Part shown: positions 1 to 35,381 of the stretch, piece by piece
Numbering within the stretch: the first letter of the stretch is position 1
Layout: each line of letters opens with the position of its first letter
The notes under the pieces: model-generated
What the model saw: the letters and a program-made list of their open reading frames with translations, nothing else
What the model was told of the DNA's origin: nothing
Databases searched by the model: none
Translations under genes and position numbers: made by a program
IMG/VR virus record: IMGVR_UViG_3300003886_000274
Coordinates: 1 to 35,381 of that record
DNA: 35,381 nt
Strand: one strand, 5' to 3'
DNA from: a virus

Positions 1-389
1 CCGGCGTCCCTGGCGGCGGCCCCGGCGGCGTCCCAGGCGTTATTTAATTCTTCGCGGCTGCATTCGCCATGGACAAACTTCCGCGCAATCTCGATGCAAA
101 TAGCTATTCGATCATCGTCGGGGCACACCTTTAACCAAATCGGCAGAACACGTTCAGCATAATCACAGACAAGCAGTCGAATGTCTTTTTGTTGCAGATC
201 AGACAAGGCCATGTGCGCGATTACCCATAAGGTGTCGTCGACATCGTTGCTGTCGAGTAGGGTCAGCAACTCGATTGCTTTATCTTTGCCGTAAGTTTTG
301 GTACCGCCAAGTGCTTTAGCAAGTTTTCGATAGCCCGGCTCGCAGGCTTCCCATTCTCTGAGTTGGTTAAATGTGAATGTGGTGTGCAT
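1..389 (-). CDS. Immunity-protein-like (Imm-5-like) phage protein, C-terminus cut by window edge
   Basis: The frame is open from the ATG at 389 to the window edge, giving about 129 residues with no stop. The start is preceded by a GGAG-type ribosome binding site. The N-terminal part has the pattern of a family usually annotated as putative immunity protein (Imm-5-like): a LREWEACEPGYRKLAKAL-like opening, then a LLTLLDSND motif, then a CDYAERVL motif. The visible C-terminal part turns into an alanine/aspartate-rich helical stretch (AWDAAGAAARDAG), typical of the repetitive tail of this family. It is the most distal gene seen in the leftward operon. The molecular function is unknown; 'immunity' is only a family label, and a role in superinfection exclusion or toxin neutralisation would be speculation. 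Confidence 0.75.
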   Translation of the reverse strand, partial: MHTTFTFNQLREWEACEPGYRKLAKALGGTKTYGKDKAIELLTLLDSNDVDDTLWVIAHMALSDLQQKDIRLLVCDYAERVLPIWLKVCPDDDRIAICIEIARKFVHGECSREELNNAWDAAGAAARDA

Positions 390-442
390 GTCAATTTACT
401 CCTGCTCCAGCGCGTCGCTGATGATTTTCTTCTGGATGCGGC

Positions 443-781
443 TCAATCGACTGCGCGCCGGAATCCTTCGGCAACGTACTCGCGCTGCTTGGGAATTCGG
501 TATAGCCCTGGCGGTAGGGCTATAGTTTCGTGAGTGTCGTAACCGCGAAGATGTACGACGTTCGACTGCTCTTTGACGTCGAGGTACGCGATAAACTCAT
601 CTTCCTCAAATACCCGTACTGTGTTCCCGTCAATCACGTGGTGGTGTCCTGTCTCGCTGTGCGCAAGAATGTGGTTACCGTCACCTTCTGGCTGTAGCTC
701 CTTCAGTCCCGCAGGAATTTCGTCGCAGGTAAAGATGTTCAAGTCGCCCTGTGCGCAGTAAGACCCAGTAAATGCTTTCAT
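443..781 (-). CDS. Small phage protein with SETGHHHVI motif, function unknown
   Basis: This gene encodes 112 residues. The ATG overlaps the stop of the upstream DUF6745 gene as ATGA, so translation is probably coupled. A histidine-rich SETGHHHVI motif lies near residues 42-50 and a PGLYRIPKQREY motif near residues 91-102. Small proteins with this combination recur next to Imm-5-like genes in phage genomes, but I know no assigned function. There is no signal peptide or membrane segment. The protein is predicted to be soluble, acidic and mostly beta. A gap of 53 bases separates it from the next gene. Confidence 0.75.
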   Translation of the reverse strand: MKAFTGSYCAQGDLNIFTCDEIPAGLKELQPEGDGNHILAHSETGHHHVIDGNTVRVFEEDEFIAYLDVKEQSNVVHLRGYDTHETIALPPGLYRIPKQREYVAEGFRRAVD

Positions 782-1656
782 GTCCGTATCTCCGGTAGGT
801 AGTTATCTTCAGTTGTAAAATTAAGCCATGCTTGCGCCTGACGCGCTCGCTCCATTTCAGGCGGTACAGGCAACGCAAACTCGCGCCCCGTTCCGCACAT
901 CACACGAAGAAATCTTTCCCGCCCGATGCCAGGAATCTCTACTTCAAGCAGTTCCCCGACCATTTTATTCGGTCCGACGTCAATCGTTTTCGCGTTCAGT
1001 TCTGTTAAGATATTGCTCCATCCGACAATCTCGCACGCCGCACGACGTTGCTCAACGTTTTCCCAGTGTAGGGCTTGCGCGGCAGTCAGCGGCTTGGTCC
1101 CGGTGATCCACTCAAGCGGCACGACAGTTCCGTGCCAGCAGTACGGCCCCCAGCCGGTCGCGTACTCCACAGCTGGGCCGACCTCGCTGTGGCTGCGACC
1201 GGCGTCGTCAACCTTGATGGCGACCGGCCTGTCGCTCACAAAACAAACTTTCTCGAATAGCCACGTGTAATGCGTGTGTTCGACGTACTCCAGAAACGCT
1301 GGCGGAACGTTTGCGCCGCACTCTTTCTTGAAGAACTCTGCGCACCCGCCGTATCCCGCCCACTGGTTGCCCCACAACCAGGAGCTCCATTTGACCCCCC
1401 CGGCACTGCGCACGGCACTGCGCACGGCACTGTCCTCGAGTGATCCGTATACCGCCGCGGCTAAAGCCCCGCTCAGTGCGCACGGAACGTGGACTACCTT
1501 GGGTGCCGGCAGGTCCGCCAACTGATACATTCCCGCGATACTCGTAGCGGCCTGCTCCTGATCGGTATGCGTGGACAGACCAATTTTAGACCAGCGGTCA
1601 ATGTAGTGCGGAAGTCGTGCTTTCTGCGCTGCGGTAAGTTTAGTGGTTTTTCTCAT
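778..1656 (-). CDS. DUF6745 domain protein
   Basis: This 292-residue protein matches the DUF6745 pattern along its length. The N-terminus is LTAAQKARLPHYIDRWSKIGLST-like. A Trp/Gly-rich middle (WSSWLWGNQWAGYGG) follows, then EKVCFVSDRPVAIKVDD, a GPAVEYATGWGPYCWHGTVVP block, and the C-terminal FALPVPPEMERARQAQAWLN block. The family is found in bacteria, often near repeat-rich or conflict genes, and in phages; its biochemical role is unknown. A short in-frame repeat, AVRSAVRSA, arises from a duplicated 12-base unit at about 1408-1431. The gene overlaps both neighbours by four bases (ATGA). Confidence 0.8.
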   Translation of the reverse strand: MRKTTKLTAAQKARLPHYIDRWSKIGLSTHTDQEQAATSIAGMYQLADLPAPKVVHVPCALSGALAAAVYGSLEDSAVRSAVRSAGGVKWSSWLWGNQWAGYGGCAEFFKKECGANVPPAFLEYVEHTHYTWLFEKVCFVSDRPVAIKVDDAGRSHSEVGPAVEYATGWGPYCWHGTVVPLEWITGTKPLTAAQALHWENVEQRRAACEIVGWSNILTELNAKTIDVGPNKMVGELLEVEIPGIGRERFLRVMCGTGREFALPVPPEMERARQAQAWLNFTTEDNYLPEIRT

Positions 1657-2120
1657 GCTCCTGCCCTCTCGTCAAAATCAGCATTATCCCGAATCGCCTG
1701 CTCGTATCGCTCGCGAAATGCAGTCGCGGCACGCTTCTGGTCCAGCCGCCTACCCTCGTCGTAGTCCTGTAGGTTCCCGTACTGAAACGACTTGTTACGC
1801 CGCCGACCGCTGTCATCAACATAGAACACCTGAAAACAGCCGTACTCGTGTCCGTGTCGTCGCTTGATGCCTTCGTTGACGCCGCGCTGTACCGGGTTGC
1901 CATGGCCGGCACCGCCCGGACGGTAGAACCGATTCGGTGCATAGTGGTCCGTGTACCGCTCCGGGTGGTTAGCGAGCCATTGCCGGGCAGCCGCTGCCGC
2001 TTTTCTCTTGCCGCCGCATTCCCGAAACCAAAAGCATTTCGTGTACTCGATTCCGTCACGGGCGAACACAGCCTGATAGCCGTGGGGCAGGGTGCGCAGT
2101 TTGTTAGCGGGAGCGGTCAT
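1653..2120 (-). CDS. AP2/ERF-like DNA-binding protein with two repeats (putative)
   Basis: This gene encodes 155 residues from the ATG at 2120; a GTG at 2123 is the alternative start. Two segments show the AP2-like order of a short beta-sheet followed by a helix. Segment one is about residues 13-50, a GYQAVFARDG strand pair then a helix KRKAAAAARQWLANH. Segment two is about residues 93-145, a YGCFQVFYVDDSGRRRNKSF strand group then a helix around AATAFRERYEQ. In phages, AP2 domains mostly occur in HNH homing endonucleases, but no HNH motif is seen here. The gene sits directly after ssb in the recombination operon, so DNA binding is plausible. The assignment rests on pattern only. Confidence 0.6.
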   Translation of the reverse strand: MTAPANKLRTLPHGYQAVFARDGIEYTKCFWFRECGGKRKAAAAARQWLANHPERYTDHYAPNRFYRPGGAGHGNPVQRGVNEGIKRRHGHEYGCFQVFYVDDSGRRRNKSFQYGNLQDYDEGRRLDQKRAATAFRERYEQAIRDNADFDERAGA

Positions 2121-2123
2121 CAC

Positions 2124-2504
2124 CTAAAAGGGAATGTCGTCATCGAATTCAGGCTCATGCTTCTCTACCCTTTCCTTCGGCTTGGATTCGTTCTTACTAC
2201 CCGCAAACCCCCACTGGTTAGCATTGATATCAAGAGACTGCCTTTCGTTCCCTTCTTTGTCAGTCCACGGACGAAGTGCGGCTTCACCAGAAACAGTAAC
2301 CGCGTCACCTTTCGACAGGTGTTTCATTGCCGCCTCACCGCTCTTGCCGAAGATAGATACGTTCCACCATGTGGTGGTTTTTCTATCTCCGTAACCCGTT
2401 GTTACAGCGACAGAAAACGATACAACACTGGTATTCCCTGCGGCCCGTGATTCAGGATCGCGGCCAAGATGACCGGTGATGGTGGCGTTAGAATAGTTTG
2501 GCAT
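2124..2504 (-). CDS. ssb: Single-stranded DNA-binding protein
   Basis: This 126-residue protein is a complete OB-fold SSB. The N-terminus YSNATITGHLGRDPESR, the WWNVSIFGKSGEAA strand and the KGDAVTVSGEAALRPWTDKEG block are all present. The C-terminus is a charged linker ending in the acidic tip DDDIPF, which in SSBs docks partner proteins. The start codon overlaps the stop of the upstream exonuclease gene as TAATG, and a GGGAAGAA ribosome binding site precedes it. Being next to a YqaJ exonuclease and an ERF annealing protein, it fits a phage recombination and replication module. It coats single-stranded DNA during replication and strand annealing. Confidence 0.95.
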   Translation of the reverse strand: MPNYSNATITGHLGRDPESRAAGNTSVVSFSVAVTTGYGDRKTTTWWNVSIFGKSGEAAMKHLSKGDAVTVSGEAALRPWTDKEGNERQSLDINANQWGFAGSKNESKPKERVEKHEPEFDDDIPF

Positions 2505-3133
2505 TATGTTTCTTCCCTTATCGGCTCGATGCCGAGTTTTTTAAGCTGGCTCTTTCGTTCGTCCATCAGTTCGTTGAAGCTATCAAGCTCGCGGATCAGG
2601 GCAGCGATGTATGTCTCGTCCCGGTGGACGCGGACGATCATGTGGGGCAATCCGGGGTAATAGGACAGGAAATCAACCCATTCTTTCTCGGCAACATGCA
2701 TTTGGCCGTATATTTGCGGCAAATACTTTGTTGGCACTTTCCCGTCGAGCAGATACGAAACGTGAGTTGATGCAAGGGGATTCTTTATCTCGACAAGCCC
2801 GTCATTATCAACCATGCCATCAACCGATGTCCCGGAAAGCCCGTCGTCAGTTGTGATAAAGCCTACTTGCACAACATCAGTGCTGATTTCTAGTTCGTAC
2901 AGAAGCCGCGCCTCCGATTCTCGCTCGATTCCTTCCTGCATGGCCGCATTGATATATTCGTCAACAGGCCCGCCGGTCAGGTATTCTGCGATTAGCTTAT
3001 TAGCATAAGCGCCAGCCTGTTTTGATGGCGAGCCGCCAGGCGTGATGATTTTACCGAAGTTTGAACTGGTCGGGATACCAAGCCGTGCCTGTAACCATTC
3101 GGGTTCACCTTGAACACATTGAATTATTTTCAT
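2504..3133 (-). CDS. YqaJ/lambda-type 5'-3' exonuclease (viral recombinase)
   Basis: This is a PD-(D/E)XK nuclease of 209 residues from the ATG at 3133. That ATG overlaps the TGA of the upstream HNH gene as ATGA; a start five codons earlier, at 3148, is possible. Family landmarks are the QGEPEWLQARLGIPTSS opening, an EGIERESEARLLYE helix, the catalytic core D105 (GTSVDGMV) with E115-I-K117 (LVEIKNP), and YLPQIYGQMHV near 138-148. It should resect double-stranded ends to leave 3' single strands for the ERF annealing protein encoded upstream and SSB encoded downstream. The three together form a lambda Red-like pathway in the cytoplasm. Confidence 0.93.
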   Translation of the reverse strand: MKIIQCVQGEPEWLQARLGIPTSSNFGKIITPGGSPSKQAGAYANKLIAEYLTGGPVDEYINAAMQEGIERESEARLLYELEISTDVVQVGFITTDDGLSGTSVDGMVDNDGLVEIKNPLASTHVSYLLDGKVPTKYLPQIYGQMHVAEKEWVDFLSYYPGLPHMIVRVHRDETYIAALIRELDSFNELMDERKSQLKKLGIEPIREET

Positions 3134-3729
3134 GCTACGTGTGTCCATTTATCTCGCCGAACAATGCTACCGATTGTTGTCTGGGACACGCCTAACTCGA
3201 AGGCAAGTTTTTCTTGGCTAATATTTCCAATAGCGTACCTGCGGCGGATTTCGATTACCTGGCTTTCAGTCAACTTCGCCATGCCGTGCTTTTCGCCTCG
3301 TTGGCCGGTGTAACCATTACGTCCTTTGGCTATCATATCGTCGATGTTGTCAGCTTGAGTCCCGAGGAAAAGATGTGCTGGGTTCACACACGGCGGGTTA
3401 TCACAACGATGCAGCACACAGGTTCCGTGCCAGCCGTTACCATCCGGGATCGGGCCGTTAACGAGCGACCAGCTAAATCTGTGGGCTAAGGTCTTTCTGC
3501 CGTTTACGTTGAAGTGTCCGTATCCATGCCGGAGCCGACAGCCGGCCCACGGCCAGCAATCATCTGGCCCCCTCTTGTCAACCATCAACCAGAACCTTTC
3601 TTCGGGCGGCAAGTGTCTGTTTGTTGTTAGTTCCATCGCCCCGTATCTCTGCCAGCGATTTAAATGTCGTTTGCACAATCCATGAGCAGAATGCTTGCCG
3701 CCGCAGGTTTTAACTGTGCAGACGCTCAC
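3130..3729 (-). CDS. HNH homing-type endonuclease with zinc finger and C-terminal helix-turn-helix
   Basis: I chose the GTG at 3729, which overlaps the ERF gene stop as GTGA; this gives 199 residues. An upstream ATG at 3828 would overlap ERF by about 100 bases and is less likely. The order is: a short zinc-binding element (C4, C9, C19, H22), a DCWPWAG block near 57-63, the HNH core LHRCDNPPCVNPAHL at 106-120 with H107, N116 and H119, and a helix-turn-helix near 173-191 (EKLAFELGVSQTTIGSIVR). This layout matches phage HNH_3 endonucleases with a NUMOD-like DNA-binding tail. It lies between the annealing protein and its exonuclease, which normally sit side by side, so it looks like a mobile insertion. 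Confidence 0.9.
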   Translation of the reverse strand: MSVCTVKTCGGKHSAHGLCKRHLNRWQRYGAMELTTNRHLPPEERFWLMVDKRGPDDCWPWAGCRLRHGYGHFNVNGRKTLAHRFSWSLVNGPIPDGNGWHGTCVLHRCDNPPCVNPAHLFLGTQADNIDDMIAKGRNGYTGQRGEKHGMAKLTESQVIEIRRRYAIGNISQEKLAFELGVSQTTIGSIVRRDKWTHVA

Positions 3730-4460
3730 AGCGGCTGGCCAGACTTTCGGACCTTGCGTTCTAATTGAATTAGAGCGCGTTTGTACTTTTCTTGCGGGAT
3801 TTCCTCGAGAGTCTTGATACCAAGCCATGCGAGAAACTTCACCTGGTCGGTTTCGCTGGCTGCAATCAGGTCTACCAAGGTCGATAGCTGGCTTTCTGTA
3901 ATTGGCTCCGCCCCGGCTCCATTCCCGTCGTCGTCAATTGTGTCCTGAGACACAACACCAGTTACTGACTGGAAGGTCGCTGATTGCAGATAAGTCACTG
4001 TCGACTTGATCTGTTGCAGATCGTTTTTCTTGCCGGAGGTATCAGGTGGCCCGGACATCGAAACACTTTCGCTGTGACCGAGTGTGTGGGACAGAACGCA
4101 TGTCACTTTGATCCCGTCGCTCTGGTCGATGTCCCATCTGGCATTCAGCCCGAATGGAGCCATTGCCGTCGCAACTGTATTAACAAGGTTGCCGATTGAC
4201 GTGTAGCGTGAGTTGTACTGGTTGTTAACCTTGTCTTTCGTAACGGCCAGCGGTTGCTTTTTGAACTCAGCTAACGCCACAAAATATGCCTCTCTCGCTT
4301 TATCATCCTTCCATCGGCGCTCAAGAACCATGAGTTTTTCAATGTAATCAAGGTCTTTCCCTTGCTCCACTGCCATCGGGATCATTTTGTCAGGGGTCAT
4401 CGGCTCCAATACATCTGTGTGAATGTTCGTAGCCGGTAAGGTTTCTGCATTCTTGTTCAT
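3726..4460 (-). CDS. ERF-family single-strand annealing protein
   Basis: This 244-residue protein has the ERF order. A long N-terminal helix region contains MVLERRWKDDKAREAYFVALAEF. It is followed by YTSIGNLVNTVATAMAPFGL (near 90-110), a beta region with VTCVLSHTLGHSESVSM, and the segment where ERF proteins normally have a YALCxxLGI/DDDGN motif. Here that segment reads TYLQSATFQSVTGVVSQ then TIDDDGNGAG, so the usual KRYAL core is altered while the acidic turn is kept. A C-terminal helical region (ITESQLSTLVDLIAAS onward) may bind partners. The protein anneals complementary strands after exonuclease resection. The start has an AAGGA ribosome binding site. Confidence 0.88.
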   Translation of the reverse strand: MNKNAETLPATNIHTDVLEPMTPDKMIPMAVEQGKDLDYIEKLMVLERRWKDDKAREAYFVALAEFKKQPLAVTKDKVNNQYNSRYTSIGNLVNTVATAMAPFGLNARWDIDQSDGIKVTCVLSHTLGHSESVSMSGPPDTSGKKNDLQQIKSTVTYLQSATFQSVTGVVSQDTIDDDGNGAGAEPITESQLSTLVDLIAASETDQVKFLAWLGIKTLEEIPQEKYKRALIQLERKVRKSGQPL

Positions 4461-4469
4461 GATTTTCCT

Positions 4470-4625
4470 TTATTTTGCCGCCACCAAAAACATCAGGACG
4501 ACCACGAGCGCCAGCATTGCACCGAAAAAGAATGCGGCCAGTACGTTGGTTTCTGAATCTTCAAGCCATTCCTCGCGCTCTGATTCCCAATCGAATTCGT
4601 CTTTGTAGTCGTGTTGTGTGTTCAT
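4470..4625 (-). CDS. Small single-pass membrane protein (51 aa)
   Basis: The ATG at 4625 overlaps the upstream gene's stop as ATGA, and the frame runs 51 residues to TAA. The first 28 residues are strongly acidic (DYKDEFDWESEREEWLEDSE). The rest is one hydrophobic helix (about 29-50) ending in lysine. The topology is probably acidic N-terminus in the cytoplasm and one membrane span. I do not recognise a family. Its place in the early operon would suit a host-takeover or exclusion peptide, but nothing in the sequence shows this. Confidence 0.65.
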   Translation of the reverse strand: MNTQHDYKDEFDWESEREEWLEDSETNVLAAFFFGAMLALVVVLMFLVAAK

Positions 4626-4918
4626 TCCCCGCCCCTTGCTTTTCTTGTCGCTTCTCGGGCTAAAGCCATTCCTTTGGTGTCAGTAAGGGCTCGGGGAAGC
4701 AGAATCCCTCCCTTGGCAGCGTCCTCATCAATAAGCGCTTCTAATGCCGCAAGCAAATCAGGCGCAGCAGCAATCAGCCGGGCATTTCCTTCGCCATATG
4801 CGATTGCAGGTAATTTATGCCCGACGGGAGCGCTGTCCGCATAAATGAAATAATCGGGCTCATCGTACTCCTGCGCTTCGTGTCTAAATTCCCACGGTCC
4901 TATTGATGTATCACTCAT
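4622..4918 (-). CDS. Phage protein with NARLIAAAPDLLAALE motif
   Basis: This gene encodes 98 residues. The block GEGNARLIAAAPDLLAALEALI (about 43-64) is a signature of a very common small phage and prophage protein family of unknown function. The N-terminus is a short beta region beginning GPWEFRHEAQEYDEPDYFIY. The C-terminus is a basic tail, ATRKARGGE. The gene overlaps the preceding small gene by eight bases and the following one by four. No membrane segment or catalytic motif is seen. Confidence 0.82.
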   Translation of the reverse strand: MSDTSIGPWEFRHEAQEYDEPDYFIYADSAPVGHKLPAIAYGEGNARLIAAAPDLLAALEALIDEDAAKGGILLPRALTDTKGMALAREATRKARGGE

Positions 4919-5039
4919 TTCCTACCCCGGCCTTCCAGCCTCGTGCTGTTTCGGTAAAGTCAGTGCCACCTGCACTGTTTGGATACTCCGTGCGCGCTCG
5001 CTTCTCCGGTGGCCCGAGCCTCGATTTGTGGAGGTTCAT
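4911..5039 (-). CDS. Small hypothetical protein (42 aa)
   Basis: The ATG at 5039 overlaps the TGA of the upstream gene as ATGA. The frame runs 42 residues to a TGA at 4911, eight bases inside the next gene. The composition is basic and polar, with PPEKRARTEYPNSAGGTDFT in the middle. It fills what would otherwise be the only gap in a chain of overlapping genes, which supports it being translated. No family or function is recognised. Confidence 0.5.
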   Translation of the reverse strand: MNLHKSRLGPPEKRARTEYPNSAGGTDFTETARGWKAGVGNE

Positions 5040-5248
5040 TTGAGTCGTTCTGCAAGCATGGCGTCGGCCATTTCCCATGCAAGGGCGGCTAGATCCTCGC
5101 TCGGGGTTTTGCGAGTAATAAATTTACCGTTGTACACAATTGCAATTGTGCTTGGTAGGGCTGCTGCCGCGAAGTAGTCCCGCAGCGTCATGCCTTGAAT
5201 TGTTTCGCCAGTCGGGCCATGAGTCGGGAATGCTGGGGTTTCGCTCAT
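5036..5248 (-). CDS. Small phage protein with GMTLRDYFAAAALP motif
   Basis: I chose the ATG at 5248, which overlaps the stop of the upstream gene as ATGA; the protein is then 70 residues. A longer frame exists upstream but runs inside the neighbouring gene. The GMTLRDYFAAAALP motif (19-32) and the C-terminal MADAMLAERLK are typical of a widespread small phage protein family of unknown function. Between them lies a short strand with VYNGKFITRKTPSED. The protein is soluble, with no membrane or signal sequence. Confidence 0.8.
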   Translation of the reverse strand: MSETPAFPTHGPTGETIQGMTLRDYFAAAALPSTIAIVYNGKFITRKTPSEDLAALAWEMADAMLAERLK

Positions 5249-5568
5249 TCCGCTTTCCTCTCCACAACAAACGGTGTGACGTAATCCACGATAGCGCGCG
5301 ATACGATCCGGCCGAGTTCGGCGTCGTCGCCTTTCTCGAATGCTTCCAGAATGCTGCCAAGCCGGTTGTCGCAATCAGCGGGAGTGCCGAAGTCTGAAAG
5401 TGCTTCGGTGATGTAACACCAACCGTCGAGTTTTCTTTCTTCGTCGCCAATGAATTCAGCGATGTCCCCGAGATCAATCTCCGGCGCATCACCGTGATCG
5501 GGTGCATCGTTGTTGCGGCCCAATGAGTTGAGCGGCTGTGTAATCTGGAATGCGGTTTCAATATTCAT
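5245..5568 (-). CDS. Hypothetical protein, first gene of the leftward operon
   Basis: This gene encodes 107 residues, is strongly acidic in its first half (about residues 20-50), and is not recognised. A perfect AGGAGG lies about 10 bases before the ATG, and the start lies about 20 bases after the predicted transcription start of the promoter at 5596-5624. It should therefore be the first and strongly translated product of the leftward transcript. Acidic early phage proteins are often DNA mimics or host-takeover factors, but the sequence gives no direct sign of either. The stop overlaps the next gene as ATGA. Confidence 0.75.
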   Translation of the reverse strand: MNIETAFQITQPLNSLGRNNDAPDHGDAPEIDLGDIAEFIGDEERKLDGWCYITEALSDFGTPADCDNRLGSILEAFEKGDDAELGRIVSRAIVDYVTPFVVERKAE

Positions 5569-5591
5569 GCTGTAATTCCTCCTAGCAATGA

Positions 5592-5607
5592 ACGTATATT
5601 ATTACGT
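5592..5607. promoter_or_regulatory. Putative operator 1, inverted repeat over the -10 box
   Basis: ACGTA and TACGT form a perfect inverted repeat with a six-base spacer. It covers the -10 box of the leftward promoter. It shares the GTA-N6-TAC core with the second repeat. Confidence 0.6.
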
Positions 5608-5624
5608 CCGTGATCCACTGTCAA
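5596..5624 (-). promoter_or_regulatory. Strong sigma70 promoter for the leftward early operon (PL-like)
   Basis: Reading on the minus strand, a perfect TTGACA (5624-5619) is followed by a 17-base spacer and TAATAT (5601-5596). The predicted start is near 5589, about 20 bases before the first gene. Both boxes lie inside inverted repeats, which suggests direct repression. Confidence 0.8.
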
Positions 5625-5639
5625 GTAGTTTGTTACTTG
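5622..5639. promoter_or_regulatory. Putative operator 2, inverted repeat over the -35 box
   Basis: CAAGTA and TACTTG form a perfect inverted repeat with a six-base spacer. It overlaps the -35 box of the leftward promoter and touches the -35 of the rightward regulator promoter. Its centre is 31 bases from that of operator 1, close to three helical turns, so two dimers could sit on the same face. Confidence 0.65.
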
Positions 5640-5665
5640 CGCCTACTGAGTCGATCAGGTAAAAT
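5637..5665 (+). promoter_or_regulatory. Putative promoter for the regulator gene, giving a leaderless mRNA
   Basis: TTGCGC (5637-5642), a 17-base spacer and TAAAAT (5660-5665) place the transcription start at about 5671-5673. That coincides with the ATG of the regulator gene, and no ribosome binding site precedes this ATG. The weak -35 resembles a lambda PRM-type maintenance promoter. Confidence 0.5.
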
Positions 5666-5672
5666 AGCGGCT

Positions 5673-5858
5673 ATGAAGAAGAAATCTCTTTTATCGGCAA
5701 CCAGACGGCTGTTGGAGCAACGAGACGAGACATTACCCGAAATAGCCAAAGGTGCCGGTGTCCCGTTCCAGTGGCTATCCAGCGTCTCTCAGGGACGCAT
5801 AGAGAACCCCGGCGTGATCGGGGTCCAGAAGGTTTATGATTATCTTAACGCGAGGTAG
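5673..5858 (+). CDS. Small helix-turn-helix regulator (Cro/repressor-like, 61 aa)
   Basis: From the ATG at 5673 the protein is 61 residues. A frame opening at 5610 would start inside the operators and has no binding site. A helix-turn-helix spans about 21-41 (LPEIAKGAGVPFQWLSSVSQ), followed by the conserved GRIENPGVIGVQKVYDYL tail. This is a recurring family of very small phage regulators with no dimerisation or cleavage domain, so it looks more like Cro than CI. It lies beside two inverted repeats that overlap the leftward promoter, so it is the natural candidate to bind them. Its last three codons and stop lie inside a tRNA gene. The start is probably leaderless. Confidence 0.8.
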   Translation: MKKKSLLSATRRLLEQRDETLPEIAKGAGVPFQWLSSVSQGRIENPGVIGVQKVYDYLNAR

Positions 5859-5922
5859 TGGAACGGCACCACGGCGGTCTCATGAACCGCAGACGCGAGT
5901 TCGACTCTCGCACTCGCAACCA
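5849..5922 (+). tRNA. tRNA with CAT anticodon, initiator-like acceptor end
   Basis: A full cloverleaf folds by eye over 74 bases. The acceptor pairs CGCGAGG with ACTCGCA. The D-stem GTGG/CCAC has a seven-base loop containing GG. The anticodon stem GCGGT/ACCGC closes the loop CTCATGA, with the anticodon CAT at 5881-5883. A four-base variable loop and T-stem GCGAG/CTCGC with loop TTCGACT follow, then discriminator A and an encoded CCA. The acceptor has a C1-A72 mismatch, a hallmark of bacterial initiator tRNA, and a second mismatch at 7-66. The U11-A24 pair and a G-G-U/A-C-C anticodon stem end are not fully initiator-like. Methionine or lysidine-modified isoleucine identity remain alternatives. 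It overlaps the end of the regulator gene. Confidence 0.88.
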
Positions 5923-5943
5923 GTTTGGCTATCCTCCTGGCCA

Positions 5944-5978
5944 CCCTCACGATCACCCCTTAGATCGTGAGGGGTTTT
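5944..5978 (+). terminator. Intrinsic terminator after the regulator-tRNA transcript
   Basis: An 11-base-pair perfect stem (CCCTCACGATC with GATCGTGAGGG), an eight-base loop and a following TTTT form a strong rho-independent terminator. It lies 22 bases past the tRNA CCA end. The 3' arm also contains GAGGGG, the only ribosome binding site for the next gene. Confidence 0.85.
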
Positions 5979-5983
5979 ACATA

Positions 5984-6205
5984 ATGAACAAGTTCACCCA
6001 ATGGCTGGCCGGTAAGTTCGCCTCCACCCCAGAACCGGAGAAACGGACGCAGAAGCCGCTCCACCTTCCGATCATTGAGCCCGCTGCGAAGCCCAAGAAG
6101 CTGTCCCGCCAAGATCGTTGGGATAACCGGCCACCACTGAGCAAGTGGAACAATATCCCGGTGAAGTCGGTGAATACGCATACCAAGGTGGGACGAGCTC
6201 GTTGA
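5984..6205 (+). CDS. Small basic hypothetical protein (73 aa)
   Basis: The ATG at 5984 follows GAGGGG by nine bases, so the frame has a good ribosome binding site, although it lies in the terminator stem. The protein has 73 residues, is rich in Pro, Lys and Arg (KPKKLSRQDRWDNRPPLSKW near 37-56), and is probably unstructured. A start at 5858 in the same frame would lie in the tRNA and is rejected. No family is recognised. Because a strong terminator lies directly upstream, expression depends on readthrough or an unseen promoter. Confidence 0.5.
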   Translation: MNKFTQWLAGKFASTPEPEKRTQKPLHLPIIEPAAKPKKLSRQDRWDNRPPLSKWNNIPVKSVNTHTKVGRAR

Positions 6206-6207
6206 GC

Positions 6208-6384
6208 ATGTTCGCTGCTTTGCGCAAGCCAGCTAAATTTGCCAAAGCCCATTACTGGAACGAATCAGGACACCGGCTCCCGCTGTACGGTCCCCGCTAC
6301 CGGGTTTATCGGATATTCACCCAGCCATTTCCCCGGATCATGCGTGATACGCGTGGGCGGCCTGTGTTCAGGTCTGACAGATAA
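6208..6384 (+). CDS. Small basic hypothetical protein (58 aa)
   Basis: The ATG lies two bases after the TGA of the preceding small gene, so reinitiation is likely. The 58 residues are basic and aromatic, with HRLPLYGPRYRVYRIF in the middle and MRDTRGRPVFRSDR at the end. The gene stops just before a terminator-like hairpin. A longer frame overlaps it in another register but has no start signal. No family is recognised. Confidence 0.45.
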   Translation: MFAALRKPAKFAKAHYWNESGHRLPLYGPRYRVYRIFTQPFPRIMRDTRGRPVFRSDR

Positions 6385-6421
6385 AGAAAAGCCCCGATCA
6401 ACATTGAGGTTGGCGGGGCTT
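6381..6421 (-). terminator. Intrinsic terminator oriented to the minus strand
   Basis: AAGCCCCG pairs with CGGGGCTT, and an inner CAAC/GTTG stem extends the hairpin. On the minus strand the stem is followed by TTCTTTAT, so the U-tract serves leftward transcription. On the plus strand only TT follows. There is no annotated minus-strand gene directly to its right. Confidence 0.6.
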
Positions 6422-6448
6422 GACTCCTATGCCACTGGGACATATATT
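6420..6448 (+). promoter_or_regulatory. Strong sigma70 promoter for the rightward genes (PR-like)
   Basis: TTGACT (6420-6425), an exact 17-base spacer and TATATT (6443-6448) match sigma70 at five of six positions each. Transcription should start near 6455. It is the best rightward promoter seen before the accessory and structural genes. Confidence 0.7.
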
Positions 6449-6449
6449 C

Positions 6450-6465
6450 GGTATTGTGTGATACC
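6450..6465. promoter_or_regulatory. Inverted repeat over the rightward transcription start
   Basis: GGTAT and ATACC form a perfect inverted repeat with a six-base spacer, directly after the -10 box and over the predicted start site. It resembles the two operators near 5600, but its GTA/TAC cores are two bases further apart. It could be a third operator or an RNA hairpin. Confidence 0.4.
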
Positions 6466-6469
6466 TGCG

Positions 6470-6685
6470 ATGGATTCTACATCAACTCCCTCCCAAAGTG
6501 TCAAGCCGCCGAGGCAGCGTTATAGCCAGTCGGGGTATAAGCCCGTTTTAACGGGAGTCGGCTACACTTGGTCGGATGTGCCCTCGCTAATTGATGTGAG
6601 GTCAACGCGAGTAAAAATCATTGATACGGCCCCTCACCGCTATCTGGACGATACTGCGCGTCATTACAAGACTGTGGGAAATTAA
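6470..6685 (+). CDS. Small hypothetical protein (71 aa), first gene after the rightward promoter
   Basis: The ATG at 6470 lies about 15 bases after the predicted start of the strong promoter. The frame then runs 71 residues, with a plausible C-terminus (SLIDVRSTRVKIIDTAPHRY). No clear ribosome binding site is present. The N-terminal half is Ser/Thr/Pro-rich. The same frame is open further upstream, but that part overlaps the promoter and the previous gene. No family is recognised; it could instead be a leader with no coding role. Confidence 0.45.
   Translation: MDSTSTPSQSVKPPRQRYSQSGYKPVLTGVGYTWSDVPSLIDVRSTRVKIIDTAPHRYLDDTARHYKTVGN
6474..6504 (-). promoter_or_regulatory. Putative minus-strand promoter facing the terminator at 6381-6421
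   Basis: On the minus strand, a perfect TTGACA (6504-6499) and a near-perfect TAGAAT (6479-6474) are separated by 19 bases. The spacing is two bases too long for a strong promoter, so confidence is low. Confidence 0.3.
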
Positions 6686-6705
6686 GAGAAGAATGTTTTG
6701 CAAGG

Positions 6706-7119
6706 ATGGACCACCTTTCTATGCTTAATCCAAAATCGTACATGGAAGAAGATTGGCGACCGACCGTTGGTTGTTTGCAACGCCTCACATTCAAATACCC
6801 TCGCGTTGATCTTGAATATTACATTGAGGAATCGCGGGATCATGCGCTTGCGAACGGGAAAATGTACCGTTGTTTCGACGCATACTTTAGAAACTGGATT
6901 CGTCGTGCGGGTAATTTTGGTCAACTTGTTATGTTGCGGGCACCGAAAAATAAATACGTGCATGAGAATGCCGACGTGGTTGCGATTGGAACGATTCATG
7001 CGGCGCGTGATCGCGGGATTGTTACGGCTGGAAAAACCGAACGCCAGTTGAATTCAGATATTTGGGATCACGATCAATCATTGCGGGAGAAAGAATCTAA
7101 TGTCACTCAACAGAGTTGA
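6706..7119 (+). CDS. DnaT/replication-organiser-like protein (tentative)
   Basis: This gene encodes 137 residues. The segment EDWRPTVGCLQRLTFKYPRVDLEYYIEE, followed by a helix ending in CFDAYFRNWIRRAG (about 14-68), resembles the DNA-binding C-terminal domain of DnaT-like and phage replication proteins: W-x-P opening, then an FRNWI-RR helix. The C-terminal half is polar and unassigned. If this is correct, it would be a helicase-loader or organiser fragment on single-stranded DNA. The usual winged-helix N-terminus is absent, so it may be a remnant or a distinct small version. The base composition is AT-rich compared with the structural genes. Confidence 0.55.
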   Translation: MDHLSMLNPKSYMEEDWRPTVGCLQRLTFKYPRVDLEYYIEESRDHALANGKMYRCFDAYFRNWIRRAGNFGQLVMLRAPKNKYVHENADVVAIGTIHAARDRGIVTAGKTERQLNSDIWDHDQSLREKESNVTQQS

Positions 7120-7402
7120 TCTTGATAGTTCATGGGCTCCGCTTTTACAGCAGCAAGCGGAAAAAGAAAACGACTTTATTGCGTTAAGCGTATTCGGAAT
7201 GCCGTTGCCCGAAATAGCTGAGATGGCGAGAAACAAGGACGCGATTACGGGTAATGAAATTGGAGTTCACCTGATTCGTATCATCAAAGAGAACGGACAC
7301 CTTCGGTACGAACTTCAGTTACTTCGTAAATCATTTGAAACCATGGAGAATTTTATTCAGGGGCATAAAGAGGTCATCACCAAAGGTGCCCAGATTCCAT
7401 AG
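7100..7402 (+). CDS. Hypothetical phage protein (100 aa)
   Basis: The ATG at 7100 has a GGGAGAA site upstream and overlaps the preceding gene by 20 bases. The protein is mostly helical, with PLLQQQAEKENDFIALSVFG near the start. A helix-turn-helix-like stretch, MPLPEIAEMARNKDAITGNE (about 34-53), could be a weak DNA-binding element. No family is recognised. It lies in a chain of overlapping genes leading to the methyltransferase. Confidence 0.7.
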   Translation: MSLNRVDLDSSWAPLLQQQAEKENDFIALSVFGMPLPEIAEMARNKDAITGNEIGVHLIRIIKENGHLRYELQLLRKSFETMENFIQGHKEVITKGAQIP

Positions 7403-7550
7403 CCAACAAGAACTCGACGAATACTTTGCGAAAATGAAGTTAGATCACGCACGGGCAGTATTCAGGAACGATATTGGAATGAAAAAGTGGGCCAAATTTT
7501 GGCGCGATGATTACAGGCGGTACGCGGATGAGCAGAGGAAGAATCGGTGA
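7386..7550 (+). CDS. Small charged protein (54 aa), GTG start
   Basis: A GTG at 7386 is preceded by GAGGT at a good distance, giving 54 residues. The longer frame from 7335 lies inside the previous gene. The protein is a highly charged helical peptide (SQQELDEYFAKMKLDHARAV, then KKWAKFWRDDYRRYADEQRK). Its stop overlaps the methyltransferase start as GTGA, so the two are probably coupled. The function is unknown. Confidence 0.6.
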   Translation: MPRFHSQQELDEYFAKMKLDHARAVFRNDIGMKKWAKFWRDDYRRYADEQRKNR

Positions 7551-8206
7551 CATTTGATCGCGTAGAAATTGGCGATGCCGTTTTATATTGCGGGGACTGC
7601 ATGGAGGTTATGCAGACATTGGGCAGGGTTGATGCGGTTGTTACTGACCCTCCTTATGGAATTAAGGAAAACGCGCATCGTGTTGCGTCACGCGGAAAAC
7701 TAGCTAAGACAACGGATTATGGGTCGTTTGATTGGGACAAGGAACCTGCGAGCAGAGAGCAAATCAATGGAATTATTCATGTATGCGATGAGGCAGTGAT
7801 TTTTGGCGGCAATTATTTTCATTTGCCTCCGGCACGGTGCTGGCTTATCTGGGATAAGGAAAATGGGGGTAATGATTTCGCCGATGCTGAAATGGCATGG
7901 ACAAATATCAATGGGTCGGTGCGCCTTATTAGGCATATGTGGAACGGTATGCTCCGTGCATCAGAGAGCAAATATCAGAGAGTGCACCCGACGCAAAAGC
8001 CTGTTGTGGTTATGGAGTGGGTAATATCGAAATTCAAAAAAACCCCTAAAACTATTCTTGACCCGTTCATGGGAAGCGGCACAACCGGAGTAGCTTGTGC
8101 CAACCTTGGCCTGGGATTCATCGGTATTGAGCTTGAGAGAAAGTATTTCGACATTGCTTGTGAGAGAATAAAAGCAGCGCAGTCTCAGGGGAGGCTGTTC
8201 CCGTAA
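7547..8206 (+). CDS. Phage DNA methyltransferase (N4/N6, beta class)
   Basis: This 219-residue protein starts at a GTG that overlaps the upstream stop. The catalytic motif DPPYG lies at 34-38, and the AdoMet-binding motif DPFMGSGTTG at 172-181, preceded by HPTQKP at 147-152. The order, catalytic motif first and AdoMet motif last with the target-recognition region between, is that of beta-class enzymes, which methylate adenine N6 or cytosine N4. No partner restriction gene is present, so it is an orphan enzyme. It probably protects phage DNA from host restriction or serves regulation; the target sequence cannot be read. Confidence 0.93.
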   Translation: MTFDRVEIGDAVLYCGDCMEVMQTLGRVDAVVTDPPYGIKENAHRVASRGKLAKTTDYGSFDWDKEPASREQINGIIHVCDEAVIFGGNYFHLPPARCWLIWDKENGGNDFADAEMAWTNINGSVRLIRHMWNGMLRASESKYQRVHPTQKPVVVMEWVISKFKKTPKTILDPFMGSGTTGVACANLGLGFIGIELERKYFDIACERIKAAQSQGRLFP

Positions 8207-8223
8207 TAAAAGGCAATAGGAGG

Positions 8224-8442
8224 ATGAGCAAAGAAACAAGCAGCAGTAGTGGCGTTGGATTGGCCGGCGCGGTTTTTGTATTGTTCCTCGGCCTGAAACT
8301 TGGCGGCATTGATCCTGTCTCGAGTTGGTCGTGGTGGTGGGTGTTCTCGCCGTTGTTAGTGGTTAAGGTAGCTGAGGTATGTTGGTCAACATTCATGTTG
8401 GTTTTCATTGAGTACATTAAATACGTCAAGAGCATCAGGTAA
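8224..8442 (+). CDS. Small membrane protein of the transmembrane Fragile-X-F type
   Basis: This 72-residue protein has a perfect AGGAGG before the ATG. Two hydrophobic segments are visible, about 10-27 and 38-64, joined by IDPVSSWSWWWVFSPL. The LKLxG plus WSWWWVxSPL pattern is that of small phage proteins annotated as transmembrane Fragile-X-F domain proteins. The function is unknown; an inner-membrane role such as exclusion or holin-like activity is only a possibility. A C-terminal basic cluster (KYVKSIR) should face the cytoplasm. Confidence 0.75.
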   Translation: MSKETSSSSGVGLAGAVFVLFLGLKLGGIDPVSSWSWWWVFSPLLVVKVAEVCWSTFMLVFIEYIKYVKSIR

Positions 8443-8475
8443 AAAGTAAACTTTTTTTCAACCAAGGAGTAAGTT

Positions 8476-8571
8476 ATGAATTTCAGTGCAGCACTAATTT
8501 GTTTGAAGAATGGCGAACTGGTATGCCGGACTGGCGGGCGATCATTGATGACCTGGCTGCACGCAGGGTAA
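8476..8571 (+). CDS. Short frame with DUF2829/Tad2-like start (31 aa), possibly decayed
   Basis: An excellent AAGGAG site precedes the ATG, but the frame stops after 31 residues. The opening MNFSAALICLKNGELVCRTG resembles the start of DUF2829 proteins (MNFxxALxxLKxGxxVxRxG). That family includes the Thoeris anti-defence protein Tad2, which is about three times longer. The match is short and the expected Trp after RxG is missing, so this may be a truncated remnant, a chance match, or the translational leader for the overlapping frame at 8523. Confidence 0.35.
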   Translation: MNFSAALICLKNGELVCRTGGRSLMTWLHAG

Positions 8572-8618
8572 AGCTATCGGTGGATGACTTTCTGGATATT
8601 GAGGAAGGATGGGAATGA
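8523..8618 (+). CDS. Small hypothetical protein (31 aa) coupled to the nuclease gene
   Basis: This frame gives MPDWRAIIDDLAARRVKLSV followed by a short acidic tail. Its TGA overlaps the ATG of the VRR-NUC gene as ATGA, in keeping with all nearby genes, which supports it being real. It overlaps the preceding short frame in another register and has no good ribosome binding site of its own. The frame stays open upstream to the 8476 region without an ATG, so a frameshift between the two is possible. Confidence 0.4.
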   Translation: MPDWRAIIDDLAARRVKLSVDDFLDIEEGWE

Positions 8619-8908
8619 AGAATCTCCGCTTCAACCATCGCCGGGATGCCAACGAGCCATTGATTGTGGAATATCTTGAGAAGGCCGGGTGCATGGTCGA
8701 CCGAATCAACGGCAAGGACATACCGGATTTGCTTTGTCTGCATCCGAACGGGAAGTTTTTTTTAGTAGAGGTCAAGACGCCCGCCGGGAAACTAAAGCCC
8801 GGTCAGCGCGATTGGTTTGCTAAAGCGAGGCAGCGCAACAGTCTGGTCTTTGTCTGTCAGGAGGTCGAGGACGTGGGGCTTGCACTGAAGGTGGTTGCCA
8901 ATGCCTGA
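8615..8908 (+). CDS. VRR-NUC-type PD-(D/E)XK nuclease
   Basis: From the ATG at 8615, with GAGGAAGG eight bases upstream, the protein is 97 residues. The nuclease core is compact: E14 in the first helix, GKDIPDLL with D38, then EVK at 52-54, followed by a QRDWFAKAR helix. This size and order match standalone phage VRR-NUC proteins, which resemble Holliday-junction resolvases and cut branched DNA. It lies with DUF1367 and a Ref-like nuclease, making a second group of DNA-processing genes on the plus strand. Confidence 0.88.
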   Translation: MKNLRFNHRRDANEPLIVEYLEKAGCMVDRINGKDIPDLLCLHPNGKFFLVEVKTPAGKLKPGQRDWFAKARQRNSLVFVCQEVEDVGLALKVVANA

Positions 8909-9326
8909 AATTTTATTAATGAAGAATTTCGGGAAACTCGAAGCAGTGGACCCAGTTTCCGAGGCATATCTGAAAGGGTTGAGTATTGGCGAGATTGTAA
9001 AGGTCAAGATCACCAAGCCCCGTCACGGCTCATTCCACCGCAAGGTATTTAGTTTGTTAAAACTTGCTTTCGATAATCAAGATGCTTTCGACGACTTCGA
9101 TGATTTTCGCAAAGCGGTCACGATCGCCGCAGGATTTTACCGGGACCGACGTATGTTTGACGGCAGTTATATGCGCGAGGCGAAAAGCATTTCATACAGC
9201 GCGATGGACGACCTCGAATTCCAGCGGTATTTTAATGAGATCTTCAAGGTGATCACCGAACTACTCGGCACTGATGATGTGACGCTGGCGCAGGAAGTCC
9301 AGCAGTATTTAACAATCGGCGGATGA
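8901..9326 (+). CDS. DUF1367 phage protein
   Basis: I chose the ATG at 8901 (141 residues), which has GAAGGTGG upstream and overlaps the nuclease gene by eight bases. The pattern matches DUF1367: an AYLKGLSIGEIVKVKITKPR segment, then HRKVFSLLKLAFDN, a DFRKAVTIAAGFY block, and a C-terminal FNEIFKVITE helix. In lambdoid phages this family lies in the nin-like region near recombination genes. Its function is unknown; the gene company suggests DNA processing. Confidence 0.88.
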   Translation: MPEILLMKNFGKLEAVDPVSEAYLKGLSIGEIVKVKITKPRHGSFHRKVFSLLKLAFDNQDAFDDFDDFRKAVTIAAGFYRDRRMFDGSYMREAKSISYSAMDDLEFQRYFNEIFKVITELLGTDDVTLAQEVQQYLTIGG

Positions 9327-9673
9327 GTTACCTTAGAATGGGAAAACGACGAAAGGCAGCGACCGTAGCGGACAAGCACAGGTTCACTGAATTGCAAAAC
9401 CTTGGTTGCATTGTTTGCGGTGAATTCCACGGATTCTATGTTGAGCCAGCGATCCACCATATCGTCGACGGCTACCGGCTCGGGCATGAATACACAATTC
9501 CGTTATGTGCCATGCACCATCAGTCGATACCACCGTTTGGAATGAGTCACCGCCAGGCACTGGAAAAGATCGGGCCGGCCATTCACGGTCAGAAAGTTGA
9601 TTTCGTTGCGGCGTATGGTACTGAAATGGAACTGCTGGAGACAACGAACAGGTTGCTGGGGATCGTCGCATGA
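9323..9673 (+). CDS. Ref-like HNH nuclease (P1 Ref family)
   Basis: This 116-residue protein has a basic N-terminus (MGKRRKAATVADKHRF), then C29-x2-C32 (LGCIVCGE), PAIHHIVDG with H45-H46, and PLCAMHH with C62, H65 and H66. The ending FVAAYGTEMELLETTNRLLG is the usual C-terminal helix of this family. P1 Ref is a RecA-dependent HNH nuclease that cuts within a RecA filament. The metal-binding and catalytic positions are all in place. The start overlaps DUF1367 as ATGA. It may act with host RecA and the nearby VRR-NUC enzyme. Confidence 0.85.
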   Translation: MSYLRMGKRRKAATVADKHRFTELQNLGCIVCGEFHGFYVEPAIHHIVDGYRLGHEYTIPLCAMHHQSIPPFGMSHRQALEKIGPAIHGQKVDFVAAYGTEMELLETTNRLLGIVA

Positions 9674-9957
9674 ACAGGCGCGAAATCTTAAAGGCAGGGG
9701 CTTTACTTCCGCTTGCAGCCGGGTTGGTTAGGTTCTTCCCGGCTCCTGCTCCTGAAATGACGGTTCGGTTATTTCAGTTGCCAGAGCGTGGGTTCACATG
9801 GGTTTATCAGGCGAATTTTGATTACCAAGGCCATTTGTATGTTTATTCTGAATGGATTACAGACGAAGTGTATGAGTCCGATTCGGAAATGCTGCTTGTC
9901 GAAAAACGCAGGGACAAAGCTATGGAAAGACTTTTCAGGGACGGGGGATTAGGATGA
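9670..9957 (+). CDS. Small exported protein with twin-arginine (Tat) signal
   Basis: This 95-residue protein begins MNRREILKAGALLPLAAGL, a good Tat pattern: twin arginine, x, hydrophobic, L-K, then a modest hydrophobic stretch. It is followed by Pro/Ala (APAPE). The mature part, about 65 residues, has aromatic strands (FTWVYQANFDYQGHLYVYSE) and an acidic then basic helix. No family is recognised. The start overlaps Ref as ATGA. A phage protein using the Tat route, which exports folded proteins, is uncommon. Confidence 0.7.
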   Translation: MNRREILKAGALLPLAAGLVRFFPAPAPEMTVRLFQLPERGFTWVYQANFDYQGHLYVYSEWITDEVYESDSEMLLVEKRRDKAMERLFRDGGLG

Positions 9958-10154
9958 GATTTTTTTGGTCAAAAGACAAGAAAGAAGAAAAAAAGCCGCT
10001 GATAACTGTTGATGAAATGTTGCGGCTCCAGCGCACGTGGAAATCACTTAGCGCCGATGAGCTTATCTCAATGAAAGACTATTACCATCCGCTATCGTAT
10101 GCGTTTCACCACATCGAGAAGGAAATATCGTGGCGATTGCAGGGGGGCAAGTAA
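9954..10154 (+). CDS. Small hypothetical protein (66 aa)
   Basis: The start overlaps the upstream stop as ATGA. The N-terminus is lysine-rich (MRFFWSKDKKEEKKPL); the rest is helical, with TVDEMLRLQRTWKSLSADEL and HHIEKEISWRLQGGK. No family is recognised. It is soluble and probably early, belonging to the same run of coupled small genes. Confidence 0.65.
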   Translation: MRFFWSKDKKEEKKPLITVDEMLRLQRTWKSLSADELISMKDYYHPLSYAFHHIEKEISWRLQGGK

Positions 10155-10240
10155 TGAGATTCTTCAAGGGATTCATCATAACGCTACCCTTGTCGCTATT
10201 GGCATGGGCCGCTATTTTGTGGGTTGTGCTGCTGCGATGA
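10154..10240 (+). CDS. Very small membrane peptide (28 aa)
   Basis: The ATG overlaps the upstream TAA as TAATG and has a GGGGGG stretch eight bases before it. The peptide is MRFFKG followed by one hydrophobic helix (about 7-26), ending in LLR. Its own stop overlaps the next start as ATGA, so it fits exactly between two coupled genes. The function is unknown. Confidence 0.55.
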   Translation: MRFFKGFIITLPLSLLAWAAILWVVLLR

Positions 10241-10407
10241 CGAAATCTAATATCGTAGATAGTGAGCGTACCGGAGGAAACCTGACCGAGCAGGATGCTG
10301 AAAAGTACAAGGGCGAACTAATTAAAAAAATGCAGAAAATCAGGGAAGATTGTTTTGTTGCCGCGATAGAAAAGCATTTTGGGACTTTAACTGACCCGGA
10401 TCGCTGA
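10237..10407 (+). CDS. Small hypothetical protein (56 aa)
   Basis: From the ATG at 10237 the protein is MTKSNIVDSERTGGNLTEQD followed by a charged helix and HFGTLTDPDR. An upstream extension in the same frame lies inside two other genes. The first 21 bases nearly repeat the first 21 bases of the next gene, which points to a local duplication or recombination. No family is recognised. Confidence 0.6.
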   Translation: MTKSNIVDSERTGGNLTEQDAEKYKGELIKKMQKIREDCFVAAIEKHFGTLTDPDR

Positions 10408-10643
10408 TGACGAAATCTAATGTCGTTTCCATAAACGGGGATTCAACGCCCGAAACATTCGTGTCGGAACTGGCCGAGCATATTGACGAGGTTGATAGCA
10501 TTCTGGCCGTAGTAAGATGGCGGGACGGCACAACCAGCGTTGTATCGACCACGATGGAGAACTGGCTGCGCGTCTGGATGTCCAAGACATTGGACCACCA
10601 CGTGAATACGCATGTTTTCGGGGTCGTTGATGAAGGTGAATAG
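10407..10643 (+). CDS. Phage protein with NVVSING-type N-terminus (78 aa)
   Basis: The start overlaps the upstream stop as TGATG. The protein opens MTKSNVVSINGDSTPETFVS, then LAEHIDEVDSILAVVRWRDG and a TTSVVSTTMENW strand. Small phage proteins with a NVVSxNG opening and this helix-strand-strand pattern are common and of unknown function. It is soluble and acidic. Confidence 0.65.
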   Translation: MTKSNVVSINGDSTPETFVSELAEHIDEVDSILAVVRWRDGTTSVVSTTMENWLRVWMSKTLDHHVNTHVFGVVDEGE

Positions 10644-10654
10644 GAAAAGGGATT

Positions 10655-10906
10655 TTGTCAGTTTTGATAGAAATGAAATCTCTTACCACAAAACAAATTG
10701 TTGCCGCAAAGAAAGTCCTTGATGCCGCCCACGTCCCGCTAGGTACCAAGGATGAGCCACGCTATGTGTTGAGCGCCGATGGCGAGTTATTTCTTGAATA
10801 TGAGGAAAATGGCAAGCTGATTGTCATCAATACGGAGACAGATGAAGCGGCCAGAAGTTTGGCTGAAGTCGTAGATAAAGAGATTCTCAGGAAGCTTTCG
10901 GAATGA
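10655..10906 (+). CDS. Hypothetical protein (83 aa), probable TTG start
   Basis: The frame opens at a TTG with AAGGGA just upstream; the first ATG, at 10673, has no binding site. The protein has a helix (LTTKQIVAAKKVLDAAHVPL), two strands (YVLSADGELFLEYEENG, LIVINTETD) and a C-terminal helix. It is compact and soluble, with no recognised family. The start codon is uncertain by six residues. Confidence 0.6.
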   Translation: MSVLIEMKSLTTKQIVAAKKVLDAAHVPLGTKDEPRYVLSADGELFLEYEENGKLIVINTETDEAARSLAEVVDKEILRKLSE

Positions 10907-10987
10907 TGTTTCTCTTGAAAGGGTTGATTGCTATAAAGAAAACAATGGGTTAATCTGCTAAAACACTGATTGCATGGAGGCAACAGA

Positions 10988-11395
10988 GTGGGCAGCACAG
11001 TATCCATTGATTACAATTGGGACCACATCGACAAAGTGCATGTGGTCATCAACGAGACTGGCCGGCTCGTCGCAACCAAGGGCGTTGTATCAAGGCGCGC
11101 AGCCCTGATCCTTCCTGAAGGCACTTCAGCTAAAGACATTCAGCTTGATCCCGAATATGTAGTTAACGGCCTGTCCGTGGTTAACGGCGGCATATACGGT
11201 AACGTGATCTTCGTCGATGCAGTCAGAAACCGCTCAATGTCCCTCGATGGCGAAATCGGTAACGCAACTGCTTGTGATCCGGATGCCCAGATTGACCCTG
11301 AACCACCAAAGGTTGTAGAGCCAGTTGTATCCGGACCAGTACGGCGTAAGACAAAGAAACGCGGGCGTCCACCGAAAAACAACCCACCGCTCTGA
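10988..11395 (+). CDS. Hypothetical protein with C-terminal AT-hook
   Basis: The GTG at 10988 has GGAGG eight bases upstream, giving 135 residues. The front half is beta-rich (VSIDYNWDHIDKVHVVINET, then VVNGGIYGNVIFVDAV). After a proline-rich linker, the tail KTKKRGRPPKNNP contains an RGRP core with flanking basic residues, which is an AT-hook for the minor groove of AT-rich DNA. It lies just before the terminase genes, so it could help in packaging-site recognition or in gene control; this is inference. An 81-base gap precedes it, in which I see no clear promoter. Confidence 0.6.
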   Translation: MGSTVSIDYNWDHIDKVHVVINETGRLVATKGVVSRRAALILPEGTSAKDIQLDPEYVVNGLSVVNGGIYGNVIFVDAVRNRSMSLDGEIGNATACDPDAQIDPEPPKVVEPVVSGPVRRKTKKRGRPPKNNPPL

Positions 11396-11397
11396 TC

Positions 11398-11499
11398 ATG
11401 GAAAGTATTGCCACGGATGGCTTTATGGAATTCGGTGTCACCCGCTGGTGGGGTGATCGCATTCCCATATTGATTTTCAACAGATTTATTTGGAATTAA
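11398..11499 (+). CDS. Possible small protein (33 aa)
   Basis: A frame of 33 residues (MESIATDGFMEFGVTRWWGD and on) starts two bases after the upstream stop and ends five bases before the terminase small gene. It has no ribosome binding site and would depend on reinitiation. The gene density here makes it plausible; nothing else supports it. Confidence 0.3.
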   Translation: MESIATDGFMEFGVTRWWGDRIPILIFNRFIWN

Positions 11500-11504
11500 C
11501 TATT

Positions 11505-11840
11505 GTGTCTGCACCCATAGGAAATAGTAATGCAAAGCGTGGCGGGATATGGCGGGACGCATTACAGCGCGCCCTTGATCGCTATATGACAGAAGGGATT
11601 AAGGCTGGATCAGCGTTAAACGCTATTGCTGACAAGGTAGTTGAGTTGGCATTAGCTGGTGAAAAGGAATTCGTCCAGGAAATTGCCAATCGTCTTGATG
11701 GAAAGGCTCACCAGTCTGTTGCTCTGCAAATTGAAGATCTTCGAGACAAATCTCGGGAAGAACTTCTCGCTGCCGGCAAGTCTCTTGGGATAGATGAAGG
11801 TCTTTTCGATGAGCCTGGAACTAGCACAGCAACGCATTGA
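11505..11840 (+). CDS. terS: Terminase small subunit (putative)
   Basis: I chose the GTG at 11505 (111 residues); a TTG at 11490 is also open. The opening MSAPIGNSNAKRGGIWRDAL, then LDRYMTEGIKAGSALNAIAD, and EIANRLDGKAHQSVALQ match a family of small terminase subunits that begin with a GNxNAxKG motif. It lies directly before the large subunit and overlaps it by 32 bases, the normal position. The protein should recognise the packaging site and recruit the motor. Confidence 0.75.
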   Translation: MSAPIGNSNAKRGGIWRDALQRALDRYMTEGIKAGSALNAIADKVVELALAGEKEFVQEIANRLDGKAHQSVALQIEDLRDKSREELLAAGKSLGIDEGLFDEPGTSTATH

Positions 11841-13341
11841 GGTTAAGCAGGCTGCTCTCGCATATCGGTCTGCACACCGGCGTGAATTCTCACTTATCTG
11901 GTATGACTGGCAGAAAACTCAGGCGGCGCACGGCAAGAAGTTTTTAGAGCGAGTCACACTTACCGCGAACCAGGTAGGAAAATCTGTTTTCTCAACCTAT
12001 GAGATGGCGCTGCACTTAACTGGTGATTATGCTGCTTACGGGAAAACTCAGGGTGAGCAGTGGCCGGGCATGGTTATTGAGCATCCGGGTAATTATTTTG
12101 GAATGGGCGTGGACAACCGCCAGCTCCGCAGGGTTATCCAGAATTTGTTATTCGGGAAGATCGAGGGCGACAGATTCACGGGTGGCTGGGTACACAGGGA
12201 TGAGATTGACAGCTTCACTCGCTCTCATGCTGAAACAGGGCTTGCTTCGTCGGTCAATGTAAAGCATTTGTCTGGCGGCAAAAGCACTATCTCCTTATTC
12301 GCCCATACTCAGTCAAAAACGGGGCATGGCAGCCTGAACATTGCTGGCGAGACGGTTGATGGAATTCTCGCTGATGAGCAGCCGGAGGACCATATCATCG
12401 GCCAGTTAGCAGCCCGGCGAGTTAATGGCCGAAATGGTAAGGGCGGGTTCATGCTGACAGTGTGCACGCCTGAGCGCGGCATGACTGATGCGCTGTATCA
12501 GGTTATGAATGATCCGGCCCCCGGCCAAGTATTGATTGGCCCTATCTCGTGGGATGAGTGTCCACACATTACGCCTGAGATACGCGAGACATTGCTTGCC
12601 TCAATACCTGCGCATGAGCGGGAGATGAGAACAAAAGGTATCCCATTGTTTGGAACGGGACGTGTGTTCAGGATTGATGAAGAAGAATTTCTCATTGATC
12701 CATTTGCTATTCCCGCCTGGTTCTTCCACTTGCGAGCAATGGATATTGGGATAGGCCACCCGGCGGCAGTGTCTTGGCTTTGTTACAATCCCGAAAATGA
12801 TATTACCTATCTGGTTAAAACCTATCGTCGGGCCGATGCTAATGCTGCGACCAATGCGGCTGCGGCTAATGCTTTGTGGAAGAACGTGCCGATGGTATTC
12901 CCGCACGACATTAACAATCGTAATCCGGGTAGTGGTAAGGATATCCGGCGTTATTTCGCTGATGCTGGCATTGAGGACGGGATTGATTTTGCTAACCCTG
13001 AAGGCGGCAAGTCTGTTGAACCGGGTATTTTTGCTATGCAAAACGCGATTGAGTCAGGGAAGTTCTATGCCTTTCGAGGGACATGCCACCATTTCGTTGA
13101 GGAGGCGCGCATGTACCACAGGAAAGACGGGAAGCTGGTTGACAAGCGAGACGATGTTATTGCGTCCACTCGTTATGGATTCCAGATGATAAAGACCAAG
13201 GGCATCACCTTAATCAAGCAAAAGGACGTGCGGGCATCACGTGATTCTGACAATAGTTTCCGCAATCCAGACAAGTTTACTCGTAGTGATGATGGCAGGC
13301 TCACCTTCAATTTGGCTGAAGTAATGGAGCACCGCCCATGA
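11809..13341 (+). CDS. terL: Terminase large subunit
   Basis: From the ATG at 11809, with GAAGGT upstream, the protein is 510 residues. The ATPase has a Walker A-like TANQVGKSV (about 52-60) and Walker B VDGILADEQ (about 183-191) with the following glutamate. The RNase H-like nuclease shows MDIGIGHP with D312, and the pair DD at 448-449 in VDKRDDVIASTRYGF. It pumps DNA into the prohead and cuts it. It belongs to the terminases seen with T7-like portals in BPP-1-type podophages. The stop overlaps the portal start as ATGA. Confidence 0.93.
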   Translation: MSLELAQQRIEVKQAALAYRSAHRREFSLIWYDWQKTQAAHGKKFLERVTLTANQVGKSVFSTYEMALHLTGDYAAYGKTQGEQWPGMVIEHPGNYFGMGVDNRQLRRVIQNLLFGKIEGDRFTGGWVHRDEIDSFTRSHAETGLASSVNVKHLSGGKSTISLFAHTQSKTGHGSLNIAGETVDGILADEQPEDHIIGQLAARRVNGRNGKGGFMLTVCTPERGMTDALYQVMNDPAPGQVLIGPISWDECPHITPEIRETLLASIPAHEREMRTKGIPLFGTGRVFRIDEEEFLIDPFAIPAWFFHLRAMDIGIGHPAAVSWLCYNPENDITYLVKTYRRADANAATNAAAANALWKNVPMVFPHDINNRNPGSGKDIRRYFADAGIEDGIDFANPEGGKSVEPGIFAMQNAIESGKFYAFRGTCHHFVEEARMYHRKDGKLVDKRDDVIASTRYGFQMIKTKGITLIKQKDVRASRDSDNSFRNPDKFTRSDDGRLTFNLAEVMEHRP

Positions 13342-15047
13342 AGATGGACCATGACCGGGCTTGCGCCCTGTATCGCGACTTAGAGGGCGAGATCAAGCAG
13401 TGGATGACGACTTACGAGGAGTTAGCCTGGTACATCGCTCCGCAGCGCGTTGGCTTTATCTCTGAGAAGGCCGAGGGCCAGATCAAGACCGAGCGCCTTG
13501 AGGACTCGATCGGCATCGAGGTACTGGATGACCTGAAAAACTATCTGTCAGGAGCGTTAACACCATCAGCTTACCAGTGGGCACTCATCAGATATCGTGA
13601 TGAGAACCTCAACAAGCAGAAAGAGGCATCGGAATGGCTTGAGGAGTCTATGCGTCGGCTGTTCGTTGCACTGGCTGAGTCGAATTTCTATGGTGCAATC
13701 GGTGAGTTCTATCTGGATATCGCTGGTTTTGGAACCGGATCGCTTGGTTGCCGTGAGAAAAAGAATGTCATGGGTAATTACTCTGGCCTTCATTTTGACT
13801 GGATTCACATGCGTGAGATCGTGGGCATCCCGAATGATTACGGTGAGTTCGATTGCACCATCCGGGTAAAGAAGGATACGGCAAAGGCATGGGTGCAGCG
13901 GTTTGGTGATGATGCTGGCGAGAAGGTCAACGAGATGGCCAAGCACAAGCCCAACCGGAAATACACGTTCCTGCACATTGTCTGGCCGCGTGACAAGGAT
14001 GATATTGACGTAGACGCATTTGCCCTTGATCCGCTGGTCAATTCAAAGCGCCTGCCATTTGGTTCGATGTGGGTGAATTACTCTGAGAAGAAGCTGGTAA
14101 AGGAGTCGGGGTACTACGAGAACGCTCGGCAGGTCGTTAAGTGGGATGACAATACTGATAGCACATTCGGGTTCGGTCGTGGCCTGATGGCATTGCCTGA
14201 CATTCGTAGTATCAACGAGGCGGTCCGGCTTGAGTTCGTGGGGTGGAGTAAGAACATTGACCCGGCGACCATCGAGGAGCGTAACAACGTTGTTGGTAGT
14301 CTTGATCGCAGTTCTGGTGGGCGCATTGTTGTCCGTGACATTGAAAAGGCCCCCCGTCCGTTAATTGAGGGTACGAACTGGCAGGTATCGATGCTCAAGC
14401 GCGATGAGCTGGTGCAGAACGTTCGCTCGCTGTTCTATTCTGATCTGATTCGAGAGCCGGCGGCTACTGAGACGGCAAAGACAGCTTATGAGGTTGCCAA
14501 GCGGATTGAGCGGGCGCAGCGCATTCTCGGTGAGGCCGTTGCCCATATCCGGACAACGTTACTTGACTGGGTGATTCAGCGATCTTTCAGCATTATGTTC
14601 CGTAACAACCAGTTCGGGGAGATGCCCGAGGTGTTGCGGGATCAGGAGGCTGAGCTTGATATTCAGTACACCAGCCAGCTTGCATTGAGTCAGCAGGCCG
14701 GCGCGCTGGATAATATCCTGATGTACATGGGTGATATTAATCAGATTGCCACAATACAGTCCCCGCAAGACCCTTCTCAGGCTGAGATATTGGATCATAT
14801 TGATTTTGATGGATTGGCCAAGGAATTGCAGGAGCGCCGCAATGTACCGGCGGTTGTTTCTCGTAGTGACGATGACATTAAGACTGTTCGTGAGCAGCGT
14901 CAGCAGGCGCTTGCCAAGCAAAATGCACTTGCTGAAATGGAGGTAGCGGGTAAGGCCGTTCGTGATGTGGGGTCTGGTGCCGGGCAGGATGCTGGTCTTG
15001 AGTTGGTTGAGGACATAAAGGCCAGTGGACAGAGCGCCGCTGTATAG
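13338..15047 (+). CDS. Portal protein (head-tail connector, T7-like)
   Basis: This 569-residue protein matches podovirus head-tail connector proteins. Landmarks are the opening ACALYRDLEGEIKQWMTTYE then LAWYIAPQRVGFI, LKNYLSGALTPSAYQWALI (about 66-84), a FYLDIAGFGTGSLGCRE block (about 126-142), and EPAATETAKTAYEVAKRIER (about 374-393), where T7-like portals have the conserved PATATE-type helix. Twelve copies would form the ring through which DNA enters and leaves. The C-terminal part is helical and Gln/Ala-rich. Confidence 0.93.
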   Translation: MKMDHDRACALYRDLEGEIKQWMTTYEELAWYIAPQRVGFISEKAEGQIKTERLEDSIGIEVLDDLKNYLSGALTPSAYQWALIRYRDENLNKQKEASEWLEESMRRLFVALAESNFYGAIGEFYLDIAGFGTGSLGCREKKNVMGNYSGLHFDWIHMREIVGIPNDYGEFDCTIRVKKDTAKAWVQRFGDDAGEKVNEMAKHKPNRKYTFLHIVWPRDKDDIDVDAFALDPLVNSKRLPFGSMWVNYSEKKLVKESGYYENARQVVKWDDNTDSTFGFGRGLMALPDIRSINEAVRLEFVGWSKNIDPATIEERNNVVGSLDRSSGGRIVVRDIEKAPRPLIEGTNWQVSMLKRDELVQNVRSLFYSDLIREPAATETAKTAYEVAKRIERAQRILGEAVAHIRTTLLDWVIQRSFSIMFRNNQFGEMPEVLRDQEAELDIQYTSQLALSQQAGALDNILMYMGDINQIATIQSPQDPSQAEILDHIDFDGLAKELQERRNVPAVVSRSDDDIKTVREQRQQALAKQNALAEMEVAGKAVRDVGSGAGQDAGLELVEDIKASGQSAAV

Positions 15048-15246
15048 GTTTCTAACCCAAAACCCTGATGCGCTAACGGAATTGCGTGTTACGGCAACGG
15101 GTAGTCACGGGATTTCATCGAGTGATACGCCGATGACATTGGCGTGGCGTGAGGGGCGGCGTAGTTTCGCTGCCGAGTGGATTGAATTGTTTGAGGAGGC
15201 TGAAAAGGATGTCAGAGACACAGACATGGGCAGAGGAACTGCCTGA
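15025..15246 (+). CDS. Bbp19-like small phage protein
   Basis: The GTG at 15025 has AAAGG seven bases upstream and overlaps the portal gene by 23 bases; the protein is 73 residues. The second half, PMTLAWREGRRSFAAEWIEL, has the xAxxEGRRxxxxxI pattern of the Bbp19 family named from phage BPP-1, which lies between portal and scaffold genes. The function is unknown, probably in head assembly. The position matches that of its relatives. Confidence 0.75.
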   Translation: MDRAPLYRFLTQNPDALTELRVTATGSHGISSSDTPMTLAWREGRRSFAAEWIELFEEAEKDVRDTDMGRGTA

Positions 15247-16114
15247 CGATATACGCAATCACGAATCGATTCAAAAGATTGGTGATCTTGAGTCAGCGGC
15301 AAAGGTTGTTATTGATCTGACGGAGAGCCAGGCAGACCTGCGTGGTCGCCTGAGTGCATCAATGACAGTACCCAAGGCTGATGCTCCCAAGGAGGAGTGG
15401 GATGCCTTTGAGTCGAAGCTGGAGAAATCCGGTTATGATAAGGCTGATGCTGCGCCTGATGCGCCTGATGGCTATGAGCTGAACGGCGAGTTAGATGGTC
15501 TGCCGATGACGGACGATCAGTCGAAAGAGCTTCAGGCATCGCTACGCAAGCAGTTTCATGCGGCTGGTCTTGGTAAGCGGGCTGCGGCCAAGCTGGCTAA
15601 GGTACGGGTCGGTGAGATCAAGGAGGCTGCCTCGGGCAATTCTGCTGTAGAGGCTGCGTCTACGAAGGCGCTGAAAGAAAAGTTCGGCGATAACTTCCAG
15701 AAGAACATGGACGTAGCCGCTGACGTGGCAAAGCGTCTGGGGATTGGCGGTCTATTGACTGATCCGTTGTTCACGATGGATGGAAAGCCAGTTGTATTAG
15801 GAAATAATCAGGAGTTGATCATGGCATTGATTAAGATGCAGGACGGAGTGGGTGAAGAAGGCGAGGCAGGCGGTGGTTCTGGAGAGCCAGTTGATTCGGG
15901 TCCAAGCCTCGAGGATTTGCAGGACGAGCGGATCAAGGTTGATGTGAAGTACGGGAAGATGATGCGCGATGATCCTGGTAGTGCTGAACTACGTGTGCTG
16001 CGCCGGCAGAGATTCATGCTATCGGGAAAGATTGCTGCAAAGAAACACGGTCAGCCATTCGTCAGTGCATCACCACAGGATATTGCGAACGCGATCATCC
16101 CCTCAGACCGTTAA
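15209..16114 (+). CDS. Head scaffolding protein
   Basis: I chose the ATG at 15209, with GGAGG upstream, for 301 residues; the longer frame from 15149 lies inside the Bbp19-like gene. The protein is helical and highly charged, with no cysteine. It has an Asp/Pro/Ala-rich linker (YDKADAAPDAPDGYELNG), a middle helix pair (AAAKLAKVRVGEIKEAASGN), a glycine/acid-rich loop near 215-235, and a basic C-terminal helix (ELRVLRRQRFMLSGKIAAKK) of the type that binds capsid subunits. Its place between portal and capsid supports the role. Confidence 0.85.
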   Translation: MSETQTWAEELPDDIRNHESIQKIGDLESAAKVVIDLTESQADLRGRLSASMTVPKADAPKEEWDAFESKLEKSGYDKADAAPDAPDGYELNGELDGLPMTDDQSKELQASLRKQFHAAGLGKRAAAKLAKVRVGEIKEAASGNSAVEAASTKALKEKFGDNFQKNMDVAADVAKRLGIGGLLTDPLFTMDGKPVVLGNNQELIMALIKMQDGVGEEGEAGGGSGEPVDSGPSLEDLQDERIKVDVKYGKMMRDDPGSAELRVLRRQRFMLSGKIAAKKHGQPFVSASPQDIANAIIPSDR

Positions 16115-16303
16115 TAACAGTTTGATTATTCTGTCAGATTATGGGTAAATAGCTTGTAACGGGGCATATCACCCTCCTCCTCTGGGTGCCTCCGCTGATT
16201 GATCGTATAAACGATCCGGCGGATGGTGCCGTTAAACCAAGTCGGCCCCTCATGGGCATATCCGACGACTTAGCGTTTAACTATTTCACAGAGGGTAAAA
16301 CCA
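16115..16303 (+). other. Structured 189-base leader of the capsid gene, no ORF
   Basis: This gap holds no credible gene. Four inverted repeats can be seen: CACCC/GGGTG near 16170-16187, TCCGC/GCGGA (16191-16223) enclosing the perfect stem GATCGT/ACGATC (16201-16216), and GTCGG/CCGAC just before the gene. A GAGGG ribosome binding site ends it. No intrinsic terminator is evident. A weak promoter-like pair (TTGATT at 16122, TAAATA at 16146, spacer 18) is possible. Confidence 0.4.
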
Positions 16304-17236
16304 ATGACTGTATTAACTACGCCTGGATCGTTGGTCCAGTGGTGGAAGGAAGATTTTGAGTCTTTTGTCCATCACCTTGGCCAGCAGGACGTATCGCGTC
16401 TGCGGATGTGTGTGCGAAATCGCACCGGCACCGGAGATATTTTCAATTACGAAATCCTTGCATCGAAGGAGATGGAGCAGAAAACGACTCGTAATGAGAC
16501 GTTGAACGAGGCGTCGGGTACGCCTATTGTCCATTCTCGTCGAGCCAGTAAAGCGGCTACGTGGCGCTGGTATGAGTCGGTTGATCGTGCTGATATTGTG
16601 CGGATCATGACGGACCCTGAGTCCGAGTACATGATGTCGGCAACCATGTCACACGGTCGTCAGATTGATCGCATCATTGCCGAATCATCGGTTGCAACCA
16701 GCGGCATTTATTCGACGTTGCAGGGTGTGGCCGGCGGTGGTTCTGTTAGTGGCACGGCAGACCCTGGTACGGGTATCGGCTTTGACGCAACGGGCGGTGC
16801 GCTGACATTAACCAAGCTGAGAACTGCAAAGGCATTTCTTGACAAGGCTGAAGTCGGTGTTGTGCAGGGTGGCCCGCGTTATTGCTGGATCAATGCCGAT
16901 GCACTTGAGGACTTGCTTACTGTAACCGAGGTGACTTCGGCGGATTACAATACCGTCAAGGCACTGGTTAATGGTGAGCTCAATACGTTCCTTGGCTTCG
17001 ACTTTGTAAGGACCGAGCTGATCCCATTGGGCGCAGCAACGAATATCCTGACCAATGGCAAGCGCGGTGTGATCTGCATGGAGCGCGCCAGCATGGGTCT
17101 GTCAATCAGTGACGAGAGATTCACCCGAATCGGTGAGGATGCTTCAATCGGCTTCTCAACTCGTGTTTACACTGAGTCGACTATGGGTGCGGCACGTATC
17201 GAGAACGGTGGTATTTACGCTATCGATCTCGACTAA
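16304..17236 (+). CDS. Major capsid protein (Phage_capsid_2 type)
   Basis: This 310-residue protein shows the pattern of a podophage coat family: FVHHLGQQDVSRLRMCV near the start, then GTPIVHSRRASKAATWRWYE (about 72-91), and VDRADIVRIMTDPESEYMMS (about 93-112). A helix ending in DRIIAESSVATSG follows, then a FLGFDFVRTELIPL segment and the C-terminal YTESTMGAARIENGGIYAID. This is an HK97-like fold by family. A good GAGGG site and a long structured leader suit high expression. Confidence 0.88.
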   Translation: MTVLTTPGSLVQWWKEDFESFVHHLGQQDVSRLRMCVRNRTGTGDIFNYEILASKEMEQKTTRNETLNEASGTPIVHSRRASKAATWRWYESVDRADIVRIMTDPESEYMMSATMSHGRQIDRIIAESSVATSGIYSTLQGVAGGGSVSGTADPGTGIGFDATGGALTLTKLRTAKAFLDKAEVGVVQGGPRYCWINADALEDLLTVTEVTSADYNTVKALVNGELNTFLGFDFVRTELIPLGAATNILTNGKRGVICMERASMGLSISDERFTRIGEDASIGFSTRVYTESTMGAARIENGGIYAIDLD

Positions 17237-17250
17237 AAGGACGGGGCGAT

Positions 17251-17892
17251 ATGGCGACGACAGAAACGGAGCTGGTTAATTTATCAATTGACCTGCTTGG
17301 TGGTAATGAGATTACCAGCCTTGATGATGGCTCAAGCAACGCACGAATTGCCAAGCGGGCGTTGCCAGTATCGAGGAAGGCTGTCATTCGCGATATTGCC
17401 CCTAACTTTGCCCGACGGTACGACCTGCTCACGACTCCGACGACGGACCTGCGGATTCCCGACTTTGTTTATGTATATGCATTGCCTCCTGCCAGTCTGC
17501 GTGTGCTATATGTCAAAGACGAGGGCGATCCAGATGTTGATTTCCTTGATCGACCGGGGTTAGTCCCCGTAAAACGTTTTCGGGTCGTGGGCCGGTTTTT
17601 AGGTGCAGACATTTCTCCGGCTGAGTTGATTTATCTGGAGGATATCGATAGTTATCTTGAGTGGGATGCCAACACCTTTGATGCGCTGGTTGCCTATATT
17701 GCCTGGAAGCTGGCTATCCCGGTCACTGAATCGATCAAGGTGCGCAAGGATATGTGGGATCAATACCTGCAAATGAAAGACGTAGCCCAGATGGTTGATG
17801 GTCTTGAGGGCACGCGCGACTCGTGGTTTACCGATAACAGTCTTTCAACGGTGAGGCGGCAACGTTCTAGTTCTACTGGCTGGCAGGGATAA
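17251..17892 (+). CDS. Tail tubular protein A (T7 gp11-like)
   Basis: This 213-residue protein matches the gp11 family. It opens TETELVNLSIDLLGGNEITS, then a helix with SNARIAKRALPVSRKAVIRD, then YALPPASLRVLYV, a segment YLEDIDSYLEWDANTFDALV, and the C-terminal helix KDMWDQYLQMKDVAQMVDGL. It forms the ring joining portal to nozzle. The stop overlaps the next gene as TAATG. Confidence 0.9.
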   Translation: MATTETELVNLSIDLLGGNEITSLDDGSSNARIAKRALPVSRKAVIRDIAPNFARRYDLLTTPTTDLRIPDFVYVYALPPASLRVLYVKDEGDPDVDFLDRPGLVPVKRFRVVGRFLGADISPAELIYLEDIDSYLEWDANTFDALVAYIAWKLAIPVTESIKVRKDMWDQYLQMKDVAQMVDGLEGTRDSWFTDNSLSTVRRQRSSSTGWQG

Positions 17893-20285
17893 TGCCAAGA
17901 TTCACAAATGTTAAAACCTCCTTTTCTTCTGGAGAAATATCACCACGTTCATATACGCGGATTGATCAGGAGTTCTATGCGAATGCTTGTCGTGAGGTAA
18001 CAAACTTTTTTGTCACGCCGCAAGGTGGCGTTGTGTTGCGTCAGGGAACCAGGTTCCTTGGGGATATGAACATGACCTCAATTCCCACTACGGTTATGCC
18101 CAGGTTAATACCTGTAAGGCTAGGCGGTACTCAGGATGATCGCATTCTAACTATTGAGGAATCAAATTTAAGCGTTTCAGAAACCATGTTGTGGGATACG
18201 ACGGGTAGTCTTTACGCATATGGAAGTTTGCCAGCCCACAAATTTGAAATTAATAATTTCAGTGGTTTGTATTATGCGCAGCGGCACAATCTATTGGTCA
18301 TTGTCGATGGATTCCAGCCACCTCAAATTTTCACATTTGATGATAATTGGCGTTTGGATAGCATAAGAAATTTAAGTAACAATCAGTTACCAGCCGCATT
18401 TTTCAAAGATGAAAAGTCTCCAGATCGTGGCCGATCAGTTTATGAGATTGATTTTGCAAGCATAACTCCAATGATAGACAGATATAATGTTTTCATTAAT
18501 CAGAATTTAACCTCAATTAATTTGAATTATGCCGGATCAGCCGATGTCATTGAGCAGGCAGAGACTAGCGCGGTACTAATCAATGCAATATGGAATGGCC
18601 TAAACCTTCAGTCGTCTGACCCGGCAAGACTTTTAATTACAGTGACCCATCTTTCTGCTGAAATTTATGAGGTGGTTTTTAATTCACCTTATGAGATGAC
18701 CAGGTTTGATGCGGAGAATTCTGATACAGGATCAATCAACCAGCCTGTTGTGGCGCAAACATTAGCGTCATTTGGCGGGTCTGAGCCGGCTTGGTCTTAT
18801 CCTTTGGTGGTAACTAACGGAGGTAACTATTATCAGTCTTTGGTTTCGCATATATCAGAGGCAACCAATGAGCCTGGGGTTGGTGCGACATGGGCTAGTT
18901 TTTGGACTGATTTGGGCATTACTGCGCCTGCATGGGAGGTTTGGCAGCCGTCAATTGGATGGGTGATTGATACACCGTATGGTGTTTGGGATAGGGGGTT
19001 TCCAACAACCTGTGTATTTCATGATCAGCGCTTGATCTTTGGGGGCACGAAAGATTTACCAACAACTGTATGGGGCAGTGCTATCGGTGATTTTGAGTCA
19101 TTCAAAGTAGGGGTTAATGACGACGAACCGTTTTCATATTCTCTTGAGTCCAGCAATAGTCCGAGAATTGTCTGGCTTGAATCTCAGCGAGGGCTTGCAA
19201 TCGGCACTACTGATGGTGATTGGTTGCTTAGTGCTGACGTTACGATCACTCCTACAAGTGTTCAGGCATCAAGGTTTACCGGGAGAAAATCACTAAATGA
19301 ACGTCCTCTAACATTCGGGAACGAGATTTTTTATATTGATCAGTCGAGTGCAAAGATACGTCGAGTCTATTATCAGCGTGACAGTTTTGGCTATGAGAAC
19401 GACGACATCACATTTTTTGCGGAGCATCTTGGCAGAAAGGGAATCAGAAGGCTTGCGCAAATGCTTGTGCCTGAGTCCATGATATTTGCGCTTACTCATG
19501 ACAATGATTTGATTGTTGCAGCTTACGACAGACTGTCAGATGTTAAGGCTTGGTCGCGCGTTGTTATTAATGATGCTAATGGGTTAGTTAGTGCCATTGG
19601 TGATATTACTTATGGGTTTGGACGGGAACGTGGGCAGTCTATTGAACGGGCAACTGATGTTATTTATATGGCGGTTAGACGTGGGATCGGTGGCTGGGGG
19701 ATGGAGTTGCTGCCATACGCGCAACTGATTGAGGATAACGACGAGCCATATGCGGATACCATTCACCTTGATAACTGGTCTGAGTTAAGTTTTGCGGGGG
19801 CTACCAGCGGCACTACAGATTCTAAGTATTTCGGTTCTGATGTTTCTGTATTAGCGCAAGTAAAAAATCCTACTCCAAGCAACCCATCGGGATATGTTTA
19901 TCTTGGTGAATTCTTTGTTAATGGGGCAGGATTGCTTGATCTTGTCAATCCTGCATGGGGCGTTCAGATTGGCTATAGGTTTAATGGAAAGGTCAGGACG
20001 GTGGAAGTTGCTATAGGGAGTTCAGGCGTTACTCTAGGTCATAAGATTCGGTGGAATAAACTGTCATTGCGTTTATATAATTCATCGGTTCCGTTGATTA
20101 ACGGGCAGCGTCCTGCAACAAAGCACGATGCTGCACCGATGGATAATCCGCCAGAATTATTTAGCGGTGATGTACGTGTTCATGACACGGGGTGGGATGA
20201 TGGCTCAGTAACGATTGAGCAGGATTTGCCATATCCGGTGCATGTAACAGGGTTGTTTGGTCAGGTTGGAACACACGAGGCGTAG
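17892..20285 (+). CDS. Tail tubular protein B (nozzle)
   Basis: This 797-residue protein opens with FTNVKTSFSSGEISPRSYTR then NFFVTPQGGVVLRQGTRFL, a signature of podophage tail tube B/stabilisation proteins (FxSGEISP and P-x-GG-x-x-x-R-x-G-T). Later blocks include FPTTCVFHDQRLIFGGTKDL (about 369-388), and the beta-rich C-terminal end holds DTGWDDGSVTIEQDLPYPVH. The gene is clearly richer in A and T than the portal gene, which suggests separate ancestry or different host adaptation. It forms the hexameric nozzle at the tail tip. Confidence 0.9.
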   Translation: MPRFTNVKTSFSSGEISPRSYTRIDQEFYANACREVTNFFVTPQGGVVLRQGTRFLGDMNMTSIPTTVMPRLIPVRLGGTQDDRILTIEESNLSVSETMLWDTTGSLYAYGSLPAHKFEINNFSGLYYAQRHNLLVIVDGFQPPQIFTFDDNWRLDSIRNLSNNQLPAAFFKDEKSPDRGRSVYEIDFASITPMIDRYNVFINQNLTSINLNYAGSADVIEQAETSAVLINAIWNGLNLQSSDPARLLITVTHLSAEIYEVVFNSPYEMTRFDAENSDTGSINQPVVAQTLASFGGSEPAWSYPLVVTNGGNYYQSLVSHISEATNEPGVGATWASFWTDLGITAPAWEVWQPSIGWVIDTPYGVWDRGFPTTCVFHDQRLIFGGTKDLPTTVWGSAIGDFESFKVGVNDDEPFSYSLESSNSPRIVWLESQRGLAIGTTDGDWLLSADVTITPTSVQASRFTGRKSLNERPLTFGNEIFYIDQSSAKIRRVYYQRDSFGYENDDITFFAEHLGRKGIRRLAQMLVPESMIFALTHDNDLIVAAYDRLSDVKAWSRVVINDANGLVSAIGDITYGFGRERGQSIERATDVIYMAVRRGIGGWGMELLPYAQLIEDNDEPYADTIHLDNWSELSFAGATSGTTDSKYFGSDVSVLAQVKNPTPSNPSGYVYLGEFFVNGAGLLDLVNPAWGVQIGYRFNGKVRTVEVAIGSSGVTLGHKIRWNKLSLRLYNSSVPLINGQRPATKHDAAPMDNPPELFSGDVRVHDTGWDDGSVTIEQDLPYPVHVTGLFGQVGTHEA

Positions 20286-20288
20286 ATT

Positions 20289-20690
20289 ATGTGGGGTGCA
20301 ATCATTGGAGGAATTGTCAAGCTAGTAGGAGGCGGCATTGCAGGCAACAAGGCTCGCAAGGCTGGGCGCAGGAGAGCTAGTGTAGAGCGAGAGGTAACGA
20401 GGGGAAGGATACAGATAATCAGGCGGGAGGAAAGAATCTTGCGGGGCCAGACGATTGGGGGTGCTGCTGGCTCCGGGGTTTCTGTAGACAGCATGTCTCC
20501 TTTGGCTTTACTGTCAGAGCAAGCAACTCAGTTTAAGCGTGAAAAAGACATTGTAAAAAAAGTGGGCGCTGCTAATGCATCGGCTGCTATTGGTGATGCG
20601 AATAATCTCGCTTCTCAATATAAGTGGTCAGCTATTGGCTCGGCATCGGCATCTATTGGCAGTGCCATAGACAGAAAATACGGTACCTGA
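20289..20690 (+). CDS. Internal virion protein, T7 gp14-like
   Basis: This 133-residue protein has a glycine/alanine-rich hydrophobic N-terminus (WGAIIGGIVKLVGGGIAGNK), a basic middle (KARKAGRRRASVEREVTRGR), a TIGGAAGSGVSVDSMSPLAL segment, and a Gly/Ala/Ser-rich ending with a small hydrophobic helix. T7 gp14 analogues have this layout and insert into the outer membrane during DNA ejection. The position after tail tubular B and before two large internal proteins is the same as in T7. Confidence 0.8.
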   Translation: MWGAIIGGIVKLVGGGIAGNKARKAGRRRASVEREVTRGRIQIIRREERILRGQTIGGAAGSGVSVDSMSPLALLSEQATQFKREKDIVKKVGAANASAAIGDANNLASQYKWSAIGSASASIGSAIDRKYGT

Positions 20691-20696
20691 TTTCGC

Positions 20697-22613
20697 ATGA
20701 AACTCCCGCGCTATACATCAACGGCATTGCCGGATTATAACGTTGTCAGTCCTGAGTCTGAGGCGGCGGCAGCGGCTGCCCCGTTTCAGGCCGTTGGTCA
20801 GGTTGTGGGTGCGGTCAGCGACTTCCAGAGGGCAATGAGTGCTGCAAAGGATGCGTCACAGGAGGCGCAGGATAGTGCGGAATTCTCGTCAGAGTTGTTT
20901 GATTTTGAAAGCCGGTGGCTTGAGCGTTCTGATTTTAATGCCGATGGAACGCCCACATATCCTGAAATGCTTGATGAGTGGGAGGACCTGCGTGGTCGAC
21001 TTGGTGGTCTGGGGGCCGGCATCAAGGACCGGGGTTTGCGGGAGAGGGCTCAGGCTTCAATTGCATTAGCACTTGATCGTAAAGACCTTGATATTCAATC
21101 TCGGGCGCAAAAGAAGGAGGCGGATACGGGTCTGGCAAACATGGATTCGGCTGCTGAACTTCATCAGAGAATGCGTAATTTTGATGTGGCTGATAGTGTT
21201 TATGAGGCCGAGGCTGTCGCTGGATATATTGACCGAGAGGGTTTACTACTCAGGAAAAGCAACAATGATGCGCTTCGTTATGAGGCCGGGCTAACTGACT
21301 TCCGCTCTGATATAGATGACGTCATTGATAATGACGCAGATATAAGTGAATTACTTGAAAGTCTTGCTGATGATGAATCTATATCCGAGAAAGACAAGTC
21401 AGCGATAAGAACGTATGCGCGAGAGCAGATTAAAAGCAAAGAGTTTTTTGACAATCAGGCGATTGCAGATACTGTTTCTGATATAGAGATTACGATTGCT
21501 GCAACGAGTGATTCGGCTGATCTAACGGTTCTGGCCCAGAATGTTGAGCAGCTATTCAATCGTGGCGGACTGAAACCTGAAATAAGAACGCGGTTGCAAA
21601 AGCAAATAATTGCAAAAGAAAAGGTCTTGAAAGTAGACCAGGATGGTGCCGAGATGATTCTTGGTGCCCTGACTACAGGGTCGCTGCTTGATACAAGCGA
21701 TCCGGCGATAAAGCGTGGGGCTGAGCGCCTTATTTCAGGCCATGACCTGCAAACCCCTGAAGGGCAAAAGGCCGCTGTACAGCTTGCTTCTGTTGGGCTG
21801 GTTCCGAGGCAGGTTCGCAGTGCTATATCAAATTCAATTGCATCAGGGACTGTAAGCCAGGCTATCGAGGGATCGAATCTTGTTCACCGAATCCTGACCG
21901 AGAATCCTTATATTGATCTGGGTGAGCGCAATACGGCTGTTGCACAGAACATATTGCGCATGAGGAATTCCGGGGTAATGCCTGAGACTGCGGTAAACAT
22001 TGCTCGACACAATGCTTTTGAGATGACATCGGAGGAGCGCGCTCGAATTGACGGGGTTTATCGTGATGAGGGGGTGACAAAGCTCATCCCGAAAGTGGTC
22101 GATGATTTGATTGATGACGAGTGGGATACGTTTACTATCATGCAACCTGATGCGCCGGGATGGTTTCTGGATGATTACACTCGCCTTGTCAGGCAAGGCA
22201 TGTACTTTTCTGGTGGCGATGTCGATGGTGCAATTGAGTTTGCTAATACCAATATTCGCAGGACCGTTGGTGTGAGCAAGATCAATGGCGAGAATGAGTT
22301 AATGCGTCATCCCGTTTTCGGCACTCGCGATGATTACGATGATCTTGATGACGGGATGATTATCATATCGGGGCCTGAGACTGAGAGGAATGGTAGCTAT
22401 GAGGTCTGGCGCGATGACAATGGAATACTTGTCCCGGCGCTTAATAAGGATGGTTTGTATACCAGGTGGACGCCGGATAACGCGGTGTTCGAGCGTCGTC
22501 GTCGCGAAGAAATTGACAAGGCCATGAAACGTGCAAGGGTCCATCAATTGGGCGTGCAGCAAACCGAGGATCCTGAGAATATTGCGGCTGGCATTATCAG
22601 GATGGGCAGGTGA
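20697..22613 (+). CDS. Internal virion protein, T7 gp15-like position
   Basis: This 638-residue protein is almost wholly helical. The start KLPRYTSTALPDYNVVSPES is followed by long heptad-rich helices (about 30-300). Many acidic patches occur, such as DDVIDNDADISELLESLADD. It has no membrane segment or enzyme motif. By position it corresponds to the second internal core protein, which forms the periplasmic tunnel with its larger partner. The assignment is from order, length and helix content rather than residue identity. Confidence 0.75.
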   Translation: MKLPRYTSTALPDYNVVSPESEAAAAAAPFQAVGQVVGAVSDFQRAMSAAKDASQEAQDSAEFSSELFDFESRWLERSDFNADGTPTYPEMLDEWEDLRGRLGGLGAGIKDRGLRERAQASIALALDRKDLDIQSRAQKKEADTGLANMDSAAELHQRMRNFDVADSVYEAEAVAGYIDREGLLLRKSNNDALRYEAGLTDFRSDIDDVIDNDADISELLESLADDESISEKDKSAIRTYAREQIKSKEFFDNQAIADTVSDIEITIAATSDSADLTVLAQNVEQLFNRGGLKPEIRTRLQKQIIAKEKVLKVDQDGAEMILGALTTGSLLDTSDPAIKRGAERLISGHDLQTPEGQKAAVQLASVGLVPRQVRSAISNSIASGTVSQAIEGSNLVHRILTENPYIDLGERNTAVAQNILRMRNSGVMPETAVNIARHNAFEMTSEERARIDGVYRDEGVTKLIPKVVDDLIDDEWDTFTIMQPDAPGWFLDDYTRLVRQGMYFSGGDVDGAIEFANTNIRRTVGVSKINGENELMRHPVFGTRDDYDDLDDGMIIISGPETERNGSYEVWRDDNGILVPALNKDGLYTRWTPDNAVFERRRREEIDKAMKRARVHQLGVQQTEDPENIAAGIIRMGR

Positions 22614-25483
22614 TGGCCCTTAGTTTCTCGCCAGACCGGTTTACCGATTCAGCCGTCCCTGTGTTTAAGGGGCATCAGGAAATGGAAACGCCCGAGTTGC
22701 TTGATACGATGGCGGCGGCTTTTCGTACTCACAACAGCGTCAGTTCTGCTGTCGCTCGCGGGTTCCGCGGTTACATGGATGACCCTGATTATGATCCGCT
22801 TGATCCTGCTGAGATCGCCGGTTATGAGCCGTTTGCAATGGGGGCAGTCAGCGTTGGTTCTCGTGAGGAAATGGTCGCATGGAAGCAAGGTATAGATGCT
22901 CAGTTAAGGGACAGGGAGACATTAGAGCGATCTGGTGCAATTGGTATTTTATCAAGCGTTTTTGCCGGAGCACTTGACCCGATTTTTATCGCATCACTTG
23001 GCATTACAGGCGGTGCGCCGAGTTTCGTTAGGACGGGGCTGGCAGGGGTAGCGGGTGAGGCGTTGACCGAAATACCGTTGCAGGCAACCCAGGAGGTCCG
23101 CACGGTCGCTGAGAGCGCGATCAACATCTCTGCCGCAGGGCTTTTATCCGGGGTTGCAGGCTCGGCAATCAAGGGTTTGAGTAAGAGCCGTTACGATGAC
23201 GTGCTTGAGGCGATTCAAAAGGATATGACCGAGCCGTTGGTTGGCGATAGTGCTGGCTCGGCGAAAGTGGGTGATGTTTCTTTCGAGGACTCAGGGCTCG
23301 CTGACAGCGCGGGTGCAGCAAAGGCACTGAAGCAGACGACTCCGCAGCTTCGCGTTGCACAGAGCGATATACAGGCCGCTCGCGAGGGCATGGAGCAGCT
23401 TGCGGAGAGTGCCTTGTTTGTGAAGAAGCATGGTAAAGGTATTGCAGCCCCTGATGCGGTTGAGACACGGATCAAATCGTGGGATGGACCTTATGCTGTT
23501 GCTGTAGAGGAAATGGATAAACTATTTCTGAAATACCGTAGTCGACAGGCGAAAACTGGTGCAATTCTTGCGGTCGGCGTAAAGGACTTGTTCTCAAAAT
23601 CGGCGAAGATGAAGCACGGTCAATTCCGCTCCCAGATTGGACGCGCCATGCGTCGCAATGACGAGCATGAGATACCTGAGGTTGCGGCGGCGGCAAAGGT
23701 TTATCGGGAAAAGATTTTCGAGCCAATGAAGAAGCGGGCGATTGAGGAAGGGCTTTTGCATGCCGATGTTTCTGTGGCTACAGCGGCATCCTACCTGACG
23801 CGGCTTTATAAAATTGAGAAGATCATCCAGAACCGGGGGGCTGCTGGCGGGTTCGATGAGATATTAGAAAACTGGTTGCGTCGTCAAACCCATCCTGATG
23901 GCAGCCAGCTTCTTGATGATACGCAAATATCTCAGGCTGTATCCGAGATTATTGACAACATCACATCTACTCCAGTTGGTTTGATGCACGCCAATGTTAT
24001 GCCGAAGGCCGGACCACTTAAAGATCGGGTGCTTGATATTGACGACCGGTTGATCGAGAAATATTTAGAGGACGACATTCAGTTTATTGCCGGCCACTAT
24101 GTGCGGAGTATGGCTCCTGAGATAGAGCTTGCTGCTAAATTTGGTGACAAGGAAATGACCTCGGTCATGCAACGGATTGATGATGAGGCCGATATTCTCA
24201 TCACAAAGTCTGAAAGCAAGTCTGCGAAATCACGGATTAATATAGATCGTAAAAATGCAAAGCGAGATATTGCTGCTGTCAGAGATTTGTTGTTAGGGAC
24301 ATATGGGCAGCCACGCGATCCGATGAGCCCGTGGGTACGCGGGTTCAAGGGTATGCGGAACTATAGTTACATTCGCTCGCTCGGCGGTATGACTATTTCC
24401 GCATTCCCCGATATCCCTAGATTGATTGCCCGGCAGGGATTCTCAGGATTTTCAGGAGGACTGCGGGCTTTGGGGAGGGCGGCTGATTTAAACAAAGTTG
24501 GTCGGGAGGTGCTGAAGGAATGGGGGATTGGCCTTGATATGGTCACTAACTCAAGGGCACGTGCCATTGCTGACATTGATTTATATACGCCGATGGCAAC
24601 CAGTTTGGAGCGCGGGCTTTCATCTGCTGCATCAACCTTTGGCGTAGTATCCCTGATGGCCCCGTGGAATGCTTCGATGAAGCAGTTCGCTGGCCTGATG
24701 ACTTCAAATACCTTGCTCAAGTGGTCACGTCAGGCGCAGGTTGGCCGGCTATCAAAGAAGAACATTCGCAAGATGGCGCAGATGGGAATAAATCCTGATA
24801 TGGCAGGTCGGATTGCAGATCAGGTTGGGAAAAAATCTGTTCGTGATGGCATATGGTTGGCGAACGTTGTTGAGTGGAAAGACAAGCAGGCTGCTGATGT
24901 TCTTAGAATGGCTATTCTGAAAGAAGTTGATACGATTATTGTCACGCCCGGTGTTGCCGAGAAAATGCTTATCAATCATACGGAGATCGGAAAAACAGTT
25001 TTACAATTCAAGTCATTTGCATTCGCTGCCAACACACGAATTATGATCTCTGGCTTGCAGCAAAGAGATGCACAGGTTCTTTCAGGCGCGCTGCTATCGA
25101 TTGCTATGGGTGAGTTGGTCTATGTCACAAAGTCAGCTTATAGCGGCTACGATATATCGGATAATAAGTTTACTCACTTGAAAGAGGCCATTGACCGGTC
25201 TGGTTTGTTCGGGATCGGTGGGGACGTATATAATATGGCAAACATGGCCTCTCGTGGAGCTATAAATGTTGGTGAGCCACTAAGTCGGTATCGATCAAGG
25301 GGGCAGGTAGGGAACTTGGCTGGTCCAACATTTGGCCTGATCGACGATGGGCTTAGAATGGTTGGTGCGGCATCTGATCTTGAATTAAAGGGCGCGGACA
25401 AACGTGCGGCAAGAAGGCTTCTCCCATACCAAAGCCTGTTTTATTTACGCGCTCTTGGTCAGGCTGTAAGTGATGAGGATTAA
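22613..25483 (+). CDS. Large internal virion protein, T7 gp16-like position
   Basis: From the ATG at 22613 the protein is 956 residues; a GTG three bases earlier is possible. No lysozyme or transglycosylase motif is visible at the N-terminus, unlike T7 gp16. A hydrophobic Gly/Ala-rich stretch near 105-200 (GILSSVFAGALDPIFIASLG and on) could insert into the inner membrane. The rest is long helices, with a hydrophobic patch near 825-845. It should be ejected first to build the DNA channel. The cell-wall-degrading role may lie elsewhere in the particle. Confidence 0.78.
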   Translation: MALSFSPDRFTDSAVPVFKGHQEMETPELLDTMAAAFRTHNSVSSAVARGFRGYMDDPDYDPLDPAEIAGYEPFAMGAVSVGSREEMVAWKQGIDAQLRDRETLERSGAIGILSSVFAGALDPIFIASLGITGGAPSFVRTGLAGVAGEALTEIPLQATQEVRTVAESAINISAAGLLSGVAGSAIKGLSKSRYDDVLEAIQKDMTEPLVGDSAGSAKVGDVSFEDSGLADSAGAAKALKQTTPQLRVAQSDIQAAREGMEQLAESALFVKKHGKGIAAPDAVETRIKSWDGPYAVAVEEMDKLFLKYRSRQAKTGAILAVGVKDLFSKSAKMKHGQFRSQIGRAMRRNDEHEIPEVAAAAKVYREKIFEPMKKRAIEEGLLHADVSVATAASYLTRLYKIEKIIQNRGAAGGFDEILENWLRRQTHPDGSQLLDDTQISQAVSEIIDNITSTPVGLMHANVMPKAGPLKDRVLDIDDRLIEKYLEDDIQFIAGHYVRSMAPEIELAAKFGDKEMTSVMQRIDDEADILITKSESKSAKSRINIDRKNAKRDIAAVRDLLLGTYGQPRDPMSPWVRGFKGMRNYSYIRSLGGMTISAFPDIPRLIARQGFSGFSGGLRALGRAADLNKVGREVLKEWGIGLDMVTNSRARAIADIDLYTPMATSLERGLSSAASTFGVVSLMAPWNASMKQFAGLMTSNTLLKWSRQAQVGRLSKKNIRKMAQMGINPDMAGRIADQVGKKSVRDGIWLANVVEWKDKQAADVLRMAILKEVDTIIVTPGVAEKMLINHTEIGKTVLQFKSFAFAANTRIMISGLQQRDAQVLSGALLSIAMGELVYVTKSAYSGYDISDNKFTHLKEAIDRSGLFGIGGDVYNMANMASRGAINVGEPLSRYRSRGQVGNLAGPTFGLIDDGLRMVGAASDLELKGADKRAARRLLPYQSLFYLRALGQAVSDED

Positions 25484-25486
25484 CTG

Positions 25487-26728
25487 ATGACACTCAATGT
25501 AGAAACCCCGATAACCACTTTTGTCGGCGACGGTGTTACAACGCTGTTTGCTTTCCCGTGGACGGTCCCTGTTGTTGGTGAGGTAGAGGCGCAGGTTAAT
25601 GGGACTACGGTCTCAATCTCTTTGTTCTCGACTAATTCCCCTGCACCCGGCGGCTCTGTCACGTTAACGACGGCCCCGGCTGCGAGTGCTGTTGTCAGGA
25701 TTGCCAGAAACACTGCACTGAGTCAGTCTACCGCTTATCCAATTGGCGGCTCATTCTCTTCGGCAGCCCATGAGGCGGCGCTTGATAAGCTCACCAGGAT
25801 TGTTCAGGAGGGTGATATTGGTGACGGTAATCTTGTCACTTACGAAAACCTTGCCTTGAATGGTGACATAGGTGATGGCGCTAATCAGGTGCCAGACGGG
25901 GCTTCTGTACAGGCTGATATTGCGGTGGTGCAGGCTGACATTAACGGTCATCAGGCTGCGCCGAATCCACATGGTATTTCTGCTGCAACGGTGGGCCTGG
26001 GGAATGTTAATAACACTTCTGATGCAAACAAGCCCGTTAGCACGGCGCAACAAGCAGAAATTGACACTAAAGCTGATGCAGGTGCAAATTCCGACATTAC
26101 TTCACTTGCCGGTCTAACTACTGAATTGTCCGTATCTCAGGGCGGTACGGGGCAGTCAACTGAGCAAGCGGCGATTGATGCACTGTCTGCTGTTTCTGCC
26201 GCAGCAGCCGGTGAAGTGCTTACGAAAGTAGGGGCAAGCGCACAATGGTCAGCTCCGTTTGTATCATCAATTATAAGGCAGGTATTGCCTCTTGGTGAAT
26301 TATTGCCCGCAAATACAACGATACCAATTGCTTCTTCGCTAACGCTTCCATTGTCTAGCAATACGACATACAGGATAAGTGGGATATTAAGATTTCTCGA
26401 TAACCATGTTGCGAGTATCGGCGGCATAAATGTAAAGATGAATTTTACAATGTCAACGGCATTGATAGTCTTGGTAGACGCATTGGCAGTTACTTACACA
26501 GATACAGCGGGGTTAAGGCAGTTTCTTTCTAACCTTCGACCGGGCGTGGATTTTGATTCAAATTCAAATTCATTAATTACATTTGATGCAGAATCTGTAT
26601 TGATTGATGGAATTTTCAGGACTGGTGCAGGATCAGTAATGACTATAAATTGGGCACAAACCACAGCATCTGTACGTGAAGTGTTTTGTCAGGTTGGTTC
26701 ATTTATTCAAGCCGAAGTAATAGGTTAA
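25487..26728 (+). CDS. Tail fibre protein (mosaic)
   Basis: This gene encodes 413 residues. Residues 1-110 match the virion-attachment domain of podophage fibres (TTFVGDGVTTLFAFPWTVPV, then VVRIARNTALSQSTAYPIGG and the LDKLTRIVQEGD helix). Residues about 160-200 hold a fibre repeat, ISAATVGLGNVNNTSDANKP, followed by VSTAQQAEIDTKAD. The part after about residue 255 is beta-rich, more AT-rich and unlike the front, so it looks exchanged. It is a receptor-binding or adaptor fibre. Confidence 0.82.
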   Translation: MTLNVETPITTFVGDGVTTLFAFPWTVPVVGEVEAQVNGTTVSISLFSTNSPAPGGSVTLTTAPAASAVVRIARNTALSQSTAYPIGGSFSSAAHEAALDKLTRIVQEGDIGDGNLVTYENLALNGDIGDGANQVPDGASVQADIAVVQADINGHQAAPNPHGISAATVGLGNVNNTSDANKPVSTAQQAEIDTKADAGANSDITSLAGLTTELSVSQGGTGQSTEQAAIDALSAVSAAAAGEVLTKVGASAQWSAPFVSSIIRQVLPLGELLPANTTIPIASSLTLPLSSNTTYRISGILRFLDNHVASIGGINVKMNFTMSTALIVLVDALAVTYTDTAGLRQFLSNLRPGVDFDSNSNSLITFDAESVLIDGIFRTGAGSVMTINWAQTTASVREVFCQVGSFIQAEVIG

Positions 26729-26731
26729 TAC

Positions 26732-27106
26732 ATGATGAGAAAGTATTTATCTAACCTGTTAGTTTGGATGCGAGGGATAGCACCTCGTGTTAAGCATTTG
26801 CTTGATGATCCTATGGATTTCAGGAGGTGGGGCCATCTCTTTATTTATTATTTTATTGATGTTCTTGCTAATACCGTGCGCGGCGGAGACCCGAGAATTT
26901 CTTTGTCGCAATCTGTATGGGTTGACCGGAATGATTACAAGCTGAACCGGGTTATCAATGCGATTGCGAATTTTCTATTCCACAAGCGTGGGCCGAAGCT
27001 ACTGCCTTTCGGAGAGGGCTCGGACGACGACTTGAGTTTCTCTGACAGAGTACAATTGATTTTAACGATATTCTGGCTGATTGTGATCGGCCTGATAGTT
27101 TTTTGA
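26732..27106 (+). CDS. Membrane-anchored hypothetical protein between fibre and tailspike genes
   Basis: This gene encodes 124 residues. The middle has a conserved-looking block (WGHLFIYYFIDVLANTVRGG, DPRISLSQSVWVDRNDYKL). The C-terminus is one transmembrane helix (VQLILTIFWLIVIGLIVF) at the very end, as in tail-anchored proteins. It is not recognised as a structural protein. It could be a holin-like or exclusion factor carried among the tail genes. The start has only a weak binding site, and a second ATG follows directly. Confidence 0.65.
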   Translation: MMRKYLSNLLVWMRGIAPRVKHLLDDPMDFRRWGHLFIYYFIDVLANTVRGGDPRISLSQSVWVDRNDYKLNRVINAIANFLFHKRGPKLLPFGEGSDDDLSFSDRVQLILTIFWLIVIGLIVF

Positions 27107-27107
27107 G

Positions 27108-27266
27108 GGATTAAACGAGATGCCATACCCACCAGCGAGTTCGCACGATCAGACAACGCCGGAGACGGCTTTAGAGCTACAGGTCAACGCTATCCCCGGT
27201 GGGGTCGGCAATGCGCATACGATTACAGGGACGGCAAATGAATATGGGACGGCGATGCCGCCTTAT
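27108..27266 (+). repeat. Direct repeat copy A (start of tailspike 1)
   Basis: About 159 bases match 29104-29262. They include two perfect 35-base blocks (27108-27142 and 27165-27199). The first block covers the ribosome binding region and start codon. Confidence 0.9.
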
Positions 27267-29066
27267 AGTGGTGTGAATGTTTCTGAAGGATGGGCCCCGT
27301 CGCAAGGGCTGCTGTCGGGGTCGCCAATCTTCCAGTATTTTGATACGACTGATGCAAGCAGCGTATTCCAAAGCCCGTTACTTGATGGCAGTGGCGGGGC
27401 AGTGACCACGACACCAGCGGCGGTTAACGATCCGCTGGGCACGATTCTGGATTTGTCGGGCAACAACCGCACGCTGATTTCACTAACGAATGCTTCTCGA
27501 TCAACGTATGCGCTTGAAGATGGCGTGATGTGCGCTGATTTAATGGACGGCGTAGGTAAGTTCTATCCGGCAGATACAGGGATTTCTACTGCGGCAAATG
27601 TTCTTGGGACAGAGCAGGTGATTGCCTTTGTTTGGAAGTCACCGACAGCAGTGCTATCCGGCTTCAGGAATGTAGTGAGCAAGAGCGCACTGAATGTTTT
27701 CCACACCAATTCTGGCACTAGCCCGGATAATTTACGGTATCAGTTTAACGAGGCGTTCGGGGCCGTTAATCTGAACGAAGTATTTTCACCCGGCGATCAG
27801 TGGCGCACGTACTTGTTCAGATATATAGATGCCGCCACGTTAGAGGTCTGGGTCGGCACGCCGTCGTTGCCGCCAACACTGGTTGCCACTATTGACCCGC
27901 AAAATACTTACAACACCAGTACGTGGATTTTCAATCAGGGGACGCCGACAGGTGTTAATGCCGGTGCAGGCGGGTTCTTGTATCGCGGGCTGATTGTTGA
28001 CGGTGGGACGGTAACAGCAACGGATATAACCAATATTCATGACTGGCTGGTGCGCCCGCTGTTAGTTATCGGGCGTAGTGCCATGGCGGCACTGCCATCG
28101 GTATTCCAGTATTTACCGGTAGATGCCCAGGATATAACCAACGAGACAGTAACGGAGGTTGTATCGGGGACTGACCTGCGTGCGGCGGCCAACTATCCGC
28201 CGATGAGCAATCCGCTCGGAGTGTGGACGGTGCGCGGCAGTATCGAGACTGACATGATCTGGGAAGGGAATTACCTTCGCTGGACGGATGAGATTGACGT
28301 TGTGTTCCAGGCGGGCACGGCGAACCTGTCGATACCGTATGCCGGCAATCATATTTTATCGCTGGCAGTATTCTCCGGGCTCACGCAACCAGGCTTCCCG
28401 CAGACGCGGAAAATGGCTCTGTTGGCCGCGCATTATTGGGCTGGGTCAGGGACGTTAAGGTCTGACGGCCTGCTGAATGCACAGACTACTCGTGCGTGGG
28501 ACATTATTATCAATGCCGGTGGTAGTGCGGGGGAATCTGGCAGTACCGAGAACATCGGGGCTTTCACGCCGCTTGAAACGTGTGCAATCGCAGCGATGCT
28601 ATCGGGATCGACTCCTGCACTTGGGTTATCGGGCACTGCGGGTGGTACATGGCGCAATCCAACGGGTAACGAAAAGGGCTCGCTCGGAGTCAGTGAGGAA
28701 CCCAACAGGCTTGCCGGCACACGAAATGCTTATGGCGTGATCGTGGGTGGTACTGGTACGACAGCCGGAGACGTGGCTACGGGCCTTGATATCCAAAGCC
28801 CTGATCATTGGGACTTGCTGGTGGCCGCAGGGCATCCAGATGCTAATCCGCCGGTAACGCCGTTCCAGCAAATCACCTTCGGTGGTGAAGAGATGGCTAC
28901 GGGTGAGAACGCGCACTTTCACGGGTTCATAACGCTGGTTTCAGCGACAGAAATAGACGAAGCCCTTGCATCGCAAATCCTGAAGTTCTGTAATGAGCAG
29001 TGGGTACACGGCGGAGTGAAGGCGTTGCCCGGTTACTTGCTGAGTGGCTTGGCTGCTCCGGCGTGA
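27120..29066 (+). CDS. Tailspike/tail protein 1 with lectin-like domain
   Basis: This gene encodes 648 residues. Residues 1-49 are nearly the same as in the second tailspike (42 of 49 identical) and are probably the virion-attachment peptide. Residues about 75-310 have the layout of a LamG/concanavalin A-like domain (DLSGNNRTLISLTNASRSTY, then AFVWKSPTAVLSG, LFRYIDAATLEVWVG and GFLYRGLIVDGGTVTATDI). Later parts are Gly/Thr-rich and beta. No catalytic motif is clear. It probably binds surface sugars. Confidence 0.72.
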   Translation: MPYPPASSHDQTTPETALELQVNAIPGGVGNAHTITGTANEYGTAMPPYSGVNVSEGWAPSQGLLSGSPIFQYFDTTDASSVFQSPLLDGSGGAVTTTPAAVNDPLGTILDLSGNNRTLISLTNASRSTYALEDGVMCADLMDGVGKFYPADTGISTAANVLGTEQVIAFVWKSPTAVLSGFRNVVSKSALNVFHTNSGTSPDNLRYQFNEAFGAVNLNEVFSPGDQWRTYLFRYIDAATLEVWVGTPSLPPTLVATIDPQNTYNTSTWIFNQGTPTGVNAGAGGFLYRGLIVDGGTVTATDITNIHDWLVRPLLVIGRSAMAALPSVFQYLPVDAQDITNETVTEVVSGTDLRAAANYPPMSNPLGVWTVRGSIETDMIWEGNYLRWTDEIDVVFQAGTANLSIPYAGNHILSLAVFSGLTQPGFPQTRKMALLAAHYWAGSGTLRSDGLLNAQTTRAWDIIINAGGSAGESGSTENIGAFTPLETCAIAAMLSGSTPALGLSGTAGGTWRNPTGNEKGSLGVSEEPNRLAGTRNAYGVIVGGTGTTAGDVATGLDIQSPDHWDLLVAAGHPDANPPVTPFQQITFGGEEMATGENAHFHGFITLVSATEIDEALASQILKFCNEQWVHGGVKALPGYLLSGLAAPA

Positions 29067-29103
29067 TAGTTGTTTATTCATACTAAGTCAATGATTTTCT
29101 GAA

Positions 29104-29262
29104 GGATTAAACGAGATGCCATACCCACCAGCGAGTTCATATGATCAGACCGTTCCTGAAACGGCTTTAGAGCTACAGGTCAACGCTATCCCCGGCGGGG
29201 TCGGGAATGCTCATACCATTATGGGGACGACAAATGAGGATGGCGAGATTATGCCGCCCTAT
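29104..29262 (+). repeat. Direct repeat copy B (start of tailspike 2)
   Basis: This is the second copy of the repeat at 27108-27266. The perfect blocks are at 29104-29138 and 29161-29195. Recombination between the copies would delete tailspike 1 exactly in frame. Confidence 0.9.
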
Positions 29263-31593
29263 AACTTATCTTCTGAGGCAGCTTCCGTTCTTGATCGCAT
29301 GTCGAATTTGACGAGTGCTGAGACCACTGCTATCGCTGCGTTTGTCGACGGACAGGTTGCTGCGAATAATTGGGATCTTATTGACGAGTTTTTTGCCTGG
29401 GGCTTAAGCGACCCTGCGGATGCTCTGACTGGTTTCAAAACCCATACTGCGACCAATAGCGGCATGACGCACGTGCCGATGTCAGGCTATTTGGCATCTG
29501 CGAGCAGTAATTTACTAGATACTACTGTTATCCCGGCAAATCTCACTCAGTACCAAGGCGGAAATGCTTTCCACGGAACGTATTTAACCACTTATGAAAT
29601 TCAGACGCTTGCCAATCATTACTTGCACGGGGCGGATGCGCCGGTTGACGGCCCCACTATTGGAATGCAATACAGCAGCCAAATTGCTCGGTATGCTTCT
29701 CGTACTCAGCGCCATTTGCCACAAGTTTTCCAGCCTTTAGATATAGGTGCAAATATTTTTGGGACTCGATCCGCTGTTAGCCCATTCCCAAATTCACTTT
29801 ATATAGATGGGGTTCTCGCGGGGGCTCCAAACAATAGTGCTAACACTGTCGATCTTGCAACAGTGTCTATATATATAAATGGGCATCAGGATGTGTCCAA
29901 CAACCAGGTCGCCGGGCAGGCGGGGGGCACTTACTCGTACTTTATCATTGGTGGGTTTGACGGGCTTGATGTGTTGGCGCTTTCTAACGGGCTTAGTCAG
30001 TTTCTGTATGACATTGGCGTGCGCACAACATTGCATTTTGATAACACAACGTCAGCCACGGGAGAGTTTGGATCACAGACGCACCCGTTCTCGGCGGTTG
30101 GTACGTCTATTGCAGCCAACTTGACCGGAAATCAGTACGGCAACACGCTGGCTTTCGCCGAGGGAACGGTCTACGAGGAATCGTTGTTGTGGACGAATCC
30201 TATAGATGTTCACATTGATTCTTATGTTGGGGCCGGTGGGGCCGGCGCTGACCCGATCTTTGATGGTGCCGGCGATGTAACGGTGACGTGGACGCCAGTG
30301 GCATCTGCTACTGAACCGAACGTATATTTTGATGCCGCGCAGGTTATTGATGCCGAGATCGGAATTATTCTGGGGGGTAACAATTGCCACAGGCGCGCCA
30401 GTTTTGCGGACATCGACGACAGCGTGTTCCACGGGTATTCCGATGGATTTACTCGTTTCTTCGGGCCCGGCCCGGAGGCGGGCGGGGCCGACCGTCTGTA
30501 CATTCACACCGACAGCGCAACGCCTCCGGCGGCTACGAGAATGGGTATACGGCCTGACGTAGTTCTGTGGTTTACCTCCGTTAACTGCTCTATGCGTAAC
30601 GTGCTGTTGCGCCACGGGACAATCGGGAACTTTGGCGGACGCACCGGGTGCGAGGGGCTAGTTCTAGAGGATATGGTGACCATTGAGTGCGGGAACGATG
30701 CTTCTGTTGCGGGCTTTAACGGGATTAATCTCAAGGGGAACCCGGGGGTTATAACGTCGAATGCGGTTATTCGTAGGGTCATTTCTACGGGTCACTTCAA
30801 CCAGAATGGCAATGGCATAGAATTAGGGTATCTCAACAACCCGCTTGTAGAGGACTGTGATTTTTCGAACAACAATAACAGTGGGATTGAGCTTTGGCAG
30901 ACGACAACTAATGGAACATATCGACGCAACATTATCGGGAATGTGAACAAGGCATTCTGGTATGCGAATGAGCAACTTGGGATTCGTCAGGACCATATCG
31001 GAAATCGTTCGTACAACAATATCGTTCGTCAGCAATTTAACTACCGTCGACCGGAGGGCACCAGCGGGAATCCGGGGGGCATACCCTTTGACCACGATTC
31101 AGGGGACGACAACTGGTTTTTCAACAATACGGTTGTTCTTGAGGATGGATTTGTCATGGGAATGGGTGGTGGCTCAGGGATCAACACCCTGAATACCGGC
31201 GTCCGGTTTTTCAACAACATAATTTATATGGTGCGTTCTTTGGTGCAAAGCCAGCTAATGTTTGTGGGGCAGGGTGATGTAACGTACTCAGACGTTGAGT
31301 TCGCCAATAACACTTACTTTAATGCAAACAGCGGGAATTTGCGGTGGTTCACTGACTTGGAGGGGATAACTACTGGTCTGGCAACTTTCCAGGCCCAGGA
31401 AGGCAACGAGTTAGGGAGTGTTGAGGGCGATCCATTGCTGACGAACATCAACCCGTTTGTTTTCGATTACACCATTTCGGTAGCTGATGGCGGGGCGGCA
31501 TTGAATGCGGGTAATGCGTCGAGGCAGCCGGCAGATGATTACATTCTGACCCCGAGAGTTCGCAACGATGCTGGTGCATACGAGGCAACATGA
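29116..31593 (+). CDS. Tailspike 2 with parallel beta-helix domain
   Basis: This gene encodes 825 residues. After the shared 49-residue N-terminus comes a region with SGYLASASSNLLDTTVIPAN and a lectin-like segment. From about residue 310 a right-handed beta-helix begins (THPFSAVGTSIAANLTGNQY, then AEGTVYEESLLWTNPIDVHI). Stacked turns continue through RRVISTGHFNQNGNGIELGY and NNPLVEDCDFSNNNNSGIEL, as in pectate-lyase-like tailspikes. Such spikes usually cut capsule or O-antigen. Acidic candidates exist, but I cannot fix the catalytic residues. The C-terminus is AGNASRQPADDY-like, as in many right-handed beta-helix spikes. Confidence 0.82.
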   Translation: MPYPPASSYDQTVPETALELQVNAIPGGVGNAHTIMGTTNEDGEIMPPYNLSSEAASVLDRMSNLTSAETTAIAAFVDGQVAANNWDLIDEFFAWGLSDPADALTGFKTHTATNSGMTHVPMSGYLASASSNLLDTTVIPANLTQYQGGNAFHGTYLTTYEIQTLANHYLHGADAPVDGPTIGMQYSSQIARYASRTQRHLPQVFQPLDIGANIFGTRSAVSPFPNSLYIDGVLAGAPNNSANTVDLATVSIYINGHQDVSNNQVAGQAGGTYSYFIIGGFDGLDVLALSNGLSQFLYDIGVRTTLHFDNTTSATGEFGSQTHPFSAVGTSIAANLTGNQYGNTLAFAEGTVYEESLLWTNPIDVHIDSYVGAGGAGADPIFDGAGDVTVTWTPVASATEPNVYFDAAQVIDAEIGIILGGNNCHRRASFADIDDSVFHGYSDGFTRFFGPGPEAGGADRLYIHTDSATPPAATRMGIRPDVVLWFTSVNCSMRNVLLRHGTIGNFGGRTGCEGLVLEDMVTIECGNDASVAGFNGINLKGNPGVITSNAVIRRVISTGHFNQNGNGIELGYLNNPLVEDCDFSNNNNSGIELWQTTTNGTYRRNIIGNVNKAFWYANEQLGIRQDHIGNRSYNNIVRQQFNYRRPEGTSGNPGGIPFDHDSGDDNWFFNNTVVLEDGFVMGMGGGSGINTLNTGVRFFNNIIYMVRSLVQSQLMFVGQGDVTYSDVEFANNTYFNANSGNLRWFTDLEGITTGLATFQAQEGNELGSVEGDPLLTNINPFVFDYTISVADGGAALNAGNASRQPADDYILTPRVRNDAGAYEAT

Positions 31594-32192
31594 GCAGGCT
31601 ATGGGTTCCCGATCTTGCAACGGCGTATTACAACTATCGTCGGTATTGTGTGCGTCCCAATGCCATCATGCCGATCATGAACGACCCGAACGACGGGATT
31701 CTGTTCAATGTCATGCGTACAGATGACGGATTCAAATGGGGAGGTCGACCACGGGCAGAGATTCGGTTCCCGGCGCTTGATATGCGCTATGGAAATCAGC
31801 GCACAAAAGCGACGATTGCTTATCCTGCCGCAACGGATCATCGTCTGACGATGCTGAATTTGCACCAAGGCAGTGGCATTGAGATGACGACGCCGATCTC
31901 TGTCGAGACGCAGAACGGCATGTTCCGGGTGATCATTTCTCACCCGACGGATAGAACGCTCACGGTGCGCCAGGAGTTCGCCCCGAAGTACACCGAGGAA
32001 ATGGAGTTCTACGTGACGCGAGACTCTGTGTACTTCAACGACGAGCAGATTGCAGACTTCAGTCCTGTTCATCCAGACGATGATGCTTCGTACTGGAAGG
32101 TAGGGTGTTACACGGACCGGTTTGATCAATGGCCCGACGGTGTTCCCTATGCGTCGGTGCTGTATAAGTCATTGCAAATAAACGTGGTGTGA
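31590..32192 (+). CDS. Jelly-roll polysaccharide-lyase-like protein (alginate lyase/heparin lyase I type)
   Basis: This gene encodes 200 residues, and its start overlaps the tailspike stop as ATGA. Three landmarks of jelly-roll polysaccharide lyases appear in order: RAEIR at 55-59 (compare RSELR), NLH at 90-92 (compare QIH), and YWKVGCYTD at 168-176 (compare YFKAGxYxQ). The Q-to-N change in the second motif sits at a residue that is catalytic in family PL7. The protein has no signal peptide, so it is probably a virion component or released at lysis. It may degrade an acidic surface polysaccharide. A binding-only jelly roll is the alternative. Confidence 0.6.
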   Translation: MSRLWVPDLATAYYNYRRYCVRPNAIMPIMNDPNDGILFNVMRTDDGFKWGGRPRAEIRFPALDMRYGNQRTKATIAYPAATDHRLTMLNLHQGSGIEMTTPISVETQNGMFRVIISHPTDRTLTVRQEFAPKYTEEMEFYVTRDSVYFNDEQIADFSPVHPDDDASYWKVGCYTDRFDQWPDGVPYASVLYKSLQINVV

Positions 32193-32193
32193 C

Positions 32194-32700
32194 ATGGCTC
32201 GTAGCCTCAAGAAGCTACACGCTGATTTTCGTGGGCCAGCAGAGGAATTGATCGAGCGCGTATCCCTTCGAGGCTACACGATGCGCCCGTTTTACACGCA
32301 CAGGACCGTCCGCCAGCAAGCGAAATTGTGGCGTCAGAGCCGGAGCCGGGTGCAGATTGATGCAGCTATTTCAGTGCTGTTCCGGGAGAAAGCCAATTTT
32401 CTGGCCTGTATTCTGGAAGGCGTTGGCCCGCAACATGGCCGATGGGCGACGAACGCTCTACCGGGTCAGTCGTGGCACAATTGGCGGTATGCACTGGACT
32501 GCTTTTTGCAGATTGACGGGAAGGCGAATTGGGACAGCGGCCACGAGGGGTACCGGGTGTACGCTGAGACTGCTGTTGATATGGGCATGACCGCCGGGTA
32601 CTACTGGCGCAGCCGCGATGCAGTGCACGTACAGCAAACGGACGGCAGGGTTCTGGACGAATATTCGTGGCAGGAAATTGATGCAAGGATGCGGGCATGA
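32194..32700 (+). CDS. Endolysin, M15-type L-alanyl-D-glutamate/D-Ala peptidase
   Basis: This 168-residue protein has the M15 metal-binding pattern: SWHNWRYALD with H95 and D102, and DAVHVQ with H145. The helix FRGPAEELIERVSLRGYTM and PFYTHRTVRQQAKLW (with RT-x-x-Q-Q-x-x-L-W) are typical of phage peptidases of this type. It has no signal sequence, so it needs a holin to reach the cell wall. The gene is followed by a holin candidate and the spanins, forming a complete lysis cassette. Confidence 0.92.
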   Translation: MARSLKKLHADFRGPAEELIERVSLRGYTMRPFYTHRTVRQQAKLWRQSRSRVQIDAAISVLFREKANFLACILEGVGPQHGRWATNALPGQSWHNWRYALDCFLQIDGKANWDSGHEGYRVYAETAVDMGMTAGYYWRSRDAVHVQQTDGRVLDEYSWQEIDARMRA

Positions 32701-32900
32701 AATCAGGTTCGGACGAGCATTTCAGTTCACGAAAATTCATTCTGGCAATGAGTTTTACGGTCGTCGGCAGCATTGCATTGCTGGCCGGCAAGCTGGGTGG
32801 CGGGGAATTCATTGGCATGGCCGGTGTGGTTCTGGGCCTGTACGGTAGTGCCAACGTCGCCGATCGGGCTGTTCGCAATGGTTTTACTACTACTGGCTAA
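32697..32900 (+). CDS. Holin candidate (two membrane helices)
   Basis: This 67-residue protein has a hydrophilic start (MKSGSDEHFSSRKF), then two hydrophobic helices of about 20 residues each (about 15-33 and 38-55) with a GKLGGGEF turn, and a polar tail. Its size, topology and place between endolysin and spanins fit a small class II-like holin. The start overlaps the endolysin stop as ATGA. No specific family is recognised. Confidence 0.65.
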   Translation: MKSGSDEHFSSRKFILAMSFTVVGSIALLAGKLGGGEFIGMAGVVLGLYGSANVADRAVRNGFTTTG

Positions 32901-33252
32901 GTTCAAGTGGTGGCTCATCGCAGCCGCAGCCATTGGCTTGTTGTGGGCCGGATTCACCGCCGGTGGCTGGCGCTGCGCAGCACAGCAGGTTGCTGTGATT
33001 GAGGGGATCAAGTCTGAACTGGCCCGTCAGGCCACCGAATTCGCTGAACAGCAAGCGATTGACGCACGGGCAGCGCAAGACCTGTCTGTGAATCTAGCCG
33101 CGTCACGGCGTTCTATGGCCGCTTTACAGAGGGAATTGGATAATGTGGACCTTGGCACGGGCGACTGCGATCGTCCTTTTAGCAACGACTTCCGTCGGCT
33201 GTGGAATGACGCTATTCACCCCGCCGGTAATGGACCGCCCGAAGCCGGTTGA
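32878..33252 (+). CDS. Inner-membrane spanin (Rz-like)
   Basis: I chose the ATG at 32878, giving 124 residues; the longer frame lies in the holin gene. One N-terminal membrane helix (WWLIAAAAIGLLWAGFTAG) anchors a periplasmic coiled coil (about 35-85, IKSELARQATEFAEQQAIDA and on). The C-terminal RRLWNDAI is typical of Rz-like proteins. It overlaps the Rz1-like gene in another frame. It joins inner and outer membranes at the last step of lysis. Confidence 0.85.
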   Translation: MVLLLLAKFKWWLIAAAAIGLLWAGFTAGGWRCAAQQVAVIEGIKSELARQATEFAEQQAIDARAAQDLSVNLAASRRSMAALQRELDNVDLGTGDCDRPFSNDFRRLWNDAIHPAGNGPPEAG

Positions 33253-33424
33253 GTCGATGATTGTGACCGGGCAATTACGGGTACTACCAAGTGACTTTGA
33301 GGGCTTGCAGGGCACTGAGGCCATGCGTGTCCTGCTCGATACACATATCGACAACATGGGGGTGCTGGATGAGCTGCGGCTCAAGCACGCTGCTCTGGTG
33401 GATTGGATCAACGGATCGCCTTAG
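33143..33424 (+). CDS. Outer-membrane spanin lipoprotein (Rz1-like)
   Basis: This 93-residue protein has a lipoprotein signal: basic start, hydrophobic helix, then TSVGC with the cysteine at 20; serine replaces the usual leucine at -3. A proline-containing stretch follows (FTPPVMDRPKP). The gene starts 110 bases before the end of the Rz-like gene, in a different frame, the classic overlapping spanin pair. The mature part is longer than in lambda Rz1 and ends in a helical region. Confidence 0.8.
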   Translation: MWTLARATAIVLLATTSVGCGMTLFTPPVMDRPKPVESMIVTGQLRVLPSDFEGLQGTEAMRVLLDTHIDNMGVLDELRLKHAALVDWINGSP

Positions 33425-33433
33425 AATACGCTC

Positions 33434-33796
33434 ATGAAATCAACAGTTCAGGACATTGGCATGAAGGTAGTAGCAGCCTTGCTCACTGCGAGCATGATCT
33501 GGCTCGCTACAAATGTTGTGCTGTCATCCGATCTTGAGCGCATACAACATGAGTTTGAGGAAGTGATTGCGGATGAGATTGAGTCGGTTACGAAACAGGT
33601 TGAAGTGGTTGCGAGAGAAGTGGAATCCGTTCAGACATTGGTGTTGCGACGTGAGTTACGGGAACTGTCTCGTGAAATTCGCTTACTCGACGAGCAGGCG
33701 TCAATGACCCGTGCTGAGCGTAACTACCGCGTCGAACTGATCGAGGATTTGAGTGCTGCCGAAAAGCAGATCAATCAGTCGATGGGGGATGACTAA
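33434..33796 (+). CDS. Membrane-anchored coiled-coil protein after the lysis genes
   Basis: This gene encodes 120 residues. An N-terminal membrane helix (VVAALLTASMIWLATNVVL) precedes a long acidic coiled coil (about 33-115, including EVIADEIESVTKQVEVVARE). The form resembles an inner-membrane spanin or a tape-like regulator, but a spanin pair is already present. It has no signal peptidase site. Its stop lies 26 bases inside the convergent minus-strand gene. The function is unknown. Confidence 0.7.
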   Translation: MKSTVQDIGMKVVAALLTASMIWLATNVVLSSDLERIQHEFEEVIADEIESVTKQVEVVAREVESVQTLVLRRELRELSREIRLLDEQASMTRAERNYRVELIEDLSAAEKQINQSMGDD

Positions 33797-34181
33797 TCTT
33801 GTCTTTCCAGTGCGCCTTATAATAAGGCAGATGAATAAATCCTTCCTCATCCATAATACATTTAATAGACCACGCCAGACCAAGCAGGTCACGATCACTG
33901 ATAATCTGGTCGTCTTTCCATTTGTTTAGAGTCTCTCCACATATTTCGGCCATCCTGTCTGTGCCATCGGCTGAACAAGACGCGTAAGATTCTTGTATCT
34001 GAGAAAGTTTTTTATAAGGAATGCTTTCGATGAATTTGGTAGCAATCCTAACGGATGGATGGGGTTCTTGAATCACGATTCCGGTATGCGAGCAGTGGCC
34101 TCCGGCGTGACCAGCCCCCAACCAGCACCTAAATGTAAGATTGTCTTGCACACGCTTGAAATCGCATTGTTTATAACTCAT
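33771..34181 (-). CDS. Hypothetical protein with Cys/His N-terminus (136 aa)
   Basis: The N-terminal part CDFKRVQDNLTFRCWLGAGH then AGGHCSHT holds three Cys and two His residues in 26 positions, a possible metal site like those seen in small phage proteins of the 'C...C...GH.G.H' type. The rest is helical. The 3' end overlaps the last rightward gene by 26 bases, and no terminator separates the convergent units. The start overlaps the upstream gene stop as ATGA. Confidence 0.7.
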   Translation of the reverse strand: MSYKQCDFKRVQDNLTFRCWLGAGHAGGHCSHTGIVIQEPHPSVRIATKFIESIPYKKLSQIQESYASCSADGTDRMAEICGETLNKWKDDQIISDRDLLGLAWSIKCIMDEEGFIHLPYYKAHWKDKISHPPSTD

Positions 34182-34339
34182 GCTGGCGTATCCCCTTCTA
34201 TCACACTGTGCAATTGCCTCAAAGCGCGCTGTAAGTAGTATTCAGAAACGTACTCGGTGATAAGCCAAAGCCCCTCGTCCTCAGCCTGCTCGGCCACAAG
34301 TTCCTTGATCTGCGCCAGATGTTTTTCTGCATCGGTCAT
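34178..34339 (-). CDS. Small hypothetical phage protein (53 aa)
   Basis: The ATG at 34339 and the stop at 34178 both overlap neighbours as ATGA. The protein is a charged helix pair: MTDAEKHLAQIKELVAEQAE, then LITEYVSEYYLQRALRQLHS. Similar short phage proteins with an EYxxxxLRxLHxxI ending are frequent and of unknown function. The exact fit between genes supports it. Confidence 0.65.
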   Translation of the reverse strand: MTDAEKHLAQIKELVAEQAEDEGLWLITEYVSEYYLQRALRQLHSVIEGDTPA

Positions 34340-34686
34340 TCTGTTTCCTTCCGCAGCATTTTAGCCGCGACTTTCACAAGGATTTCCCCCAGATTTTCGC
34401 CGCTTAAGTGTTCATTAGACTTCTTGAGACCGATACTACAGATTAAAATTGTCAGAGATTCTCCGGTGAGATCGGTGGAAATCACGATTTGATGTTCAAG
34501 CTCCCGGAGTTTATTAAACAACATGTAGAAGCCTGCGGGTCTAGTCAAACGATCCGGGTCGCGGTCAACGTAACCTTGCTCAACGGCTTCAATCCAAACA
34601 TCTATGTGATTGTCGCATTCCCACCCCATAATCTTTTCCGCGACAAGGCGGCAGTCGGATTTGATGTCGTCCGTATTTTCAGGCAT
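34336..34686 (-). CDS. Hypothetical phage protein with MGW motif (116 aa)
   Basis: I chose the ATG at 34686, with GGAG upstream, for 116 residues; the longer frame lies inside the neighbour. The opening DCRLVAEKIMGWECDNHIDV has the AEKxMGW motif of a widespread small phage protein family. A domain with a FYMLFNKLRELEHQIVIST helix-strand follows. The function is unknown. Confidence 0.7.
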   Translation of the reverse strand: MPENTDDIKSDCRLVAEKIMGWECDNHIDVWIEAVEQGYVDRDPDRLTRPAGFYMLFNKLRELEHQIVISTDLTGESLTILICSIGLKKSNEHLSGENLGEILVKVAAKMLRKETE

Positions 34687-34918
34687 CTCGTATCTCCATC
34701 GGAACAGGTATCCCGGTCTCATTCTCCCACCGCTTCCACCATGCTTCCCGGTAAGGCTTTTTGACAATCTTCTCGCCGTTTAGCGGGCGGTCTGCGATAA
34801 GTTTCGCTTTTTTGCTGCGGCAATCCACACACACCCTCGTTAACTTAGTGCGCGCTTTCTGGGCGGAGATAAACTTTTCGTCTCCAAGAAAGAAATGGCA
34901 CTTTTTGCACTGCTTCAC
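34679..34918 (-). CDS. Small zinc-ribbon protein
   Basis: This 79-residue protein starts at a GTG that overlaps the upstream stop as GTGA. Cysteines at 4, 7, 30 and 33 (QCKKC and CVDC) form a clear zinc ribbon, of the kind found in HNH-associated and transcription-related phage proteins. The basic segment CRSKKAKLIA follows, and the C-terminal part has PYREAWWKRWENETG. No HNH motif is present. Nucleic acid binding is likely, but the role is unknown. Confidence 0.7.
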   Translation of the reverse strand: MKQCKKCHFFLGDEKFISAQKARTKLTRVCVDCRSKKAKLIADRPLNGEKIVKKPYREAWWKRWENETGIPVPMEIRDA

Positions 34919-35381
34919 AAAGTTTTGACAATGACATTACTCAGCGCGCTTTCATTGGCCGCAGGCGAGTTATCAAACGCGGTTACTGCGAAGTACCAGG
35001 TGCCGGGCGTTAAGTCCTCGACAATGACTGCTTCGACAAACGGATCGCCGATTGCCAGCACTGTGCCCATGGTGGTCGCCGTCGGCCCGTAGTAAATCCG
35101 GTATCCGGCCAGATCAGCCAGTGGTGTGCCGTCAGAATTTGTCGTCGGTGTCGTCGGCGCAGTCCAGCTAAGCGTTGCCGAACCTGTCATCGGCGGAGGT
35201 ACGCACAACGGGTCACTGGCGAATATCAGGTCGTTCCATTCGCAAATTGGCTCAGATGCCTCGCCTTCCCAGAACAGAAAATAGTTAGTCGCAGCAGTGT
35301 CCATGCCGGGAAAGGCATGTTGACCTGCCGGTAGCGTCGCCTTGTACGTGCGCGCAGTCCCGTGAGTCGTGGTGATGACCG
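34915..35381 (-). CDS. Fibronectin type III domain protein, N-terminus cut by window edge
   Basis: The frame is open from the window edge (reading VITTTHGTARTYKATLPAGQ first) to TGA at 34915, about 155 residues without a start. The last 90 residues form a fibronectin type III domain: GSATLSWTAPT, then AGYRIYYGP, and PGTWYFAVTAFDN-like ending strands. The front part, with TNYFLFWEGEASEPICEWND, is not recognised. Such domains in phages bind surface carbohydrates or proteins and usually belong to structural genes, yet this one is on the opposite strand to all visible tail genes. Confidence 0.75.
   Translation of the reverse strand, partial: VITTTHGTARTYKATLPAGQHAFPGMDTAATNYFLFWEGEASEPICEWNDLIFASDPLCVPPPMTGSATLSWTAPTTPTTNSDGTPLADLAGYRIYYGPTATTMGTVLAIGDPFVEAVIVEDLTPGTWYFAVTAFDNSPAANESALSNVIVKTL

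Follow-up and report, generated by a model that had tools for sequence, protein, structure and literature searches.

We found that, in the window (the whole stretch of 35,381 nucleotides of viral DNA analyzed here), the gene for an initiator-like tRNA and the 3' end of the gene for a small Cro-like regulator share 10 nucleotides of the plus strand (5849-5858, from the coordinates of the ARAGORN tRNA and the open reading frame), in what appears to be an early, divergently transcribed region. The TAG stop codon of the regulator (5856-5858) coincides with nucleotides 8-10 of the tRNA, just as the preliminary description of this DNA had reported, so that translation of the regulator would terminate at the conserved U8-A9-G10 of this tRNA. 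Compact gene packing in an early operon is the probable explanation of the overlap, and any loss of regulator message is best taken as a tolerated by-product rather than an evolved switch.

The tRNA gene (5849-5922, plus strand), which has the anticodon CAU and an encoded CCA, was the only one that ARAGORN predicted in the window, and it was also recognized by its drawn cloverleaf, by Rfam, and by an alignment with phage relatives, with which it has a common core. The covariance search that had been proposed as a check confirmed it: the Rfam model RF00005 matched positions 5849-5919 with 52.5 bits (cut-off 29), a score inside the range of 49.7-62.2 bits obtained for similar phage tRNA-Met genes. 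A C1.A72 mismatch and the pairs G2-C71, C3-G70, and G4-C69 are recognized marks of initiator tRNAs, and the cloverleaf of the window tRNA has all of these (with positions 1 and 72 unpaired), as well as CAU and A73. Only two of the three initiator-type G-C pairs at 29-41, 30-40, and 31-39 were found, the third being U31-A39, and we therefore name this tRNA initiator-like only. Other departures are an acceptor mismatch, G7.A66, and G37. Pattern scans matched this type of tRNA in many viral contigs, and it was found in Stenotrophomonas jumbo phages. We also observed, in many viral contigs, a family of phage initiator-like tRNAs that start with CGCGRGGTAG and have a short D loop; the tRNA at 5849-5922 and those of L093, L102, L107, L108, L112, and L118 are among its members. 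A published study (PMC10264068) prompted the idea that such tRNAs might replace a host fMet tRNA attacked by nucleases of the VapC type.

The regulator (5673-5858, plus strand, with its ATG at 5673) is a Cro-like HTH protein of 61 amino acids. In PHROG, residues 3-61 gave a profile match to phrog_9425, 'transcriptional repressor' (E 2.7e-11), and ten phage proteins aligned with it had identities of 31-44%; judged from these similarities, it is a real member of the family. Both genes hence pass independent tests, namely ARAGORN and Rfam for the tRNA, and phrog_9425 and the alignment for the regulator. Relatives of the regulator were found in 48 phage records. The ten aligned homologues mostly extend a few residues beyond the window's protein, which suggests that the tRNA costs the regulator only a short tail. 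Like the Cro-like repressors of phage control regions in phrog_9425, the window's regulator is a small HTH protein encoded beside divergent promoters; unlike its relatives, which have a primase or another ORF next, it is followed by a tRNA. At eight inspected loci (L082-L084 and L087-L091), the homologue is a short gene with an annotated primase or primase/helicase directly after it, L092 has a large hypothetical gene in this place, and the terminase-related contig L125 has another ORF. ARAGORN detected no tRNA in L082-L092, and none lay next to the homologue in any of the relatives inspected (L082-L092 and L125). In L125, a CI-like HTH protein faces the regulator homologue, which backs the name Cro-like, whereas the facing gene in the window (5245-5568) matches no family and has no recognized CI-like identity.

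Between the divergent genes of the window lies a perfect palindrome, CAAGTA-N6-TACTTG (5622-5639), which has its sole exact copy in the window here and is a candidate operator. A sigma-70-like promoter, TTGACA-17-TAATAT (5596-5624, minus strand), is directed leftward. For the regulator promoter, TAAAAT (5660-5665, plus strand), with a weak TTGCGC 17 nucleotides upstream, is a candidate -10 hexamer by consensus match only. With only 7 nucleotides between this hexamer and the regulator ATG, and with a weak ribosome-binding site (-3.8 kcal/mol), the regulator message may be leaderless or nearly so. Just 3' of the tRNA, an intrinsic-terminator-like hairpin (5944-5973, plus strand; 11 bp, loop of 8, GTTTTAC tail) would close the regulator-tRNA unit, and no plus-strand promoter was found between the two genes at the threshold of the scan, which makes their co-transcription likely.

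If the regulator and the tRNA are co-transcribed, mature tRNA and stop-containing regulator mRNA exclude each other, as follows from the overlap and the established function of RNase P. An RNase P cut before 5849 would fall within codon 59 (5847-5849, AAC), of which 5849 is the third base; this had been pointed out in the preliminary description, and the coordinates are exact. Maturation of the tRNA would leave codons 1-58 without a stop on a message ending at 5848, and would end the use of that molecule for regulator synthesis. A ribosome terminating at 5856-5858 would be expected to cover the acceptor and D arms, so that translation and tRNA folding would be mutually exclusive on one molecule at one time. 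Early rounds of translation may nevertheless precede maturation: with so short an ORF, the leading ribosome could reach the stop while synthesis of the tRNA is still under way. Loss of regulator message upon tRNA maturation would be a likely side effect of the packing. The earlier suggestion that one transcript can give either a regulator message or a mature tRNA stands as anatomy, provided that the genes are co-transcribed, and the nonstop message is its predicted consequence.

The same arrangement was found after unrelated genes in phages T5 and Felix O1, as packing would predict. ARAGORN predicted 61 tRNAs in T5, Felix O1, T4, and D29, and in five of these an annotated gene on the same strand had its stop; this count includes one tRNA flagged as pseudo, and the genes near tRNAs were listed by hand from the annotation. 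In T5 (AY543070; 23 tRNAs), four same-strand annotated genes stop within a tRNA: T5.057 at nucleotides 4-6 of tRNA-Met, hegC at 12-14 of tRNA-Ser, hegD at 21-23 of tRNA-Gln (the tRNA flagged as pseudo), and T5.069 at 22-24 of tRNA-Asn. In Felix O1, ORF97 stops at nucleotides 5-7 of tRNA-Ile. The window likewise has a same-strand CDS stop within a complete tRNA; the upstream genes in T5, however, encode homing endonucleases or unknown proteins and not a regulator, and the stop positions differ. The annotation of phage DaisyDussoix has hegC and tRNA-Ser with the same 14-nucleotide overlap as T5, and SE19 has the same ORF. Because the hegC/tRNA-Ser overlap is retained in a T5-related phage, CDS/tRNA overlaps are not always short-lived. 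In viral contigs with the same type of tRNA as the window, the upstream ORF often stops at or shortly before the tRNA (0, -3, -5, -6, or -8 nucleotides), and the spacing looks labile, given that L118 and L120, with similar-looking upstream proteins, have 0 and -5, respectively. In a simulation study, extension of the 3' end of a gene into its neighbor was the commoner route to same-strand overlaps (PMC3887535).

The position of the regulator's stop at tRNA nucleotides 8-10 is unsurprising in itself. These nucleotides were TAG in 91 of 171 distinct phage tRNAs from the fetched loci, a proportion that overestimates the free fraction because some of the tRNAs were fetched by a pattern requiring TAG. 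As TAG is common there, an ORF entering a tRNA in the right frame would often obtain a free stop. Another stop at 8-10 may be present at L131 (8215-8290) and at its counterpart, the tRNA-Met of L135, where a 99-amino-acid ORF finishes exactly at tRNA position 10; this ORF has a candidate membrane segment and no family match.

Compared by sequence, the phage of the window is without a close relative among the viral contigs and named phages examined. Its genes are podovirus-like, encoding a Head-tail_con portal, a terminase with Terminase_6 domains, tail proteins, and an internal virion protein. SSB, YqaJ exonuclease, and ERF form a recombination block that is directed leftward. The terminase (TerL) had its best matches at 41% identity among viral contigs and at 33% among named phages, and no close relatives were retrieved via the regulator (in viral and genome contigs), the portal protein, two early proteins, or the exact 3' pattern of the tRNA. 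Among 30 TerL-related contigs, two had a tRNA, and one other had a regulator match. The window proteins that were searched, a set without certain small ORFs and tail genes, included no recognizable integrase or CI-like repressor; as the record may also be partial, the phage could still be temperate. We also observed that two adjacent large late ORFs (27120-29066 and 29116-31593) have about 50 N-terminal residues in common (MPYPPASS.DQT.PETALELQVNAIPGGVGNAHTI) and may encode a pair of tail spikes that share an attachment domain.

The preliminary description had read the overlap as a regulatory switch, in which RNase P and ribosomes compete, tRNA maturation yields a nonstop mRNA that is tagged and degraded, and RNase P activity or the translation rate sets the regulator level. 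The exact geometry, which places the RNase P cut in codon 59, fits such a switch, the same model was put forward for tRNA-Sec and selB in bacteria (PMC8124441), and with so weak a ribosome-binding site, slow translation could lose the race. We nonetheless consider the switch quite unlikely. Only three residues would be lost, in a region that is variable among homologues, so that untagged rescue could still give a working protein, and degradation of the nonstop regulator message would depend on tagging. In the minimum-energy fold predicted for the entire transcript, the tRNA is disrupted by an inverted repeat between the regulator (5754-5770) and the D arm side of the tRNA (5859-5875). This repeat was considered as a built-in competitor fold and rejected, because 265 of 1000 synonymous recodings had equal or better complementarity, that is, the complementarity is at chance level. 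The absence of the overlap from related phages had been named beforehand as a result that would speak against the switch, and no overlap was found at homologous regulators or in related genomes, although these relatives are distant (best TerL 41%) and their lack of it is weak evidence. Control of the repressor level and of the lysis-lysogeny choice is not borne out either, considering that the regulator family is without a tRNA in the relatives inspected, that neither an integrase nor a CI-like protein was identified, and that T5 and Felix O1 have the same arrangement at unrelated genes. It is more doubtful still that RNase P processing caps regulator synthesis per early transcript at a few rounds, and that the phage thereby senses host RNase P or translation capacity to set its early repressor level.

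If the tRNA had its own promoter within the last part of the regulator gene, the two transcripts would be separate, and tRNA maturation would cost no regulator message. The hexamer TATGAT (5835-5840, plus strand), 8 nucleotides upstream of the tRNA, makes this possible as a weak separate promoter: it matches the -10 consensus at five of six positions and predicts a start at about 5847. Its best -35 element, however, matches at only three of six positions with a spacing of 15 nucleotides, the scan found no plus-strand promoter there at its threshold, and read-through regulator transcripts would still carry the tRNA; we regard separate transcripts as unlikely. A rather improbable reading takes the tRNA-like sequence for a copy of an attachment site, or for a decaying tRNA, without tRNA function, as the acceptor mismatch G7.A66 and G37 might suggest. 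Pieces of tRNAs often serve phages as attP, and tRNA-dependent lysogeny combines a tyrosine integrase with a phage-encoded tRNA of the same isotype as the one disrupted at attB (PMC10865867). However, an attP usually corresponds to no more than the 3' half of a tRNA, the window proteins searched yielded no integrase, and the window sequence has a complete cloverleaf with an encoded CCA and scores like other phage tRNAs. Two further points weigh against packing alone: for a regulator, such an overlap may have greater consequences than for a homing endonuclease, and the hegC/tRNA-Ser overlap has been retained in a phage related to T5.

If the switch were true, the overlap would be a protein-free link from tRNA maturation to phage gene control, and a simple place for testing the idea, proposed in 2021, of alternative tRNA/mRNA expression. 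Pipelines that forbid CDS/tRNA overlap may miss genes of this kind.

Neither the arrangement, known from T5, nor the nonstop-mRNA idea, known from selB since 2021, is new. In bacteria, tRNA-Sec was reported to overlap selB, and tRNA processing was proposed to yield a nonstop mRNA (PMC8124441); as in the window, a protein gene shares its 3' part with the tRNA, and tRNA and protein were proposed to be alternatives. The selB/selC pair is, however, chromosomal, functionally linked, and recurrent across clades, usually with an ORF that encloses the complete tRNA or has its stop at 46-48, whereas the window has a phage regulator and an overlap of only 10 nucleotides, which did not recur at the regulator homologue loci or in the 30 TerL-related contigs, distant as these relatives are. 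A Cro-like regulator paired with an initiator-like tRNA was not encountered elsewhere in the sequences and literature looked through. Mitochondrial tRNA/CDS overlaps in Armadillidium vulgare also set tRNA excision against a complete mRNA from one transcript (cited in PMC8124441), but belong to an organelle system with different processing. As it stands, the window offers a further phage tRNA packed onto the end of a CDS, with the tRNA's UAG at 8-10 usable as a stop.
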